Of a stretch of 64,000 nt of DNA, positions 1-64,000 are shown one piece after another. Made by a program: the position numbers and the translations under genes. The notes under the pieces were generated by a model, which ran no database searches, was not told the DNA's origin, and saw only the letters and a list, made by a program, of their open reading frames with translations. Numbering within the stretch: position 1 is the first letter of the stretch; each line of letters starts with the position of its first letter. Where the stretch lies: the NCBI GenBank assembly GCA_029821755.1, contig JALGSV010000007.1, forward strand, positions 62,001 to 126,000. The letters are read 5' to 3'. The DNA is from Candidatus Zipacnadum vermilionense (GTDB taxonomy: Bacteria; Armatimonadota; Zipacnadia; Zipacnadales; Zipacnadaceae).

Positions 1-1
1 C

Positions 2-1870
2 GAGATCAGCCCGCTCCTATGGCGCTCCATGGGCCGAACCGCCTCCGGGGGGTTGAGCGCCGGGCGGGTGCAGTCGGTGGCCCTGCGCATGATCGTCGAC
101 CGCGAGCGGGAGGTCCAGGCCTTCGTTCCCGAGGAGTACTGGTCCATTGCGGCCAACCTGACGCCCCAGGACAAGCAGCATCCCTTCACCGCCGACCTGA
201 AGGAGAAGGACGGCGAGAAGATCCAGATCAGCAGTGACGCCGAGGCGGAGGCGACCATCGCCGAGCTGCAGCAGCAAGCCTACGAGGTGGGGAAGTTCGA
301 GGAGAAGGACCGCCAGCGCAACGCGCAGCCGCCCTTCATCACCTCCACCCTCCAGCGCGCCGCCGCCTCGGAGCTGGGATTCTCGGCCAGCAAGACCATG
401 CGCGTCGCGCAAACGCTCTACGAGGGCGTGGAAACCGACGGCGAGACGGTCGGACTGATCACCTACATGCGCACTGACTCCACCCGCGTAGCCACGCCCG
501 CGCGGGAGCAAGCGGTGGCCTTCATCACCGAGCAATATGGCGACGATCACGTCGGCCCCGGCGTGCGCGGCAAGACCGCCAAGGGCGCCCAGGAGGCCCA
601 CGAGTGCATCCGACCCACCTCGGTGCTACGCTCCCCTGAGTCGTTGGCTCCGGCGCTGGACCATGACCAGGCGCGGCTCTACGACGTGATCTGGCGCCGT
701 TTCCTAGCCAGTCAGATGGCCCCAGCGCGCTACCGCCAGCGCGGCGTGGATATCCTGGCGGGGCCTTACAAGCTGCGGGCTACCAGCTCCGACGTGGTCT
801 TCCCCGGCTTCCTGGCGGTGCTGCCGGACCGGGAGAAGGAACAGGAGACGAAGGTGCCGGTGCTAACAGTGGGCCAGGCTCTGCGGCTGTTGGGGCTGAC
901 TCCGGAGCAGCACTTCACCCAGCCCCCGCCCCGCTACAACGAGGCTTCCCTGGTCCAGGCGCTGGAGGAGCAGGGCATCGGTCGCCCCAGCACTTACGCC
1001 CCCACTATCGAGACGCTGCGCACTCGTGAGTACGTGCACATGCAGAAGCGCAACTTCATCCCCACGCGCCTGGGGGTCGCCGTCTGCGACTATCTGGTGG
1101 ACCACTTCCCCGGCATCATGGACGTGGAGTTTACCGCACGGATGGAGGAGAACCTCGATACCGTCGAGCAGGGCGAGCAGGACTGGGTGACGCTGCTGCA
1201 GGAGTTCTATGGTCCGCTGGCGGACCGGCTGGCACAGGTCAAGGGCGCGGGCGAGACCTATCTGGAAGGCGAGACCTGCCCGGAGTGCGACGGGCGCTTG
1301 CGGGTGCGGTACTCCGCTTACGGCAAGTTCGCCGGGTGCGAGAACTACCCCGATTGCGCGTATAAGCGCGACCTGTCGGGCCTGGCGCAGGCCGAACCGG
1401 AGAAGCCCGAGGAGCTGGAGGAGACCTGCCCGGAATGCGGCGGGAAACTGCTAGTGCGCACCTCGCGTTATGGCAAGTTCGCCGGCTGCGCCAACTACCC
1501 CAATTGTAAGTACAAGCGCGACCTGTCCGGGCGGCCGCCGCGGGAGGCGCCCAAGGAGCTGGACGAGAAGTGCCCGCGGTGCGGCGCCACGCTGGTAGAG
1601 CGCCAGGGCCGCCGCGGCCCCTTCGTCGGCTGCAGCGCCTACCCCAAGTGCCGCTACATCAAAGGCTCGTCCGGCGGTCGGCCGCAACCGGTACCGACGG
1701 ACCTGCTCTGCGAGGAATGCGGCAAATCGCTGCTCCTGCGCCAGGGCCGTCGCGGCCCCTTCCTGGGCTGCTCCGGCTACCCCAAATGCCGCTTCACCCG
1801 CGAGCCGACCGAGGCGGAGCTGGCCGCCATCACCGCAACGGCAGGACAGCCGGCCCCGGAGGGGGAATAG
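2..1870 (+). CDS. topA: DNA topoisomerase I, 3' part (5' end outside window)
   Basis: Type IA topoisomerase that relaxes negative supercoils through a 5'-phosphotyrosine link. The reading frame is open from the first base, so the N-terminal Toprim domain lies upstream. The sequence opens in the strand-gate region (GLSAGRVQSVAL). The catalytic Tyr is in TYMRTDST, Tyr codon 464-466. The C-terminus carries four consecutive C4 zinc ribbons of the topoisomerase type: CPEC...GCENYPDC near 1276, CPEC...GCANYPNC near 1430, CPRC...GCSAYPKC near 1572 and CEEC...GCSGYPKC near 1710. Four ribbons in tandem is at the upper end for the family. The next gene begins 6 nt after the stop, so the two may be co-transcribed. 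Confidence 0.96.
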   Translation, partial: EISPLLWRSMGRTASGGLSAGRVQSVALRMIVDREREVQAFVPEEYWSIAANLTPQDKQHPFTADLKEKDGEKIQISSDAEAEATIAELQQQAYEVGKFEEKDRQRNAQPPFITSTLQRAAASELGFSASKTMRVAQTLYEGVETDGETVGLITYMRTDSTRVATPAREQAVAFITEQYGDDHVGPGVRGKTAKGAQEAHECIRPTSVLRSPESLAPALDHDQARLYDVIWRRFLASQMAPARYRQRGVDILAGPYKLRATSSDVVFPGFLAVLPDREKEQETKVPVLTVGQALRLLGLTPEQHFTQPPPRYNEASLVQALEEQGIGRPSTYAPTIETLRTREYVHMQKRNFIPTRLGVAVCDYLVDHFPGIMDVEFTARMEENLDTVEQGEQDWVTLLQEFYGPLADRLAQVKGAGETYLEGETCPECDGRLRVRYSAYGKFAGCENYPDCAYKRDLSGLAQAEPEKPEELEETCPECGGKLLVRTSRYGKFAGCANYPNCKYKRDLSGRPPREAPKELDEKCPRCGATLVERQGRRGPFVGCSAYPKCRYIKGSSGGRPQPVPTDLLCEECGKSLLLRQGRRGPFLGCSGYPKCRFTREPTEAELAAITATAGQPAPEGE

Positions 1871-1876
1871 GGCGGC

Positions 1877-4399
1877 ATGGCTGAGGATCAGACGACTCCG
1901 CGTGGGGCGGGCTTTTCAGCCCGCCCTCGGGTTGACCACGAAACGCCCGCAGAGGGCGGGCTAGTAAGTCCGCTCCATGCAATGCCGCCCCACGTGGACC
2001 AGGCCCGCCCCTTGGACTCCCTGTTGCTGCCCGCGGCGTTGTTCCTAACCACCTTTAGCGCCCTGGTCTTTGAGATCTCCCTCACCCGCGCCTTCTCGGT
2101 GCTGCTGCGCTACCACTTCGTCTTCCTGGCCGTATCGCTGGCCATCTGCGGTATCGGCCTGGGCGGTCTGCTCGACTACCTGCTCCGCGAGCGCTACGCC
2201 TCCTGGCGCGAGGCCCGGGGGCGGCTGGCCTTGCCCCTGGTGGCGCTCAGCCTCCTGTACCCCGCTACCGTGCTGATGCTGTTCGCCACGCCTCTGTCGG
2301 CGCTCCTGACCAACCTGTGGGTGCTCACGGCCGTTTGCCTACCTCCCTTCGTCTGCGTCGGTGTCTTCGTCAGCCACGTCTTCGCCCGCCACAGCGCCGG
2401 CAGCGGCTATCTGTACTTCGCCGACCTGACCGGTGCCGCGCTGGGGGCCATCGGCGTCATCGCGTTGCTGCAGTTGGTCGGTGGGGTCAATGCGATGTTG
2501 GTCTGCGGCTTGTTCACCGCGCTGGCGGTGCTGCTGGTGGCCACCTGGGCCCGCCGCGCGCCGATGACCGCGGTCGGAGTGGCCCTGCTCGTACTGCTCG
2601 GGTTCCTCCTGCAGCAGAACCTCTCGCGCAAACTGGTGGACCTGCCCTACCTTAGCGCCGACGCCGGACCGCTCGCCAAACCGCTCTACCAGGAATTGGG
2701 CGACAAGGAACACCCGGCCAGGGTCGTCACCAGTGTCTGGAATGCCTTCGCCCGCACCGACGTGGTGCAGTATGCCCGGGCCGACGGCAAGTTCTACCCC
2801 GAGGACGAACGGCTGGTCTTCACCGACGGGGAAGTTCCCACCAACATGGTTCGCTTCGACGGCAACCTCCGGCAGTTTGCCGACGACTACGGCCCCTTCC
2901 TCGGCTTCTTCCCCTTCCGCGCCTTCCGGCCCCAGCGGGTGATGCTCATCGGCCCCGGCGCAGGGCTGGATGTGCTACTGGCGCTGTCAGTGGGCGCGAA
3001 GGAGATCGACGGCGCGGAGCTGAACCCCGCCATCCCCCAGTTGGTGCGCGAGGCGCGGGACTTCTGCGGGCCAGTATACGACTACAGCAACGTCGACATC
3101 CAAGTCGCCGAGGGACGCAGCTACCTGGCGCGCTCGGACAAGCAGTACGATCTGATCTACATGGCGCTCACCAAGACCGCCACCACCGCCTCGCACTCCA
3201 TGGCGCTGACCGAGAGTTACGCCAACACCACGGAGGCCTTCCAGGAGTACTACCGGCGTCTGACCGACGACGGGGCGCTGGCCTTCATCTGCCAGCAGCG
3301 GCCTATTCTCCTGCGCGCCTTCACCACCGCCTGGCTGGCGGTGCAGCGGGAAGCCCAGGTGGATCCGGTGCAGGCTGCCGGCTACCTCGCGGTCGTGGAT
3401 GTCGGCTTGGCCCCGGCCCTCGCCGGGCCCTACCGGCACCTGCTGATCATGACCAAACGCCCGCTGACGCCGGAGCGCTCGAAAGAGCTGGCGACCTGGG
3501 CGGTAGCCTGGGGCCACGAGCCGGCCTTCTTCCCCGGCGCTTTCGAGCAGTTCCCCTTCGCCGCCACGCGCCAGAAGGCGATGGCCCCGGAGGAGTTCGT
3601 CACGCGGGTGAACAACGCCGCGATGTTGCCCCCGGGCATCCGCCTCAACTTCGCGCCCTGCCCGGATGACCGGCCCTTCGTGGTGGACCTGACCTTCGGC
3701 ATCCCCTCCCAGTTCTGGAGCCTGGCCCTCGCCGCGCTGCTGCTGGTACCGGTGCTCTCTTGCATGGCCTGGCCGACTATCCGCGCCCACGGCCACTCCT
3801 CCGCGGGGGCCTTTTCGGCGCAGGTGCTCTACTTCTCCTTGCTGGGCGCCGGGTTCATGCTCATCGAGGTGGCGCTGATCCAGAAGCTGATCCTCTACCT
3901 GGGCTACCCGGTCCTGTCCCTGTCGGTGATTCTCTTTGCTCTGTTGCTGGGCGGAAGCCTGGGCAGCCTGCATAGCCAGCGCTGGGCGACCGATCTCTTG
4001 CCCCGCGGTCTGATCTGGGCGGGAGGCCTTGCCATCGTCTGGGGCGTTTTACTATACGCGTTTATCCCCGGCATCATGTCCGGCGCCTTGCGGCTGGGGA
4101 TTGAGGTGCGCAGCTTGCTGACCATGGTGATGCTGCTGCCGCTGGCCTGGTGCCTCGGCGTCATGTTCCCCAGCGGCCTGCGCCTGTTGTCTCGCCAGAG
4201 TCCCGGCACAGTGCCCTGGATGTGGGGCGTGAACGGCCTGACCTCGGTAGCCGGCTCGGTACTGGCGATGATCCTGGCCAAATTCTGGGGCTTTTCGGCG
4301 GTCCTGCTGCTGGGCCTCGGGCATTATGTGCTGGTCGTGGCCCTGGTGAAGCTCGGTTGGGCCTTTCCGAGCGACACAGGGACGCAAGCCCCCTCCTAA
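1877..4399 (+). CDS. membrane-embedded spermidine-synthase-like protein (SAM-dependent methyltransferase fold between membrane domains)
   Basis: 840 codons. Hydrophobic segments fill about residues 50-250. A Rossmann aminopropyl/methyltransferase-like domain follows (about 350-500), with the nucleotide loop LIGPGAGLDVLLAL and an acidic strand end GAELNP. A second block of membrane helices spans about 610-830. Such fusions are common in environmental bacteria and their substrate is mostly unproven, so real spermidine synthase activity should not be assumed. The first 35 codons run through a dispersed palindrome (1905-1926) and are low-complexity. The Met at 1982 (MPPHVDQARPLD), just before the first helix, is at least as good a start as 1877. 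Confidence 0.82.
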   Translation: MAEDQTTPRGAGFSARPRVDHETPAEGGLVSPLHAMPPHVDQARPLDSLLLPAALFLTTFSALVFEISLTRAFSVLLRYHFVFLAVSLAICGIGLGGLLDYLLRERYASWREARGRLALPLVALSLLYPATVLMLFATPLSALLTNLWVLTAVCLPPFVCVGVFVSHVFARHSAGSGYLYFADLTGAALGAIGVIALLQLVGGVNAMLVCGLFTALAVLLVATWARRAPMTAVGVALLVLLGFLLQQNLSRKLVDLPYLSADAGPLAKPLYQELGDKEHPARVVTSVWNAFARTDVVQYARADGKFYPEDERLVFTDGEVPTNMVRFDGNLRQFADDYGPFLGFFPFRAFRPQRVMLIGPGAGLDVLLALSVGAKEIDGAELNPAIPQLVREARDFCGPVYDYSNVDIQVAEGRSYLARSDKQYDLIYMALTKTATTASHSMALTESYANTTEAFQEYYRRLTDDGALAFICQQRPILLRAFTTAWLAVQREAQVDPVQAAGYLAVVDVGLAPALAGPYRHLLIMTKRPLTPERSKELATWAVAWGHEPAFFPGAFEQFPFAATRQKAMAPEEFVTRVNNAAMLPPGIRLNFAPCPDDRPFVVDLTFGIPSQFWSLALAALLLVPVLSCMAWPTIRAHGHSSAGAFSAQVLYFSLLGAGFMLIEVALIQKLILYLGYPVLSLSVILFALLLGGSLGSLHSQRWATDLLPRGLIWAGGLAIVWGVLLYAFIPGIMSGALRLGIEVRSLLTMVMLLPLAWCLGVMFPSGLRLLSRQSPGTVPWMWGVNGLTSVAGSVLAMILAKFWGFSAVLLLGLGHYVLVVALVKLGWAFPSDTGTQAPS
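1905..1926. repeat. palindromic repeat family C (copy 1)
   Basis: GGCGGGCTTTTCAGCCCGCC forms a perfect inverted repeat with a short T-rich loop. A second half copy (GGGCGGGCTAG) follows at about 1954. It lies within the annotated N-terminus of the 1877 gene. The same palindrome, usually with loop TTCT, recurs near 19949, 34520, 61334 and 63839. Confidence 0.85.
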
Positions 4400-4463
4400 C
4401 CGCACCATTCCAAACTCGCGACTCACGAGCTGCGACTCGCGACTTACCTCCGGGAGCCCAGAT

Positions 4464-5096
4464 ATGTTTTCTGCCAGCGAACAAGAACACAAAGATGAGC
4501 GGGCCCGGCAGCAGGTGGACGAGGCCCTGCGCCAGATGGAGAAGTGGACCGAGAACATCATCCGTCGTCTGCGGATAACCCAGCCGGTGCGAGCGGCGGC
4601 TGACGCCGCCTGGCGCAGCGCCCGCCGCTCCCGCCGCTATGGGGTCATTTCCCGCCACACCGACCTGCAGGCCCGCGTGGTGCGTTGCATGATCCTGCTG
4701 GCCGTGGCCACCGACCCCTCGCTGGTGCCGCGGGTGAAAGAGCTGGCCCGCTACTACAGCCGTAACTACGCCTGGGAGTGGTTGAGCAATGCCATCACCA
4801 CCGCGCCGCGCGACATGGCCCGCGACATGATCCTGCGCGCCGGCGACTCCCAGTGGGGCGAGGCCCCTCTGGCCGGAGCCCTCTCCTACGTCCTCTTCCA
4901 CCACAGCGAGGGCCATCTCCAGCATCTCTCCAGCTACAGCGAGGCCTACACCCGCGCTCTGCGCCTGGAATCCGCCGACTTCTTCCGCGATCAGGCGTCC
5001 CGCCCGCGCCTGCGCCTGGGTCTGGCGCTCCAGAACGAGAAGCGCGAGGCCGCCTTCAAGCGTCTCGAGGGGCGCGGGGACAAGACGAAAGGGTAG
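4464..5096 (+). CDS. hypothetical protein, predicted soluble and helical
   Basis: 210 residues, not recognised. It begins with a charged helical stretch (EQEHKDERARQQVDEALRQME). A helix-rich body follows, with paired aromatics (YYSRNYAWEWLSNAI) and a C-terminal Arg/Lys-rich tail. There is no signal peptide, no convincing membrane segment and no Cys cluster. A Shine-Dalgarno-like GGGAG lies about 9 nt before the ATG. The 64-nt gap from the previous gene contains several ACTCGCG-type heptamers. Codon use matches its neighbours, which supports a real gene. Confidence 0.75.
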   Translation: MFSASEQEHKDERARQQVDEALRQMEKWTENIIRRLRITQPVRAAADAAWRSARRSRRYGVISRHTDLQARVVRCMILLAVATDPSLVPRVKELARYYSRNYAWEWLSNAITTAPRDMARDMILRAGDSQWGEAPLAGALSYVLFHHSEGHLQHLSSYSEAYTRALRLESADFFRDQASRPRLRLGLALQNEKREAAFKRLEGRGDKTKG

Positions 5097-5160
5097 GGGA
5101 GATGTTGAGCGATCACGCGACTCCCCATATCCGCCCTTACGAGACGCCGACCTCCCACCC

Positions 5161-5189
5161 TTTACAATCCACTTGCGTTCGGGCATAAT
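5161..5189 (+). promoter_or_regulatory. sigma70-type promoter for the L,D-transpeptidase gene
   Basis: TTTACA (5161-5166), a 17-nt spacer and CATAAT (5184-5189), each 5 of 6 to consensus. It gives a leader of about 40 nt before the GTG at 5234, which has GGGAGG as ribosome binding site. Confidence 0.7.
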
Positions 5190-5233
5190 CCCCCCGAAGT
5201 ACCAAGAACCACACCCGCCGGGAGGGTCTCACC

Positions 5234-6121
5234 GTGCTTGGATGGCGGCTGACCTGCCGTGTCACATTAACTGTTGCTGTTCTCCTCGGAGTCCTCAGCC
5301 TCGCTGTAGCGGACACCTCCACCCAGGGGGCGGAGGCACCACCGATCTCCCCCTTCCTCATCCGCGAGGGACCCCTGGCCGAGCAGATCATCCGCGAGGT
5401 GGAGCTGAAGCCCGCGCTCACCTTCCTCAGCCCCGGCCCCGATGAGGAGTGGCTGGAGGGCGGCGGCGTCACCCTCCGCTGGCTCTCCGCCGGTCCCATC
5501 CGTACCGTGCGCCTGTTCTACTACGGCGACCTGACCCGCCTGGGCGGCCGCGTCCGCGGCAACTTCTCCAGCATAATCGCGGACAAGGGCCCCAACACCG
5601 GCCAGTACAAGTGGGTCGTGCCCTGGATTGACGCCTCCGGCTTCATCATGCGCATCGCCGGCTTCGATGAGCACGGCAAGATGGTGGCCGAGGCCGAGCA
5701 GGGCGTGGGCTTCCGCGCCAAGGAAGCCGCCGGCAAGACCGGCACTTTCATCGTGATCAGCAAGCGCCGCCAGCGCCTGTGGTACTACCACGACGATCGC
5801 TTGAAGTGGATCAGCATCGTATCCACGGCGACCCGCGGCTACAGCACCCCCGACATGAGCCCCGGCTCGGGCGGCCGGCGCGGGGCGATGGGCCGCGTCT
5901 TCTACAAGGACCCCAACGCCTTCAGCCGCATGTACCAGGTGCCCATGCGCTGGTGGATGGCCATCACCAGTTCCGGTAGTCACGGCATTCACGCCACCAG
6001 TCGGGGCCTGTACCGCTACCTCGGCGGTCCCGCCTCCCATGGCTGCATCCGCCAGCACCGCGCCGACGCGAAGAACCTGTACGGCATGGTGAGCGTGGGG
6101 ACGTCCGTATATGTGGATTAA
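5234..6121 (+). CDS. exported L,D-transpeptidase (YkuD fold)
   Basis: 295 residues, GTG start preceded by GGGAGG at suitable spacing. The N-terminal hydrophobic segment (about residues 9-26) ends at an Ala-rich site typical of Sec export. A beta-rich middle region (about 50-160) precedes the YkuD catalytic domain. That domain holds the family signature: SHGIHATS, then SHGCIRQH with the nucleophile Cys about 20 residues later, ending in GTSVYVD. Family members form 3-3 peptidoglycan cross-links or anchor proteins to the wall. The gene has its own promoter at 5161. Confidence 0.93.
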   Translation: MLGWRLTCRVTLTVAVLLGVLSLAVADTSTQGAEAPPISPFLIREGPLAEQIIREVELKPALTFLSPGPDEEWLEGGGVTLRWLSAGPIRTVRLFYYGDLTRLGGRVRGNFSSIIADKGPNTGQYKWVVPWIDASGFIMRIAGFDEHGKMVAEAEQGVGFRAKEAAGKTGTFIVISKRRQRLWYYHDDRLKWISIVSTATRGYSTPDMSPGSGGRRGAMGRVFYKDPNAFSRMYQVPMRWWMAITSSGSHGIHATSRGLYRYLGGPASHGCIRQHRADAKNLYGMVSVGTSVYVD

Positions 6122-6174
6122 GACGCGAGTCGCGACACGCGAGTCGCGTGCAGGAACGAGACGGTTAGGCGGTG

Positions 6175-6195
6175 GCACCGGCGTCTCGCCGGTGC
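6175..6195. repeat. palindromic repeat family A (copy 1)
   Basis: CACCGGCGTCTCGCCGGTG with one further paired base at each end, an 8-bp stem around loop GTCTC. It lies in the 164-nt gap between the L,D-transpeptidase and oxidoreductase genes. ACTCGCG/CGCGAGT heptamers flank it on both sides (6124-6150 and 6233-6262). Confidence 0.9.
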
Positions 6196-6285
6196 TTTCT
6201 CCCGTAAGGGGAACGGTGTTCATCGGCATCCCCAACTCGCGACTCGCGGCGGGCGACTCGCGGCAATTCTGATCTGGAGTCTGCT

Positions 6286-7320
6286 ATGGAATCTCTACCC
6301 AAACTGAAAGTCGGACAAGTCGGGGTCGAGCGTTTTGGCGCACACCGGCGGCACACTATGCGGGCCACGGGGCTATTTGACCTGGTGGCCGTTCATGATT
6401 ACGTCTCGGAGAACATGGCCAAGGCAGCGGAGGAGGAGAGCGCCGCGTCGTGCGAGACCTACGAGGAGCTGCTGGACTTCCCCGGCCTGGAGGGCATCGT
6501 CATCTCCACCGGCGCCAAGTTCCATGCCGAGCAGGCGATCGCCGCTGCCGAGCGTGGGCTGCACGTCTTCGTGGAGAAGCCGCTGTGCTCAACGCCGGAA
6601 GAGATGCACGCGCTGTTGGAGTGCCAGAAGCGCGCCGGCGTGGTCATCGGCGTCGGCCACGGCGACCACAGTGCCAGCGGCGTCGCCCGGACCATCAAGC
6701 GCCTGATCGAATCCGGTGAGCTGGGCGAGATCGCCGCCGTGGAGGCGACCACGGCGCACAACGGGGGCAAGCTGATGGCCTCGACCGAGTGGCGCGCCGA
6801 CCCGGCCAAGAACCCCGGCGGCATGCTCTTCCAGTGCGGGGTCCACTCGCTCCACGAGCTAATGTTTTACTTCGGCGCCCTCAAGGAAATCGGGTGCTTC
6901 ATGCGCTACGACGTGCATACCTCCGCCACCGCCGACGTCGCCGTCTGCCTGCTGCACTTCTCTAGCGGCCTGGTGGGCACGCTCAACGCTTACCACGTCA
7001 CTCCCTACCGCCACACCCTCAACGTCCTGGGCACTCAGGCCAACCTCTACCGCCGCAACCAGTACTTCGAGGAGGGTCTGCACCTGGATATGCAGGTCAC
7101 GCATTTTGACGGCAAGCACGAGCCGTTGATCCCAGTACCCCTGGACGAGGGCGGCCTCCCGCACGGCGAGGTGCGCAGTTGGTTTAACGGCATCCGTCAG
7201 GGCACGCCCGTCTACCCCAACCTGCGCGACGGCGCCCGTGCGGTGGCGGCAGTCTTCGCCGCCGACGACTCTGCGAAGCAGGGCGGGGCACCGGTAGCCG
7301 TGCCGGATGAGTTGGCTTAA
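6286..7320 (+). CDS. Gfo/Idh/MocA family oxidoreductase
   Basis: 344 residues. Predicted NAD(P)-dependent sugar or inositol dehydrogenase-type protein. A Rossmann half occupies residues 1-125 and contains the family stretch FVEKPLCSTPEEM (about 98-110). A beta-sheet C-terminal half holds the substrate side, with GGMLFQCGVHSLHELMFYFG (about 180-200) in place of the usual GG-x-D-x-G-x-H motif. The N-terminal glycine loop is atypical (KVGQVGVERFG). CTGGAG 7 nt before the ATG supports the start. The nitrilase-like gene follows 41 nt downstream and is probably co-transcribed. Confidence 0.88.
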   Translation: MESLPKLKVGQVGVERFGAHRRHTMRATGLFDLVAVHDYVSENMAKAAEEESAASCETYEELLDFPGLEGIVISTGAKFHAEQAIAAAERGLHVFVEKPLCSTPEEMHALLECQKRAGVVIGVGHGDHSASGVARTIKRLIESGELGEIAAVEATTAHNGGKLMASTEWRADPAKNPGGMLFQCGVHSLHELMFYFGALKEIGCFMRYDVHTSATADVAVCLLHFSSGLVGTLNAYHVTPYRHTLNVLGTQANLYRRNQYFEEGLHLDMQVTHFDGKHEPLIPVPLDEGGLPHGEVRSWFNGIRQGTPVYPNLRDGARAVAAVFAADDSAKQGGAPVAVPDELA

Positions 7321-7361
7321 CCCAACCCGGCCCCCGATTGCGACTAACGAAAGGACTCTTC

Positions 7362-8207
7362 ATGCCCACCGAAAAGACCCAAACCATTCACGTCGCGGCC
7401 GGACAGATCGTCTGCACTCCTGGCGACATCGCCGGCAACCTGGCCCAGGTCGCCGACCTGAGCAAGACTGCCGCCAAGGCGGGAGCACGCCTGATCCTCT
7501 TCGGCGAGGGAGCCTTGACGGGCTACCTGCTCACGCCGGAGATGCTCTCCCTGGCTCTGACCGCCGACGGTCCGGCTGCGCGCAAGCTGCTGGCTATCGC
7601 TAAGAGGAACGACATCGTCGTGGTGGCCGGAACGCTGGAGCGCGCCGGGAAGAAGCTGCACATGAGCGCTTTCGCGGCCTACCCCGACGGCAAGCTCCTG
7701 GTCCAGCGCAAGCACAACCTCCCCCCCGTGGACCTGAACGCCGGTCTCACCCCCGGCCCGGAGAAGCGCAAGGTCTTTGCGGTGGATGGCGTGAAGTTCG
7801 CCATCTGCATCTGCGCCGACTCAGGGATTCCGGACATCGTCAACAAGCTGGTGGGTTGGGGCGTGCAGGTCTCGCTTAACCCCACGGCCGGCGGCGGCGG
7901 ACGCAAGTTCATGAAGCACGCCGAGGAGCTGGAGGACCCCGCTAAGTTGAAGTCCTACCTGCGCGACATGAAAAAGGTATGCTTCATGGGCGGCGCGATC
8001 GAGCAGTGCCTCAAGCATCACCTGTGCATGGTCGCGTGCAACCTCTCCGGCGACGACGGGGTAGGCAACTACCACCCCGGTCACGGGGCCATAGTCGACA
8101 GTGGCGGCAAGACGGTGGGGCTGATTCCGGGGGAGTACGTGGTGGAGTACCTGCGCCCGCAGTTGATCCACGGGGAGATCGTGGTACGCAAGGCCAGGAA
8201 AGCGTAG
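7362..8207 (+). CDS. carbon-nitrogen hydrolase (nitrilase superfamily)
   Basis: 281 residues. The Glu-Lys-Cys triad of the superfamily is readable: Glu in FGEGALTGYL, Lys in RKHNLPPVD, Cys in ICICADSGIPD. The fold hydrolyses nitriles, amides or carbamoyl groups; the substrate cannot be told from sequence. The ATG at 7362 is chosen over an in-frame TTG at 7338 because GAAAGGA sits 7 nt before it. The position downstream of the oxidoreductase suggests a shared catabolic role. A hairpin terminator follows 22 nt after the stop. Confidence 0.9.
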   Translation: MPTEKTQTIHVAAGQIVCTPGDIAGNLAQVADLSKTAAKAGARLILFGEGALTGYLLTPEMLSLALTADGPAARKLLAIAKRNDIVVVAGTLERAGKKLHMSAFAAYPDGKLLVQRKHNLPPVDLNAGLTPGPEKRKVFAVDGVKFAICICADSGIPDIVNKLVGWGVQVSLNPTAGGGGRKFMKHAEELEDPAKLKSYLRDMKKVCFMGGAIEQCLKHHLCMVACNLSGDDGVGNYHPGHGAIVDSGGKTVGLIPGEYVVEYLRPQLIHGEIVVRKARKA

Positions 8208-8229
8208 GGGGAAGTCGGGAGACGCGAAC

Positions 8230-8258
8230 AACGGCAGGAGCCACCGGTTCCTGCCGTT
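8230..8258 (+). terminator. hairpin terminator
   Basis: AACGGCAGGA pairs with TCCTGCCGTT, a 10-bp perfect stem with a 9-nt loop, followed by ATGCTTT. It lies between convergent genes and may serve both strands. Confidence 0.7.
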
Positions 8259-8298
8259 ATGCTTTGGGGTCCCGGGAGCGATTGAGGCCGGTGACGCC

Positions 8299-8769
8299 CT
8301 ACCCCGCGCGGCGTCGCACCATGCACAGCGAGTCGCCCTCCTCGCGGAACTTCGTCTCGCCCTCGCACTCAAAGTCCACGCTCTCGTAGAGCGAGACGGC
8401 GCGGACGTTGTCCTTGAGGACGGTTAGATGCACGGCGGGGAGGCTCTGGGCGTCGGCCTCGGCGAGCAGCGCCTCCATCAACTGTCGCCCCCAGCCCTGG
8501 CCCTGGGCGTGTTCCCGTAGGCCGATCCCCAGGACCGGCTTGTCGCTGTCCACGTTCCACATGAAGCCGTGCCCCTCCACCGCCCCCTCCGCCGAGACCA
8601 GCCCCAGCACCACGTTCTTCCCGGACTCGCCGTCGGTTAGGTGTTCGCGGAGCACTTCCTCCGTGAGTTCCGGCCAGGGCTGGAAGAAGCAGGTGACGGC
8701 CTCGGTCAGCGAGTTGTAGAACTCTTGCAGCGCCGGGAGGTCGGTCAGTGTAAGGGGTCGGATGAGCAT
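8299..8769 (-). CDS. GNAT family N-acetyltransferase (paralogue 1)
   Basis: 156 residues. The acetyl-CoA loop QGQGWG, fitting Q/R-x-x-G-x-G, is at about residues 90-95, followed by a helix LMEALLAEA and a terminal beta-bulge region with LYESVDFECEGE. It is a close paralogue of the next gene upstream: both begin with M-I-x-R-x-L-T and share LQEFY-SLTE and GQGWGR-like segments. Acceptor unknown. Last gene of a three-gene minus-strand unit. Confidence 0.88.
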   Translation of the reverse strand: MLIRPLTLTDLPALQEFYNSLTEAVTCFFQPWPELTEEVLREHLTDGESGKNVVLGLVSAEGAVEGHGFMWNVDSDKPVLGIGLREHAQGQGWGRQLMEALLAEADAQSLPAVHLTVLKDNVRAVSLYESVDFECEGETKFREEGDSLCMVRRRAG

Positions 8770-8802
8770 AGCAGACCTTCTTCCGGGGGGAGCGAGATCA
8801 GT

Positions 8803-9270
8803 CTACGGCCGGGCTCGGACCATGCGCCAGGACCCGTCGGGGCAGTTGCTGTCGATCTCGCCGATGATGGTCCAGCCCAGGCTCTGGTATAGAGCGATAG
8901 CCCGGGGGTTGTCCTTGTTGACGCCGAGGTGGACCTCCGGGAAACCGCGCGCGTCGGCCTCGGCGAGGATTGCCTCGGCCAGCCGCCGGCCCCAGCCCTG
9001 GTCCTGAGCGCGCTTCCGCAGGCCGATGCCAAAGGAGGGCTGCTCGGTCCCCGGTCCGCGTATGAAGGCATGGCCCTCCACCTCGCCGGCCTCAGAGACC
9101 AGTCCCCAGACCAGGGCACGCCCGTCCTCCCCGCTGGCGAGGTGGTCACGGAGGATCTCCTCGGTCGCTTCGCCCCAGGGGCGGAAAAAGTAGGTGATCT
9201 CCTCGGTCAGCGAGTCGTAGAACTCCTGCAGGCCGGCCAAATCAGCGCCGGTCAAACGGCGGATTATCAT
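8803..9270 (-). CDS. GNAT family N-acetyltransferase (paralogue 2)
   Basis: 155 residues. It has the same layout as its downstream neighbour: an N-terminal region with LQEFYDSLTEEITYFFRPW, the acetyl-CoA loop QDQGWG near residue 88 and a C-terminal LYQSLGWTIIGE strand. The two genes are 33 nt apart and look like a tandem duplication that has diverged. The start codon lies 21 nt after the stop of the upstream membrane-protein gene. Substrate unknown. Confidence 0.88.
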   Translation of the reverse strand: MIIRRLTGADLAGLQEFYDSLTEEITYFFRPWGEATEEILRDHLASGEDGRALVWGLVSEAGEVEGHAFIRGPGTEQPSFGIGLRKRAQDQGWGRRLAEAILAEADARGFPEVHLGVNKDNPRAIALYQSLGWTIIGEIDSNCPDGSWRMVRARP

Positions 9271-9291
9271 TCGTCCCGCCCCTCTCCCGCG

Positions 9292-9831
9292 CTAGCGGCC
9301 GCCCGGCTGCGCTCCAGCCGGCGGCAGCGTCTGCATCCCCGGCGATCCGCCCTCCAGCGGCGGCACGGTCATTTCTCGCGCCGGTTGCTGGGAGGCCCCC
9401 GCTGTCGCCATCGGGTCCACCTTCCACCGTCCGCCTTCCTTGACCAGCACCATCCGCAGCGTCTCCTCGGTAGGCGCGTAGGCCATCCCTGTGCCGGTCT
9501 TCAGCTTGACCGGCACATAGGCGTAGTTGCCCTTGATCTCGGCCTTACCAATCTCCATCTCAGGTATCTGGGGGTTACTGATCGGCTCGGGGTACTGGCC
9601 CTGGAGCTCGGTCTCGAGCTGGTTGGCGAGGTCGGAAGGGATCAGTTCCAGCATCGTCGGCACCTCCTGCATGGCGAAGGCCATCAGGTACTTGCGCACC
9701 ACCTGTTCCGGCCCCGGCCGCAGCAGGAAGAAGTAGGAGCTGACGATCACCGCCAGCACGATGACCCCGACGATGGCGATGATAAACTTGGCAGGGATGC
9801 GCCCGGTACGCGGGCGGGGAAGAGTGCTCAT
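9292..9831 (-). CDS. membrane-anchored protein with extracytoplasmic NTF2-like (DUF4878-type) domain
   Basis: 179 residues. There is one transmembrane helix at about residues 14-36 (KFIIAIVGVIVLAVIVSSYF). The outside domain starts with PEQVVRKYLMAFAMQEVPTMLELI and ends with VLVKEGGRWKVDP, the layout of small DUF4878/NTF2-like lipoproteins. The C-terminal 35 residues are Pro/Gly/Gln-rich. The Met at 9831 is chosen because AAGGAG lies 9 nt upstream; an extra 19 codons to 9888 have no ribosome site. First gene of the three-gene unit with the acetyltransferases. Confidence 0.75.
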   Translation of the reverse strand: MSTLPRPRTGRIPAKFIIAIVGVIVLAVIVSSYFFLLRPGPEQVVRKYLMAFAMQEVPTMLELIPSDLANQLETELQGQYPEPISNPQIPEMEIGKAEIKGNYAYVPVKLKTGTGMAYAPTEETLRMVLVKEGGRWKVDPMATAGASQQPAREMTVPPLEGGSPGMQTLPPAGAQPGGR

Positions 9832-9879
9832 CTGAGGCTCCTTACAGGCTAGTGAAGGTATACCGTATCCAACCACACA

Positions 9880-9908
9880 ATTATACAACAGTGCTGTGGG
9901 CTAGTCGA
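9880..9908 (-). promoter_or_regulatory. minus-strand promoter of the membrane protein/GNAT unit
   Basis: On the minus strand, TCGACT (9908-9903), a 17-nt spacer and a perfect TATAAT (9885-9880). The -35 hexamer lies inside a reverse copy of the intergenic repeat CACTGACAACTATCGACT also seen near 30947. The gap 9832-9960 separates divergent genes; I see no equally good plus-strand promoter in it. Confidence 0.5.
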
Positions 9909-9960
9909 TAGTCGCCAGTGTAGGGCGCCTGTCGACGGGCAATGCTGAAGGGACTTTCTC

Positions 9961-11049
9961 ATGCGTCAGCGCCTCTTTCTGGTGCTCTTGCCCGTGCTCC
10001 TGCTGAGTCTGAGCCTGCCTGGCTGCCAGGCGGCAGGGATCTCGGGCACCGTTTTCGTGGACGCCAACGATAGCGGCGCTCTCGACCCCGGCGAGCAGGC
10101 CCTGGCCGGAGTGCCGGTTTCTGACGGCCGGGAGGTCGTGGTCACTGACGCGCAAGGGCAGTACCTCCTGAAAGCCGCCCCCTCGCCCGCCCTGGTCCGC
10201 CTGACCGTCCCCACGGGCTACTGGCCCCGCGGCGACCAGTGGTTCCAGCGCGTGGCCACCGCCGGACCCCCCGTGGACTTCCCCCTGCAGGAGCGTCCCT
10301 ACCGGACCCCCTGGCGCTTCGTGCAAGTCAGCGATGTCCATTACATTGTCCCTGCCCAACCCCTGGTGCGGCGCTTCGTGGAGGAAGTCGCGGCCCTGGA
10401 CCCGCCCCCAGCGCTGGTCATCAGCACCGGCGATCTGGTCAACGACGCCGGCGGGGTCACCGATGGCGACCTCATCCGCCGCCTCTTCGCCCAGTATCTA
10501 GCCGCCCTATCCGACCTGCCAGCGCCGCTGCTGAACCTGGCGGGCAACCACGACCTGCCCGGCTACGGCGGCAAGCTGCCCCTGGACGACCCCCTCTTCG
10601 GCGCGCGCGGTTTCGAGGCGCTGGTCGGCCCCGCCTGGTACTCGCTGGACTACGCCGGGCACCACTTGGTCATGCTCCTGGCCACTCGGCGCGACCCGGA
10701 CACGGGCCAGGTGAGCGAGGGCGTCCCCGAGGAGTGCCTGCGCTGGCTGGAGAAAGACCTCGCCGTCACCCCGCGGGACCGCCCGCTGCTGCTGTTCTCG
10801 CACCAGCCGCCCAAGTCTTGGCAGGCGGCAGTAGCGCCGCTGCTGGCGGGGCGCAAGATCCTGGGCGTCTTCTGCGGTCATCACCACCGCAACAAGGTCT
10901 ACCCGATGGGCGACTGGACGGTTTTCGAGGACGGCGCCCTCTCCGGCGGCTGGTGGATGGGTTTGGGTCCGGAGAACACCCCCCGCGGCTACCGGCTGGT
11001 CACCGTGGGACCGGACGGAGTAACCAGCGAGTACAAGCAGGCACCGTGA
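9961..11049 (+). CDS. lipoprotein calcineurin-like metallophosphoesterase
   Basis: 362 residues. A lipoprotein signal (hydrophobic 5-20, lipobox LPGC at about 19-22) predicts membrane anchoring outside the cytoplasm. A beta-sandwich of the MetallophosN type follows (VFVDANDSGALDPGEQALAGV, about 30-50). The two-metal phosphoesterase domain shows all motifs in order: SDVHY, GDLVND, GNHD, FSHQPP and GHHH. The substrate is unknown; phosphoesters or glycan-linked phosphate are likely. GAAGGG lies 8 nt before the ATG. The rhamnosidase gene follows 26 nt after the stop and is probably co-transcribed. Confidence 0.92.
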   Translation: MRQRLFLVLLPVLLLSLSLPGCQAAGISGTVFVDANDSGALDPGEQALAGVPVSDGREVVVTDAQGQYLLKAAPSPALVRLTVPTGYWPRGDQWFQRVATAGPPVDFPLQERPYRTPWRFVQVSDVHYIVPAQPLVRRFVEEVAALDPPPALVISTGDLVNDAGGVTDGDLIRRLFAQYLAALSDLPAPLLNLAGNHDLPGYGGKLPLDDPLFGARGFEALVGPAWYSLDYAGHHLVMLLATRRDPDTGQVSEGVPEECLRWLEKDLAVTPRDRPLLLFSHQPPKSWQAAVAPLLAGRKILGVFCGHHHRNKVYPMGDWTVFEDGALSGGWWMGLGPENTPRGYRLVTVGPDGVTSEYKQAP

Positions 11050-11075
11050 CAGTCGTCCCACAAGCGGAGGATTTC

Positions 11076-13475
11076 ATGCGCACCACCATCACCTATGACC
11101 CCTTTGAGGACCTCGCCGTCGGCTGGCCCAGGCGCGGTAACTGGCCGGCCTCGTGGATCAGCCATCCGCGTGCCTGCGGCCCGGAGGCTGGCGTCACCGC
11201 CTATCGCCTGAGTTTCTGCCTCGCCGCCGCCGCCACCGTCCGGGTCCACGTTACTGCCGACGAGCGCTACGAGCTGTTCCTCGACGGCGAGCGCCTGGGC
11301 CGCGGCCCGGAACGCGGCGACCGCGAGAACTGGTTCTTCGAGACCCACGATCTGAACCTGGCCGCCGGCGAGCACCTCCTGGTCGCGCGCACCTGGTGGC
11401 TGGGGACGCAGCCCGGTTCACCCGCCCCGTACGCGCAGATGTCGGTACGCCCCGGCTTCCTGCTGGCCGCCGAGAACCAACCGCCGGAGCTGTGCAACAC
11501 GGGTGAGGCGGCCTGGGAAACCAAGCTCCTCAGTGGCTACGACTGGATCCCGTCGGAGATGACCTGGGGCACCGGCTGCAAGGTGCGGATCAAGGGGGTC
11601 GAGTTCGACTGGGGCTACGAGCGCGGGGAGGGGGAGGGCTGGGAGGCACCGGAGATCGTCGCCATCGCCCGTGGCGCCACTTGGGCCAATGAACACCCAC
11701 CCCTGTGGAAGTTGCGCCCGGCGACACTGCCGCCGATGCGCGAGACACCCCGGCAAGTCGGTCGCGCCCGACACGTCCAGGCCGTGGTCTCGGACGACAC
11801 CGCCGATCTGCCCGTCTCCGCCCCGGACCACCTGCCCGAGGAGGCCGCCGGCTGGGACGCCCTCCTGCGGGGCGAGTCACCTCTCATCCTTCCCCCCCAC
11901 ACCCAGCGCCGCGTCATCGTGGATCTGGGCGACTACTACTGCGCCTACCCGGAGCTGATCGCCAGCGCCGGGGCCGGAGCGCTGGTACGCGTCCAGTGGG
12001 CCGAGGGCCTCTTCGAGGATCCGGCCGCCGGGGTCAAGGGCAATCGCGACGAGATTGAGGGGAAGGTCTTCCAGGGCGTGGGGGACATCTTCGAGCCGGA
12101 CGGCGGGCAACAACGGCCATTCGAGACGCTCTGGTGGGAGTGCGGCCGCTACTTGGAGGTCTACCTCAGCACCGCCGACCAGCCGCTCACTCTCGACGCC
12201 TTCCGCCTGCGCGAGACCCACTACCCTCACGACTTCCTTGCCGACTTCGACTGCTCCGACCCCCGCCTGGCAACGGTCACGCCTTTGGCCCAGCGCGTGC
12301 TGGAGATGTGCTCGCACGAGACGTACATGGACTGCCCTTACTACGAGCAACTCCAGTATATCGGCGACACGCGGCTGCAGGCGCTGGTGACCTATGCCAC
12401 GACCGGCGACCCCCGCCTGCCCCGCAAGGCCCTGCTGATGTTCGACGCCTCCCGCCAGCTCACCGGCTTGACCCAATCCCGCTACCCCAGCCGGGTCACG
12501 CAGATCATCCCGCCTTTCAGCCTGTGGTGGGTAGCGATGATTCACGACTACGCGCTGTGGCAGGACGATCTGGAGTTTGTGGCTGAGCGGATGCGCGGGG
12601 CGCGTTGTGTGGTGGACTACTACGCCGACCTGATCAACGCCGACGGCTTGCTGGAGTCGCCGCGTGGCTGGAACTTCACTGACTGGGTGCCGGAGTGGAC
12701 CAACCAGGGCGTCCCGCCGGACGGGGAGTTCGGGATTAGTGGCGTGCTCAACGTGCAGACCGCCCTGATCCTGCGGCAGGCGGCGCAGTTAGAGGAATGG
12801 ATGGGCGAGGCGGAGCTGGCCGCCCGCAACCGGCGCTTGGCCGACACTCTAGCCACCGGGGTGCAGGGGGCCTTCTGGAGCGACAGCCGTGGGCTCCTGG
12901 CCGATGATCTGACTCACGAGCACTTCAGCGAACACAGCCAATGTCTGGCCCTACTGGCCGAGCCGCTGGGTGGGGTCCTGCCCCCCGACCGCCGCGAGGC
13001 CATGATTCAGGGCCTGTTGGAGGCCCCGGACCTGGCGCGGACGACCATCTACTTCATGCACTACCTCTTCGAGACCTACCGCCTGCTCGGCCGCGTCGAC
13101 CTTCTCATCGAGCGCCTGGGCCTGTGGTTTAAGCTGCCCGGCCTGGGCTTTCGCACCACCCTGGAGTCGCCTGAGCCCAGCCGCTCGGACTGCCACGCCT
13201 GGGGAGCGCACCCGCTGTTCCACTACCTCGCGACGATCCTCGGCCTCCGCCCCGCCGAGCCCGGCTTCCGCTCGGTGTTCCTGCAGCCGCAATTGGGTCC
13301 CCTGACCGGGGCACGCGGGGCCATGCCCCATCCGCGGGGGGAGATTCGGATAGAGGTCAGCCGGGAGGAGGGGGAGCTGCGTGGGGAGGTCCAGCTTCCG
13401 GAGGGAGTGACCGGGCAGTTGCTGTGGGAGGGGGAGACCCGGAGTCTGGCGGGAGGGGAGCCAGTGTTCCTCTAG
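11076..13475 (+). CDS. alpha-L-rhamnosidase-like glycoside hydrolase (GH78)
   Basis: 799 residues with no signal peptide, so probably cytoplasmic. An N-terminal beta-sandwich (about 30-160, with VHVTADERYELFLDGERLGRG) and a second one (about 280-390) precede an alpha/alpha six-barrel. The GH78 acidic motif is present as DCPYYEQLQYIGDTRLQ (about 420-436), holding the Asp, Glu and Asp used as general acid and water-binding residues. A C-terminal beta-sandwich ends the protein. GCGGAGG lies 6 nt before the ATG, which fixes the start. Family members release L-rhamnose from glycans or glycosides. Confidence 0.9.
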   Translation: MRTTITYDPFEDLAVGWPRRGNWPASWISHPRACGPEAGVTAYRLSFCLAAAATVRVHVTADERYELFLDGERLGRGPERGDRENWFFETHDLNLAAGEHLLVARTWWLGTQPGSPAPYAQMSVRPGFLLAAENQPPELCNTGEAAWETKLLSGYDWIPSEMTWGTGCKVRIKGVEFDWGYERGEGEGWEAPEIVAIARGATWANEHPPLWKLRPATLPPMRETPRQVGRARHVQAVVSDDTADLPVSAPDHLPEEAAGWDALLRGESPLILPPHTQRRVIVDLGDYYCAYPELIASAGAGALVRVQWAEGLFEDPAAGVKGNRDEIEGKVFQGVGDIFEPDGGQQRPFETLWWECGRYLEVYLSTADQPLTLDAFRLRETHYPHDFLADFDCSDPRLATVTPLAQRVLEMCSHETYMDCPYYEQLQYIGDTRLQALVTYATTGDPRLPRKALLMFDASRQLTGLTQSRYPSRVTQIIPPFSLWWVAMIHDYALWQDDLEFVAERMRGARCVVDYYADLINADGLLESPRGWNFTDWVPEWTNQGVPPDGEFGISGVLNVQTALILRQAAQLEEWMGEAELAARNRRLADTLATGVQGAFWSDSRGLLADDLTHEHFSEHSQCLALLAEPLGGVLPPDRREAMIQGLLEAPDLARTTIYFMHYLFETYRLLGRVDLLIERLGLWFKLPGLGFRTTLESPEPSRSDCHAWGAHPLFHYLATILGLRPAEPGFRSVFLQPQLGPLTGARGAMPHPRGEIRIEVSREEGELRGEVQLPEGVTGQLLWEGETRSLAGGEPVFL

Positions 13476-13543
13476 GGGCGTGGTTCATATCGGTGCTGTG
13501 GCTTTGCACTGGTGCCCTTGCCGAGGCCGTGGCGGCCCCGCCT

Positions 13544-14662
13544 TCAGAGGCAAGCGTCGTACAGCGCCGCAGTCTGGGCCAGCATGTCCTCTATGCGGTA
13601 TCGTCCGGCCACGATCTCGTGCGCGCGGGCGGCGCGGCGAGCGGCCTCTCCCGGGTGATCGAAGGCCTCGCTGATCGCCGCAGGCAGATCGCTCGGCTCC
13701 ACCAGCCATCCGGTTCCGGGCGCAACGGTCTCCTCCACCCCCGGCGCACGGCGCGCCACCACCGGCGTGTGCGCGGCCATCGCCTCCAGCAGACTGTAGG
13801 AGCAGCCCTCATAGCGCGAGGTCATGACGAAGAGGTCCGCCGCGCCCAACAGTGCCGGCACATCCTCCCGCTCCCCCAGCAGCGTCACCACCTCCCGCAG
13901 CCCCAGCGCCGCGATCATGTGCTCCAGCATGGTCTGGTCGGGGCCCTCCCCGGCGATCAGACAGCGCAGGCGCGGGCGGGTACGGCGCACTGCTGCCACC
14001 GCCCGCAACAAGGTCGGGTAGTCCTTCTGCGCCCGCAGTCCCCCGACCGCCAGCAGCAGCTCCGCCTCCGCCTCCACTCCCAGTCGCTCCCGGTACGCTC
14101 GCCCGGGCAGCTCCGCATAAAGCTGCACGTCCACCCCGTTGCGGATGACCGCCAGCTTCTCCGGTAGACACAGGCGCACGGCTAGCGCTATCTGCCGCTC
14201 GGCCTCGCTGACGCATATTACGTACCGGCACCAGTGTGCCGCCGTGCGCTCGAGGCGCGCATACAGCCGCCGCCGGGAAGGGGAGGTGGGCATCTGGAAG
14301 GAGAAGACGTGGGGGGTGTGCACCGACGGGATTCCCAGGCGATAGGCCGCCCGCCGCCCCAGGATGCCGGCCTTGCTGGAGTGGGTGTGCACTAGGGCCG
14401 GGCGCGCGTCGCGCATGACCTGCAGCAGACGGCGGTACGCCCGCCAGTCGTGCGGCGGACGGATGGAACGGCGCATGTCTACCCGCTCCACCGGCCAGCG
14501 CAGCCCCGCTATCCAGTGCTCATCGGCCCGCCGCAGCGACAGCACTGCCATCTGGCTGTACCGTTTCGGGTCCAGCCCCTCCAGCAAGTCGCCCAGGTGC
14601 TGCGCAATCCCGGCCTGCGCCGCCTCGGTGACCTGCATGATGAGGGGAGGGGAGGGAGTCAT
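13544..14662 (-). CDS. glycosyltransferase family 4 (GT-B fold)
   Basis: 372 residues. The N-terminal acceptor domain includes HTHSSKAGILGRRAAYRLG. The C-terminal donor domain shows LLAVGGLRAQKDYPTLLRA and the retaining GT4 signature TSRYEGCSYSLLEAMA, with the E-x7-E spacing. It probably transfers a sugar from a nucleotide donor during surface glycan assembly. It lies last in the minus-strand cluster, separated from the flippase gene by a large inverted repeat. It converges on the rhamnosidase gene, leaving 68 nt between the stops. Confidence 0.92.
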   Translation of the reverse strand: MTPSPPLIMQVTEAAQAGIAQHLGDLLEGLDPKRYSQMAVLSLRRADEHWIAGLRWPVERVDMRRSIRPPHDWRAYRRLLQVMRDARPALVHTHSSKAGILGRRAAYRLGIPSVHTPHVFSFQMPTSPSRRRLYARLERTAAHWCRYVICVSEAERQIALAVRLCLPEKLAVIRNGVDVQLYAELPGRAYRERLGVEAEAELLLAVGGLRAQKDYPTLLRAVAAVRRTRPRLRCLIAGEGPDQTMLEHMIAALGLREVVTLLGEREDVPALLGAADLFVMTSRYEGCSYSLLEAMAAHTPVVARRAPGVEETVAPGTGWLVEPSDLPAAISEAFDHPGEAARRAARAHEIVAGRYRIEDMLAQTAALYDACL

Positions 14663-14684
14663 AGGGATGTGCTCGACGGTCGAG

Positions 14685-14759
14685 TGTAGGGCGGGGCTAC
14701 GTCCCCCGCCGTCCGCCCCGGCAGAACCGCGCGGCGGGGGACGTAGCCCCCGCCCTACA
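14685..14759. repeat. large inverted repeat (27-bp arms)
   Basis: The left arm, starting TGTAGGGCGGGGCTACGT, is matched by a right arm ending ACGTAGCCCCCGCCCTACA, with a spacer of about 21 nt. The arms match over about 27 bp with one single-base slip. It lies between the flippase stop and the next GT4 start, so the transcript could form a strong hairpin there. Confidence 0.85.
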
Positions 14760-14771
14760 GCTCAACGCGGC

Positions 14772-16424
14772 TTACTTCCCCCGCCGCAATCGCTTCACCT
14801 TGTGCCGCGCCCACTCCCAGACCTTGCCGACCTCCTCGATGCGCAGCAGTGCCGCCATCGTCAGGTAGACTAGCACTCCCGCCGCGCTCGCGACCAGCAA
14901 GAGCACCACCAGGCTCAGCTTGCCGGGCATCTGCGCCTCCAGCGCCGCGGCCATCTGTCCGGCCACCCACCAGACCACCCCGCCCATGACCGCGCTGGAC
15001 AGCAGCAGCTTGCCGATGAACGGCCAGACCTCCCGCGCCGGCACACGCTCCAGCCGCGGCCGCAGCTTCAGGTAGAGCGTGATCACCTTACCGGTCTTGC
15101 TCATCGGGTAAGCCAGGGCCACCGCCGCCAGGCCCAGCGGCGTATACAGGCCGCCCACGATGGACATGGTCAGGTGTCCTAAGGCCCACAGGGCGCCCAC
15201 CCAGTTCGGCGTCCAGGTGTCCTTCATGGCGAAGTACCACTTGTTGATGCTGCCCTCCACCGAGTAGAAGAACAGCCCGGAAGCGTAGCACATCAGCGCC
15301 AGGGCTACCTGGGGTAGGGTGGCCGTCTCGAACTTCCCGGAGTTGTAGATCAGATCGCACAGCGGGTACGCCAGCAGAATCAGGCCTACCGACACCGGGA
15401 CGAAGAGGAAGGCCAGGGCGCGGGTCATCCCCAGCAGGGATTCGGATAGGCGCCGCCGGTTACCGGCCACCGCCCACTCCGAGACGTAAGGGAAGACCAC
15501 CAGGCTCACGGCGAGCGGCAGGATCATGATACCGGCGTCACTGAGCCGCCGCCCGTAGTCCAGGGCGGTATACATGCCCTCGCCCAGGCTGTTGCAGACG
15601 CGCCCGTCCACGATGGGGCGGGCCATGCTGATCAGCAGCCCCATCACGATGGGCGGCATCAGGGCGAGCATGGTGGTCACGCCCGCCGTGCCGCGCACGT
15701 TCAGCGACAGCTTGAGCATCCGCAGCTTGGACCACAGCCCCGGCAGCATGATCAGCAGGCGTGCCGTGGCCCCGGTCAGCACGCCCGCGCCGGCGGCCAG
15801 GATGGCGTGGGGGTTGTCGGGGTGCCACAGGAACTCCACCCCCACAAACAGCACCGCCGTCACCAGGACATTGTAGGAGGCCTCGGCGAAGGCGGGCAGG
15901 GTGAAACGCTTGTAGGCGTGCAGCGTCAACTCCGGCACCAGCGAGAGGCTATAGAGCACCAGGGCCGGGGCCATTACCCACAGCAGCAGCACCCCTAGCG
16001 CCATGATCTGGGGATCGGCCACCAGCTCTGGCCACAGCACCCGCAGAATGGTCCGGGCGAAGACCATCAGCCCTACGGCGACCACGGTAAGGAACACAAA
16101 GGCCATCGTGGACACCGTCCCCGTCAGCCGCCACGCTTGACCCTCGCCTTCCTCGCGCTGCTTGATGAATTCCGGCAGGTAGGTGGGGCGCAGCAGTTGT
16201 TCGGCGTCCGTCCACAGGTTAGTGATAATGCCGCCGTGGACCTGCTTGAAAACGTCCGTGGTTGCTGTGGCGCCGAAGTAGTGCGCTAGCAGGATCTCCT
16301 TGATCATGCCCACGAACTTGCGGACAAAGAGGAAGGCAGCTACAACCACGGCAAAGAAAGCCATCTGGGCGCCGGAGCCGTCGCCGGAGAGGGGGGAGTC
16401 TTCGGTCAGTAATCCATCATCCAT
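14772..16424 (-). CDS. MurJ/MviN-like lipid-linked oligosaccharide flippase
   Basis: 550 residues with about 13-14 membrane helices. The MATE/MVF-type N-terminus reads LFVRKFVGMIKEILLAHYFGATATTDVF, followed by LRPTYLPEFIKQ. Family members flip undecaprenyl-linked glycans (lipid II or other repeat units) across the membrane. Its place among five glycosyltransferases argues for a role with a cluster-specific lipid-linked glycan and not with lipid II, but that is inference. The start codon overlaps the preceding stop as TAATG (16426-16422), so it is translationally coupled to the GT4 gene. Confidence 0.88.
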   Translation of the reverse strand: MDDGLLTEDSPLSGDGSGAQMAFFAVVVAAFLFVRKFVGMIKEILLAHYFGATATTDVFKQVHGGIITNLWTDAEQLLRPTYLPEFIKQREEGEGQAWRLTGTVSTMAFVFLTVVAVGLMVFARTILRVLWPELVADPQIMALGVLLLWVMAPALVLYSLSLVPELTLHAYKRFTLPAFAEASYNVLVTAVLFVGVEFLWHPDNPHAILAAGAGVLTGATARLLIMLPGLWSKLRMLKLSLNVRGTAGVTTMLALMPPIVMGLLISMARPIVDGRVCNSLGEGMYTALDYGRRLSDAGIMILPLAVSLVVFPYVSEWAVAGNRRRLSESLLGMTRALAFLFVPVSVGLILLAYPLCDLIYNSGKFETATLPQVALALMCYASGLFFYSVEGSINKWYFAMKDTWTPNWVGALWALGHLTMSIVGGLYTPLGLAAVALAYPMSKTGKVITLYLKLRPRLERVPAREVWPFIGKLLLSSAVMGGVVWWVAGQMAAALEAQMPGKLSLVVLLLVASAAGVLVYLTMAALLRIEEVGKVWEWARHKVKRLRRGK

Positions 16425-17668
16425 TACAGGGCGGCCTCCAGCAATTCGGCCATGCGGGCCACGGAGCGGTCTAGGCGGAAGCGCCGCTCCACCCGCTCGC
16501 GGCCGAGCTGGGCCACGACGGCTCGCAATTCCTCGTCGTACAACATGCGCTCCAGTTGATCTGCCAGGTCCTGCGGATCCCCCGGCTTGACCAGCAGCCC
16601 CGTCTGCTCCTCCTCGATTAGCTCCGGCAGTGCGCACACCTTGGTTGCCACCGTCGGCACCCCGCAGGCCAACGCCTCCAGCAGCACGTTGGGCAGGCCG
16701 TCCCGGTCCCCGTCGGAGGCGATCACACAGGCCAGGGCGAAGACATCCGCTTCCGCGTACGCCGCTCGCACCTGCGCCGCCGACTGCGTCCCGCGCCACT
16801 CCACCAAGTCCTGCAGGCCCAGCCCCGTGGACAGGCTCATCAGGTCCGCCTTCTCCGGCCCTTCCCCGATGATCACCAGCTTGAACTCCGCCCCGCGCGA
16901 GCGCAGGATCCCCGCCGCTCGCAGCAGGATGGGGAAGCCCTTCTTTTCCACCAGCCGCCCCACCGACAGGATCACCGGTACATGCCGCCCGACCCGGGGC
17001 GTGGGCCGGTAGCGGTCCACGTCCAGCCCGTGGTAGACCAGGTGCAGCTTTCCCGCGCAGGTGAGGGGATGCTGTCGCGCCAGGGCCTCCATCCCATACG
17101 CGGTGCAGACAGCCACGAATTCCGCCTCGGGCAGCTTCACCTCCATCAGATGCGCCTCGTCGGTGAAGATGTCGCGGGCGTGGGCGGAGAAGGAGAAGCC
17201 CACGCCTAGGATCTCCGCCAGCAGCAGCCCGATGGTAGCCGGTTGGGAGGCGAAATGCGCGTGGACATGCCGCACCCCGCGGGGCAGCCGTAACGCGAAG
17301 TAGCCCGCCGTGAATAGCGCCGAAAGGACCTCCCGGACCAGTCGCGGCCGGCGGAGGGCCTGTCCCAGCGCCAGTCGCATCGCGCAGACCCACCCGCCCG
17401 GTGCCCGCAGCAAGAGCGCCAGGCCGATCAGCCCCGCCCTCAGCCCCAGCCGCCCCGGCCGGAAGACTGCCTCCTCCACCAGGGCCTGCGCCTGCTCGGA
17501 GTAGGCCTCCGGCTGTCGCCCCCGGCGTAGGGCGGCAGGGACAATCCGCAGGCCGTGCCTCTCGCGCAGGCCCTGCATCTCCCGCAGGATAAAGGTCTCG
17601 CTCACCGAAGGGAACTCGTCGACGAGGTAGACGATCTTAGGGGCCGCGCGCAATGTCCTATCCAGCAC
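16424..17668 (-). CDS. glycosyltransferase family 4
   Basis: 414 residues, GT-B fold. The N-terminal domain begins KIVYLVDEFPSVSETFILREM, a form common in colanic-acid-type and exosortase-associated transferases. The donor domain holds VILSVGRLVEKKGFPILLRA, then DGLPNVLLEALACGVPTVAT with the E-x7-E glutamates. The middle motif HVHAHFASQPA with FSAHARDIF fits the WcaL-type branch. The gene overlaps the upstream GT4 gene by 11 nt and the downstream flippase by 1 nt. Sugar specificity cannot be read from the sequence. Confidence 0.92.
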   Translation of the reverse strand: MLDRTLRAAPKIVYLVDEFPSVSETFILREMQGLRERHGLRIVPAALRRGRQPEAYSEQAQALVEEAVFRPGRLGLRAGLIGLALLLRAPGGWVCAMRLALGQALRRPRLVREVLSALFTAGYFALRLPRGVRHVHAHFASQPATIGLLLAEILGVGFSFSAHARDIFTDEAHLMEVKLPEAEFVAVCTAYGMEALARQHPLTCAGKLHLVYHGLDVDRYRPTPRVGRHVPVILSVGRLVEKKGFPILLRAAGILRSRGAEFKLVIIGEGPEKADLMSLSTGLGLQDLVEWRGTQSAAQVRAAYAEADVFALACVIASDGDRDGLPNVLLEALACGVPTVATKVCALPELIEEEQTGLLVKPGDPQDLADQLERMLYDEELRAVVAQLGRERVERRFRLDRSVARMAELLEAAL

Positions 17669-18776
17669 CTAGTACCTCCCGGTAGACCTCCAACAGCCCC
17701 TCCACATGCCTCGCCCAGGTAAACCCCGCCGCATGGGCCTGCCCGCGCTGGGCCAACTCGCGGCGGGCGGCTTCGTCCTGCAGCAGCTCCAGAACCACGC
17801 GAGCTGACTCCGTCTGATCCTCCGGATCCACCACTACCGCCCCCGGCCCGGAGATCTCCGGCAGCGCTCCCCGGTTCGAGACCACCGTCGCCGCCGCGCA
17901 GGCCATGGCTTCTAGCGGCGGAATCCCGAACCCCTCATACCAGGACAACTGTAGGTACAAGTCGGTTCCACTATACAGCGCGGGAAGGTCCTCCGGGGGT
18001 ACGTACCCCAGGAATTTCACCCGCGAAGGCGGTAAATCCTCCAGCGCCTGCCGCCAGGGCCGCTGATCTCCCCAGCCCTCACTCCCGGCGACCACCAACT
18101 GGTGCGGCACCTCCCCGGCGATTCGTCCGTAGATCTGCAGCAGCCCGGCCAAGTTTTTCTTGGGCTCCAGGTTGCCCACGGTCAGTAAGTACGGCCCAGC
18201 CAGGCCGTACTTCGTCCGTACTCGCTCCTGCTCCGCCTCCGGGGCCCGCCCGAAGCGCCCCTCCACGCCCCACGGCAGCACTCGCACCTTCCCCCCGTCC
18301 ACCCCCGGCCAGGCCGCCACCGCCTCCCCGACCGTTGCCGAGGGCGTCACCACCCGCGTTGCCCGGCGCATCGCTCGCGGCATCACTAGCCCAAAGTGCC
18401 ACACATTCCCCCGCTTGCACCACTCCGGGTGCGTCAGCGCCAGCAAGTCATGCACGGTCAGCACGCTCTTCCCTCGCCAACGCAGCGGCATGACATACGC
18501 CGGGCAATGCAGCAGTCCCACTCTCGCCCTCCGCGCCACCCCGGGCAGGCACCCCTGCTCCCACAACACTCGTGCCAGCCGACTGCGCCCGCTAATCGGG
18601 GCCCGGTAGACGGTACCGGCCTCGCCCTCTCGTCGCTCCTCCCCATACCCCCTCGACACAAACCTCACTAGCTCCTCCCCCAGCGCCGCGGCCAGCGCCC
18701 GCCCCGCCTGGTCGACAGTAACCTGCACCCCGGAGTAGGGCGCTTGCAGCGCCAAGGCGTCATACCCTATCCGCAT
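17658..18776 (-). CDS. glycosyltransferase family 4
   Basis: 372 residues. It starts MRIGYDALALQAPYSGVQ, a typical GT4 opening, and has VLTVHDLLALTHPEW at about 105. The donor site shows LLTVGNLEPKKNLAGLLQIY and the signature SWYEGFGIPPLEAMACAAATV with the catalytic-type glutamate pair. The ATG lies inside the last codons of the upstream GT4 (10-nt overlap), so the pair is coupled. The reading frame stays open upstream but has no further plausible start. Predicted cytoplasmic transferase acting on a lipid-linked acceptor. Confidence 0.92.
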   Translation of the reverse strand: MRIGYDALALQAPYSGVQVTVDQAGRALAAALGEELVRFVSRGYGEERREGEAGTVYRAPISGRSRLARVLWEQGCLPGVARRARVGLLHCPAYVMPLRWRGKSVLTVHDLLALTHPEWCKRGNVWHFGLVMPRAMRRATRVVTPSATVGEAVAAWPGVDGGKVRVLPWGVEGRFGRAPEAEQERVRTKYGLAGPYLLTVGNLEPKKNLAGLLQIYGRIAGEVPHQLVVAGSEGWGDQRPWRQALEDLPPSRVKFLGYVPPEDLPALYSGTDLYLQLSWYEGFGIPPLEAMACAAATVVSNRGALPEISGPGAVVVDPEDQTESARVVLELLQDEAARRELAQRGQAHAAGFTWARHVEGLLEVYREVLGAG

Positions 18777-20050
18777 GGGGGCCCTCCCGGTACGACGGGC
18801 GTCTCGCCTGTCGCTCCCCTGGCTGCGAGCACCTCCCGGTACACCCGCACCGTTTCCTCCGCCGCCCGCCGGGCAGTGAACCTCTCCTGCACTCGCGCTT
18901 GCGCCTGGGTCGCCAGGCTCTCCCGCAGCGCCCCATCCTCCAGTAATCGCAAGGCCCCACCGGCCAGCGCTTCGGCGCTCCCCGGCTGGACCAGCCACCC
19001 GCTGCGCCCGGTCGCCAGCAGCTCCGGAATACCTCCCGCCGCCGGGGCCACGCACGGCGTCTCCTGCAGCATCGCCTCCAGGATCACCCGCCCCAGTGGC
19101 TCGGCCGTCGCCGCATGAACCAGCACCTCCGCGGCGGCGATCAGATCCGCCGCGTCCTCCCGGAAGCCGGTGAGAACCGTGTTCTCTGGCGCGGCGGCGC
19201 GAATCTGCCGCGCATAGGCCGCGTTGTCGCCATAGGTATCCTCCCCCACCAGCCACCAGCGCACCTCCGGCCGGGCCTGCCGCACCAGCGCCGCCGCCTC
19301 CAGCAGCAGCTCCCAGCGCTTCCACGGCGTAAGCTGCCCCACGCTCACCAGCACCGGGGTCTCCGGTCCCGCCCCCAGCTCCCGGCGGACCTCCTCCCGG
19401 CTCCGCCGCCGGGGAGCGTCCTCCGGCTCAATCCCGTTGTATACCACCCGCACCCGCCCGGCGCCCTGGGGGCAGGCCTCCTGCAGGTGCCGCTCCACCA
19501 CCCGCGAGATGGCGATAACCCCCGCGCAGCGTGCCAGCAGCCAGCGCAAGACATGCGGGGAATGGGTCAGGTCGCGACAGTGCCAGATCAGCGGCGGCAG
19601 GCCCCGTCCCCGTGGCGCCAGCGCCACGACCGCCGCCAAGCTGTTGGCATGTACTAGGTCGGCCCCGACCTGGCGACAGACCCGCCGTACGGTGGCGTTG
19701 AGCCGCCGCATCCAGAGGTACTGGGCGGCCAGGGCCAGGGGATTGCGCGTGCGATGCAGCCGACAGGCGGGGATAGGCGTAACGGGGAGGGCGAGTGCCT
19801 CCAGGCTCTCACTAAGCGACCCGGGTGGTACGACCGCGTGTGGCTCCACGCCTAACTCCCGGGTATGCCGCAGCAGGCTAATGAGACTGTGCTCCGCCCC
19901 GCCCGGTGAGGAGACGTGGTTGACATAGACGACGCGGAGGCTCGCGTGGGGCGGGCTTTCTAGCCCGCCCAGATCGTGCCCAACCTGGGGAGCGCCGGTG
20001 AGGAGGCCCGCCTCGCGCGCAAGCTCTCCCCTGCCGGAGGAAGTCGCCAT
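18767..20050 (-). CDS. glycosyltransferase family 4 with repeat-derived C-terminal tail
   Basis: 427 residues. The core starts about residue 36 (LRVVYVNHVSSPGGAEHSLISLL) and has VSVGQLTPWKRWELLLEA and AEPLGRVILEAMLQETPCVAP with the GT4 glutamates. The ATG at 20050 follows the previous stop by 1 nt (TGAGATG). The first 35 residues cross palindrome family C (19949-19970) and may be dispensable. The C-terminus, ATGETPVVPGGPPCG, is encoded by palindrome family B (18793-18813). So both ends of this enzyme seem to have been reshaped by repeats. Confidence 0.88.
   Translation of the reverse strand: MATSSGRGELAREAGLLTGAPQVGHDLGGLESPPHASLRVVYVNHVSSPGGAEHSLISLLRHTRELGVEPHAVVPPGSLSESLEALALPVTPIPACRLHRTRNPLALAAQYLWMRRLNATVRRVCRQVGADLVHANSLAAVVALAPRGRGLPPLIWHCRDLTHSPHVLRWLLARCAGVIAISRVVERHLQEACPQGAGRVRVVYNGIEPEDAPRRRSREEVRRELGAGPETPVLVSVGQLTPWKRWELLLEAAALVRQARPEVRWWLVGEDTYGDNAAYARQIRAAAPENTVLTGFREDAADLIAAAEVLVHAATAEPLGRVILEAMLQETPCVAPAAGGIPELLATGRSGWLVQPGSAEALAGGALRLLEDGALRESLATQAQARVQERFTARRAAEETVRVYREVLAARGATGETPVVPGGPPCG
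18793..18813. repeat. palindromic repeat family B (copy 1)
   Basis: GACGGGCGTCTCGCCTGTC core with flanking C/G. It forms the last codons of the GT4 gene on the minus strand. It shares the loop GTCTC with families A and D. Confidence 0.85.
19949..19970. repeat. palindromic repeat family C (copy 2)
   Basis: GCGGGCTTTCTAGCCCGC with two more G/C pairs on each side. It lies in the N-terminal coding region of the GT4 gene starting at 20050. Confidence 0.85.
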
Positions 20051-20051
20051 C

Positions 20052-20927
20052 TCAATCCTGCTCCGTGCCCAGTTCCTCACGCCACTCCCCCAGCCACTCC
20101 AGAGTCGTATCAATGACCTCCTGCTCCCAGGCCAACGAATAGAAGGCGTGATTGGCTCCCGCCACCAGATGCGTCTCCCAGGGCCGGTCGCTGCGGGCGG
20201 TGAGTTCCTCGTAGTGCTGCAGGCACGCCGGGGTGGTGGGGTCATTGCCGCCGTAGATGAACAGCGCCCGGCCGGCAAACCCCAGGAAGCGCTCCAGCCA
20301 GTCGATCTCCCGGTCGCTCTCCTGCCCCAGCTCTCCCTCGCCCAAGCCACCCGTCCGAATCGTCTGGCTCACGCGGTCCAGGCGAATCTCCCGGCGCAGT
20401 AGTCGCCGCCAGGTCTCCGGGCGCAGGCCCTTGCGCAGGTACGCGCTAAGCATGGAGCTGCGCTTTGCTTTGCGCATCTCCTCGCGGTCGGCCGCCACCG
20501 GTGGCGCCGACCACAGCACCAGCCGCTGTACCGTCGGGATTAGCGCCCCCGCGCCTATCGCCACCTCGCTACCGCTGCAGTCGCCCACCAGCGCCAGGGG
20601 CATCGGTCCGCAGCGCTCGGCCAGCACCTCCGCTGCCCGCCGTGTGTCGGTGATCATGGTGCTCAGGCTAGTCGCCCTCGGCGCGCCTTCGCTGTCCCCG
20701 CGCCCGCGGAAGTCAAAGCGGAGGCAGCCCAAGCCCGCCTGCGCCGCCTGCCGGCCCAGTTTGAGAAACATCTGATGCGGTCCGCCCCGGTAGCCCGCCC
20801 AGCCGTGCAGCAGGACCATCCCCGCCTGGCAGGACCCCTCCGGCCGGTGCAGAGTAGCCACCAGCCGCTGCTCCCCTAGCGTAAACAGGAACCGCTCTTC
20901 GAGTTCGACGACACCTTCGATAACCAT
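20052..20927 (-). CDS. alpha/beta hydrolase, exosortase-associated hydrolase 1-like, Cys in the nucleophile elbow
   Basis: 291 residues, alpha/beta hydrolase fold. The oxyanion region is LLHGWAGYRGGPHQM and the strand-helix motif LRFDFRGRGDSEG. The nucleophile elbow reads GDCSGSE, which puts Cys where Ser normally sits (G-x-Nuc-x-G). An acid-His end is plausible (GGNDPTTP, then GANHAFYS). Paired hydrolases next to an acyl carrier protein and GT4 genes are known from exosortase/PEP-CTERM glycan clusters; no exosortase is visible here. GGAGAGG lies 4 nt before the ATG. Possible job: acyl or thioester hydrolysis or transfer. Confidence 0.82.
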   Translation of the reverse strand: MVIEGVVELEERFLFTLGEQRLVATLHRPEGSCQAGMVLLHGWAGYRGGPHQMFLKLGRQAAQAGLGCLRFDFRGRGDSEGAPRATSLSTMITDTRRAAEVLAERCGPMPLALVGDCSGSEVAIGAGALIPTVQRLVLWSAPPVAADREEMRKAKRSSMLSAYLRKGLRPETWRRLLRREIRLDRVSQTIRTGGLGEGELGQESDREIDWLERFLGFAGRALFIYGGNDPTTPACLQHYEELTARSDRPWETHLVAGANHAFYSLAWEQEVIDTTLEWLGEWREELGTEQD

Positions 20928-21061
20928 GCACCTCTCCGCATCCGTTGGGACTATCCCCCAGCCGCCTCCCCTGCAAACACATGGGCCGAGTACTTGTCCG
21001 CCTCACGCGCGAGGCAAACTCGTATTCGGCCCCTCCACGAACAACCAGTTGCACTTCCCGC

Positions 21062-21868
21062 TTAGGCCTGCCCTTCGCCCCGGCCCTGTAGCCACTGCAG
21101 CGTCAGGGCGATAAGCGGCGCGGTGTCGGTCAGACCGATGCGCTGCCAGAAAGGCTCCATCTGAAGAGCCTGCACCTCCCCCAGCGGGCAATCGGCCATC
21201 AGGGCCTGCGCCGCGGGCGACACCTCGCCGCGCGCGGTGCACTCCACCAGCAGGGCCGGCTGCGGGAACTGCTCCAGCGGCGCCAGGCGTAGCTGCCCCA
21301 GTTGCGTCATCAGCGAAGGCGCCACCAGGTACCCATCCAGGTCCAGGAAGCCCGACTGGTTCTGCTGCTGGGCCGAGCTGGCCCCCGGCCCGGTGGTCAG
21401 CATCTGCTTGATCTTGGTCCGCTGGGCGAGTTCCCGGGCGTAGCGCTCACCCTCCGCGACCGGTTCCCACAGCACCAGGTCGCAGGCATGGCAGTTGACG
21501 GCTTCTCTGGCCGCCAGCGTGGCCCCCAGCCGTAAGCCCAACAGGCCCACGCGCCCCAGGCCCCAGCGCAGCCGTACCCAGTCCACTGCGGCGCAGATGT
21601 CCTCGCGCCAATCCTCCAGGTTGAACTGCTCGAAGCGCCCCGCGCTGTCCCCAGTGCCCCGGTAGTCCAAGTGCAAGGCCGAGATGCCGGCCTCCGCCAG
21701 GGCCCTGCCCATCTCGGCCAGGGTCTTCTGCGATGACTTCTTCTCCTCGGCGAACGGGTCACACAGGACCATGCCCATGGGACCCCCTGCTTCGGTGGGA
21801 CGATACGTCATGCCTCGAACGGCGGTTCCAGCCACAACCAGACTGACCGGCTCCTGGACGGCGGCCAT
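21062..21868 (-). CDS. alpha/beta hydrolase, exosortase-associated hydrolase 2-like, Arg in the nucleophile elbow
   Basis: 268 residues, alpha/beta hydrolase fold with LCDPFAEEKKSSQKTLAEMGRALA and LHLDYRGTGDSAG. The elbow is GLRLGAT, so Arg replaces the nucleophile and classical esterase chemistry is unlikely. My recollection is that exosortase-associated hydrolase 2 proteins carry the same GLRLG form; a family alignment would settle this. The gene starts 6 nt after the acyl carrier protein stop and is probably translated with it. A 134-nt gap without recognisable features separates it from the next hydrolase gene. Confidence 0.8.
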   Translation of the reverse strand: MAAVQEPVSLVVAGTAVRGMTYRPTEAGGPMGMVLCDPFAEEKKSSQKTLAEMGRALAEAGISALHLDYRGTGDSAGRFEQFNLEDWREDICAAVDWVRLRWGLGRVGLLGLRLGATLAAREAVNCHACDLVLWEPVAEGERYARELAQRTKIKQMLTTGPGASSAQQQNQSGFLDLDGYLVAPSLMTQLGQLRLAPLEQFPQPALLVECTARGEVSPAAQALMADCPLGEVQALQMEPFWQRIGLTDTAPLIALTLQWLQGRGEGQA

Positions 21869-21874
21869 CTTCCC

Positions 21875-22141
21875 TCAGCCCCTTTTCTGAGTTACCAACT
21901 CGGCTATGCCCTCGACGGTGGCGAAAGCCTCGATGGAGAAGTCCTCCTCCGCAAGCGAGATCCCGAATTCGTCCTCCAGTCCCACCACGATCTCGAAGAT
22001 GTTAACTGAATCAACGCCGTAAGTTTCCATCAGATTGGCATCGTCCGGAATCTCTTCCGGACTCACCTTCAGAAACAGCCGCTCGACAATCATCGCTTTG
22101 AGCTGCTGTTTCAGTTCAACCTCGTCAGACAAAACCTTCAC
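21875..22141 (-). CDS. acyl carrier protein
   Basis: 88 residues, four-helix carrier fold. The phosphopantetheine attachment Ser is in YGVDSVNIFEIVV (about residues 40-52), followed by GLEDEFGISLAEEDF. DSV replaces the usual DSL of fatty-acid ACP. That, together with the cluster position, suggests a dedicated carrier instead of the housekeeping AcpP. It lies between a GT2 gene and the two hydrolases. It is the natural partner for the ketosynthase pair at 26.9-29.8 kb and perhaps for the E1 subunits. Confidence 0.92.
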   Translation of the reverse strand: MKVLSDEVELKQQLKAMIVERLFLKVSPEEIPDDANLMETYGVDSVNIFEIVVGLEDEFGISLAEEDFSIEAFATVEGIAELVTQKRG

Positions 22142-22164
22142 CTCCGTAGAGCCTCGACTCGCGA

Positions 22165-23052
22165 CTACTCCACTATCGGTGGCACTCCCGTCTCCTCAAT
22201 CGGCTTCGTCGGGAGTTCCCGCCAGCGGCATTCCTCGTCCGGGGGGCCGCCCTCGACGCTGAACCGATGCTGCCAGCGCCGCTTGAACTCCAGTCCGTTG
22301 CGGATGGTCACGTACCGGAAGTTCAGGCTCGGCGAGCCCGCCGTCGTCGTATTCTCGTAGTGGTACATCTCCGCGCCCGGCGTGTACCACACTTCCCATC
22401 CCGCCTCCCGCGCCCGGTAGCAGAAGTCAAAGTCCTCGTACTGGGCCGGGTTGAAGACCTCGTCCAGCCCGCCGATTTCCTCGTACACCGCCCGCTTCAT
22501 CAGCCAGCAGGCGCTGATGAGGCACTGCACCGGCCCGGCCGTCTCGCATGCGGTGGCTACCGCGGTGGCCTCTGTTCTCCCGCTCGCCTCGCCCCTCCCC
22601 CGATATTGTACCCTACCCGACGGCGATATCGCTACCCCGGCGCACTCGAGGTCATATGGCTCGAAGGGGTATACCAGCTTCGGCCCCGCGATCCCCACTC
22701 TCGGAGCACTTTCCAGACACTCCGTTAGCACTCCCAGCCAGTTCCGGCTCCGCACCGCCAAGTCGTTATCGGCAAAGGCAAGGTACTTTCCCCCCGCCAA
22801 TTCCAGCGCCTGATTGCGCGCCGTGCATGCCCCGAGGTTAGCTTCATTGTTTAATGACGAAAAGTCTACACTGCTTATTCGACAGAGGTTTAGGTAACTC
22901 CTGCTAAGGTACTCGCGGGATCCATCGGTTGACCCGTTGTCCACCACGATGATCTGCGCGGGCCGAGGATCGCATTGCAGCATCCCCTCCAGGCACAGTC
23001 GGGTGTAAGGCAACTTATTGTAAGACACCACGATGACCGTCGCGTCCAGCAT
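22165..23052 (-). CDS. glycosyltransferase family 2
   Basis: 295 residues, GT-A fold. It begins ATVIVVSYNKLPYTRLCLEGML, with the nucleotide-sugar Asp in IIVVDNGSTDGSREYL and the DxD-like FADNDLAV (about 95). The acceptor side has GGLDEVFNPAQYEDFDFCYRAREAGW, typical of rhamnosyl- or galactofuranosyl-type GT2. The ATG follows the E1-beta stop by 1 nt (TGACATG), a sign of coupling. The C-terminal 60 residues have no clear motif. Confidence 0.92.
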   Translation of the reverse strand: MLDATVIVVSYNKLPYTRLCLEGMLQCDPRPAQIIVVDNGSTDGSREYLSRSYLNLCRISSVDFSSLNNEANLGACTARNQALELAGGKYLAFADNDLAVRSRNWLGVLTECLESAPRVGIAGPKLVYPFEPYDLECAGVAISPSGRVQYRGRGEASGRTEATAVATACETAGPVQCLISACWLMKRAVYEEIGGLDEVFNPAQYEDFDFCYRAREAGWEVWYTPGAEMYHYENTTTAGSPSLNFRYVTIRNGLEFKRRWQHRFSVEGGPPDEECRWRELPTKPIEETGVPPIVE

Positions 23053-23053
23053 G

Positions 23054-24025
23054 TCAACCGACAAGCGAAACCACCGCCTCGGCAATCTGTTGCGCCCCCG
23101 GCGTCATGGCCCGTTCCAGCGTAGGGCTGGCCGGGATCGGCGTATCCGCGGCCGCCACGCGCACCGGCGGGGCCTCCAGGTAATCAAAACACTGCTCCAC
23201 GATCCGTGCCACTACCTCCGCCCCCACGCCCCCGGTGAGGCTGCCCTCCTCGGCGACCACTACCCGTTGCGTGGCGGTCACCGCCGCCGCTACCGTCGCC
23301 ATGTCCAGCGGCGCCAGGCTCCGCAGGTCCACCACAGTACACTCCACTCCTCTTCCTGCTAACGCTTCCGCGGCCCGCAGCGCCTCCTCGACCATGCGCG
23401 AATAGGCCACAATCGTCGCCGCTTCGCCCTTGCGTACCACCCGCGCCTGGTCCAGCGGCACGGTGTAGTCCCCCTCCGGCACCTCCCCGCGCCTCCCGTA
23501 CAGCACCTTGCTCTCGATAAAGCACACCGGCTCGTCGCAGCGGATGGCCGCCTTGAGCATCCCCTTGGCCTCCGCCGGATCGCTGGGGGCGACCACCCGC
23601 AGGCCGGGGGTATTGTACAGGTAGCGCTCCATGGACTGCGAATGCGTCGGCCCATACCCCCGTCCCGCCCCCGAGGGCAGGCGCATCACCAGCGGCACCG
23701 TCACCTGCCCGTTGTACATATAGGCAAACTTGGCGGCGTGGTTGACCAGTTGGTCCAGGGCCAGGGTGACGAAGTCGGCGAACATCATCTCGACTACGGG
23801 ACGTAGTCCGGTGAGCGCCGCCCCCACGGCCACGCCGGTGAACCCGCCTTCCGAGATCGGCGTATTGCGCACCCGCTCCTGGCCAAAGCGCTCGGCAAAG
23901 CCGTGGGTGATCTTGAAGGCCCCGCCGTACTCGGCGATATCCTCCCCGATCATGATGACGCGCGAGTCGCGCTCCATCTCCTCGGCCAGAGCATCACGAA
24001 TTGCGTGAGAGAAGAAGGTTTGCAT
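23054..24025 (-). CDS. 2-oxoacid dehydrogenase E1 component, beta subunit (TPP-dependent)
   Basis: 323 residues, transketolase-like pyrimidine and C-terminal domains. Diagnostic stretches are IGEDIAEYGGAFKIT, NTPISEGGFTGVAVGAALTGLRPVVEMMFADF and VVDLRSLAPLDM. The ligand Glu for TPP is in the SE of PISEGG. It is most like pyruvate/acetoin-type E1-beta. It pairs with the E1-alpha at 25941, but two unrelated genes lie between them. No E2 or E3 gene is in the window, so its acyl product may go to the nearby ACP; this is inference. Confidence 0.92.
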   Translation of the reverse strand: MQTFFSHAIRDALAEEMERDSRVIMIGEDIAEYGGAFKITHGFAERFGQERVRNTPISEGGFTGVAVGAALTGLRPVVEMMFADFVTLALDQLVNHAAKFAYMYNGQVTVPLVMRLPSGAGRGYGPTHSQSMERYLYNTPGLRVVAPSDPAEAKGMLKAAIRCDEPVCFIESKVLYGRRGEVPEGDYTVPLDQARVVRKGEAATIVAYSRMVEEALRAAEALAGRGVECTVVDLRSLAPLDMATVAAAVTATQRVVVAEEGSLTGGVGAEVVARIVEQCFDYLEAPPVRVAAADTPIPASPTLERAMTPGAQQIAEAVVSLVG

Positions 24026-24312
24026 AATCGTGTAGCGCAGGCGTCTCGCCTGCAATCCAGTGGCACCGGCGTCTCGCCGGTGCTCCCGTCTCGTAGGGGC
24101 GAATGTTGTGGTGTGCTCGCCGCCATATCCGCCCGCGCCTGCTGGCCAGGAAGAGCAGCCTGAAGAGCGCGGTGCGGAAGACCATTCCCTTCTTGCTTCG
24201 GCACACCCGCCGCAGGCTCCACCCGCACTCCGCCAGCACCGGGCCTCGCCTTCCTTCGCGTCGGTCAGCGAACGGGCGGCTGTCGCCGCGCGGACAGCAC
24301 GACAAGCCGTCC
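24026..24312. repeat. repeat-rich spacer between glycosidase and E1-beta genes
   Basis: 287 nt with no supported gene. It holds a family D copy GCAGGCGTCTCGCCTGC (24037-24053), a family A copy (24063-24083), and a TCGTAGGGGCGAATGTTG-type element (about 24090). Near the glycosidase stop is CGCGGACAGCACGACAAGCC (about 24289), another dispersed palindrome type. The two hairpins sit just upstream of the E1-beta ATG, in its leader. Confidence 0.75.
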
Positions 24313-25551
24313 CTACGACTCCACAAACCTCCCATTCACCTTCGCCAGCCAGTCCGGCTCTTCCCGCCACACCGGCTGCTCGGGGCCGCAGTAGGTGGTG
24401 GGCATGAAACCCCAGTAGCCATGCTCCGCCGCCAGGTCTCCCAGGTACTCGAAGTATCCCTTCCCCGCCGCCGACTCGTCGAAGCGCGAGCCCTCCGGTG
24501 GGTAGAAGATGCCGCCCTCGTCCAGCACCTGCGGCAGACCCCGCCGGCGCGCCTCGGCGGCGTCCTTGGCGAAGGTCTCCTCCGCGGTCCGCTTGATCTT
24601 CGGCTCCCACTCCCCAAAGTGCAGGAACCACCAGTAGTCGTGCCGCTCGTTGTCCAGATTGTCGTACAGCCAGTCGATGGGCCGCCAGAACTCCCGCACG
24701 TTCTGCGCCGGGACCATGTACTCGTCCCACGGCGTGTAGTTCTCCCGCAGCACGAAGTCCACCAGCGGCAGGGCTCGGGGATTCTGCGGGTCAAAGTCCG
24801 GGTGCAGCACGGTCTCATGGTAGAAGTGGAAAGCCCACTCCGCCCCGGAGTACATGTGCTGATCGTAGACCTGGCTGTTCTCCGGCACGATCTCCGGGTT
24901 GTGGCTGGCAAAGTCGCCACAGATCAACAGGTCCGGATGCTTCTCGCGCAGGAAGGCCAGGGCCTCCGTATGCTGCCGCGTCCCGGCCGCCTCCTTAGGG
25001 AGTTCGCTGAACTCCGGCTCGTTGTGCACCTCCACGAAGGCGATCCGGTCCTGCAAGCCCTCCCGCTTGATCGCCGCCAGCAGCCGGTCGTGCTGCTGCG
25101 CCAGCAGCATGAAGCGGTCCTGCAGCGGGTAGTCCATGACCTGCGCGCGGATGACCGGATCCACCACATGCCAGGTGGAGTCCTGGTACTCCCAACTGGT
25201 GGTGATGACGTAGAAGTCGTACTTTCGCGCCAGCTCCAGCAGCCGCAGCACCCGCTCCAGGACGTTGAGCCGGCAGCCGTGGCCCTTACCCACCGTTCGC
25301 AGGTTCTGGCCGTGCCCGGCGATCCATGGCCCGAAGTCCATCTCCCCGCGTCGCCGCCCCTCCAGGTCGAAGCACCAGTTGAGCCCCACGTCCGCCCGCA
25401 CGCAGTTGAACCCGCGCGGCCCCAGCCCCGCGCAGGCCGCCTCCAGGTCCCCATAGGGCTCCCCCGGTCCGCCGCAGGCGATCCACGACCAGATGTAGGA
25501 GCAGATGGCCATACGACGAGGCAGATGCTCAGGGAGTGCGGGCGCCGTCAT
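24313..25551 (-). CDS. cellulase-like TIM-barrel glycoside hydrolase (clan A)
   Basis: 412 residues, no signal peptide. It starts MTAPALPEHLPRRMAICSYIW. A clan-A type acid/base motif is seen in FVEVHNEPEF (about residue 165), the usual NEP. A candidate nucleophile Glu is in LDEGGIFYP near residue 345. Substrate unknown. Its position within the glycan cluster suggests trimming of an intermediate or turnover of the product. The Met at 25551 follows the DUF202 stop by 7 nt and has TGAGG upstream; the frame extends further without a good start. Confidence 0.82.
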   Translation of the reverse strand: MTAPALPEHLPRRMAICSYIWSWIACGGPGEPYGDLEAACAGLGPRGFNCVRADVGLNWCFDLEGRRRGEMDFGPWIAGHGQNLRTVGKGHGCRLNVLERVLRLLELARKYDFYVITTSWEYQDSTWHVVDPVIRAQVMDYPLQDRFMLLAQQHDRLLAAIKREGLQDRIAFVEVHNEPEFSELPKEAAGTRQHTEALAFLREKHPDLLICGDFASHNPEIVPENSQVYDQHMYSGAEWAFHFYHETVLHPDFDPQNPRALPLVDFVLRENYTPWDEYMVPAQNVREFWRPIDWLYDNLDNERHDYWWFLHFGEWEPKIKRTAEETFAKDAAEARRRGLPQVLDEGGIFYPPEGSRFDESAAGKGYFEYLGDLAAEHGYWGFMPTTYCGPEQPVWREEPDWLAKVNGRFVES

Positions 25552-25558
25552 GGCCGCC

Positions 25559-25918
25559 TCAGTTTTCCGCCGAGGGTGGAGCGGTCTCCGCCGCCGGCTT
25601 CTCGAGGGCTTCTCCATCCTCAGGGATGACGCTGTCAATCTCCGCGATGCGGGTGCGCATCCTGAGGTACGCCCGCGTCCCCACCGCCAGGGTCAGCGCC
25701 CCCAGCGGGATCAGCACCCAGCCCAGAATGTCGGTCAACCCATGGCCAAAGAACCGGACCAGAGTGATCCCGCCGACCGTCAAGGCCAGCGCCGTCCGCG
25801 CATACGCCAGAAAGGTCCGCTCATTAGCCAGCACCGTCCGGTCCGCGGCCAGCCGATCGCGGAGAATCAGCTCGTGGTGGAGATAGTGACTATAGTGGCT
25901 GTCGGGGTGTCGTGCCAT
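25559..25918 (-). CDS. DUF202 family membrane protein
   Basis: 119 residues. The DUF202 signature LAADRTVLANERTFLAYARTALAL precedes two or three membrane helices (about 40-60 and 68-88). The C-terminus is acidic and Pro-rich. Function is unknown; distant relatives are YidH and the transmembrane domain of VTC complexes. GAGGAA lies about 8 nt before the ATG at 25918, so this start is preferred over an in-frame Met 18 nt upstream. It is 22 nt downstream of E1-alpha. Confidence 0.88.
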   Translation of the reverse strand: MARHPDSHYSHYLHHELILRDRLAADRTVLANERTFLAYARTALALTVGGITLVRFFGHGLTDILGWVLIPLGALTLAVGTRAYLRMRTRIAEIDSVIPEDGEALEKPAAETAPPSAEN

Positions 25919-25940
25919 CTGTCTGGTTCCTCGCAAGACG

Positions 25941-26882
25941 TCATGCCCGGCTTAGGTCCGGCTCCGGACTCATCAGCGCATACTCCACCGCCGCCAGCAC
26001 CTGTTCCTCTGCCCAGCGCTCGGCCTCGGCGATCTGCTCGGCGGCGGCCCCGCCGGCGCGTAGGGCTTCCGCCATTCGCGGCAGGGGATCGCGGGCCAGC
26101 CACTCGGCCTCCTCGGCCTCACTGCGGTATTCGCACTTATCGCTGCGCGAGTGGCCGCACTGCCGCCAGGTGATCGCCTCGATCAGCGTCGGTCCGCCTC
26201 CCGCCCGCGCCCGATCCACCGCCGCCTGCGTCGCCTCCCGCACCGCGAAGTAGTCGTTCCCGTCCACCACCACGCCCGGTATTCCGTACGCTGTCGCCCG
26301 CTCGGCTACCGAGATTACCCGGAAGGATTCCGCCACCGGCGTGCTCATGGCGAAGCCGTTATTCTCGCAGAAGTACACCACCGGTAACTGCCAGATCGCC
26401 CCCAGGATGACGCCCTCATGGAAGGCCCCCTGCCCGGTCGCGCCGTCGCCGAAGAAGCACAACACCACCCGGCCCGTGCCGAGCAGCTGCTGGCTGAGCG
26501 CCGCGCCGGTGGCGACGGGGATCATTCCGGCGGTAAGGCCGTTGCTACCCAGGAAGCCGATCGAGGGGTGCGACATGTGCTGCGAGCCGCTACGCCCGGC
26601 GCAGTAGCCGGTAGCCTTGCCCATGATCTCCGCCAGCACCCGCCGGGGGGCGGCGCCCTTGGCCAGGAAGTGCCCGTGCCCGCGGTGGTTGGAGGTGACC
26701 AGGTCCCGCGGCTCCAGCGCCGCGATGGCCCCCACCGCCGTCGCCTCCTGCCCCAGACAGAAGTGCGCGGTCCCGGGGACCTTCCCCTCGGCAAACAGAT
26801 CGCTCAGCCGCTCCTCAAAGCGGCGAATGAGCACCAGGGACTGGTAGTGGGAAAGCAGTTGATCGAGCGGATAGGCGGTCAT
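25941..26882 (-). CDS. 2-oxoacid dehydrogenase E1 component, alpha subunit (TPP-dependent)
   Basis: 313 residues. The TPP-binding motif runs from FFGDGATGQGAFHE to VYFCENNGFAMST, the GDG-x-NN form. The usual E1-alpha active-site region is present (FLGSNGLTAGMIPVATGAAL, GHGHFLAKGA). It is most like pyruvate/acetoin-type E1-alpha. Its ATG overlaps the stop of the upstream ketosynthase homologue (ATGA, 26882-26879), tying it to ketosynthase expression. Together with E1-beta it should decarboxylate a 2-oxoacid or ketose; the acceptor is not obvious without E2. Confidence 0.92.
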   Translation of the reverse strand: MTAYPLDQLLSHYQSLVLIRRFEERLSDLFAEGKVPGTAHFCLGQEATAVGAIAALEPRDLVTSNHRGHGHFLAKGAAPRRVLAEIMGKATGYCAGRSGSQHMSHPSIGFLGSNGLTAGMIPVATGAALSQQLLGTGRVVLCFFGDGATGQGAFHEGVILGAIWQLPVVYFCENNGFAMSTPVAESFRVISVAERATAYGIPGVVVDGNDYFAVREATQAAVDRARAGGGPTLIEAITWRQCGHSRSDKCEYRSEAEEAEWLARDPLPRMAEALRAGGAAAEQIAEAERWAEEQVLAAVEYALMSPEPDLSRA

Positions 26883-27961
26883 GGTGCAGTCAGCATAATC
26901 TTCGCCGTCCGCCCCCCCTCCGCCTGCTCGACGGTGACCGAGTTGCCCCGCGCCAGGTCCCCCAGTGCCTTCGCGATCAGCAGCCCAAACTGCGCCCCCC
27001 AGGCGTAGAAGCCCTCCCCGGTACGACGGGCGTCTCGCCCGTCGCTCCCGCCTTCCGTTCGGGTAGCGCCGGCCGCCCCGCCTGCCTCCCCTCCCGGTGG
27101 CGCCGGCGTCTCGCCGGTGTGGGGTGGTGATGCTGCGTCTCCTCCGCTCCCCAGTCTGACCTCTCTCACTTCGGCCAGCCCCCGTGCCCCTCGCGCCTCC
27201 GCCACCTCGGCCCGCTCCAGCATGAACACCACCGCCGCCTCCCAGGGCTGCACGCCGGTCTCCGTCTCTCCCCCCTCCCCTGCAAGGGGAGGGGGGCAGG
27301 GGGGTGAGGCCTCCCTCCCCGCTGGCGACCATCGACCACCGACCATCGACCTCACCAGCGGCTCGCTCAACGCCTCCACTCCTCCCACCAGCATCATATC
27401 CACTTGCCCCCGCCGCAGCAGATCGCAGGCCCAGTACAGCGCCGAGGCCGCCGACAGGCCGCCATCGGTGAAGGTCATCCCCGGCCCCTGCAGTCCCCAC
27501 TCGATGGCGATCAGGCTGGCCGGCGCATTGGCGAAGGAGTGCATAAACAGCAGGGGCGAGGCCAGCCGCGCCCCCTTGGTCTGCACCCGCGTGGTGTTGG
27601 CGCACATCGAATCTAGACACCCGTACGCGGTCCCCAGGGCGAGGCCGATTCTCTCCGGTACGACGGGCGTCTCGCCCGTCGCTCCCGGTGGCACCGGCGT
27701 TAAGCGAATCTCCGATTCGCAGCCGGTGCTCCCCTCCCCCAGCGCCATAGCCGCCGCCACCAGCGCCAACTCCGAGCACCGGTCCAGGTACGTCTTCTCG
27801 GAGGGTAGCCACTCCTGCACGTCCAACTCCGGGCACTTGGCCGGCGAGTCTGGAGCGTTCCCCGAGGCCAACCCGGCCAGAAAGGCCTCCAGCCCCAGGC
27901 CGTAGGGGGTGATGATCCCCACAGAAGTCACAACAGGAGCATTCTGATCTGTAGTCGCCAT
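26879..27961 (-). CDS. degenerate beta-ketoacyl synthase homologue (chain-length-factor-like), invaded by repeats
   Basis: 360 residues, thiolase fold. Recognisable parts are VTSVGIITPYGLGLEAFLAGL, ALGTAYGCLDSM and QVDMMLVGGVEAL. The active-site region reads FTDGGLSAASALY, with Gly where the Cys should be, and no C-terminal NAHGTGT or GHxxGAAG motif is present. It is therefore not an elongating ketosynthase; a chain-length-factor or scaffold role beside the active synthase is plausible. Palindromic repeats interrupt it in frame at three places (27024-27120, 27270-27309, 27661-27729), so about a quarter of the protein is repeat-derived. It could alternatively be a decaying gene. Confidence 0.78.
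   Translation of the reverse strand: MATTDQNAPVVTSVGIITPYGLGLEAFLAGLASGNAPDSPAKCPELDVQEWLPSEKTYLDRCSELALVAAAMALGEGSTGCESEIRLTPVPPGATGETPVVPERIGLALGTAYGCLDSMCANTTRVQTKGARLASPLLFMHSFANAPASLIAIEWGLQGPGMTFTDGGLSAASALYWACDLLRRGQVDMMLVGGVEALSEPLVRSMVGGRWSPAGREASPPCPPPLAGEGGETETGVQPWEAAVVFMLERAEVAEARGARGLAEVREVRLGSGGDAASPPHTGETPAPPGGEAGGAAGATRTEGGSDGRDARRTGEGFYAWGAQFGLLIAKALGDLARGNSVTVEQAEGGRTAKIMLTAP
27024..27120. repeat. family B + family A palindrome pair inside a coding region
   Basis: Family B copy at 27024-27044 and family A-like copy at 27100-27120, with a degenerate GCGCCGGCC...CGCC element between them. All are read through in frame by the ketosynthase homologue. Confidence 0.8.
27270..27309. 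repeat. family E palindrome (CCCCTCYCC...GGRGAGGGGG) inside a coding region
   Basis: CCCCCTCCCCTGCAAGGGGA followed by GGGGGGCAGGGGGGTGAGG. On the minus strand it encodes SPPCPPPLAGEGG within the ketosynthase homologue. Confidence 0.8.
27661..27729. repeat. family B palindrome plus nested family A palindrome
   Basis: Family B at 27661-27681. At 27691-27729 an outer stem GCACCGGC/GCCGGTGC encloses a second perfect hairpin GCGAATC-TCC-GATTCGC. The inner hairpin replaces the usual GTCTC loop. Confidence 0.85.
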
Positions 27962-28013
27962 ATGTCTCACTTGTCACGTAGCCCGCAAGGCCCTGTCGCG
28001 TCCATCCCCTTCA

Positions 28014-28064
28014 ACTCCCCCTCTCCCAAGCCGCAGGCGCGGGAGAGGGGGCAGGGGGTGAGGC
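28014..28064. repeat. family E palindrome, intergenic copy
   Basis: CTCCCCCTCTCCCAAGCC, then AGGCGCGGGAGAGGGGGCAG, ending TGAGG. It fills most of the 112-nt gap between the small unknown gene and the ketosynthase homologue. Confidence 0.85.
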
Positions 28065-28073
28065 TCCCGTCCC

Positions 28074-28466
28074 CTACCTCCTCACCAACCCCGCCTCCAC
28101 GATCTCCCCGAACTCCAGTTGGATCACGTCGTACGGGTGCGTGGGGGAGAGGTCGTGGCGCCAGATGAGCACCTCGTCGTGCGGCAGCCACCCGCGCACT
28201 ACCGTCCGGTCGGCGCTGGCCACCTCCCATCGCGCCCCGCTGGCCATGCGCAGGTAGCGCCCCTCCGCCCCGACCTCCGCGATCCAGTCGGTGAACTCCT
28301 CCCGCCCCGGCCGCAGCAGCTCCTTGGTGGACTGCTCCTCCTTAGGCAGCAGGTAATGATCCGTCAGCACCCGCGCCACCACGTCCTGCATGGCCAGCTC
28401 CAGGTCGGGCGGGAGGGGGATGTCCTCCTCGGGAGGGCGCCGGTTGTGGCCGAGAGGGTCTTTCAT
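28074..28466 (-). CDS. hypothetical protein between the two ketosynthase genes
   Basis: 130 residues, not recognised. The N-terminus is Pro-rich and charged (RRPPEEDIPLPPD). The C-terminal half has GARWEVASADRTVVRGWLPHDEVLIWRH. That pattern, G-x-x-W-E-V ... D-R ... W-x-x-x-D-x-V, occurs in small beta-rich bacterial proteins of unknown role. The Met at 28466 is preferred to one at 28514, because the extra codons cross an intergenic repeat-like stretch. No strong ribosome site is visible at either. Confidence 0.62.
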   Translation of the reverse strand: MKDPLGHNRRPPEEDIPLPPDLELAMQDVVARVLTDHYLLPKEEQSTKELLRPGREEFTDWIAEVGAEGRYLRMASGARWEVASADRTVVRGWLPHDEVLIWRHDLSPTHPYDVIQLEFGEIVEAGLVRR

Positions 28467-28534
28467 GGGAGGTCTATGTACTATGGTCGACAATCGACGG
28501 ATAGGGGAGGGCACGACGAGTGGTCACTCAGCAC

Positions 28535-29782
28535 TCACCACTTCCCCAAAACCACCACCGCATTACTCCCCCCAATACCCGCCGAAATACTCACCGCGTA
28601 CCTTATCGCCTTCTCCCTCGCCACATTCGGCACGTAGTCCAGGTCGCAGGCGGGGTCGCACTCGTCGAGGTTGACCGTGGGCGGCAGGACGCCGTCGCGC
28701 AGGGCCAGGGCGGTGGCGATTATCTCCACCGCCCCCGCCGCGCCCATCATGTGGCCGATGGCCCCCTTGATGCTACTGACGGGCGTCTCGTACGCGTGAC
28801 TCCCCAGCACCGCCTTGATCGCCTCCGTCTCCGCCGGGTCGTGGTGCTCGGTCCCGGTGCCGTGGGCGTTGATGTAGTCCACCTGCTCGGGCGCGATTCC
28901 CGCCTCCTCCAGCGCCCGACGCAGCACCCGCTGCATCCCCGCCCCGCCCTCGTCCGGCGCGGTGATGTGGAAGGCGTTGTTGTTCTGCCACGACCCCAGC
29001 ACCTCCGCCCTCGGCTCCGCCCCCCGCGCCCGCGCGTGCTCCAGTTCCTCGACCAGCACCATCCCCGCGCCCTCGGAGAAGAGCGTCCCGGAGCGATTCT
29101 TGCTGAAGGGCCGGATGTCCTCGGCGGTGGTGGTATGCAGCACCGACAGCCCGGCCAGGTGCGAGGGCGCGAGGCAGTCATGCCCGCCGGCCAGCATGAC
29201 CTCCGCGTCCCCGGCCTTGATGATATCCGCCGCTATCCCGATCGCTGAGGCCCCCGAGGCGCAGGCGACGGACAGGCACAGCACCGGCCCGCTCAGCGGG
29301 ATCAGCCGCCCCAGGTACTCCGCGGCGGTGTCGAAGCGGAACTCCCGCAGCATCTCCGGGTCCACCGGCGGCTCTCGCAGGGAGTAAGCATACTCCTCCC
29401 ACGCCTCCGCCCCGCCGAAGTTGGAGGAGAGGACGGCCCCCAGTCGCGAAGGTGGGGCCGAAGGGTCGTGATTCCCGACTCCTTCTGGGGAGGGGGGCAG
29501 GGGCGTAGGGCAGGGGGGGGAAGCCCCCCACGCCTCTCGCGTCGCCGCCAGCAGGAACTGCGTCGCCAGGTCCGGCTCATGGGGCAGCCCGTACTCTGCC
29601 GGATCAAAGCGCCAATCGCTAACCTCCCCGGCCAGATCATTACGCAGGCCAGCCGCGTCAAACCGCGTGATCTTGTGCAGTCCCCGCTCCCCGGCGAGCA
29701 GCCGCCGCCAGAACTCCGGCACGTTCAAACCCAGGGGCGTAACCGCTCCCCACCCGGTAATTACCGCGCGCTTCATGCTCAT
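28535..29782 (-). CDS. beta-ketoacyl-ACP synthase (FabF/KAS II type), first gene of the cluster
   Basis: 415 residues, thiolase fold. The catalytic set is intact: Cys in SVACASGASAIG, His in NAHGTGTEHHD, Lys in SSIKGAIGHMMGAAG and the second His in the same motif. The start MKRAVITGWGAVTPLG is typical of FabF. A Pro/Ser-rich insert near residues 90-115 (PCPTPLPPSPEGVGNH) is encoded by a degenerate family E repeat (29476-29520) and is absent from usual FabF. It should extend acyl chains on the cluster's ACP with malonyl units. The degenerate homologue downstream may be its partner. Confidence 0.92.
   Translation of the reverse strand: MSMKRAVITGWGAVTPLGLNVPEFWRRLLAGERGLHKITRFDAAGLRNDLAGEVSDWRFDPAEYGLPHEPDLATQFLLAATREAWGASPPCPTPLPPSPEGVGNHDPSAPPSRLGAVLSSNFGGAEAWEEYAYSLREPPVDPEMLREFRFDTAAEYLGRLIPLSGPVLCLSVACASGASAIGIAADIIKAGDAEVMLAGGHDCLAPSHLAGLSVLHTTTAEDIRPFSKNRSGTLFSEGAGMVLVEELEHARARGAEPRAEVLGSWQNNNAFHITAPDEGGAGMQRVLRRALEEAGIAPEQVDYINAHGTGTEHHDPAETEAIKAVLGSHAYETPVSSIKGAIGHMMGAAGAVEIIATALALRDGVLPPTVNLDECDPACDLDYVPNVAREKAIRYAVSISAGIGGSNAVVVLGKW
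29476..29520. repeat. degenerate family E repeat inside the ketosynthase gene
   Basis: GACTCCTTCTGGGGAGGGGG followed by further G-rich runs. It encodes the Pro-rich insert of the FabF-type protein on the minus strand. Confidence 0.65.
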
Positions 29783-29889
29783 GGTTCCTTACAGTCGAGA
29801 TGCTCCCTATCGTTCGCGGCACTAGAGGGAAACACCTGTCTAGGGAAGGAGGTTGCGCCGTGGGCGGGGAAAGTCGCGAAACGCACGGG

Positions 29890-29910
29890 CATCGGCGAGA
29901 CGCCGGAGCC
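29890..29910. repeat. family A palindrome, diverged reverse copy
   Basis: ATCGGCGAGACGCCGGAG is the reverse complement of the family A core (loop GAGAC). It lies 17 nt before the ATG at 29927, between divergent genes. Confidence 0.6.
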
Positions 29911-29926
29911 ACCGAGAGGAGTACCT

Positions 29927-30916
29927 ATGTCCACCCCTGTAACCTTCGCCCTACTGGGCTCCGGCGGCATTGCCCGCGCCTGGGCCCGCGCGCTGGCCGA
30001 GGTCCCCCATGCCACGCTCGTCGGCTGCTGGGACCCCGACCGCGCCGCGGCCGAGGCTTTCGCCGCCGAGTTCCACTGCGCCACCTACCCCGCCGAGCAA
30101 GCGCTGCTCGACGACGACCAGGTCGAGGCCGTCATCGTCTGCTCGCCCAACCCCTGGCACTGCCCGCAGACTGTCGCCGCGGCGCAGGCCCACAAGCACG
30201 TGCTCACCGAGAAGCCCATGGCCCTAATCGTCGAGAACTGCGACCGGATGATCGCCACCTGCGAACAAGCTGGGGTGCTGCTGATGGTGGGCCAGGCTCT
30301 CCGCTTCTATCCGCCCTTCGACCGCGCGCTACAGATGGCCCGCGCCGGGGAGTTGGGGCGGGTGCTGGGCGCTGACCTGACTCGCATGGGTACCTCCGGC
30401 CCCCTGGAGCGCCCCCGCACCTGGCGCGACGATGAGTCCCTCACCGGCGGCTGGCTGCTGGAGTTGAATGTCCACGAGGTGGATTTCCTGCAGACCCTCC
30501 TGGGCCTCCCTGAGTCGGTCTGCGCCCTGCGCTCCAACCTGCTCAAGCCCGCGACCGAGAGCGGGTACGATCTGCTCAACCTCGTCGCCCTCTGCCCGGA
30601 GGGCCGCCAGGGCCACCTGCTGGCTGGGGAGATCGCTCAGGGCGAGGGGATGACCCGGTACGTGGTCTTCGGCGAGGAGGCCACGCTGCGCTGGGACGCC
30701 TGGAGCCCGAAGCTGACCATCACCCGCCCCGGCAGCACCGCCGTCCAGGTGGTGGAATGGGAGCCGCAGTACAGTCCGATGGGCTACCAGTTAGACGGCT
30801 TCCGCGCGGCCATCCGCGGCGAAGGCCCCGTGCCGGTCACTGGCGAAGACGGCCGCGCCGCCATCGCCACCTGTGCCAGGATCCGCCAGTCCTGGGAGAC
30901 CGGCCAGCCGGCCTAG
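29927..30916 (+). CDS. Gfo/Idh/MocA family oxidoreductase
   Basis: 329 residues. The Rossmann loop is FALLGSGGIARAWARAL and the family motif TEKPMALIVENCDRMI is near residue 92. The C-terminal half has GGWLLELNVHEVDFLQTLLG, a version of the substrate-side motif. It is a predicted NAD(P)-dependent sugar dehydrogenase. The ATG is preceded by GAGAGGAG; the frame stays open far upstream, but no better start exists. It is followed by a GHL10-like gene and a zinc-type dehydrogenase, a likely sugar-utilisation string. Confidence 0.9.
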   Translation: MSTPVTFALLGSGGIARAWARALAEVPHATLVGCWDPDRAAAEAFAAEFHCATYPAEQALLDDDQVEAVIVCSPNPWHCPQTVAAAQAHKHVLTEKPMALIVENCDRMIATCEQAGVLLMVGQALRFYPPFDRALQMARAGELGRVLGADLTRMGTSGPLERPRTWRDDESLTGGWLLELNVHEVDFLQTLLGLPESVCALRSNLLKPATESGYDLLNLVALCPEGRQGHLLAGEIAQGEGMTRYVVFGEEATLRWDAWSPKLTITRPGSTAVQVVEWEPQYSPMGYQLDGFRAAIRGEGPVPVTGEDGRAAIATCARIRQSWETGQPA

Positions 30917-30946
30917 AAAGTCGCGAGACGCCTCTCTCCAACTGAC

Positions 30947-30965
30947 ACTGACAACTATCGACTGA
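30947..30965. repeat. intergenic repeat G (ACTGACACTGACAACTATCGACTGAC)
   Basis: CACTGACAACTATCGACT recurs in variants near 33424 (ACTGACACTGACGACCATCC) and, reversed, at 9902-9919. Each copy lies shortly before a gene start. Confidence 0.6.
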
Positions 30966-30981
30966 CACCAAAGGAGATCCC

Positions 30982-31992
30982 ATGTCCACCTTCCGCAAAG
31001 GCCTCTGGCTCCACCATCTCGGTCCCTTCCAGACCCCTGATGCCGTCCGGGAAATGGTCCACCGCGTCCGTGACTGGGGGTTTGATCTGCTCATCCCCTG
31101 CGTCAAGATGTACGACGGCTGGGCCGACTACCACAGCAAGATCGCCCTCGTCCGCCCCGGCTGGGAGGAGTTCGACCCGCTCATGGTCCTGGCCGAGGAG
31201 GCTAACGCCCTGGGCCTGGAGGTCCACCCCTGGTCCTGCGTCTTCGTGGAGTCCACCGACCCGCAGGGCTCGGCGCTGCTGCAGGCCCACCCCGAGGCGC
31301 GTGGCGTCAAGCTCACTGACGACGGTCCCGAGTTCAAGAACTGGGCCTGCCCCAGTCATGAGGCGGTGCGCGACTACAACGTCGCCATCTGCGAGGAGCT
31401 GCTGGCCAACTACCCCGTCGCCGGTGTGCATCTCGACTACATCCGCAACGGCGGCTTCTCCGTCCCGCTCGGGTGCCAGTGCGAGGTCTGCCGCGCCGCC
31501 TTCCGCGAGATGACGGGCGAGGAACTCACGATGGCGGCCTTCCCCGGCATCAGCCAATCGGCGCAGAACTACGTCCCCCTCAGCCGCTGGCGCGCCGCGC
31601 AGGTCACCGAGGTCGTCCGCCGCGTCCACGAGGCCGCCGCCGTCCGCGAGCAGGTCGTCTCCGCGGCGGTCTTCAGCAACTTCCCGGTCTGCTACTTCGA
31701 CCAGGGCCAGGACTGGGTCGGCTGGGCGGACCAGGGGATCATCGACCACCTCTTCCCCATGACCTACATCGCCCTGCCGGAGGTCGTGAAGTGGTCGACG
31801 GAAAGCTACGTAGCGATGGTCAAGGGCCAGGTCCCCCTCTGGCCGGGCCTGTGCTACTACCACGACTGCCTCTCGGTGGAGATCATGACGGACCAGGTGC
31901 AACTGGCGAAGGAAGCCGGAGCCGACGGGGTAGTCATCTTCGAGTACACGGGGATGAGCGAAGAGTTCGCCAAGGCCATCCAAGCGTTCTAG
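30982..31992 (+). CDS. GHL10-like TIM-barrel protein (putative glycoside hydrolase)
   Basis: 336 residues, no signal peptide. The pattern fits GHL10/DUF187-type barrels: RDWGFDLLIPCVKMYDG near the start, EVHPWSCVFVE, VAGVHLDYIRNGGF (a strand end with the usual His-x-Asp) and FPMTYIALPEVVKW. A Cys-rich stretch (GCQCEVCRAAF) at about 165 is as in some relatives. Catalytic residues are not established for this group, so enzymatic function is inferred. AAAGGAG lies 7 nt before the ATG. Confidence 0.75.
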   Translation: MSTFRKGLWLHHLGPFQTPDAVREMVHRVRDWGFDLLIPCVKMYDGWADYHSKIALVRPGWEEFDPLMVLAEEANALGLEVHPWSCVFVESTDPQGSALLQAHPEARGVKLTDDGPEFKNWACPSHEAVRDYNVAICEELLANYPVAGVHLDYIRNGGFSVPLGCQCEVCRAAFREMTGEELTMAAFPGISQSAQNYVPLSRWRAAQVTEVVRRVHEAAAVREQVVSAAVFSNFPVCYFDQGQDWVGWADQGIIDHLFPMTYIALPEVVKWSTESYVAMVKGQVPLWPGLCYYHDCLSVEIMTDQVQLAKEAGADGVVIFEYTGMSEEFAKAIQAF

Positions 31993-32012
31993 ACGGGGAC
32001 CGCCTCCCGTAG

Positions 32013-32050
32013 GGGCGGAGGTTGGGGCGTCCGCGCCGCAACCTCCGCCC
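32013..32050. repeat. hairpin of the GTAGGG family (F)
   Basis: GGGCGGAGGTTG pairs with CAACCTCCGCCC, a 12-bp perfect stem with a 14-nt GC-rich loop, preceded by CCGTA. It follows the GHL10-like gene by 20 nt and could attenuate read-through. Elements with the same GTAGGG edge occur near 24090, 14690 and 58644. Confidence 0.7.
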
Positions 32051-32091
32051 GCGACCCACTCGCGTCTCGCGACTACCCAAGGAGACCCTCC

Positions 32092-33045
32092 ATGAAATCC
32101 CGCCGCGCCTTCCTTATCGAGCCGCACCAGATGGAAATCCGCGAGGTTGATGTCTCGCCCGGCCCCGGCGAGGTGATGGTCAAGATCGCCGTCTGCGGGC
32201 TGTGCAACTGGGAGCAGAACCACTGGCACGGCCTCCTCGGCACCCCGCCCCAGCCGCTGGGGCACGAGTGGGCGGGGGAGGTCGTGGAGCTGGGGGAGGG
32301 GATTGACGATATGGCCCTCGGCGACCAGGTCACCGGCTTCCTCACCGGCCAGCACGGCTTCTCCGACTACGCCTGCGCCCCGCGGGGCAGCTACTTCAAG
32401 CTGGCCCCCACCGTCAATCCCACCGACGCCCTGGGCGAGCCCCTGGCCTGCGTCACTAACGTCGTCCGCGCCAGCGAGCCGCAGGTCGGAGACTTCGGCG
32501 TCATCCTCGGCTGCGGACCGATGGGCCTGTGGTGCACGCAGATCCTCAAGGGCAACTTGCTGGCCGGGCTCATCGCCGTGGATACCCAGGACTGGCGCCT
32601 GGATCTGGCCCGCAAGTACGGCGCCACCCATACTATCAACCCCCAGTCCGAAGACGCCGTGGTCCGCCTGGGCGAGATCACCGACGGCCACCTGGCCGAC
32701 TTCGTCATCGAGGGCACCGGCGTCCCCGGCGTCCTCCAGCAGGCCTGCTCCTACCTCCGCACGGGCCAGGGCCGCCTATCGGTCATGTCCAGCCACGAGG
32801 AGGCCGGCCCGGCCTTCGACTGGCGCGACCTGATCGGCAAGGGCCTGCAGATTCGCGGCACCCACCCCGCCTGGGCGCAGTCCATGCCGGAAGAGCTCCG
32901 CCGCGCCGTACACCTGCTCAACCAGGGCGTCTTCCAGATGGACGACATCATCACCCATCGCTTCCCCCTGGCTAACATCCAGGAAGCCATGGAGTCCCTA
33001 GAGCACAAGCCGGAGGGCTTCCTCAAGGGCGCAGTCATGCCTTAG
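32092..33045 (+). CDS. medium-chain zinc-type alcohol/sugar dehydrogenase
   Basis: 317 residues, GroES-like plus Rossmann domains. The catalytic-zinc region reads VCGLCNWEQNHWHG, then PLGHEWAGEVVELG. The family Cys-G-x-Cys and Gly-His-Glu are kept, while the four-Cys structural zinc loop is missing. The NAD(P) loop is LGCGPMGLWC. The absent structural loop places it in the short sorbitol/theonine-dehydrogenase-like side group of the family. AAGGAG lies about 7 nt before the ATG. A hairpin terminator follows. Confidence 0.9.
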   Translation: MKSRRAFLIEPHQMEIREVDVSPGPGEVMVKIAVCGLCNWEQNHWHGLLGTPPQPLGHEWAGEVVELGEGIDDMALGDQVTGFLTGQHGFSDYACAPRGSYFKLAPTVNPTDALGEPLACVTNVVRASEPQVGDFGVILGCGPMGLWCTQILKGNLLAGLIAVDTQDWRLDLARKYGATHTINPQSEDAVVRLGEITDGHLADFVIEGTGVPGVLQQACSYLRTGQGRLSVMSSHEEAGPAFDWRDLIGKGLQIRGTHPAWAQSMPEELRRAVHLLNQGVFQMDDIITHRFPLANIQEAMESLEHKPEGFLKGAVMP

Positions 33046-33075
33046 TCGAAAGAAACCGGGTAGGCACTATCGAGA

Positions 33076-33104
33076 ACGGCCGCCGGAGTCCTCCGGCGGC
33101 CGTT
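33076..33104 (+). terminator. hairpin terminator
   Basis: A near-perfect stem of about 13 bp (AACGGCCGCCGGA/TCCGGCGGCCGTT) with a tiny loop, followed by TCGCCTCT. It is 30 nt after the dehydrogenase stop. The weak T tract lowers certainty. Confidence 0.65.
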
Positions 33105-33149
33105 TCGCCTCTGATCGCTCGTGCTCTCGGGCCGACGCGCCCTACAAGC

Positions 33150-33347
33150 CTAGTCCCCGCTCCTGCGCGATTCCTGCCGCGACCGGCGCCGATCGCGCCG
33201 ATTGCGGGCGCGGCTGTCGCCTCCATGCAAGCCGCCCTTGATGCGCGGCCCGTGGGCGTGATCATACGCAAGGGGGTTGCGCGTCTTGACGTACCCCGCC
33301 GCGGTCAGCCGCTCCGTCTTCCGTTTGCGCGGTCGTTTCTTACTCAT
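33150..33347 (-). CDS. small basic protein, function unknown
   Basis: 65 residues, about 40 percent Arg/Lys: it begins MSKKRPRKRKTERLTAAGYV and ends in an Arg/Ser/Asp tail. The middle (TRNPLAYDHAHGPRIKGGLHGG) is non-repetitive. The composition resembles ribosome- or nucleic-acid-associated small proteins. No good ribosome binding site is visible before the ATG, so it could still be a chance frame. The rest of the gap 33046-33494 holds the terminator, the intergenic repeat G and the trpS promoter. Confidence 0.45.
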   Translation of the reverse strand: MSKKRPRKRKTERLTAAGYVKTRNPLAYDHAHGPRIKGGLHGGDSRARNRRDRRRSRQESRRSGD

Positions 33348-33458
33348 GGGATCGAGGATCGAGGATGGTGGATCGCCGGCGGTGTCGTTCCCCACCTTCC
33401 ACCTTCCACCTTCCCTCCTCAACTGACACTGACGACCATCCACTGACCCTTCCCCGTA

Positions 33459-33488
33459 TTGACAACCTCCCCCTCCTCCCCGTATCTT
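33459..33488 (+). promoter_or_regulatory. trpS promoter, apparently leaderless
   Basis: Perfect TTGACA (33459-33464), an 18-nt pyrimidine-rich spacer and TATCTT (33483-33488). The expected transcription start falls at or within a base or two of the ATG at 33495. Confidence 0.6.
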
Positions 33489-33494
33489 CTTCTT

Positions 33495-34460
33495 ATGCGC
33501 GTACTCTCCGGCATTCAACCCTCCGGTGCTCTTCACATCGGCAATTACTTCGGTGCCATCAAACAGTACATCGAGCTCCAGCACGAGCACGAGGGCTTCT
33601 ACTTCATCGCCAACTACCACGCCCTCACCAGCCTGCACGACGCGGAGGCCCTGCGTGCCGCTACCCTGGAGGTCGCCGTCTCCTTCCTGGCCCTGGGCCT
33701 GGACCCCAACGTCGCCACCATCTTCGTCCAGTCCGACGTCCCCGAGGTCACCGAACTCACCTGGCTGCTGGCCTGCGTCACCCCCGTCGGCCTGCTGGAG
33801 CGCTGCCACGCCTACAAGGACAAGGTCGCGCAGGGGATCGCCGCCGAGCACGGCCTCTTAACCTATCCGGTGCTGATGGCCGCGGACATCCTTATCTACG
33901 ACTCCCACCTCGTTCCCGTCGGCCAGGACCAGAAGCAGCATGTGGAGGTGACCCGCGACCTTGCTGAGCGCTTCAACAGCCGCTACGACCGCGAGGTCTT
34001 CGTCATTCCCGAGCCGCTGATCCTGAAAGACGTGGCGGTCATCCCCGGCCTCGACGGTCGCAAGATGTCCAAGTCCTACGGCAACACCATTGATATCTTC
34101 GACGAGCCGTCGGTTCTGAAGAAGAAGATCATGTCGCTGAAGACCGACTCCGCTCCCGTGGAGGCCCCCAAGGATCCGGACACCTCTAGCCTTTTCCAGC
34201 TCTTCCGCCTATTCGCCTCGGAACCGGAACTCTCGGAGATGCGGGCGCGTTTCGAGGAGGGCGGGGTCGGCTACGGGGACCTGAAGAAGCGCACCGTGGC
34301 CCTGGCCACCGACTATTTCGCCGAGGCCCGGGCAAAGCGCCAGGAGCTGCTGGCTCACCCCGAGCAGGTTCGGGAGATCCTGGCCGCCGGTGCCGCCCGC
34401 GCCCGTTCCCTCGCCCGCGTCACCCTCGACAGAGCCCGCGACGCCTGCGGCATCTGGTAG
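33495..34460 (+). CDS. trpS: tryptophanyl-tRNA synthetase
   Basis: 321 residues, class I synthetase that charges tRNA-Trp. The N-terminus reads RVLSGIQPSGALHIGNYFGA, which contains the HIGN signature; the KMSKS motif appears as GRKMSKSYGN near 34065. Length fits the family. The Met at 33495 is used: the frame continues 12 codons upstream, but those codons overlap the promoter, and relatives begin at MRVLSG. No Shine-Dalgarno sequence precedes it, in line with a leaderless message. Confidence 0.95.
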   Translation: MRVLSGIQPSGALHIGNYFGAIKQYIELQHEHEGFYFIANYHALTSLHDAEALRAATLEVAVSFLALGLDPNVATIFVQSDVPEVTELTWLLACVTPVGLLERCHAYKDKVAQGIAAEHGLLTYPVLMAADILIYDSHLVPVGQDQKQHVEVTRDLAERFNSRYDREVFVIPEPLILKDVAVIPGLDGRKMSKSYGNTIDIFDEPSVLKKKIMSLKTDSAPVEAPKDPDTSSLFQLFRLFASEPELSEMRARFEEGGVGYGDLKKRTVALATDYFAEARAKRQELLAHPEQVREILAAGAARARSLARVTLDRARDACGIW

Positions 34461-34767
34461 TCCCTCCCAGTGGCACCGGCGTCTCGCCGGTGCCGGGGGT
34501 GGGGGGGCCCTCCGCGTGGCGCGGGCTTTCTAGCCCGCGTCGGCAGCCCCATGTTCATGGGAGGGCGGGCTACGAGCCGCCCCTACCGTACCCACCAAGA
34601 AGGGCCGAGCAACTCGCCCGGCCCTGGCCTCTGGCTCTTGTTACCCCCCTCCCCAGACCTGAACGAAGGAAAGGTCGCGGAGAGGGTCCTCCGCCTCCGT
34701 GCGCGGGGAGAGTGAGGCTTCCACTCCCCCTCTCCTGCAAGGAAAGGGGGCAGGGGGGGAGGCTCCC
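34461..34767. repeat. repeat-packed intergenic region
   Basis: 307 nt between convergent genes with no supported gene. In order: family A (34473-34493), family C (34520-34539), a diverged family C copy (about 34563-34583), an imperfect GGGCCGAG...CTCGCCCGGCCC hairpin (about 34603-34625), a degenerate family E copy (34645-34716) and a family E copy (34726-34765). Five repeats lie back to back. Confidence 0.8.
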
Positions 34768-35559
34768 CTACACCACCGCCACCGCTTCCTCCGCCTCTAC
34801 CCCTGCCGTTGTGTCTATTCTCTCCACGCCCGCCTCCACCCTTGGTAGTACCAACATGAAGGTGCTCCCCTGCCCCACTTGACTGCTGACCCACACGTCT
34901 CCCCCGTGCTTGAGCGCCACCAGCCGGGCCACGTACAGCCCCAGGCCCATGCCCCGGGCCCGCACTTGCTCCGGCCCCGGCGCTTGGGCGAACTTCTGGA
35001 AGATCACCTGTAGCGCCTCCGGCGGAATACCGCAGCCGGTGTCTCGCACCCACACCCGCACCTGCTTCGGGGTCGCCTCCGCGCCGATGATCACCCTCCC
35101 GCCCTCCGGGGTATGCTTTAGCGCGTTGTCCACCAGGTTGTTCAGCACTTGCGCCAGTCGGTCCACATCCCCCCGCACCGTCGGCAGGTCCGGCGGTACC
35201 TCCACCGTCAGGTCTATCTCCTCGGCCTCCGCCGTCAACGAGAACAGGTCCGCCACCTTCTCTGCCAGGTCCCGCAGACAGACTTCATCTTGTCGCAGGA
35301 CCAGATCCGGCTGTTCCAGTTTCGCCAGGTCCAGCAGTCCCGCTACCAGCCGCGACAGCCGATTCGTCTCCCGCTCAATGGTCGCCGTCACCCGGTCGCG
35401 CTCCGGCTCGGTCAGGTCCCCGCTAATGCCGCTAAGTAGTTGCGCCATCACTCGCAGCGAGGCCAGCGGCGAGCGCAGTTCGTGCGACACCAGTCCCAGC
35501 CCCTTCTCCTTCAAGCGCGTCTGCGCCAAGAGGTCGGTCACATCCTGCACGATCAGCAC
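34768..35559 (-). CDS. sensor histidine kinase, catalytic part (downstream of an in-frame TGA)
   Basis: 263 codons from a GTG that directly follows a TGA. It holds the end of a PAS domain (VQDVTDLLAQ), then HisKA with the phospho-acceptor His in VSHELRSPLASLRVMAQLL. The HATPase domain has LNNLVDNALKHTPEGG (N box), VRDTGCGIPPEA (G1) and GMGLGLYVARLVALKHGG (G2). It is in the same frame as the sensor half upstream with only one stop between, so the two were one protein in an ancestor. No response regulator lies next to it. It could be translated by re-initiation at the GTG. Confidence 0.85.
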   Translation of the reverse strand: MLIVQDVTDLLAQTRLKEKGLGLVSHELRSPLASLRVMAQLLSGISGDLTEPERDRVTATIERETNRLSRLVAGLLDLAKLEQPDLVLRQDEVCLRDLAEKVADLFSLTAEAEEIDLTVEVPPDLPTVRGDVDRLAQVLNNLVDNALKHTPEGGRVIIGAEATPKQVRVWVRDTGCGIPPEALQVIFQKFAQAPGPEQVRARGMGLGLYVARLVALKHGGDVWVSSQVGQGSTFMLVLPRVEAGVERIDTTAGVEAEEAVAVV

Positions 35560-36411
35560 TCACCCCAAGGGCCGCTCCCCCCCACCACACGGCACTGTTG
35601 CACAGCGCAGGTCGTACGTCTGCTTCCCCTCGAGCACTACCTCGCTGGTCACGAACCGCGTCGGTCGCTGGAGCGCGTCTGCCAGCAGTTTTCGCAGCAC
35701 GGCGTTCCCCGGCGCCGTGCACAGCTCTTTCACTGACTTCCCTACCATTTCGCGCACCGGCACCCCGCCTAGACTGCCTAGTTGCGGATTGGCCAAGAGC
35801 ACCCTGCCCTCGGCGTTCAGCAGCAGCACCCCCTCCGTCAGGTGCCGCACGATCCGCTGGTTGGCCTGCCGCTCCCGCTCCAGCACCGAGGCCAGACCCC
35901 AGGTGAACCAGCCCGCGCACACTACCACCAGCACCCGGCCGACCAGGTCCCAGACCAGACCGAGATCCGCGCGGGAAGTCGCCCCCGCCAGGAGACCGTA
36001 GACAGCGGCCACGAGCGCAGCAGTCAGAGGGAGGGCCCACGAGGCGTCGCTGAAGAAGGCCCCGGCGAAGACCAGCACCAACAGCAGCAGCGCCCAGAAG
36101 GGGCTGGTGAAACCGCCGCTGGCGACCACGTACATGGTCATCCAGCCCAGGTCAAACAGGGTCAGTAGCGCGACCGCCAGCGGCAGGCGCCCGTGCAGCA
36201 GCAGCTCATCCCATCGCAGGAAGAACAGGCTCCACACGCACACCAGGGCGGCCAGCGCCAGCGCGGTGTACCCCAGCGACGGGATGGTCAGGATCACCTC
36301 CCCGGCCGTCAGGCTAACGGCGATGAGGAAGAAGACCAGGACTACGCGTATCTTGTCAGCCTGTCGGATCAGGCCGAATTCCAGGTGCCTTTCCGCGGCG
36401 TGGTCCTCCAT
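35560..36411 (-). CDS. sensor histidine kinase, membrane sensor and PAS part
   Basis: 283 residues. Six membrane helices (about 24-165) lead into a linker helix (SVLERERQANQRIVRHL) and a PAS domain (GVLLLNAEGRVLLANPQLGSLGG...). It ends at ERPLG followed by TGA. The next sense codons continue the PAS beta strand as LIVQDVT, so the stop stands where a Trp (TGG) or other residue would be. A nonsense mutation or a sequencing error is more likely than two designed proteins. Upstream, repeated TTGAG motifs (36506-36545) may be regulator sites. Confidence 0.82.
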   Translation of the reverse strand: MEDHAAERHLEFGLIRQADKIRVVLVFFLIAVSLTAGEVILTIPSLGYTALALAALVCVWSLFFLRWDELLLHGRLPLAVALLTLFDLGWMTMYVVASGGFTSPFWALLLLVLVFAGAFFSDASWALPLTAALVAAVYGLLAGATSRADLGLVWDLVGRVLVVVCAGWFTWGLASVLERERQANQRIVRHLTEGVLLLNAEGRVLLANPQLGSLGGVPVREMVGKSVKELCTAPGNAVLRKLLADALQRPTRFVTSEVVLEGKQTYDLRCATVPCGGGERPLG

Positions 36412-36628
36412 GAACCGCGGTTCCCCCCTTACTAGAGTTTGTACCCCAAATCAACCGCGAATGTGACTGCCTCAGGCCGCCTTACACCTACATCTATTGG
36501 ACGACTTGAGCATATCTTGAGTATACCCTGAGGTGAGTTGAGCGAAACCTCGCTCGGGTCCCCCTTACCGGCCTCGGTTCCCCTGGGCCTCCCCGAGAGA
36601 GGCGGTATAGGCCCCCCCAGACAAGGAA

Positions 36629-36657
36629 AAGGGGACGGCCGCTCTGGCCGTCCCCTT
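36629..36657 (-). terminator. intrinsic terminator of the Gfo/Idh gene
   Basis: AAGGGGACGGCC pairs with GGCCGTCCCCTT, a 12-bp perfect stem with a 5-nt loop. On the minus strand it is followed by TTTTCCTTGT. It is 31 nt after the stop at 36688. Confidence 0.85.
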
Positions 36658-36687
36658 CCTATCAGCTTTCTTTCGAGTCCTCGCCAG

Positions 36688-37728
36688 CTAGACCTTCACT
36701 TCTCGCTGTTTCTCGCCTGATTTGTACACCCCGTCGAGGATTCTCTGCGTGATAAGCGCCTGCTCGCCCGGAACCGGCGAGGGCCCTCCCGCCTTGACCG
36801 CCGCCGCGAAGGCGCTGCACTCATTGTAAAACCCATCGGCCCCGTCGAACTGACTCACCTGCGAGCCCGCATTCGTCAGGACCCCGTTCTGCTCGGTGGT
36901 CAGCGTCGGCGGCCACAGCGTCACGCCGCCCTTGGTCCCGCACACCATCACTTGATTGATCTCCTGCGGGGTGTTGAGGGCCCACGAGGCGCCCAGCGAC
37001 AGCGTCCGTCCGTCCGCAAACCGCACCAATGCCACCGCGAAATCCTCCGGCACCGTGTAGCGCTTGATCTTGTGCTTCATCAGTGAGGGCTTATTCGCCA
37101 GCTTCAGATACGTTCCCGCGCTCACCGTCGCCGGCTCCGGGAAGTCCATTAGGTGCAGGGCCATGTCCAGCACATGCACACCGATGTCGTAGCACGGCCC
37201 GCCTGCCGAGGCCGCGGCGTCGGTGAAGGCCCCCCACGCCGGCACGCCGCGCCGCCGCAGGTACTCCGCCCGTCCCCAGTAGATGTCGCCGACTAGGCCC
37301 TGTTTGACCCAATGCTTGCACAGTTGCCCCTCAGTGGAGTACCGCATCACCTGCGCCACCATCAGCAGCTTTCCCGCCTCCTGGCCGGCCGCGATCATCT
37401 GCTCCACCTCGCGCGCCGAGGTCGCCACAGGCTTCTCCACGATCACATTCGCCCCGGCCTTGAGCGCGGCGATGGTCGGCTTGGCGTGCCAGGAGTTGGG
37501 CGTGCATACGTCGATAATGTCCAGCTCCACGCTGTCCAGCATCTTCCGGTAGTCACTGAATAGGTTCTCCGGCGCCACGCACCACTTCTCGGCGCTGGCG
37601 GCCAGCGCCTTAGGGTTGATGTCGCACAACGCCACGACCTTCGCGTCGGCGCACTTGTTCCAGGCTGCCAGATGTGCCTGAGCGATTCCTCCCGTCCCGA
37701 CAAACCCGACTTTCAGGGCCTTAGCCAT
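36688..37728 (-). CDS. Gfo/Idh/MocA family oxidoreductase
   Basis: 346 residues. The Rossmann loop is KVGFVGTGGIAQAHLAAW, and the EKP motif is NVIVEKPVATSAREVEQM near residue 98. The C-terminal half has SAGGPCYDIGVHVLDMALHLMDFP, the canonical G-G-x-x-x-D-x-G-x-H with the catalytic-type His. This makes it the most regular of the three family members in the window. GGAGGA precedes the ATG by 6 nt. It stands alone with its own terminator. Confidence 0.93.
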   Translation of the reverse strand: MAKALKVGFVGTGGIAQAHLAAWNKCADAKVVALCDINPKALAASAEKWCVAPENLFSDYRKMLDSVELDIIDVCTPNSWHAKPTIAALKAGANVIVEKPVATSAREVEQMIAAGQEAGKLLMVAQVMRYSTEGQLCKHWVKQGLVGDIYWGRAEYLRRRGVPAWGAFTDAAASAGGPCYDIGVHVLDMALHLMDFPEPATVSAGTYLKLANKPSLMKHKIKRYTVPEDFAVALVRFADGRTLSLGASWALNTPQEINQVMVCGTKGGVTLWPPTLTTEQNGVLTNAGSQVSQFDGADGFYNECSAFAAAVKAGGPSPVPGEQALITQRILDGVYKSGEKQREVKV

Positions 37729-38245
37729 GGGTATTCCTCCTGTGATGTCTCGCGGGGCACGAGTCTCCAGATCGGTTCCCGACCAGGGTCATCAACCATC
37801 TCTAGTGGCAGCGTTCTCCGAGCAGTGTCCCGCCCGTCCGCGCTTACCCAACCTCCTAGCTACACAGGCCTTGAGACCTGTGCCCCCCCCGCCCGGCGGT
37901 GCGAACTTCCGACTATTCTCCCTGTTTCCGACAATACCTTCTCGCGAGAAAAGCTCTCGCCGGCGGAGAGTATTTTGCCGAGGGACAAGCCTTTTCTCAC
38001 CTGTCCTTCCTGCGGCGCCGAGGCCAGCCCCCACTGGGTGGTCTGCCTCACTGCGCCCCTCCTCTGGGCGACTTGGCGGCGCTCCCGACCTCCCCCCGCG
38101 CAAGCCCGGCTGCATCCTTCCTACCTCCATCTTCCTCCTCCTCGCCCTGTCCTACTTTCCCCCTCCCGCGAACTCTCCGCCCTCCCTCGTCGTCATAGAA
38201 GCCACCTACGCTTCACCACCCCACTACCCCCGAGGAGGCTGAGAT
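37729..38245. other. 517-nt intergenic region between divergent genes
   Basis: It holds an inverted repeat CACAGG-N8-CCTGTG (37863-37882), a dyad-rich stretch around TCTCGCGAGA (37940-37950), the possible zinc-ribbon remnant described separately, and a long pyrimidine-rich tract (38110-38235) before the AGGAGG of the next gene. No convincing promoter hexamers were found. Confidence 0.5.
37975..38198 (+). pseudogene. possible frameshifted zinc-ribbon small gene
   Basis: From a TTG at 37975 the frame reads PRDKPFLTCPSCGAEASPHWVVC, a typical start of a C4 zinc ribbon. The second knuckle is one base out of frame: adding one C after 38046 would give VCPHCAPPLGDL. The remainder is Pro/Ser-rich. 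It may be a decayed gene, a sequencing error or coincidence. Confidence 0.3.
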
Positions 38246-39400
38246 ATGGACCGACTCACCAGCGGCGACCTCGAGATGCTCCTGAATACGCGTGACGGCT
38301 GGTGCGTCTCGCTGTATATGCCCATCTCCCGCAAGGGCGCGGAGGCCAGCGGCAACCAGACCCGCTTCAAGAACCTCCTGCGCCTGGCCCAGGGCCGACT
38401 ACACGAGCGCGGTCTGCGTGAGGACAAGGCCCGCGCCTACCTCCGGCCCGCCTGGGAGTTCCTGGCCGAGCACGACTGGCGCGAGCACTCCGCGGAGGGC
38501 CTGGCGGTCTTCCTGCGCGAGGGTGAGCTGCGCGACTACCATCTGCCCCTGGCCTTCGGAGAGACGGCCAAGGTCGAGCACCGCTTCCACCTGCGCCCTC
38601 TCTGGCCTCTGTTCACGCTCGACGGCCGCTTCTACATCCTGGCGCTGAGCCAGAAGCAGGTCCGTCTGCTCCTGGGCACCCGCCAGTCCGTCGCGGAGAT
38701 TCCCCTGGACGGCGTCCCCCAGAGCCTGGCGGAGATCCAGCAGTTGTATGGTGTCCAGGAACAGGTGCAGACTCACTCCGGCGCCCGGCTCGGTAAGCGC
38801 CAGGAGTCGGGGATCTTCCATGGCGGTCACGGCGTGGGTAGCGACCTTAAGGAGGATCAGTTACGTGAGCTCTTCCACCTGGTGGATCAAGGGGTCCGCG
38901 AGGCGCTCCGTGACGAGCAGGTGGCGCCGCTGGTGCTGGCCGGCGTGGAGTCGGTACTTGCCCACTATCGCCACACCAACACCTACGGTCATCTGGTGGA
39001 AGATTCGGTGCCGGGCAATCCCGAGACGCTAAGCAACGAGGCTGTGCACAGTCGTGCCTGGGAGGTAGTGGAGCCCATCTTCCGGGCCAGCCAACGCGGG
39101 GCGCTGGCGCAGTGGGACCTGGCGGCCTCCCGGCAGCAGACCTGCCACCATCTGGACGAGGTTCTCCCCGCCGCCGCGGGCGGCCGGGTAGCCTCCCTCT
39201 TCGTCCCGCTCAATTCGGAGGTCTGGGGCACCTACGACGCCGACACGGCGCAGGTGGAACTCCACGAGGACCCCCTCCCCGGCGACGCGGACCTGCTGGA
39301 CCTGCTGGTAGTGCAGACGATAGCCCACCGCGGCGGCGTCTGGGCCATGCCCGCGGGGGAGCTACCGGCCAGCCCGGTGGGGGCGATACTGAGGTACTGA
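38246..39400 (+). CDS. baeRF-type protein (bacterial archaeo-eukaryotic release-factor-like domain)
   Basis: 384 residues. The pattern fits the baeRF superfamily (family 3/7 type): an N-terminal domain with VSLYMPISRKGAEASGNQTRFKNLL, a central region with FYILALSQKQVRLLLGTRQ and a C-terminal domain with LVLAGVESVLAHYRHTNTYGHLV. No GGQ loop is evident. Family members are predicted ribosome-associated proteins of unproven function. AGGAGG lies about 9 nt before the ATG. A hairpin terminator and a family B-like palindrome (39406-39426) follow. Confidence 0.8.
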   Translation: MDRLTSGDLEMLLNTRDGWCVSLYMPISRKGAEASGNQTRFKNLLRLAQGRLHERGLREDKARAYLRPAWEFLAEHDWREHSAEGLAVFLREGELRDYHLPLAFGETAKVEHRFHLRPLWPLFTLDGRFYILALSQKQVRLLLGTRQSVAEIPLDGVPQSLAEIQQLYGVQEQVQTHSGARLGKRQESGIFHGGHGVGSDLKEDQLRELFHLVDQGVREALRDEQVAPLVLAGVESVLAHYRHTNTYGHLVEDSVPGNPETLSNEAVHSRAWEVVEPIFRASQRGALAQWDLAASRQQTCHHLDEVLPAAAGGRVASLFVPLNSEVWGTYDADTAQVELHEDPLPGDADLLDLLVVQTIAHRGGVWAMPAGELPASPVGAILRY

Positions 39401-39439
39401 GCGTCCGACAGGCGACTCGCCCGTCGATCTGCTGGCACT

Positions 39440-39471
39440 GACGCCCTCCCCGACGCGCCGGGAAGGGCGTC
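39440..39471 (+). terminator. hairpin terminator after the baeRF gene
   Basis: GACGCCCT pairs with AGGGCGTC around a partly paired interior, followed by TGTCCC. It lies between convergent genes. Confidence 0.5.
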
Positions 39472-39513
39472 TGTCCCAACCCCGTCGACAGACACCCCCT
39501 GTGCGTTTCACAG

Positions 39514-40089
39514 TCAGGGCTCGTCGTCAATCCCCACAATCAGGACCGGAATGTCTATATCTGCATGCCCCCGCTGCTCCAGGTCCCACACGAACTGCTC
39601 GAAATAGGACACCCCGGAGGACATTTCCTCCGCGAATTGTTTGACCGGGACGATCTCCACGCCCGTGTCTATGTACCCCAGATTGTGGAAGATCGTCATC
39701 TTGGCCGCCACATTGTAGACCATGAAGGAGTACTTGCCGAACTGCACCTCGACACCGAGCTTGTCCTTCAGGAAGTCCATTTCCCGGAAGCCGGGCCTGA
39801 GTCGGCGGTGAGGTCGGTAGTGTTCCTCGTAGTGGGCGTCGGAGTAGGCGCACCTAACGCGCTGCTTCCTCCAGTCCAGGCCCTCGAACCCGGAAGTGAA
39901 CTGCTCGTTGAGCGCGACGGGGCTGAAGAGCATCTGCCCCAGCATGGTCTTCTCCTTGCTCTCCTTCACCTTGCAGGCTTGGGCATTTACCCCTCGGATG
40001 ATCGACTCGATCTGTGCCAAGAGGTGCGGGTACTTCTCCTGTACGATCCCCTGGCCGTCGTTGAATGAATACCGGGCCGCAACAATCAT
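39514..40089 (-). CDS. BglII/BstYI-like type II restriction endonuclease
   Basis: 191 residues. The catalytic region reads DFLKDKLGVEVQFGKYSF: an Asp nine residues before Glu-Val-Gln, matching the D...E-x-Q arrangement known for BglII. The downstream stretch (MVYNVAAKMTIFHN, then EIVPVKQFAEEMSSGVSYFEQF) is also characteristic. Relatives cut AGATCT or RGATCY; specificity here is inferred only. The ATG at 40089 overlaps the methyltransferase stop (ATGA), so methylase is translated first. Lower GC than the neighbours suggests recent arrival. Confidence 0.87.
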   Translation of the reverse strand: MIVAARYSFNDGQGIVQEKYPHLLAQIESIIRGVNAQACKVKESKEKTMLGQMLFSPVALNEQFTSGFEGLDWRKQRVRCAYSDAHYEEHYRPHRRLRPGFREMDFLKDKLGVEVQFGKYSFMVYNVAAKMTIFHNLGYIDTGVEIVPVKQFAEEMSSGVSYFEQFVWDLEQRGHADIDIPVLIVGIDDEP

Positions 40090-41036
40090 GCGTCGTCCCC
40101 GTTCCCTCCGAGCCATTGCAGCGGGGTCTGCGAGACCTTCTCCCGACCGGTCGGCTGGTGGACAGGTTGACCCATTGGCCGCAGCTTTAGGGCACCAGCG
40201 CAGAAAGCCGCGATTCTCTTCTTGGTCACGTCGCAGTACTCCGGATCCCGGTCGATCCCCGCTGCGCGACGACCGTGCTTGATCGCCGCTATCAGGCTAC
40301 TCCCGACCCCACAGAAGGGGTCCAAGACCCAGTCGTCTTCTTTAGTGAATGCAAGGACGCACCGCTCAACCAACTCAACCGGGAACTGGCAGGGATGGGT
40401 CGTCTTCTCCGGGTGGTTTGATTTGACGTTGGGGATTTCCCAAATGCCGGTCTCCCATTCCTCCCGCAGGAACTCCCATACGTCGGAGGGGTTCTTCCCC
40501 AGCGGATTGCCACTCGGTTGCCCCTTCCTGTCGCCCTTGTAGTAGGTCTTGCCAGGGTACTTCGAGGGCACTCGCACCGCGTCCAGGTTGAAGATGTACT
40601 GATCCCCCCGCGTGAACCACAGCAGCGTCTCATACCGGCCCGAGAATCGGCGCGACGCATGAAGGCCGTGCCCGAAATGCCATATCACTCGATTGCGGAG
40701 CTTCATCCCCAGGCGCTTGAAGATCGGGTAGAAGTGAGCGTCCAAGGGGAAGACCTCGCCGGCCTCCACATAGTTACCGACTTGCCAGCAGATAGAGCCG
40801 GTAGGAGTAAGCAACCGCGCCAACTGCTCAATGATCGTCGCCTGCCAGTCCAGGTACTCCTGAAGCCCAACCTGCTTCTCGTAGACCTTGCCGATGTTGT
40901 AGGGCGGCGAAGTGACGATCAGCGAGAAGGTCCCCCGAGGCAGACGCTCGCAGGCCTCTGCCGTGTCTGATTCCATGACGACCAGGCGTGCAGCCGGATC
41001 GAACGAGTCGAAGGCGACGGGGGGTTCTAACAGCAT
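40086..41036 (-). CDS. type II DNA methyltransferase of the BglII-like system (beta class, probably N4-cytosine)
   Basis: 316 residues. Motif IV is TSPPYN near residue 46, the target-base site. Motif I is DPFCGVGSSLIAA near residue 255, after motif IV, which is the permuted beta order. The central region (RNRVIWHFGHGLHASRRFSGRYETLLWF) fits target recognition. It should protect host DNA from the coupled endonuclease. The ATG at 41036 is preferred over 41114; GGAGG lies 13 nt upstream within a small GTGGA/TCCAC dyad that could tune translation. Confidence 0.9.
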   Translation of the reverse strand: MLLEPPVAFDSFDPAARLVVMESDTAEACERLPRGTFSLIVTSPPYNIGKVYEKQVGLQEYLDWQATIIEQLARLLTPTGSICWQVGNYVEAGEVFPLDAHFYPIFKRLGMKLRNRVIWHFGHGLHASRRFSGRYETLLWFTRGDQYIFNLDAVRVPSKYPGKTYYKGDRKGQPSGNPLGKNPSDVWEFLREEWETGIWEIPNVKSNHPEKTTHPCQFPVELVERCVLAFTKEDDWVLDPFCGVGSSLIAAIKHGRRAAGIDRDPEYCDVTKKRIAAFCAGALKLRPMGQPVHQPTGREKVSQTPLQWLGGNGDDA

Positions 41037-41097
41037 GGGCGTGGACCTACCTCCACGAATTGATTTCGCCCCGAAGAGAGAAACTCCTTCCCCTTGC

Positions 41098-41106
41098 AGT
41101 ATACCA
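41098..41106 (-). promoter_or_regulatory. extended -10 promoter of the restriction-modification operon
   Basis: On the minus strand TGGTATACT, an extended -10 with TATACT. No good -35 is visible. The expected leader is about 55 nt. Confidence 0.4.
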
Positions 41107-41164
41107 GTTCTCAAAGCGCGCGGATCGTCAGGCCAGTTCGAACTGCCCCACTACCCACCGATCA

Positions 41165-42454
41165 TCAGTTCACCCGCAGCCCCATCAGCCTCACCCACAG
41201 CGCCTCCAACCCCAGCCTCAGGTTCACGTTCTGGGCCAGGTCCCTCCGGAACTCGCCCAGGACCCGGCAGGCTTCTACCGCCGCTTGAGGGGGATAGCGC
41301 CGCGCCGCGTAGAGAATTTCCTCGCGGTAGTCGGGGTTTATCAGCCTCCCCCTACCCGCCACCATCAAATCCCGGAACCACGATTCGAGCACCTCCAGCA
41401 GCGCCCGCAGTTGCGTGCGCAGGACCCGGTCGCGCCCGGCCTTGAGCATCCGCTCCCCGATCTCGTCGGGGTGCTCCGCCCGCCACCACTGCTCGGCCGC
41501 CGCCGCCAGGTTCTCGCCTAGGCGCAGCGCCTCCCACGGCTCCCGCCGGGTCAGCGAAGCCGCCATCTCCAACAGCTCCTTGCGCACGGCCAGAATCTGC
41601 GGCTCCTCCATCAGCCCCTGCGCCCGTCCCCAGGCCCCCGCGCTCAACCCCGCTACCACCGCCCGTTGCTCCGCGCTCGCCGCTGGGTACGCCGCTGCCA
41701 GCTTCGCCGCCATCTCCTCCGGCGGTAGCGGGTGCAGCATCACCTGCTGGCAGCGCGAGATCAGCGTCGGCAGCATCCGCGCCGGTCGGGAGGTGGTCAG
41801 GATGAAGGTAGTATCAGGCGGCGGCTCCTCCAGGGTCTTGAGCAGCCGGTTGGAGACCGCCGGCTCCATCGTTTCCACCGAGCAGACGATATACACCCGG
41901 CGCCGCGCCTCCACCGCCGCTAGGCTCGCCGAGCCCAGCAGGTCCTTGACCTCCTCCACGGTAATTCGCGCGTCCTCCATCTCCGCCGCGAGCGTTTCGG
42001 CTTCCTCGCGATCCTCTTCGCCGTCCCCCTCGACCTTCTTCGTCGCGGTTAGGCTCAGCCGCGGCTGGACAATCCTCACATCCGGATGCAGCCCGGCGGC
42101 AATGCGTCGGCACGTGGAGCACTCGCCACAGGCCTCCGCCGTAGGGCGCGGGCTCGCACCGTGGCCCTCCCCTGCGGGTAGCGCAGGCTTCCCCGCCTGT
42201 GTTGGTGGCCCCGGCGTCTCGCTGGTGTTCCGCTCCCCCTCTCCCAAGCCATAGGCGCGGGAGAGGGGGGTAGGGGGGTGAAGTTCCCCTACCCTCTCAC
42301 AGTTTGCCGCCTGCGCGAGCGCAATCGCCAGCGCCGTCTTGCCCACATGCGCCGGTCCCACGAACAGATACCCGGTCGGCAGTCGGTCCCCGCGCAAGGC
42401 CCGCCGCAGCACCGCCACTGCTTGTTCATGTCCGACGATCGCGGAGAAGGGCAT
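41165..42454 (-). CDS. holB: DNA polymerase III delta' subunit, with in-frame repeat insertion
   Basis: 429 residues, AAA+ clamp-loader subunit. It starts FSAIVGHEQAVAVLRRAL; the P-loop is FVGPAHVGKTALA, the zinc module CGECSTCRRI and the sensor-1 region ILTTSRPARMLPTLISRCQQV. Residues about 57-93 (PPTPLSRAYGLGEGE to QAGKPALPAGEG) are encoded by a family E-A-D repeat block (42178-42283) inserted between the P-loop helix and the zinc module, in frame. The start overlaps the tmk stop as TAATG, so it is coupled to tmk. Confidence 0.9.
   Translation of the reverse strand: MPFSAIVGHEQAVAVLRRALRGDRLPTGYLFVGPAHVGKTALAIALAQAANCERVGELHPPTPLSRAYGLGEGERNTSETPGPPTQAGKPALPAGEGHGASPRPTAEACGECSTCRRIAAGLHPDVRIVQPRLSLTATKKVEGDGEEDREEAETLAAEMEDARITVEEVKDLLGSASLAAVEARRRVYIVCSVETMEPAVSNRLLKTLEEPPPDTTFILTTSRPARMLPTLISRCQQVMLHPLPPEEMAAKLAAAYPAASAEQRAVVAGLSAGAWGRAQGLMEEPQILAVRKELLEMAASLTRREPWEALRLGENLAAAAEQWWRAEHPDEIGERMLKAGRDRVLRTQLRALLEVLESWFRDLMVAGRGRLINPDYREEILYAARRYPPQAAVEACRVLGEFRRDLAQNVNLRLGLEALWVRLMGLRVN
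42178..42283. repeat. composite D-A-E repeat block inside holB
   Basis: Family D (GCGCAGGCTTCCCCGCCTG), a diverged family A (42208-42228) and family E (42231-42283), in that order. Nearly the same block occurs 293 nt further on, in tmk. Confidence 0.9.
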
Positions 42455-43227
42455 TAGACCTCCCCTTCGGGTAGCGCAGGCTTCCCCGCCTGCGTCGGTG
42501 GCACCGGCGTCTCGCCGGTGCTCTGCTCCCCCTCTCCCAAGCCATAGGCGCGGGAGAGGGGGGTAGGGGGGGGAGGTTCCCCCCATCCCAGCACCGACAA
42601 TACCTCCCCCCGCACCGCTTCCGGCTCCGCCTCGGCGCACAGGATCGCCACTTGCCCGCCCAGGTGCTTCCCATAGCGCAGGAACCCCTCCCGCACCCGC
42701 CGGTGGTAGTCGCCCGACCGCTGCTCGATCCTATCCGGGCCGTCCCCCGCCTTACGCGCCATGCCCTCACTCGGCTCCAGGTCCAGGATGAGGGTCAGGT
42801 CCGGTCGCCCCTGGGAGGTCTCCGGCCCCGGCACCGCTTGCAACCCCGCCCGCGCCGTCTCATCGAGGGCCAGGAACTTCTCCTGCTCCAGCCCTCCCGC
42901 CCACACCTGGTAGGCAAAGGTCGCTGCCGAGAACCGGTCGCACACCACCCATTTTCCCGCCAGCAAGGCCGGCACGATCACCCTCTGCACATGCTCCGCC
43001 CGGTCGGCGCAGAACAGGTACGCCTCGGTCAGCGGGGTCATCTCCGCGTCACCCTGCAGGAGCAGCCGCCGCAACTCCGCTCCCAGCGGCGTCGCCCCCG
43101 GCTCATGGGTGAGCACCACTGCCTGGCCTTGCGTCTCCAGCCACTCGGCCAGCAGCCGCGCCTGCGTGCTCTTCCCGCACCCCTCGACGCCGTCGAGGAC
43201 GATGAATTTGCCGGGTCCGTCCGCCAT
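42454..43227 (-). CDS. tmk: thymidylate kinase with repeat-derived C-terminal tail
   Basis: 257 residues, dTMP to dTDP. The P-loop is LDGVEGCGKSTQA; the substrate DRx motif is CDRFSAATFAYQ. The lid region after LDLEPSEGMARK has RIEQRSGDYHRRVREGF. Usual length is about 205-215; here the last 45 residues (PPPPTPLSRAYGLGEGE ... KPALPEGEV) come from a composite repeat block (42471-42576). The ATG at 43227 has GAGAGG upstream and is preferred to a TTG at 43233. It is the middle gene of the R3H ATPase-tmk-holB operon. Confidence 0.94.
   Translation of the reverse strand: MADGPGKFIVLDGVEGCGKSTQARLLAEWLETQGQAVVLTHEPGATPLGAELRRLLLQGDAEMTPLTEAYLFCADRAEHVQRVIVPALLAGKWVVCDRFSAATFAYQVWAGGLEQEKFLALDETARAGLQAVPGPETSQGRPDLTLILDLEPSEGMARKAGDGPDRIEQRSGDYHRRVREGFLRYGKHLGGQVAILCAEAEPEAVRGEVLSVLGWGEPPPPTPLSRAYGLGEGEQSTGETPVPPTQAGKPALPEGEV
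42471..42576. repeat. composite D-A-E repeat block at the 3' end of tmk
   Basis: Same order and spacing as the block in holB: family D, intact family A (42501-42521) and family E. The two blocks differ at a few bases only. Confidence 0.9.
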
Positions 43228-43260
43228 AGCCAAAACCTCTCCCCTGGGCCTCTCCCTCCG

Positions 43261-43302
43261 ACTCCCCCTCTCCTGCCAGGAGAGGGGGCTGGGGAGTGAG
43301 GC
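43261..43302. repeat. family E palindrome, intergenic
   Basis: CTCCCCCTCTCCTGCCAGGA followed by GAGGGGGCTGGGGAGTGAGG, in the 80-nt gap between tmk and the R3H ATPase gene, just upstream of the tmk leader. Confidence 0.8.
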
Positions 43303-43307
43303 GCCGT

Positions 43308-44843
43308 TCAGCCTCTCATCACCTTCACCCTCCGCCGCGGCTCTCGCCCTACGCTTCTCGACTCCAGGTGATGCTGCGCGGCCAGCTCATGCTGCAGGCG
43401 TCGCAGGTACGAGTTCTGCGGCAGCAGCTCCTCCGGCTCGCCGGTGGCCACGACCCGCTCTACCGCCTCCCGCGCCTCCTGCAGGGCGTAGCCTTCCCGC
43501 GCCGCCTCCGTCGCCGTCGCCAGGTCCGAGAGCGCCGCCTTGATCTGCGTCTGGGTGTTGCTGCGCACGGTGAGCACCTGCGCGTCTCGGCGCCCCACCG
43601 GCCCCTCGGTGCGCAGGCGATTCTCCAGCGCCAGGATCAGGTCCGCTTCCTCCGCGTTGCGCGTCACCACGGCCGGGCTGCCCATGTCCTGCAGCGCCTT
43701 CTCCACTTTGCGCCGGCTCACCCCGTACGGGTAGATCCGCCCTGCGCTCAGCCGCGTCCCCTCCTCCTCGATCCCCAGCGGCAGTTGCGCCTTCTCGGTC
43801 GCTCCTCTGCCCAGCGCGCTTCCCGTGAGCCGCACCGGCCGCGTGGTCTTGTGCACCGAGTAGTCCGGCTCCCGCCACCGCGCCTCCACGCTCGCCGCCT
43901 CGCCCCGCAGCAGCCGATCCACGCACAGCGCCGTGTCGTGGTGGATCGCCAGCCGGTCCTTGTCCTCAATCTCGATAACCGTGTCGAAGGTCGGCGGCGC
44001 CTTGCGCTCCAGCACCGTCTTCTGCGTCCCCCGCCGCCGCGCTTCCTCATCCCCCAACGTGACCGCATGTACCCCGCCCACCAGGTCCATCAGCGTGGGG
44101 TTGGACAGCAGGTTCTCCAGGTCGTTCCCATGCGCCGTTCCCACCAGTTGCACCCCGCGCTCGGCGATGGTCCGCGCCGCGGCCGTCTCCGCCTCGGTGC
44201 CGATTTCGTCGATGACAATGACCTCCGGCATGTGATTCTCGACCGCTTCGATCATGACGTCATGCTGCTGCCGGTTGTTGGGCACCTGCATGCGCCGCGC
44301 CCGCCCGATGCCGGGATGGGGGATATCCCCGTCCCCGGCGATCTCGTTATTGGTGTCCACCACGATGACGCGCTTGTCCAGCTCGTCGCCCAGCACCCGC
44401 GCCACCTCCCGGAGCCGAGTAGTCTTGCCCACCCCCGGCCGCCCCAGGAAGAGGATGTTGCGCCCCGTCTCCACCAGGTCCCGGATGATGTCAATGGTCC
44501 CGTACACCGCTCGCCCCACCCGGCAGGTCAGCCCCACCACCTCCCCGCGCCGGTTGCGGATACCCGAAATCCGGTGCAGCGTCCGCTCGATTCCCGCCCG
44601 ATTATCGCGGTCAAACTCCCCTACTCGCGAGGTCACATACTTGAGGTCTTCGGAGGTGCAAGCATCGGGGGTCAGCGCATCAAAATGCTGGGGAAACCGC
44701 GCCTCCACGGGCCGGCCCAAGTCCATGACGATCTCCAGCAGTTCTTCCAACTGCGCATGCTCCGCCAGCGGCCGCCGCACCCGTGCCGGCAGGATCTCCA
44801 GAAGCTGCTCGATGTTGTCCGTCACCCGCTGTTCAGGTGTCAT
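43308..44843 (-). CDS. R3H-domain AAA ATPase (SpoIIIAA/Ycf45-like)
   Basis: 511 residues. An N-terminal helical region (about 1-120) precedes a secretion-type ATPase core: Walker A FLGRPGVGKTTRLR near residue 135 and Walker B VIVIDEIGTEAE near 205. A conserved VGTAHGNDLENLLSNP segment follows near 235. The C-terminal 80 residues form an R3H nucleic-acid-binding domain (AREAVERVV to RRLQHELAAQH). The role of this family is unproven. GGAGG lies 10 nt before the ATG at 44843. It leads the operon with tmk and holB. Confidence 0.9.
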   Translation of the reverse strand: MTPEQRVTDNIEQLLEILPARVRRPLAEHAQLEELLEIVMDLGRPVEARFPQHFDALTPDACTSEDLKYVTSRVGEFDRDNRAGIERTLHRISGIRNRRGEVVGLTCRVGRAVYGTIDIIRDLVETGRNILFLGRPGVGKTTRLREVARVLGDELDKRVIVVDTNNEIAGDGDIPHPGIGRARRMQVPNNRQQHDVMIEAVENHMPEVIVIDEIGTEAETAAARTIAERGVQLVGTAHGNDLENLLSNPTLMDLVGGVHAVTLGDEEARRRGTQKTVLERKAPPTFDTVIEIEDKDRLAIHHDTALCVDRLLRGEAASVEARWREPDYSVHKTTRPVRLTGSALGRGATEKAQLPLGIEEEGTRLSAGRIYPYGVSRRKVEKALQDMGSPAVVTRNAEEADLILALENRLRTEGPVGRRDAQVLTVRSNTQTQIKAALSDLATATEAAREGYALQEAREAVERVVATGEPEELLPQNSYLRRLQHELAAQHHLESRSVGREPRRRVKVMRG

Positions 44844-44945
44844 AGGCAATAACCTCCCCGAACCCGCACCCCCGAGGCCTAGTATATGGAGGGGGAGGAG
44901 GGGAGTCAAGAAGGGGGCATGCGCGGAGCAGCTTCAGCCTTCGGC

Positions 44946-44974
44946 TTGCGACTCGCAGTCGTGCGGGGTATACT
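44946..44974 (+). promoter_or_regulatory. sigma70-type promoter
   Basis: TTGCGA (44946-44951), a 17-nt spacer and TATACT (44969-44974). A strong GGAGGAGG follows at 44981-44988, close to the expected transcript start. Confidence 0.65.
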
Positions 44975-44996
44975 TAGGTCGGAGGAGGTGTTCGAC

Positions 44997-45197
44997 TTGT
45001 CCAAGGGCCAACAGACAGGCGGCCAGACTGCCGCCGAGAGACCGACAGACGCTGAGGTCCCGGCAAGCGTGACCGTGCCCCCGCAGCCAGCCAGCGACGG
45101 GACGGCAGAGCCCTCTGGGTTCCTCACGGAGCCGGTAGTGCCCATCGAGAAAGCGCTGAACCGGACGAGGGTGCAGCCGACCGAGGGTGAGGAGTGA
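44997..45197 (+). CDS. small acidic, disordered hypothetical protein (TTG start)
   Basis: 66 residues, rich in Thr, Pro, Gln and Glu, with no hydrophobic core (SKGQQTGGQTAAERPTD at the start, NRTRVQPTEGEE at the end). The TTG at 44997 lies 8 nt after GGAGGAGG and behind a good promoter, which is the main evidence for a gene. The frame also stays open upstream to 44886, but those codons cross the promoter. It converges with the membrane protein gene, whose stop lies 8 nt away. Confidence 0.5.
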   Translation: MSKGQQTGGQTAAERPTDAEVPASVTVPPQPASDGTAEPSGFLTEPVVPIEKALNRTRVQPTEGEE

Positions 45198-45205
45198 GGG
45201 TCAGG

Positions 45206-45838
45206 TCACGCACCGGCGGGACGTACGATGCAGGTGGCGGCCATCAGCACGGCTCCTACGGCCACGCTGCCCAGAGCCACCAATACCAGTACAGCCGCCC
45301 ACGCGTATCGCCAGCTCTTCTCCCTACAGATGAGTCGCAGCCCGATCATGGCGCAGTGGCGCGACGCGGCAATCAGAGCCTCCACTTGGCCATCGTTCGC
45401 GAGCCTCGTATCCTCGCGGATGCCGAGAAGCTCTCGAACAGTTACGGGTGTAGACACGTCGCCCGGCTTGGTTGAGATAATGGACAGTGCTATCGCCCCG
45501 ACGAAACCCACTATCGCTGCCACAAAGACCCAGATCGCCCAAGGCGAGGCGGCGATTTGGGGTCTGACTACCGCGGAGACCGACGCGATCAGCGTTCCGC
45601 CGATAATCGCGAACTTCGATAGCTCATTGGCCTTCTGATCTATTGAGTCTATGTGCTCGAGATACTGGCGATACATCTGCTCCGAGTAGTCCGCCACAAC
45701 GCCGTAGCTTGCGTCCTGTCTCGGGACATACCTCTTGGCCCACTCCACGGCATCCCTGAACTCGTCGTCATCCTCCCAGATCCTGCGATACGGCCAGAAG
45801 AGCCTCGAGACATAAGCGACCCAGGCAAGAACCTTCAT
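45206..45838 (-). CDS. small membrane protein, possibly PycTM/SLATT-like
   Basis: 210 residues. A short N-terminal hydrophobic stretch leads to a soluble segment and then EHIDSIDQKANELSKFAIIGG, resembling the D-x-K-A boundary before the first helix in Pycsar-effector and SLATT-type membrane modules. Two helices follow (about 108-150), then a cytosolic loop and a final helix near the C-terminus. GGAGG lies 7 nt before the ATG at 45838. GC is lower than average. No nucleotide cyclase gene is adjacent, so a defence role is only a suggestion. Confidence 0.65.
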   Translation of the reverse strand: MKVLAWVAYVSRLFWPYRRIWEDDDEFRDAVEWAKRYVPRQDASYGVVADYSEQMYRQYLEHIDSIDQKANELSKFAIIGGTLIASVSAVVRPQIAASPWAIWVFVAAIVGFVGAIALSIISTKPGDVSTPVTVRELLGIREDTRLANDGQVEALIAASRHCAMIGLRLICREKSWRYAWAAVLVLVALGSVAVGAVLMAATCIVRPAGA

Positions 45839-46183
45839 GGCTGTCCTCCCGAACACGCACCGGCCCGACTCCAATCGACGCGACCGCCGGTACTCCTTCT
45901 TGCGCCTTTGGGCCTGCGGCACGCTGGTCCGTTCCCCCCTTGCCCCCGGGTTACCTCCGTCATGTGCGAGTGATTCGGCGACGCCCAGGTTGCCGCGCCG
46001 GGTACAATAGCGCGGGCCGCCTCGGTCGGCGCCTGGTGAGGCGAGTCACGCCGGCCGTGGCTACGGTCTGTGGTCCCCCTCCCTCACGCAGGTCCCCTCC
46101 CTCCTCCCGCAGAACCTCTCCACCCAATCCGTGTCGAATACATGACAGCCCTGTTGTCCCTGGCTATCCAGAGGAGAACCCCC

Positions 46184-49100
46184 ATGCTCAGATACCTACT
46201 GCTGCTTGCCCTCTTGCTCTCCCTGCTGGCGCCCTCGCTCGCCCTCGCCCAGGACCAGGCCCTCGTCGTCCTCGGCCTCGGGCAGTACGATGCCCCCAAG
46301 TTCAACGTCGAGTTCCTCCGCTTCGACCGCATGGTCCCCGTCTACCAGGAGAACGGCATCCAGGCCTCTCTGATGGACAACGGCGGCCTGTACCGTCTCC
46401 ACTGGCCGGAGGACCAGCTCTACAACCTCTTCAGGCAGTACCACGCCATCCACATAACCACCACCGAGGAGGGCGTCCCCAAGCTCACGCCGGAGTTGAT
46501 CGCCCAGGCCAAGGTGGCGGGCGCGGCGCTGGCCCGCTACGTCCGTGAGGGCGGTGGGCTCTTCCTGCAGCCGCAGGGCGTGCGCTACCCCACCGACCAG
46601 GATGAGGTCTACTGGAACATGGTCCTGGAGCCCCTCGGCTGCCAAATTCTCCACGAGGGCGCCTTCGACAAGACCCGCCAGTACGAGGGCAAGACCCTGG
46701 CCCCGGCCACCTTCTGGTACACCAACTCCGTCCAGCCGCATCCCGTTACCGAGGGAGTTGAGTGCCTCTACCTGCCGCTGCACGCCTACGGCCCCTGGGC
46801 CGGCGTTCCCGCCCTGCAGTACTCCCCCGACTGGCAAGTCATCGTCAGCGGCGAGCCGGAAGCCAAGAGCTACAAGTGCGGCAAGCCCGGCAACCCCAAC
46901 ACCCTCAACCTCGACACCGAGGGCACCTACGCGACGGCTCCGCCGGTGGTCGCTGTCCGGCAACTCGGGGCCGGCCGCATCGTCTGCTACCCCATCTCCC
47001 CGCTCTTCACCGGCATGAACCACAGCAACCCGCTGTGGTCCGAGACGGTAGAGACTGCGGGCGACCCCGCCGCCGGGCGGCCCAGTGACAGCATGAAGCT
47101 GCAGATGAACGCCTACCACTGGTTGGCCGAGCCCGTACTCGAGAACCCCGCCTTTGGGACCTACCGCCCCGAGCCCTACCAGCCCGTCGAGTTCCCTCCG
47201 TCGGTGGACTGGGATAAGGCGCAGTTCTCGGCTATACCCGGCCTGTCCTATGCCCCCGAGGGCACTCCCACCGTCACCCCCCCGGCCTACGGCCTCCGCG
47301 CGATCTTCGGCGTCCACACCGCCCTCAGCGACGGCCAGGGCTCCGTGGCTGACTACGTCGCCGCCGCCCAAGCCGCCGGCCTGTCCGTTATCGTCTTCGC
47401 CGAGCCCCTCGAGAGCACGACGGCCGTAAAGCTCGCCCAGCTCAAAGCCGACTGCGCCGCGGCCAGCCAGGCCGGTGACTTCTACGCCTGTCCCGGCGTC
47501 GAGTTCACTGACGGAATCGGCAACCGCTGGGCCATGTGGGGAGAGAAGATAGAGTTCCCGGACGCTACCTTTACTGATCCCTACCGCCCCGACCGCGAGT
47601 ACAACCTGTGGGACGGCCGGCGCGTCCTTCACTATGGCCACTACGCCATCCGCTGCGGCTTCTCCCCCAGCGCCCTGCTCGACCATAAGCAGCTCCGCGC
47701 CAACGGAGCGCACCCGGAGAACCTCTGGTGGTTCTTCGACTACTTCCCCCTGGTCTACGACCACGGCAAGCCGGTCGCCGACAACTACTCCGAGTTCCTG
47801 TACGGCCTGCGGGATATGCGCTGGTCGGCGCTGGCTTCCTTCACCCGGATCACCTCACCCACCGAGGTCGCCGCCGCGGCGCAGACCCTCTTCACCGGCT
47901 TCCGCGACATTCCCACCGCCAAAGCCGCCCTCAACACCCGTGGCGCCCCCTACTGGGCGGCGCTCGCGGCCAACCAGTACGTCAGCCAGGGCCCCCGCGT
48001 GCTCTATTGGAACGCCCTCAACCCTCAGATGGAGAGCAACTGGCGTTACACCCGCGGTGCCCAGCGCGTGCGCGTGCGCTTCGCCGTCCAGAGCGACGCC
48101 GGGATCCGCGAGGTGCGCGTTCACGATGCCGACCAGGGGCTCTTCCGCCGCTTCGCCGGGAACGGGGAGAAGGTCCTGGCGCGCGACTTCGAGATGGTTC
48201 AGGACCAGCAGCACTACCTGACTTTGGAGGTTATCGACAACGACGGCAGACGCGCCTTCTCCCCCTACCTGCTCGTCTACTGCTACAAGCAGGGCCTCTT
48301 CCGTTGCGGGGACAACCTCAACATCTTGGGCGCGACCGGGATGATCTGGCACCCCGACCGCATGGAGATGTTTCCCATGGCCAAGGGGTTCCACAACGGC
48401 GAGTTCTACACCCTGCAGGGCTGGGACCGGGGCGGGGCGCTGTGCCCCATGCCCCAGGTCCGCTACGAGGACTTCGTCTACCTCCAGGACCTCGGCCCCT
48501 ACCCCCATACGGACACGGCTCCGGGCATGCAGGGCCGTCAGCTGGACATGGGCCTGTCCAGCTACAATCTGCAGACCGCCACCATGCGCATGAGGAATCT
48601 CTCCCAGCGCTACGACACGGCCGAGCGCCCCACCCCGGCGTTGGCTACCGTCGCCAAGGACGTCGGCGAGAATGAATACTTCGAGCGCACCCACACCATC
48701 TACGCGCCGGAGGACCGCGAGGACTACTACGTCATCTGGAACAACCGCCGCCTGCGCGAGGGGATGCAGAACTACCAGGGCGGCATCATCTGGCACGAGG
48801 GCGAGATCCGCTTCAAGAAAGACGTCACCCTCACCGGCAACGTGCCCATCTCCCTCGCCTTCTTCGAGGTCCCGACTGACGTGGATAAGGGCTGGGGGAA
48901 TTCCATACTAACCACCGACGCCGACGGCGTTACCCGGGTGGGGACGCTCCCGCCGGACGGCGAGACCATCCGCGGCGCCGGCCGCCTCCGCCCCGGCGGT
49001 TACGCCGCGCTGCTACCCTCCCTGGTCGGCCACTTGGTCTTCTACAGCCCACCCGGCAGCGACTTCGGCTACAGCTACACCCTCCCCGGTCGCCTCTACA

Positions 49101-49789
49101 TCGGCCTGGGCCGGAACGGCCAGCAGATCAAAGCGGGCACCGTCATCCCCTACCGCTTCGCCGTCGCCACCATCGCGACCCCCGACCCCAGCCAAGGCGA
49201 AGGAGCCACCGACGTCGCCGCCGAGCTCGAGGGCAACGGAACCATCGCCAACCTCCAGCGCGCCATGAACCTCGCCGGCGGCATGGACGGGTATCCGGTG
49301 AAGATGACCGCCGGCCAGGCCGTGGACGCCACCTTCTTCTTCACCGCCCAGGCCCAGGACGGCGAGGCCGCCTTCGCTCTGGGCCCCCAGGAGATGATCG
49401 TGGATCTCCCCCTGCGCATCCAGGGCCTGGAGGACAACGGCTGCGTCGCGGTCTACTCCAGCCTCCGCCCCTGGTTCCGCTTCGTCCCGGTCCACCAAGG
49501 CGCGGCTTACTTCCAGGAGAGTATCGAGAAGGCCGACGACCTCTGGGTCGGCAATATCTTCCGCTGCGACCAGCCCGGCCTGAAGGTTACCGTCATCGTC
49601 GATGGCCAGGCCCCCGGTCGGCCACCCCGGATAGAGGTCCACAACCCCGGCGAGGCCCCGGTCACCACTCGCCTCTCTTCGCCTCCGCACACGCCCGTCT
49701 TCGCCGGGATGAGCGCCACCCTCACCATCCCCGCCGGCGACACCGTGCGGCTGGTAGTCGAGGGCGAACAGCTCCAGCCGGCGGGTTAG
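46184..49789 (+). CDS. large secreted protein with N-terminal glutamine-amidotransferase-like region and PHP-like segment
   Basis: 1201 residues. The signal peptide (hydrophobic 5-20) ends ALAQ. Residues about 25-310 resemble a ThuA/GATase-like fold, with RYVREGGGLFLQPQGV and GAGRIVCYPISPLF. From about 375 a PHP-like motif appears, AIFGVHTALSDGQGS, with VHT in place of the metal-binding HxH. The rest is beta-rich, with no motif I can name. GAGGAG lies 7 nt before the ATG; the frame continues upstream without a good start. Function unknown; probably acts outside the cytoplasmic membrane on polymers or as a binding protein. Confidence 0.8.
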   Translation: MLRYLLLLALLLSLLAPSLALAQDQALVVLGLGQYDAPKFNVEFLRFDRMVPVYQENGIQASLMDNGGLYRLHWPEDQLYNLFRQYHAIHITTTEEGVPKLTPELIAQAKVAGAALARYVREGGGLFLQPQGVRYPTDQDEVYWNMVLEPLGCQILHEGAFDKTRQYEGKTLAPATFWYTNSVQPHPVTEGVECLYLPLHAYGPWAGVPALQYSPDWQVIVSGEPEAKSYKCGKPGNPNTLNLDTEGTYATAPPVVAVRQLGAGRIVCYPISPLFTGMNHSNPLWSETVETAGDPAAGRPSDSMKLQMNAYHWLAEPVLENPAFGTYRPEPYQPVEFPPSVDWDKAQFSAIPGLSYAPEGTPTVTPPAYGLRAIFGVHTALSDGQGSVADYVAAAQAAGLSVIVFAEPLESTTAVKLAQLKADCAAASQAGDFYACPGVEFTDGIGNRWAMWGEKIEFPDATFTDPYRPDREYNLWDGRRVLHYGHYAIRCGFSPSALLDHKQLRANGAHPENLWWFFDYFPLVYDHGKPVADNYSEFLYGLRDMRWSALASFTRITSPTEVAAAAQTLFTGFRDIPTAKAALNTRGAPYWAALAANQYVSQGPRVLYWNALNPQMESNWRYTRGAQRVRVRFAVQSDAGIREVRVHDADQGLFRRFAGNGEKVLARDFEMVQDQQHYLTLEVIDNDGRRAFSPYLLVYCYKQGLFRCGDNLNILGATGMIWHPDRMEMFPMAKGFHNGEFYTLQGWDRGGALCPMPQVRYEDFVYLQDLGPYPHTDTAPGMQGRQLDMGLSSYNLQTATMRMRNLSQRYDTAERPTPALATVAKDVGENEYFERTHTIYAPEDREDYYVIWNNRRLREGMQNYQGGIIWHEGEIRFKKDVTLTGNVPISLAFFEVPTDVDKGWGNSILTTDADGVTRVGTLPPDGETIRGAGRLRPGGYAALLPSLVGHLVFYSPPGSDFGYSYTLPGRLYIGLGRNGQQIKAGTVIPYRFAVATIATPDPSQGEGATDVAAELEGNGTIANLQRAMNLAGGMDGYPVKMTAGQAVDATFFFTAQAQDGEAAFALGPQEMIVDLPLRIQGLEDNGCVAVYSSLRPWFRFVPVHQGAAYFQESIEKADDLWVGNIFRCDQPGLKVTVIVDGQAPGRPPRIEVHNPGEAPVTTRLSSPPHTPVFAGMSATLTIPAGDTVRLVVEGEQLQPAG

Positions 49790-49846
49790 CGTGGGACCTC
49801 GCCAAACCTAGAAGGGCGGGAGCTGTGGTCGCGTCAGGGAACGGTA

Positions 49847-49868
49847 CGACGGGCGTCCTCGCCCGTCG
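49847..49868. repeat. family B palindrome, loop with one extra base
   Basis: CGACGGGC-GTCCTC-GCCCGTCG. The stem is intact but the loop has one more C. It lies in the 244-nt gap between the large secreted protein and tpiA. Confidence 0.85.
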
Positions 49869-49973
49869 AGGACCCCCATGCACATGCGGTCCCCCGCGCG
49901 GGTGGGGAAGCCCGCGTCACGCGAGAGGGCCTTTCTTGACACGGCCCTGTGTTCCCCGCCCCCAATAAAGCAA

Positions 49974-50004
49974 CAGGGGGCCGGCTCCTATCGCCGGCCC
50001 CCTG
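49974..50004 (-). terminator. intrinsic terminator of the pgk-tpiA genes
   Basis: CAGGGGGCCGGC pairs with GCCGGCCCCCTG, a 12-bp perfect stem with a 7-nt loop. On the minus strand it is followed by TTGCTTTATT. It is 30 nt after the tpiA stop. Confidence 0.85.
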
Positions 50005-50033
50005 GGGGTCATCTCCTGGTCTCCGACCCGAGC

Positions 50034-50843
50034 CTACTCCCCTTTCACCTCCGCCGCCACCTTCGCCAGCTCGCAGAACGACTCGTCCTTCAGGCACGCC
50101 CCGCCCACCAGCCCGCCGTCAATGTCCGGCTGCTCCATCAGTCCCTGGATGTTGCCGGGACTGACGCTGCCGCCATAGAGAACGATCATCTGCTCGGCTT
50201 CGTCGGCGCCCACCTTCTCCGCCAGCGCCTCCCGGATGATCCGGCACACGCGGTTAGCCTCTCCGGCTTCGCAGACCTCTCCAGTGCCGATAGCCCACAC
50301 CGGCTCATAGGCGAAGACCACGTCCACGATCTCGTCCTCCACCAGCTCGGCCAGCGCCGCCACTACCTGACCCTCAACGACCTCGTCGGTCTTCTCCTCC
50401 TGCCGCTCCGCCAGCAGCTCCCCGACGCAGACGATGGGGATCAGGTCCCCGCTCAGCGCCGCTTTGACTTTCTTGTTCACAGTAGCGTCGTTGTCGCCAA
50501 AGACGCTCAGCAGGCACTCCTCGGCCGGCGCCTTCCCGAACCGCCCGCGCCGCTCGGAGTGCCCAACGATGACGTACTCGCACCCACAGGAGGTCAGCAT
50601 CGGCGCCGAGATCTCCCCGGTAAACGCCCCGGAGGTCTCCCAGTACAGGTTCTGCCCGCCCAGGGCGATATCGGTGCCCTCCATGGCTTCGCCCACGCTA
50701 ACTAGTGCGGTAAAGGGCGGGCACACTACCACCTGGCACCCCTCCAGGTCCTCTAGCCCCTCCGCAATGGCCACCGCCAGGTCCCACGCCTCATCATTGT
50801 CGTTGTTCATCTTCCAGTTACCGACCATCATGGGGATACGCAT
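50034..50843 (-). CDS. tpiA: triosephosphate isomerase
   Basis: 269 residues, cytosolic glycolytic enzyme (DHAP to GAP). Catalytic residues are visible: Lys in GNWKMN, His in VGHSERRGRF and Glu in FAYEPVWAIGTG. The phosphate loop YGGSVSPGNIQGLM is near the end. It is slightly longer than the usual 250 because of a short acidic insert around residue 150. GGAGG lies 7 nt before the ATG. It is the third glycolytic gene of the gap-pgk-tpiA series and ends at a strong terminator. Confidence 0.97.
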   Translation of the reverse strand: MRIPMMVGNWKMNNDNDEAWDLAVAIAEGLEDLEGCQVVVCPPFTALVSVGEAMEGTDIALGGQNLYWETSGAFTGEISAPMLTSCGCEYVIVGHSERRGRFGKAPAEECLLSVFGDNDATVNKKVKAALSGDLIPIVCVGELLAERQEEKTDEVVEGQVVAALAELVEDEIVDVVFAYEPVWAIGTGEVCEAGEANRVCRIIREALAEKVGADEAEQMIVLYGGSVSPGNIQGLMEQPDIDGGLVGGACLKDESFCELAKVAAEVKGE

Positions 50844-50910
50844 GTGAGTGTCCTCCGTTCGTTTCTAGAGCAAACCTGAGAGGCCGATGGCCCCCTCACT
50901 CGACCAGGGG

Positions 50911-52110
50911 CTACTTCTTATCCAGCGCCTCCACGCCCGGCAAATTCCCAAACTCAAGGAACTCCAGACTAGCCCCGCCGCCGGTCGACACGTGGTCAAT
51001 CTTGTCCGCCAGACCCATCTGCGTGATCGCCGCCACGCTGTCGCCTCCGCCCACCACATTATACCCCGGACACCCACCCATTGCCTTCGCCACTGCCAGC
51101 GTCCCCTCGTCGAAGGGCTTCTCCTCGAACTTGCCCATGGGCCCGTTCCAGAAGACGTTTTCGGCCTTCAGGATGATTTCGGTGTACTGCCGCGCCGTCT
51201 CCGGGCCGATGTCCTTGCCCGACCAGCCCTCGGGGATGTCCCCCCAGGGGTGGACCCGGATCTCCCCGGTCTCCATCTGCTTGTTGATCATGTCCACGGG
51301 CAAGCGCAGCTTGCGTGCCACGAGCTCCCCCATGCTGGCCATCAGTTCCTCAGCAGCGGTGCCACTCTTCTCATCGTACAGCGACAGGCCGATCTCGTGC
51401 CCCTGGGCCTTGAGGAACGCCCAGGCCATGGCCCCGCCGATGAGCAGCGTCTCCACCTTCTGCAGCAAGCTCTTGATGGTCCCGATCTTGTCCGCGACCT
51501 TGGCCCCCCCCAGCACTGCCACAAGTCCCGCCTCTGGTGCCGACAGCAGTCGCGTCAGGGCCGTGACTTCTTTCTCCACCAGGAATCCGGCGACACAGGG
51601 ACTGAGAAACTTGGTCACGCCGTAGACCGAGGCGTGTTGGCGGTGGCTGGAGCCGAAGGCGTCGTTGCAGAACATATCCGCCGGCGCCGCCAGTTGCTCG
51701 GCGAAGGCCAGCATCGTGGCCTCTTCCTTGGACTCCTCGCCGGGGTAGAAGCGGGTGTTCTCCAGCAGGATCACGTCGCCCGGCAACATCCCCGCCACCG
51801 CCTCGGCGACCGCCGGCCCGAGGCAATCGGCCACGAATGGCACCGGCCGCCTCAGCTTTGCCCCCAGCACCTCGGTGCACGGCGCCAGGCTCTGCTTGGT
51901 ATTCCGCGTACCCTTGGGCCGCCCCAGGTGCGAGCACAGGACCACCTTGGCCCCGCCTTCGCGCAGGTAGTTGATCGTCGCCAGCGCCGCGACGATGCGG
52001 GTATCGTCGGTGATGGCTCCCGTCGCCTTGTCCAGAGGTACGTTGAAGTCCACTCGCGTTAGCACGACTTTCCCGGCTATGTCAACATCCGCAACGGTCT
52101 TCCTATCCAT
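50911..52110 (-). CDS. pgk: phosphoglycerate kinase
   Basis: 399 residues. Substrate-binding stretch TRVDFNVPLD and CSHLGRPKGT in the N-domain; nucleotide-binding GAKVADKIGTI and the hinge and tail GGGDSVAAI with STGGGASLEFLE in the C-domain. The Met at 52110 is preferred to 52146, with GGGAGG 10 nt upstream. It makes ATP from 1,3-bisphosphoglycerate. 67 nt separate it from tpiA, with no terminator between, so they share a transcript. Confidence 0.97.
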   Translation of the reverse strand: MDRKTVADVDIAGKVVLTRVDFNVPLDKATGAITDDTRIVAALATINYLREGGAKVVLCSHLGRPKGTRNTKQSLAPCTEVLGAKLRRPVPFVADCLGPAVAEAVAGMLPGDVILLENTRFYPGEESKEEATMLAFAEQLAAPADMFCNDAFGSSHRQHASVYGVTKFLSPCVAGFLVEKEVTALTRLLSAPEAGLVAVLGGAKVADKIGTIKSLLQKVETLLIGGAMAWAFLKAQGHEIGLSLYDEKSGTAAEELMASMGELVARKLRLPVDMINKQMETGEIRVHPWGDIPEGWSGKDIGPETARQYTEIILKAENVFWNGPMGKFEEKPFDEGTLAVAKAMGGCPGYNVVGGGDSVAAITQMGLADKIDHVSTGGGASLEFLEFGNLPGVEALDKK

Positions 52111-52162
52111 CGCTGATCTGCCTCCCTGACTGTGGTGGGGGAACAAGCGAGTCGTCTCTGTT

Positions 52163-52208
52163 GCCCCTCTCCCGAGCGTAGCGAGGGAGAGGGGGCTGGG
52201 GGATGAGG
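52163..52208. repeat. family E palindrome, intergenic
   Basis: CCCCTCTCCCGAGCGTAGCG followed by AGGGAGAGGGGGCTGGGGGA, in the 187-nt gap between gap and pgk. Transcribed, it would form a hairpin in the intercistronic region. Confidence 0.8.
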
Positions 52209-52297
52209 TGTCGGGGCCGGACTCGCCTCGCGCAGCTAAGCTACACAGCTCATCCGGCCCCTTACTGTCTTACCCAATCCGGCACTCTCTACCTCAT

Positions 52298-53338
52298 CTA
52301 GCTTAGCTGCCCGGCCAGGATGCCCAGCAGTTCCGCGGTGCGGTTCGAGTAACCGCACTCGTTGTCATACCAGCCGCAGATCTTGACCAGGTTGTCGCCG
52401 ACTATGTTGGTGAGGCCGGAGTCGAAGATGCAGGAGGCCGGGTTGCCCACGATGTCCGTCAGCACCAGCGGCTCGTCAGTGTACTCCAGGTATCCCGCCA
52501 GCGAGCCCTCGCAAGACGCCACCTGGAAGGCTGCGTTGATAGCCGCGGCCTTGTCCTTGGCGTTGTCGCCTGGCACCGGCTTGGCCAGCGCTACGGTCAG
52601 GTCGGTGAGGGAACCGGTCGGCGTCGGTACGCGCAGGGCGTAGCCGTCCATTTTGCCCTTCAGGTCGGGGATGACCAGGCCGATGGCCTTGGCCGCTCCG
52701 GTGGAGGTCGGGATGATGTTGATCGCCGCTGCCCGCGCCCGGCGCATGTCCTTGTGCGGTAGGTCCAGCAAGTTCTGGTCGTTGGTGTACGAGTGCACCG
52801 TCGTCATCAGCCCGTGCACAATGCCCCACTTGTCGTTCAGCACCTTGCACATTGGGGCCAGGCAGTTGGTGGTGCAGGAGGCGTTGGAGAAGACGGTAGC
52901 GAGGGGATCGCACTCCTCCTGATTGACACCCAGCACGATGGTCTTGCAGTCGCCCTTGGCCGGGGCCGAAATCAGGACCCGCTTGGCCCCCGCGGTGAGG
53001 TGCGCCTTGGCCTTCTCTACGACGGTGAAGAAACCGGTGGACTCCAGCACGATCTCCACGCCCAGGTCGCCCCAGGGCAGTTCGGCCGGGTTGCGGACCT
53101 CCAGCGCGTGGACGGCCTTCCCGTTAACGATGATCGAGTCCTCGGTGGCCTTGACCTCGCCGGGGAACTTCCCATAGATCGAGTCGTACTTGAGCAAGTG
53201 GGCCAAAGCGTTGTTGTCAGTCAGGTCGTTGACGGCCACGACGTCCAGGGCGTCGGCGAACCGTTCCTGGATGACCTTGAAAACTTGCCGACCGATACGG
53301 CCGAAGCCGTTGATTCCGATTTTGACTTTCTCAGCCAT
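52298..53338 (-). CDS. gap: glyceraldehyde-3-phosphate dehydrogenase
   Basis: 346 residues. NAD loop [13 protein letters not shown]; catalytic Cys in [12 protein letters not shown] near residue 160; His in TVHSYTNDQ. The C-terminal [11 protein letters not shown] is canonical. The Asp of VVAVNDLTD favours NAD over NADP. GGAGGAAATATC directly precedes the ATG at 53338; the frame continues upstream without a better start. First of the gap-pgk-tpiA group. Confidence 0.97.
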
Positions 53339-53534
53339 GATATTTCCTCCTGAAGTGGTAGGACAGGCTTTCCTTCCTGTCCACGTGATTCTAGCCTGTC
53401 CCCTGGCGCAGACGCACAGCCTGCGTCTCACTCAGGGGCGAACGTTGCCCCGTCCGCGGGGCCCTATCCGCCCGCGCCGGCCTCTAACCTATCGCGGGAA
53501 ACCGCCCTCCGCCTCCCCACTCGCGACTTCCCCT

Positions 53535-54812
53535 CTACCGATGGTCCGCCACCAGCTCCACAATCGTCTTGGCCAGCTTCACCGGATCGTGCCGCGCCCA
53601 GGAGCCCTCGGCGATCAGATCCCGGCACACCGGCACCAGCCCCAGCCGCGCGATCCCCCGCTCATCCGCCTCCACCAGGTGCGCCCCCTCGGCCTCGTAG
53701 CGCGCCTGCACCTCCGCATTGGGCCGGCGGGTATTGAGCAGCACATAGTCGAAGATTGGCTCCTCCACGTGGTCCAGGATCGCCTGCACGTGATCCACCG
53801 CCGTGAAGTTGTCCGTCTCCCCCGGCTGGGTCATGACGTTGCAGACATAGATCCGCGGTACGGTCAGCTCCGCCAGCGTCTGCGCGATCTTCGGCACCAG
53901 CATATTGGGGAGCAGGCTGGTGTAGATACTCCCCGGCCCGATCACCACTGTCTCCGCCTGCTCCAGGGCCTCCACCGCCTCCGGCAGCGCTCGCGGCGCC
54001 GGTGGGTCCAGGTAGGCGTACTCCACCTGCCCGCGGCTTTCGGTCAGCGCCGACTCCCCACGCAGCGTCTCGCCGTTCTTCAGGCGCGCGCACAGGGTTA
54101 CGGGCTGCACACTGGGGGGCAGGACCTGGCCATGGATGGCGAGGATGTGACTACTGTCGCGCAGGGCTTGGACGAAGTCTCCGCTGATCGCGGTCAGCGC
54201 CGCAATCAGCAGATTGCCGAAGCTGTGTCCGGCCAGGTCCCCGCCCTGTCGGTCAAAGCGGTAGTTGAACAGTTGCGTCATCAGCGGCTCGGAGTCGGCC
54301 ATGGCTACCAGACAGTTGCGTACATCCCCCGGGGCCAGTAGCCCCAGTTCATCGCGCAGCCGGCCGGAACTCCCGCCGTCGTCAGCGACGGTAACGATTG
54401 CCGCCAGGTTGTCAGAGTGCAATTTGAGCCCGCGCAGCAGCGAGGACAGTCCGGTCCCGCCGCCAATCGCCACCAGCCGGCAGTCGCCCCGGCTGCGGCG
54501 CCTCAACATCACATCTACCAGCCGCCCCTCCTCCTCCGGGAGGAAGGTCCCCGCCACCGACCGCACCATTCCCCGCACCCCGGAGACCATCGCCACCAGC
54601 CCCAGGATGATTCCTATCGCCCCGGTCCATATCTCATTCCCCGGCCCCACCAGCTCCCGCAGGTCGGAAACCGCCAGGTTGAAGCACAACAGCACACCCG
54701 CGCTGAGCACGGCCATGCCCAGAATGATCAGGGCGTACCAGCGTTTCACGCCCAGACCCGGGTACAGCCAACGCAAGGGACGGGGCAATTTCTCGGCGGA
54801 TGTCTTCCGCAT
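53535..54812 (-). CDS. yvcK: gluconeogenesis factor YvcK/CofD-like, with N-terminal membrane anchor
   Basis: 425 residues. Two hydrophobic helices (about 25-45 and 63-82) precede the CofD-like domain, which starts RLVAIGGGTGLSSLLRGLK. Further signature segments are VTVADDGGSSGRLR, GDVRNCLVAM and VIGPGSIYTSLLPN. The protein binds UDP-sugars in Bacillus and links carbon supply to cell-wall synthesis. The N-terminal anchor is found in several non-Firmicute lineages. Its place just upstream of gap-pgk-tpiA fits a role in central carbon control. Confidence 0.93.
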   Translation of the reverse strand: MRKTSAEKLPRPLRWLYPGLGVKRWYALIILGMAVLSAGVLLCFNLAVSDLRELVGPGNEIWTGAIGIILGLVAMVSGVRGMVRSVAGTFLPEEEGRLVDVMLRRRSRGDCRLVAIGGGTGLSSLLRGLKLHSDNLAAIVTVADDGGSSGRLRDELGLLAPGDVRNCLVAMADSEPLMTQLFNYRFDRQGGDLAGHSFGNLLIAALTAISGDFVQALRDSSHILAIHGQVLPPSVQPVTLCARLKNGETLRGESALTESRGQVEYAYLDPPAPRALPEAVEALEQAETVVIGPGSIYTSLLPNMLVPKIAQTLAELTVPRIYVCNVMTQPGETDNFTAVDHVQAILDHVEEPIFDYVLLNTRRPNAEVQARYEAEGAHLVEADERGIARLGLVPVCRDLIAEGSWARHDPVKLAKTIVELVADHR

Positions 54813-55132
54813 GGGTGCGTGCCATCCCCAGGGGGTGAGGCGGAGTCAGGCGAGAGCGGCGGAGACGATCTAGACCCGCTCGCCAGGGCTCTTCCCTCCT
54901 GTCCACTGCCCCCTTGCTGGGCGGTTCCCGTCGAATCCCCTCGCTCCGGGGACGCAGGCGCGATTATAGCAACGCCCCGCCCCCAAGTCAAATGAGCGGC
55001 GGGCCCCGAGAGCGGCCCCACGACCGGCCCGCAGCCCCGCTATGTAGGCCCTCCTGGGTGGATGGCTGCCGACCCCGGCCGCACTCTTCGGGCCATTTCC
55101 TACCCCTTACTTCGGACTTCCTCGCTGCCGCC
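54813..55132. other. intergenic region upstream of the T-box promoter
   Basis: 320 nt between the divergent yvcK and T-box units. Part of it (around 54960-54990) is less GC-rich and may carry the yvcK promoter (GCGATTATAGCAACG at 54959), but I cannot fix hexamers. No gene is supported. Confidence 0.4.
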
Positions 55133-55162
55133 TTGACTCCTCCCCTCTCCTTCCTCTATACT
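55133..55162 (+). promoter_or_regulatory. promoter of the T-box leader
   Basis: TTGACT (55133-55138), an 18-nt pyrimidine-rich spacer and TATACT (55157-55162). Predicted transcript start is about 55169. Confidence 0.7.
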
Positions 55163-55168
55163 CTCCCC

Positions 55169-55505
55169 TACAACCTATCAGTTCAGGCTACGACGGGGAG
55201 GAGTAAGCGGAGATCCAGGCTGCGCAAGCGCTTTGCGATTGCGCGTAGCGAGCCGGCGGCAAGGTGAAAGTGCCGGCGCCTCGGACCCGCCGAACGTCGC
55301 CCCCGAGCCGCGGGACCGAACAGAGGTTTCCTGTGGCACCGGCGTCTCGCCGGTGCTCCCCTCCCACTAGGCCCAGCCGGGCACGCCCGTTACAGCGTCA
55401 GAGCGTTCCTGCACGGCTCTTGGAGCTGCGCAGGAGAACTCGGGTGGTACCGCGAGAGCGATCTACAAGCCCTCTCGTCCCGTGATGGACGAGGGGGCTT
55501 TCTGT
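55169..55505 (+). ncRNA. T-box riboswitch leader with transcription terminator
   Basis: The T-box sequence GGGTGGTACCGCG is exact at 55442-55454. It is followed by a 13-bp terminator (AGCCCTCTCGTCC with GGACGAGGGGGCT, 55468-55499) and TTTCTG. The antiterminator would use CGCGAGAG against CTCTCG. A stem-I-like region with GGAGTA lies at 55196-55280. I could not fix the specifier codon. Downstream ilvD suggests a branched-chain amino acid. A family A palindrome (55336-55356) lies between stem I and the antiterminator. Confidence 0.85.
55336..55356. repeat. family A palindrome inside the T-box leader
   Basis: Intact CACCGGCGTCTCGCCGGTG with flanking pair, positioned in the linker of the riboswitch. 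Confidence 0.9.
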
Positions 55506-55543
55506 CAGGTGGGGGCACGACACCATGGGAGGGCGTGTTACAC

Positions 55544-56716
55544 ATGGATATTGATGCATTCAAGGACACTCCTTCTGGCCGGATCATTAAGGTTGGCCGC
55601 GGGGAGGCAGCATACCACGCCTTCGTTCCCAACCCACTACCACCGGATCTTGAGCCTAACAAGGGTCTGTGGGCGGCGTTGTCGGCGGCGGACCTTGCGG
55701 TTGGACGGCTCGACGGACTGGGACGCGACCTGCCGAACCCCCACCTCCTGATTCGCCCTCTGATCAGGCGAGAGGCAGTGTTGTCATCCCGGATAGAAGG
55801 AACCCAAGCTGACCTCTCGGATATATTTGCTTTCGAGGCTGGGCAGCGCACTCTGTTTCCGGACAAAGCTCCAGCGCCCGAGGCCGATGTCCGTGAGGTA
55901 TACAATTACGTTCGTGCGCTCGAACACGGACTCAAACTACGAGAGTCACTTCCAGTGTCCTTGCGCTTCATTCGAGAGATCCACAGCATTCTCGTTCACG
56001 GCGTCCGAGGTGAGCATCTCACACCGGGGGAGTTCCGGACTTCTCCCAATTGGATTGGTCCTGAGAACTGCACTCTCAACGAGGCCACCTTTGTTCCGCC
56101 ACCGCCAGACGAGATGGACGAGGTTCTGGATGCCTTTGAGAAGTATGTCCATGCTGAAAACGAGTATCCCTCGCTTATTCGTCTGGCGTTCATACACTAT
56201 CAGTTCGAGGCAATTCATCCATTCCTAGATGGAAATGGCAGAATCGGCAGGCTGCTGCTGGCATTGCTGCTCGTCCATTGGGAGATCTTGTCGCAACCGC
56301 TGCTCTATTTGTCTGAGTTCTTCGAAAGGAACCGAGATCTATACTGTGATCTCCTTATGGGTGTGAGCCAACGCGGTGCGTGGCACGATTGGGTCGAGTT
56401 CTTCCTGCGTGCCGTCGCAGAGCAAGCGACTGTGACGGCCGACAAGGCCCGCGCCCTCCTGGAACTGCAGAAGCGATGGAGAACTCTTCTCACGAAGCCG
56501 AGGGGATCATCTCTGCTCCCGCGACTTGCCGAGAGTCTCCTTGGGATGCCCGTTGTGACCATTCCTCAGGTTCAGGAAACGCTCGGTGTCACATACCGCA
56601 GTGCCCAACTCAATGTTGAGAAGCTGGCAGACGCCGGACTACTCCAAGAAATCGCAGGTGCCCATCCGAGAGCCTTCTTCGCGCCAGAAGTAATACGAAT
56701 ACTCGAATACACGTAG
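55544..56716 (+). CDS. Fic family protein (class II, predicted AMPylase) with C-terminal winged helix
   Basis: 390 residues. An N-terminal inhibitory helix carries SSRIEG, fitting (S/T)xxxE(G/N). The Fic motif HPFLDGNGRIGR is near residue 225 with all conserved residues, so nucleotide transfer from ATP is predicted. The C-terminal 70 residues (VTIPQVQETLGVTYRSAQLNVEKLADAGLL) form a winged-helix domain. GGGAGGG lies about 10 nt before the ATG at 55544. GC is clearly lower than in the neighbours. It lies between the T-box terminator and ilvD, an unusual T-box target, suggesting horizontal insertion. Confidence 0.93.
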   Translation: MDIDAFKDTPSGRIIKVGRGEAAYHAFVPNPLPPDLEPNKGLWAALSAADLAVGRLDGLGRDLPNPHLLIRPLIRREAVLSSRIEGTQADLSDIFAFEAGQRTLFPDKAPAPEADVREVYNYVRALEHGLKLRESLPVSLRFIREIHSILVHGVRGEHLTPGEFRTSPNWIGPENCTLNEATFVPPPPDEMDEVLDAFEKYVHAENEYPSLIRLAFIHYQFEAIHPFLDGNGRIGRLLLALLLVHWEILSQPLLYLSEFFERNRDLYCDLLMGVSQRGAWHDWVEFFLRAVAEQATVTADKARALLELQKRWRTLLTKPRGSSLLPRLAESLLGMPVVTIPQVQETLGVTYRSAQLNVEKLADAGLLQEIAGAHPRAFFAPEVIRILEYT

Positions 56717-56725
56717 CTTGTCGAA

Positions 56726-56877
56726 TTATACTTTGGTGGCCACAAGTATAACTACACTGCGCCGGGTTGTACTTTGGTATACAACTCCCACGTCATGCAG
56801 CGAGTAGCCACAATCGAAGTTATACTTATCCGCCTTCAGGTATAACTAGAACTAGCTTGGTTGTACTCCGGTACAAC
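56726..56877. promoter_or_regulatory. array of four dyads with half-site (G)TTRTAC, a duplicated two-dyad unit
   Basis: Dyads: TTATACTT-N10-AAGTATAA (56726-56751), GTTGTA-N8-TACAAC (56766-56785), GTTATAC-N14-GTATAAC (56819-56846) and GTTGTAC-TCCG-GTACAAC (56860-56877). Dyads 1-2 and 3-4 are each about 37 nt apart and the pairs are offset by about 94 nt, so the array looks like a tandem duplication. It fills the 233-nt gap between fic and ilvD. Operators are the simplest reading. Confidence 0.7.
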
Positions 56878-56949
56878 TCACTGACGAAGTAGCCGACCGC
56901 TGAAATGATCCTGCGAAAATGTGCGAAGTGCAACAAGGAGTGACCCTTC

Positions 56950-58602
56950 ATGCGTTCCGACCGTGCCAAACTTGGCCTCACTCAGGCCCCCTCCCGGGCC
57001 TTGCTCCATGCGTGCGGGATAACCCGCGAGCAGCTCGGCAAGCCCTTCATCGGCATTGCCAACGCCTTCTCCGACCTGGTCCCCGGCCACATCGGCATGC
57101 AGCGCCTGGCCCGCGCTGTCGAGTTGGGCATCGCCGCCGGCGGCGGGGTGCCTTTCCAGTTCGGCACTATGGCCATCTGCGACGGCATCGCCATGGGCCA
57201 CCGGGGCATGTTCTACTCCCTGCCCTCCCGCGAGCTGATCGCCGATACCGTCGAGTCCATGGCCGAGGCCTACGCTCTCGACGGCCTGGTGCTGCTCACT
57301 GACTGCGATAAGATCACCCCCGGCATGATCATGGCCGCCGGGCGTCTCGACCTGCCGGTAATCGTGGTCACCGCCGGGCCCATGTACTCCGGCCGCCTGC
57401 AAGGCCGTCGCCTCGACCTGGTGCATGACACCTTCGAGGCCGTCGGCCGCGTGCGCGCCGGGCAGATGAGCGAGGAAGACCTGTGCGCCCTGGAGTTGGA
57501 GGCCTGCCCCGGCGAGGGCTCCTGCCAGGGGCTTTACACCGCCAACACCATGGCCTGCGTTACCGAGGCGATGGGCCTGAGCCTGATCGGCTGCGGCACC
57601 GCCCTGGCCGGCTCTGCCAAGAAGCAGCGCCTCGCCTACAGCTCCGGCGAGCGCATCTGCGACCTGGTTCGCCAAGACGTAACCGCCCGCCAGATCCTCA
57701 CCCCCGCGGCCGTGCGCAACGGCATCCGCATCGACATGGCCCTGGGCGGTTCCACCAACTCCTGCCTGCATATACCCGCCATCGCCCACGAGGCCGGCGT
57801 CGACCTGCCCCTGCAGGCCTTCGACGAGATCAGCCAGGCCACGCCCCAGATCTCCTTCCTGCGCCCGGCGGGCGAGCACATGATGGAGGACCTGGAGTGG
57901 GCCGGCGGCGTGCCCGGCGTGCTGCACAACTTACGCGACTTGATCGAGCCCAACCCCACGGTCAGCGGCGTGGAGATCCGCGAGATCGCCCGCGAGGCCC
58001 AGGTCAGCGACCCGGAGGTCATCCGCTCTCTCGACAACGCCTATCGCGCGGAGGGCGGCATCGCCGTTCTGTTCGGCACGCTCTGCCCAGACGGCGCCGT
58101 CATCAAGCAGTCGGCGGTCTCCGCCAAGATGCGCCGGTTCCGCGGCCAGGCCCTTTGCTTCGACTCCGAAGAGGAGGCCATGCAGGCCATCCTGGCCGAC
58201 CAGATCCCGGACGGCTCCTGGGCGATCGTGCGCTACGAGGGCCCGCGTGGCGGCCCCGGCATGCGCGAGATGCTCAACCCCACCGCGGCCCTCACCGGTA
58301 TGGGCAAGGAAGACAGCGTAGCGCTGATTACCGACGGTCGCTTCAGCGGCGGCACCCGCGGCCCTTGCGTCGGCCACGTTTCCCCGGAGGCGGCCGCCGG
58401 CGGGCCGATTGCGCTGGTCCAGGATGGTGACGAGATCGAGATAGACCTCGACGCCCGCCGCCTGGACCTGCTGGTCAGCGAGGAGGAGCTAGCCGCCCGC
58501 GCCGCCCAGTGGCAGGCTCCCGCGCCCAAGATCACCAGGGGCTGGCTTGCCCGCTACGCCCAGCAAGTCTCCAGCGCCGCCCAGGGGGCGGTGATGGGGT
58601 AG
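56950..58602 (+). CDS. ilvD: dihydroxy-acid dehydratase
   Basis: 550 residues, Fe-S enzyme of isoleucine/valine synthesis. Cluster and Mg ligands are visible: [22 protein letters not shown] and [16 protein letters not shown]. The C-terminal domain has [22 protein letters not shown], which carries the catalytic-type Ser. AAGGAG lies 10 nt before the ATG. It is the first biosynthetic gene after the T-box leader; fic and the dyad array separate them. Confidence 0.97.
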
Positions 58603-58612
58603 CGCCCGCGTG

Positions 58613-58675
58613 GGTAGCGCAGGCTTCCAAGCCTGCGTCCCTGTAGGGCGCGGATCCGGGCCGCGCCCGGCGTGC
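58613..58675. repeat. family D palindrome and GTAGGG-type palindrome, tandem
   Basis: GGTAGCGCAGGCTTCCAAGC... (about 58613-58638) followed by TGTAGGGCGCGGATCCGGGC... (about 58643-58668), each an inverted repeat, in the 108-nt gap between ilvD and the TPR gene. Confidence 0.75.
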
Positions 58676-58710
58676 GTACCTGCCACAAGCCGAGTCAGGA
58701 ATGTAGCACT

Positions 58711-59508
58711 ATGACCAGGTTCCTCTGCCTGTGCACAATCTTGTCCCTGGCCGCCGGCCTCTTCCTGGTTGTCGGGTGCCCCAAGTTGCCCACGCCACCG
58801 GCGCTCCAGGACCTGTCGGACATGCCCGAGAACGCGCCGCCGGTCAAGGGGCCTCCCCCGGTCAAGGAGCCTCCCCCGGCCCTGGAGCTACCCCCGGACG
58901 TCCCTCCCTCCCCGCCTCCCGGCCCGGATCGCGCCGGTGCCGAGAAGCACCTGGAGGCCGGCAAGAAGTTGACCAACCGCCACAAGTATGACGAGGCCCT
59001 CGCCGAGTACACTACGGCCATCCAGCTCGATTCGTCCTTCGCCGCGGCCTACGCTGCTCGCGGCCTGGCCCATGCCAACCTGATCCACGTCGATGGTGAG
59101 AGCCGGGTGGAGAAGGCCCGCGCCGACTACGACGAGGCCCTCCGGCTGGACCCCAAGCTGGTAGCGGCGTACGTGGATCGCGGCGACCTCTACATGGAAT
59201 ACGCCTACCGGGCCTTCGGCAAAGAACGCGACGAGAAAGAGTGGTTGAACAAGGCCCTGGCTGATTTCGACAAAGCCACACAACTGGACCCCAAGTGCGC
59301 CGGGGCCTACCACGGCCGGGGCAACCGGTACTACCAACAGCAGGAGTATGCCCAGGCCCTGGAGCAGCTCAACCAGGCGATCAAGCTCGACCCGAAGGAG
59401 CCTTACGCTTACGCCAGCCGCGCTAACATCTACGGCGCCCTCGGCGACGAGAAGAAGGCCGAAGCGGACCTCAAGCAGGCCGAGAGCCTGGGAATGGAAT
59501 ACGACTAA
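58711..59508 (+). CDS. TPR-repeat lipoprotein
   Basis: 265 residues. A lipoprotein signal with lipobox LVVGC (Cys about residue 22) is followed by a Pro-rich linker (residues 25-75) with a short internal repeat (KGPPPVKEPPP). About four tetratricopeptide repeats then run to the end, recognisable from A-x3-Y-x-x-A-I-x-L-D-P endings (EALRLDPKLVAAY, KATQLDPKCAGAY, QAIKLDPKEPYAY). It is probably a membrane-anchored scaffold. Its location between two branched-chain amino-acid genes is odd and no functional link is evident. GTCAGGAATG upstream gives only a weak ribosome site. Confidence 0.88.
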   Translation: MTRFLCLCTILSLAAGLFLVVGCPKLPTPPALQDLSDMPENAPPVKGPPPVKEPPPALELPPDVPPSPPPGPDRAGAEKHLEAGKKLTNRHKYDEALAEYTTAIQLDSSFAAAYAARGLAHANLIHVDGESRVEKARADYDEALRLDPKLVAAYVDRGDLYMEYAYRAFGKERDEKEWLNKALADFDKATQLDPKCAGAYHGRGNRYYQQQEYAQALEQLNQAIKLDPKEPYAYASRANIYGALGDEKKAEADLKQAESLGMEYD

Positions 59509-59604
59509 CAAGTCCAAGATCGTAAGCCGCAAGTGCGGGCCAGCTTCCTGCTCCCACGCTCCCGACTTCCGACTCTCGACTCCGTCACAACAGGAGACAG
59601 TCTC

Positions 59605-61323
59605 ATGCCTACCAGAACCAAACCGACCGCCAAGCCCAGCCCCATGACCGGATCCGAGATCCTTCTCCAGGTCCTCCGCGAAGAGGGCGTCGAGGCCATG
59701 TTCGGGATCCCGGGCGGGGTGCTTATCCCCTTCTTCGACAAGCTGTATGACGCCGTCAACGCCGGGGAGCTACGCTATTACCTCACCCGCCACGAGCAGG
59801 GAGCGGCGCACATGGCCGACGGCTATGCCCGCGCCACCGGCCAGGTCGGCGTGTGTATCGCCACCTCCGGCCCGGGCGCACTCAACCTGGTGACCGGTAT
59901 CGCCACCGCCAATATGGACTCGGTGCCCCTGGTGGCTCTTACCGGGCAGGTCAAGACCGAGGTGATCGGCAAGGACGCCTTCCAGGAGGCCGACATCCGC
60001 GGAGTCACCATGCCCATCACCAAGCACAACTACCTGGTGAAGAACCCCGCCGACCTGGGTGACGTGATGCGCGAGGCCTTCCACCTGGCCCGTTCCGGCC
60101 GCCCCGGTGCGGTGCTGGTCGACATACCCACGGACGTCCTAACCGCGCCCGGGGGCCTCAGCGAGCGCCACGACACCCTCCTGCGCGGCTACCATCCCCC
60201 CACCGAGGGCGATCCGGGGCTGCTCCGCCAGGCCGCCAGCCTCATCAACCACGCCCAGCGCCCCATCCTCTACGTCGGTGGCGGCGCCATCAGCAGCGGC
60301 GCCGCCTCGGCGCTCAAGAAGCTGGTGGACAAAACCGGCATTCCCGTGGTACACACCCTGATGGGCAAAGGCGTCTTCCCGGAGACTAACGCGTTCTCCC
60401 TCGGGATGCCCGGCATGCATGGCGCGGCCTACGCCAGCAAGTCCCTCAACGCCGCCGACCTCATCATCGGCGTGGGTGTGCGCTTCGACGATCGCGTGAC
60501 CGGAGACCTGAGCAAGTTCGCTCGCGGCGCCGGCATCGTGCACATCGACGTCGACCTGGCCGAGCTAAACAAGATCGTCCGCCCCCACGTAGCCCTCGCC
60601 GCCGATGCCCGTCTGGCTCTACAGGCCCTCCTGCCGCTGGTCAAGCCAAGGGACCTGAGCGCCTGGCACCAGCAGGTCAATGCGTGGAAGATCGACTACC
60701 CCCTGAGCTACCCCGCACCGGAGGAGGGCATCGCCCCGCAGTTCGTGATCGAGGAGCTGTGGCGGCTCACTGAGGGCCAGGCCATCGTGGCCACCGAGGT
60801 GGGGCAGAACCAGATGTGGGCGGCGCAGTACTACCTGGCCGACCGCCCTCGCCAGTTCCTCACCTCCGGCGGTCTGGGCACGATGGGTTACGGCTTCCCG
60901 GCCGCCATCGGCGCCCAGGTCGGTTACCCGGACGCCACCGTCTGGGACATCGCCGGCGATGGTTCCATCCAGATGAACATCCAGGAATTGGCCACGGCGG
61001 TAATCAACAAGCTGCCGGTGAAGGTGGCGATCCTAAACAATGGCTACCTGGGGATGGTGCGCCAGTGGCAGACGCTGTTCTACCACAATCGCCTGAGCGG
61101 CACGGTCCTCTCCGGCAACCCGGACTTCGTGGCCCTGGCGCTGGCCTTCGGCGCTGAGGGCATCCTGGTAACCGAGCCGGAGCAGGTAGCCCCGGCCATC
61201 GAGCGCGCCAACGCCATTGACGACCGTCCGGTGCTGGTGGACTTCCGCGTCTGGCCCATGGCCAACGTCATGCCCATGATCCCGGCCGGCAAGTCAGTAG
61301 ACAACCTCATCATGGAGGCTTAA
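59605..61323 (+). CDS. ilvB: acetolactate synthase, large (catalytic) subunit
   Basis: 572 residues, TPP enzyme making acetolactate or acetohydroxybutyrate. Features: FGIPGGVLIPFFD, TPP Glu in TRHEQGAAHMADGYARATG, FAD domain in the middle and TPP motif GDGSIQMNIQELATAVINKLPVKVAILNN. The Met at 59605 has CAGGAG 9 nt upstream. A family C palindrome and a strong hairpin follow directly. The usual neighbour ilvN (small regulatory subunit) is absent; the probable prophage begins instead. Confidence 0.96.
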   Translation: MPTRTKPTAKPSPMTGSEILLQVLREEGVEAMFGIPGGVLIPFFDKLYDAVNAGELRYYLTRHEQGAAHMADGYARATGQVGVCIATSGPGALNLVTGIATANMDSVPLVALTGQVKTEVIGKDAFQEADIRGVTMPITKHNYLVKNPADLGDVMREAFHLARSGRPGAVLVDIPTDVLTAPGGLSERHDTLLRGYHPPTEGDPGLLRQAASLINHAQRPILYVGGGAISSGAASALKKLVDKTGIPVVHTLMGKGVFPETNAFSLGMPGMHGAAYASKSLNAADLIIGVGVRFDDRVTGDLSKFARGAGIVHIDVDLAELNKIVRPHVALAADARLALQALLPLVKPRDLSAWHQQVNAWKIDYPLSYPAPEEGIAPQFVIEELWRLTEGQAIVATEVGQNQMWAAQYYLADRPRQFLTSGGLGTMGYGFPAAIGAQVGYPDATVWDIAGDGSIQMNIQELATAVINKLPVKVAILNNGYLGMVRQWQTLFYHNRLSGTVLSGNPDFVALALAFGAEGILVTEPEQVAPAIERANAIDDRPVLVDFRVWPMANVMPMIPAGKSVDNLIMEA

Positions 61324-61333
61324 GCTCCGCGTG

Positions 61334-61355
61334 GGGCGGGCTTTCTAGCCCGCCC
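61334..61355. repeat. palindromic repeat family C
   Basis: GCGGGCTTTCTAGCCCGC plus flanking pairs, 10 nt after the ilvB stop. Confidence 0.88.
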
Positions 61356-61361
61356 TCCCCT

Positions 61362-61405
61362 GGGGACTGACGCCGGTCGCGCTTTCGCGATCGGCGTCAG
61401 TCCCC
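61362..61405 (+). terminator. 20-bp hairpin after ilvB
   Basis: GGGGACTGACGCCGGTCGCG pairs with the matching right arm with one G-T wobble, loop CTTT. No T tract follows, so termination is probable but unproven. It marks the last element before the phage-like region. Confidence 0.65.
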
Positions 61406-61699
61406 GCCGTTCACCAACGTTCGCACCTGGTTCTACGCACCTTCATCCCGGCGGATCCCCTCTCCCCGGGGCCACGTCCCTCCCCTCGCTTCCCTACCCT
61501 CTCCCCAGTCCGCGAAGGGCACTTGTGCCTTTCGCGGGCGCGGACCCCCAATGTCGCACGAAACTACCCACCACTCCTCCCAAGAAACTCAAAAGTAGCT
61601 ATTTATTTCTACAAAGAGCACCTTTTTCGAGGACAAAACCCGTTTTCGGCCCTTAGTATTAATGGAGGGAGGAAATAAATCGAACGTGCGTGCTAGATC
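61406..61699. other. 294-nt region with an AT-rich tail, possible prophage edge
   Basis: The first half is GC- and pyrimidine-rich. From about 61560 composition shifts sharply to AT-rich (AAAAGTAGCTATTTATTTC, then CTTAGTATTAATGGAGG). The shift is unlike anything else in the window. GGAGGGAGG (61664-61672) precedes the terminase gene. No tRNA or clear att site is visible. Confidence 0.5.
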
Positions 61700-62317
61700 A
61701 TGAGCGAAAACGGCAAACGGAAAAACGAATGGCTCGAACGAGCCCAGATCTACGCCGCCCTCGCTGAGGCCAACGACACCACAGAGGCCCAGGTGCTGCT
61801 GGCACGAGACGGGGTGCAGGTCTCGCCCCAGAGACTGGAAGGTTACCTACGCACGGCCGAGCGGGCCATCTCGGCGTTCCGCGAGTCCGGCTTGGCTCCG
61901 GCGCTGATCGGTCCCGAGGCGCGTCGCGCGCGCCGCCTCGCCCGACTCGATGCCGTCTGCCTCTACCTCGAAGATCGCTTCCAGAGGGCGGATCCCCCTC
62001 TCGACCGCGACTTCGCTGGCCTGCTGCAGCAGTATCGCGAACTGATGTCGCTCCTGCTCGAGCATGACCTACCCAGCCGCGGCGCGGCCTCACCGCCCGC
62101 CGCCGTGACCCGAGCCGCCGAGGAGGTTGCCTCGGCCCTGAATCTCCTTGAGGCTATGAATCATGAGCAACCCCCGGCCGGAATCACTGAACAAGCTGAA
62201 CCTGGTTCAGCAGATGTACACACTGCCGCTCGACGCATGGCGGCCGCAACTGGATTCGCTTTCCCGGCTCCTGAGCCAGGGGAGCCCACCGTGGCGGGAG
62301 CTGACGGCCGTCTATGA
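61700..62317 (+). CDS. putative small terminase subunit or phage DNA-packaging protein
   Basis: 205 residues. The first 120 residues are helical, with a possible DNA-binding helix pair (EAQVLLARDGVQVSPQRLEGYLRTAERAI). No diagnostic motif is present; the call rests on position directly before a large terminase. The last 50 residues overlap the large terminase gene by 155 nt and are low-complexity, so the functional protein may effectively be shorter. The upstream AT-rich leader carries GGAGGGAGG, although it is 28 nt from this ATG; the real start is not certain. Confidence 0.6.
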   Translation: MSENGKRKNEWLERAQIYAALAEANDTTEAQVLLARDGVQVSPQRLEGYLRTAERAISAFRESGLAPALIGPEARRARRLARLDAVCLYLEDRFQRADPPLDRDFAGLLQQYRELMSLLLEHDLPSRGAASPPAAVTRAAEEVASALNLLEAMNHEQPPAGITEQAEPGSADVHTAARRMAAATGFAFPAPEPGEPTVAGADGRL

Positions 62318-63800
62318 GCAGCCGCCGGCCCCGCCCGCCGAGTTCGTCACCAGTCCCCTGTATCTGGGGCTGGGCAACCGAGTCTACCCGATGGTCTTGC
62401 GCACCCTGGAGGAGCTCTTCAACGGTCCCTACAACGAGGCCGCCATCTGCTGGGGCATCGGTAGCGGCAAATCCTTCTTCAGCTCGCTGGCCATCAGCTA
62501 TCTACTTCACCGCACTTTGTGCCTGCGCGACCCCCAGGCCTACTACGGTCTGGCGCCCGGTAGCGCCATTGCCTTCCTGAATATGAGCGCCAGCGCGGGC
62601 CAAGCCCAGCGCGTGGTGTTCAATGAAATCAAGCAACGCCTGATCGCCTCGCCGTGGTTTCGGCGCTTCTGCTCCCGCTACGGCAAGCACGGTCTGCAGG
62701 TGCTCAGCGGCGAGATTCGCCTGCCCAAGCACCTCGTGGTCGTCACCGGCAACTCCGCCGAGACCTGCCCCCTGGGGTACAACCTGCTGGGGGCGGTCCT
62801 GGACGAGGCTGCCTTCCTACTCACTACCGGCGACGGTCGTCGCGACGCCGCCGAGGAGATCTACCATGCTCTACGCCAGCGCATCACCAGCCGCTTCTTC
62901 AACCGCGGCCTGCTGGTACTGATTTCGTCACCTCGCCATGTGGGCGACTTCATCGAGCGCAAGTTGGCCGAGGCTCCGGATAGCCCGCGCCTCTACACCA
63001 GTCGCCGCGCCCTGTGGGAGATGAAGCCGCCGCAGCTCTACTGCGGCCGCTTCTTCGAGTACGAGGGCCTGCAGGTCCCGGTCGAGTACCAGGACGACTT
63101 CCGCCGCAATCCGCAGCGAGCGCTGCGCGATCTCGCGGCCCGGCCCACCCAGGCCTACTGCGCCTGGTTAACCGACGAGCAGGCCCTGGAAGCCTGCTGC
63201 GACCTACCGGGCGAGAGCCCGCTGGACGAGGGCGGCCGCTGGCGCGGCGATCTGCGCGCGCCGGACAGCCTGCCCCGCTACCTGCACGTGGACCTGGGCC
63301 TGCGCCGCGACGGCTGCGGGATCGCCATGGTCCACTGCCGCCCGGCCCCGGAGCGTCCCGACGAGCCGGAGGTCTGGGCCGACCTGGTCGTCCGCCTCAC
63401 CGCCCCGGCGGGCGGGGAGATAGACTTCGCGCGGGTCCGCGAGTTGATCAACGACCTGCGCCGGCGTGGGTACAGCCTGGCCCAGGTCAGTTTCGACGGC
63501 TGGCAGTCGGTAGACAGCCGCCAGATTCTGCGCCGCCAGGGCTTCCGCACGGCGCTGGTCTCGGTAGACCGGGACCTGGGGCCCTACGAGACGCTCAAGG
63601 AACTGGTCAACACCGGCCGCCTGCACCTGCCGCGTTACGAGCCGCTGTTGCGGGAGCTCAAGCGCCTGGAGCTGGTAGACGGTCGCAAGGTGGACCACCC
63701 CCGCGGCGGCAGCAAGGATGCTGCCGACGCCCTGGCCGCCGCCACCAGCGAAGCGATCAAGCACTGGGGCGGGGGCAGGATCGGCAGCCGCATCATTTGA
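62163..63800 (+). CDS. phage terminase, large subunit
   Basis: 545 residues, ATP-driven DNA packaging motor with nuclease. Walker A: CWGIGSGKSFFSS near residue 100. Walker B: LLGAVLDEAAFLL near 215. The nuclease RNase H-like acidic set fits YLHVDLGLRRDG, VSFDGWQSVD and GSKDAADALAAA. TTGAGG lies about 9 nt before the ATG at 62163; a later Met at 62217 would shorten the overlap with the upstream gene. Codon use is like the host, so the prophage may be old or adapted. No other phage structural gene is complete in the window. Confidence 0.88.
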   Translation: MSNPRPESLNKLNLVQQMYTLPLDAWRPQLDSLSRLLSQGSPPWRELTAVYEQPPAPPAEFVTSPLYLGLGNRVYPMVLRTLEELFNGPYNEAAICWGIGSGKSFFSSLAISYLLHRTLCLRDPQAYYGLAPGSAIAFLNMSASAGQAQRVVFNEIKQRLIASPWFRRFCSRYGKHGLQVLSGEIRLPKHLVVVTGNSAETCPLGYNLLGAVLDEAAFLLTTGDGRRDAAEEIYHALRQRITSRFFNRGLLVLISSPRHVGDFIERKLAEAPDSPRLYTSRRALWEMKPPQLYCGRFFEYEGLQVPVEYQDDFRRNPQRALRDLAARPTQAYCAWLTDEQALEACCDLPGESPLDEGGRWRGDLRAPDSLPRYLHVDLGLRRDGCGIAMVHCRPAPERPDEPEVWADLVVRLTAPAGGEIDFARVRELINDLRRRGYSLAQVSFDGWQSVDSRQILRRQGFRTALVSVDRDLGPYETLKELVNTGRLHLPRYEPLLRELKRLELVDGRKVDHPRGGSKDAADALAAATSEAIKHWGGGRIGSRII

Positions 63801-63808
63801 TTCCGGCG

Positions 63809-63860
63809 GCACCGGCGTCTCGCCGGTGCTTCGTGTGGGGGCGGGCCTGCTAGCCCGCCC
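63809..63860. repeat. family A and family C palindromes downstream of the large terminase
   Basis: Family A at 63809-63829 and family C (loop CTGC-TA) at 63839-63860. Host repeat families have therefore entered the phage-like region. Confidence 0.85.
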
Positions 63861-63892
63861 AGTTGGTAACAACCAGGCGGCGAACACACCTC

Positions 63893-63915
63893 GGGGCGCC
63901 GGTCATCGGCGCCCC
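63893..63915. terminator. GC-rich hairpin before the last gene
   Basis: GGGGCGCCG pairs with CGGCGCCCC, 9 bp with a 5-nt loop. It lies 34 nt before the last start codon and may act as a terminator or leader structure. Confidence 0.45.
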
Positions 63916-63948
63916 GGGCCGCCTATCCGAGATGGAGGAGAAAGCAGC

Positions 63949-64000
63949 ATGTCCGAGTTGATGCTCAAAGCGTATGTGGTAGGCGGAGATGAGGGGGCCG
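63949..64000 (+). CDS. start of an unidentified gene (cut by window end)
   Basis: ATG preceded by GGAGGAG at good spacing; 17 codons are visible (MSELMLKAYVVGGDEGA). The product cannot be named. By position after a large terminase it could be a portal or other phage protein. Confidence 0.6.
   Translation, partial: MSELMLKAYVVGGDEGA

Follow-up and report, generated by a model that had tools for sequence, protein, structure and literature searches.

A repeat array behind a SoFic-like fic gene is a probable operator of the adjacent Fic protein and belongs to a clade with operators downstream of the gene

We analyzed a stretch of 64,000 nucleotides from Candidatus Zipacnadum vermilionense (hereafter the window) and found that the array of inverted repeats between the genes fic and ilvD (56724–56878) is very probably an operator bound by the Fic protein encoded next to it. 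The preliminary description of this DNA had proposed operators either for the winged-helix end of the Fic protein or for an unlinked regulator. The former proposal is strongly supported by the conserved geometry of the array and by half-site letters that covary with the recognition helix of the neighboring Fic protein, and the same covariation makes the latter unlikely.

The array consists of two diverged tandem copies of one unit, each formed by a 26-bp dyad (TTATAC..GTATAA) and a 16–18-bp dyad (TTGTAC..GTACAA) (Table 1). All four dyads noticed earlier, with half-sites TTATAC or TTGTAC, were recovered in this interval, and their arrangement in two pairs about 94 nt apart and a composition richer in AT than the surroundings also held: the left half-sites start at 56726 and 56767 in the first unit and at 56820 and 56861 in the second one, that is, 41 nt apart inside each unit and with an offset of 94 nt between the units, and the GC content is 0.45 in the array, 0.56 in fic and 0.70 in ilvD. 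The global alignment of the two units has a score of 66, compared to a mean of 20 (sd 6.8) for shuffled sequences, none of 2000 shuffles scoring as high. In the 233-nt gap between fic and ilvD, three non-overlapping dyads have perfect arms of 7 bp or more; dinucleotide shuffles contain 0.15 such dyads on average and two at most, and three were reached in none of 5000 shuffles.

Table 1. Features of the fic–ilvD region (positions are those of the window).
Feature	Position	Strand	Details
T-box leader (RF00230)	55181..55485	+	70.4 bits, below the 93-bit gathering score; E 7e-14
fic, class II Fic/AMPylase (predicted), SoFic-like	55535..56716	+	motifs, Pfam, AF2 model, fold comparison
Codons of the predicted recognition helix VTYRSAQLNVEKL, residues 352–364	56588..56626	+	contains the covarying Tyr354 and Arg355
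Putative operator unit 1, dyad A1	56724..56753 (core 56726–56751)	.	half-sites AATTATACTT / AGTTATACTT on opposite strands; dyad TTATACTTTGGTGGCCACAAGTATAA at 56726–56751, 8-bp perfect arms, 10-nt loop
Putative operator unit 1, dyad B1	56765..56786 (about 56766–56785)	.	GGTTGTACTT .. TATACAACT, right half shifted 2 nt; dyad TTGTACTTTGGTATACAA from 56767, TTGTAC..ATACAA, imperfect, 2 nt longer
Putative operator unit 2, dyad A2	56818..56847	.	half-sites AGTTATACTT / AGTTATACCT; 8-bp arms, 14-nt loop; core TTATACTTATCCGCCTTCAGGTATAA at 56820–56845
Putative operator unit 2, dyad B2	56859..56878	.	half-sites GGTTGTACTC / AGTTGTACCG; dyad GTTGTACTCCGGTACAAC at 56860–56877, 7-bp arms, 4-nt loop
ilvD, dihydroxy-acid dehydratase, host gene 3' of the insertion	56950..58602	+	

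The protein encoded by fic carries the active-site motif HPFLDGNGRIGR from residue 228, which agrees with HPFx[D/E]GN[G/K]R, and the inhibitory motif SSRIEG at residues 84–89, which agrees with the N-terminal [S/T]xxxE[G/N]; in Pfam it matches Fic and Fic_N. By its motifs it is a class II Fic protein, and transfer of AMP to a protein target is predicted. The AF2 model, built with 29 sequences (mean pLDDT 92), has a C-terminal winged helix comprising helices 326–336, 342–349 and 353–365 and a wing (model numbering; plus one for the 393-aa frame), and places residues 354–355 where the recognition helix begins. The fold is closest to SoFic (Foldseek TM about 0.8) and to a structure of a Mycobacterium marinum Fic protein. 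The PADLOC model of SoFic gives 380 bits, and the NCBIfam SoFic equivalog NF046030 gives 171 bits versus a curated cut-off of 550; we call the protein SoFic-like because PADLOC names it SoFic but the NCBIfam cut-off is missed by far.

The same dyads were then sought near other fic genes, in 145 distinct fic loci of relatives from public genomes and plasmids, and their geometry is conserved next to related fic genes. In many loci an equivalent dyad pair directly follows the stop codon but has other letters, both arms being altered together; half-sites seen at this place are TTATAC, TGATAC, TTAAAC, TGAAAG, TTGCAC, TTCCAG and others. In a geometry scan, dyads were picked by the 20-nt spacing of their arms alone, with no further sites presupposed, and the strongest peaks for a second site, +41 on the same strand and +51 inverted, appeared in each of the downstream and upstream sets taken by itself. 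The family operator is a group of half-sites at 0, 20 (inverted), 41 and 51 (inverted), in which the letters change and the geometry recurs. The score for all four half-sites was reached downstream of fic in 33 loci and upstream in 23, and in one of 122 gene-interior controls. One of the downstream calls (L129), a GC-rich repeat, is probably false, and in one locus (L038) the array is present on both sides of fic. About a dozen members of the clade that includes the window have no clear full array; in some of them the contig stops short or dyad A alone is intact (L041, L045, L053).

Two other candidates for the content of the gap were considered. A hidden small antitoxin seems unlikely: leaving aside the genes on either side and the frames overlapping them, the ORFs within the gap or reaching across it are short (20–57 aa) and chance-like, and the spacing of the array is conserved as DNA. 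The dyads could also act as RNA hairpins at the 3' end of the fic mRNA, where they would serve as terminators or processing sites; in favor of this, they stand close behind the stop codon and their two arms change together like the arms of a stem. This is highly improbable and was rejected: elements with the same 0/20/41/51 spacing precede the start codon in other parts of the family, the dyads are weak AT-rich stems without T-runs, no intrinsic terminator was called in the gap, and the letters covary with a DNA-recognition helix.

This covariation was studied in 36 loci with clear operators. Residue 355 corresponds to base 6 of the half-site (Arg with T in 11/11 cases, Pro with A in 12/13, Asn or His with C in 5/5) and residue 354 to base 4 (His with G in 4/4, Tyr or Phe with T in 25/26). 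The Fisher p-values for the residue–base pairings are 1e-5, 3e-6 and 2e-4, calculated on rows that are related by descent; among phylogenetically independent pairs on supported branches, 4/4, 4/4 and 2/2 agree and none disagrees, numbers too small to be significant alone. A blind scan of all well-filled protein columns against the seven half-site positions (2366 pairs) ranked residue 355 with base 6 first by z (z 11.7; mutual information 1.17 bits, the highest among the top pairs), and residue 354 with base 4 fifth (0.82 bits), the three pairs between them being low-information rare variants. The same pairings were observed in both placements of the operator: Tyr-Pro occurs with TTAAAC upstream of fic in L127, L134 and L135 and downstream of it in L051. 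The combinations Tyr-Arg/TTATAC, Tyr-Pro/TTAAAC, His-Arg/TGATAC and His-Pro/TGAAAG look like a simple two-residue code. As the letters covary with the helix encoded next to them, direct contact between protein and DNA is expected; a regulator encoded elsewhere would leave no such mark.

The dyads might nevertheless be sites of an unlinked regulator or members of a mobile-repeat family (REP/MITE-like or integron attC-like), as the locus is an insertion of foreign composition and the repeats are duplicated. Apart from the tracking of the neighboring Fic helix by the letters, two observations render this barely credible. By pattern search the 26-bp form TTRTAC-N14-GTAYAA occurs in only two places of the 4.39-Mb assembly, both of them in the array, and attC-like cores (GTTRRRY/RYYYAAC) were not found in the right order; repeats of the attC and REP/MITE kinds were rejected on these grounds.

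Several individual loci deserve mention. One deltaproteobacterial genome (G291) has three related fic genes (L034, L035, L036), and behind each of them stands a separate array, two reading TTATAC and one TTGCAAT, in agreement with the respective recognition helices. In two Thermus plasmids (L103, L104) fic is flanked by genes for a helicase and a DUF1156 methylase and is preceded by TGATAC half-sites, which fit the His-type recognition helix but are spaced differently. In distant fic relatives, mostly from Bacteroidota (L065–L080), the gene is preceded by repeats of the TTTCGACAT type, which are probably an operator of this kind written in other letters. By inspection, dyad arrays also precede SoFic-type genes on Pantoea and Agrobacterium plasmids.

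The position of the operator relative to the gene was compared with a tree of the Fic core, from which the winged helix was left out. The downstream operators are found in one clade of 42 rows that includes the window (SH-aLRT 99): 29 rows are downstream, one is upstream and twelve have no call, and the single upstream row forms, with its neighbors, a sub-branch of ambiguous state. The upstream operators fall elsewhere in the tree. This distribution implies that the operator has switched sides essentially once. The direction of the switch has to be inferred, because the tree has no outgroup root; since upstream operators are distributed across the remainder of the sampled family, a shift from before to behind the gene seems more likely than the opposite. 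Where the operator is upstream, its first half-site mostly lies 50–110 nt ahead of the start codon. The distance from fic to a co-directional neighbor on its 5' side has a median of 7 nt for downstream operators versus 177 nt for upstream ones (p 0.003, with simple ORF calls), so many downstream loci, in which fic closely follows such a neighbor, could hardly accommodate a separate fic promoter.

An array behind fic is at the same time an array before the next gene, and could be the operator or promoter of the latter, with Fic controlling ilvD in the window and restriction-modification genes elsewhere in the style of a controller protein. The next gene, called by a simple ORF rule, is indeed co-directional in most loci, in several loci it is a restriction-modification gene (HsdR, HsdM, N6_N4 methylases, ResIII), and in the window the array directly precedes ilvD. 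Nevertheless, we regard this explanation as rather unlikely: the genes behind the array are unrelated across loci (mutS, uvrA, lepA-like genes, ilvD, aminotransferases, a radical-SAM gene with an RlmN domain), in several loci they are convergent (hslU-like in L042, transposase-like in L086 and L124, and a terC-like gene further off in L048; hslU, terC and the transposase of L124 were named by eye from the sequence), and a scan of the fic–ilvD gap for sigma-70-type sites found no sigma-70-like promoter. Because the downstream genes are unrelated between loci and in several of them convergent, the array appears to belong to fic, not to its neighbor, and ilvD would not be a general target; an operator for one particular downstream gene was rejected for the same reason. 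In the window, where the array does separate T-box and ilvD, it may still control ilvD independently of the T-box, as the preliminary description suggested.

As to the surroundings of individual loci, fic with its array directly precedes repair or translation genes in several genomes: mutS twice (L047, L064), lepA twice (L005, L006) and uvrA (L040). In L036 and L037 fic is followed by genes that by eye resemble tyrosine integrases, which suggests genomic islands.

In the window and in genome G001, fic and the array sit between a T-box leader and ilvD. In genome G002, from the same genus, the T-box is followed by ilvD after about 50 nt without fic between them, and a T-box upstream of ilvD was also found in nine other genomes of the family that were scanned. 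As G002 shows the empty site, fic and the array are, on this comparison, an insertion between T-box and ilvD that is common to two species of the genus. By the same comparison, the T-box is the ancestral regulator of ilvD, originally directly before it and now parted from it by fic. The fic gene of the window is horizontally acquired; together with the operator it would have entered between T-box and ilvD, after which the operator would have been doubled. The G001 copy has the first A+B unit and a decayed second unit (half-sites +202 and +211 after the stop codon), and the doubling may therefore predate the split of the two species.

The T-box scores lower in the two fic-bearing genomes (55181–55485 in the window and 1243–1580 in L033; 69–70 bits) than in relatives lacking fic at this place (93–125 bits), and may be decaying or merely divergent. 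In two members of the family (L172, L173) another short gene, four-helix-bundle-like by eye, is located between T-box and ilvD; the spot may thus take up genes repeatedly.

How the array would act can be outlined as follows. The half-sites at 0/20/41/51 of each unit lie on one face of the DNA, as their spacings are nearly whole helical turns. Each dyad would be bound by Fic dimers via the C-terminal winged helices, and the two dyads of one unit would be occupied side by side. In family members with an upstream operator, autorepression is expected, as in the Fic-HTH protein CccR. In the clade of the window, the likeliest action would be that bound Fic halts RNA polymerase at the 3' end of fic, acting on read-through or on antisense transcription into fic; this roadblock or silencing step, taken alone, is possible but doubtful. 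The array would also tether the Fic enzyme at its own locus, where DNA binding may in addition switch the activity of the enzyme, as proposed for CbFic2. In the window, Fic occupancy should lower T-box-driven read-through into ilvD: unless there is an unseen promoter in the gap, transcription from the T-box must cross fic and eight half-sites, and Fic could therefore dampen ilvD.

The array could also be mainly an allosteric switch, with DNA at its own locus keeping Fic an inactive or deAMPylating dimer. CbFic2 has been proposed to become a deAMPylating dimer upon DNA binding (PMC10628234), the clade is of class II with an intact inhibitory motif, and a position behind the gene needs no promoter; still, many copies of the protein cannot be titrated by one locus, and the operator's position before the gene in other family members is better explained by autorepression, making a mainly allosteric role improbable. 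We tentatively propose, as a possibility short of an even chance, a broader scenario in which a horizontally moving clade of AMPylases shifted its operator behind the gene. The DNA-bound enzyme would close its own 3' end (by a roadblock, antisense silencing or a DNA-held off-state), and such genes could lodge in host operons such as T-box–ilvD while keeping themselves in check.

DNA-binding tails are common among Fic proteins, and some of the proteins so equipped defend against phages. HTH-tailed Fic proteins were already known, as was autorepression in one case, that of CccR, which is also the only such protein with a specific DNA target that we found in the literature searched. As far as this literature shows, the predicted family-wide operator of four half-sites, the putative code linking residues to bases and the clade whose operator apparently lies behind the gene are new. 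The code predicts the target of many family members, the clade shows an operator on the unexpected side of the gene, and both the code and the action at the 3' end can be directly tested by simple exchanges of DNA and residues.

Among the known systems, the T-box leader (RF00230) is present upstream in the window and the dyads are not part of it. The controller protein of the Kpn2I restriction-modification system is reported to block elongation on the gene that encodes it (PMC6237814); it is unrelated to Fic, and a roadblock in the window would be an analogy to it. CbFic2 of Coxiella burnetii is, like the Fic protein of the window, a Fic protein with a C-terminal HTH, which binds DNA and dimerizes on it, and a deAMPylating switch has been proposed (PMC10628234); the DNA used there was random, with no specific operator known, and the sequence is remote from that of the window. 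SoFic (Shewanella SO_4266; the anti-phage Sofic of E. coli, PMC12249575) shares the domain plan and the fold with the Fic protein of the window but is only 27–28% identical to it, far under the NCBIfam SoFic cut-off. According to PMC10628234, SoFic had yet to be shown to bind DNA, and E. coli Sofic has a 47-aa antitoxin encoded downstream (PMC12249575). The closest functional parallel, CccR, a Fic-HTH protein of Yersinia pseudotuberculosis, represses its own promoter via AGATAATCAT-N26-ATGATAATCT, as demonstrated by footprinting, EMSA, ITC and a reporter (PMC9755527). Its operator lies upstream and has two 10-bp boxes 26 bp apart, whereas that of the window has half-sites at 0/20/41/51, is doubled and follows the stop codon, as in the rest of its clade, instead of occupying the promoter of the gene; the half-site letters differ as well. 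Common to both are a class II Fic protein with a C-terminal winged helix/HTH and inverted repeats at its own gene, which in the window are matched to the protein by geometry and covariation and are predicted to be bound by it.
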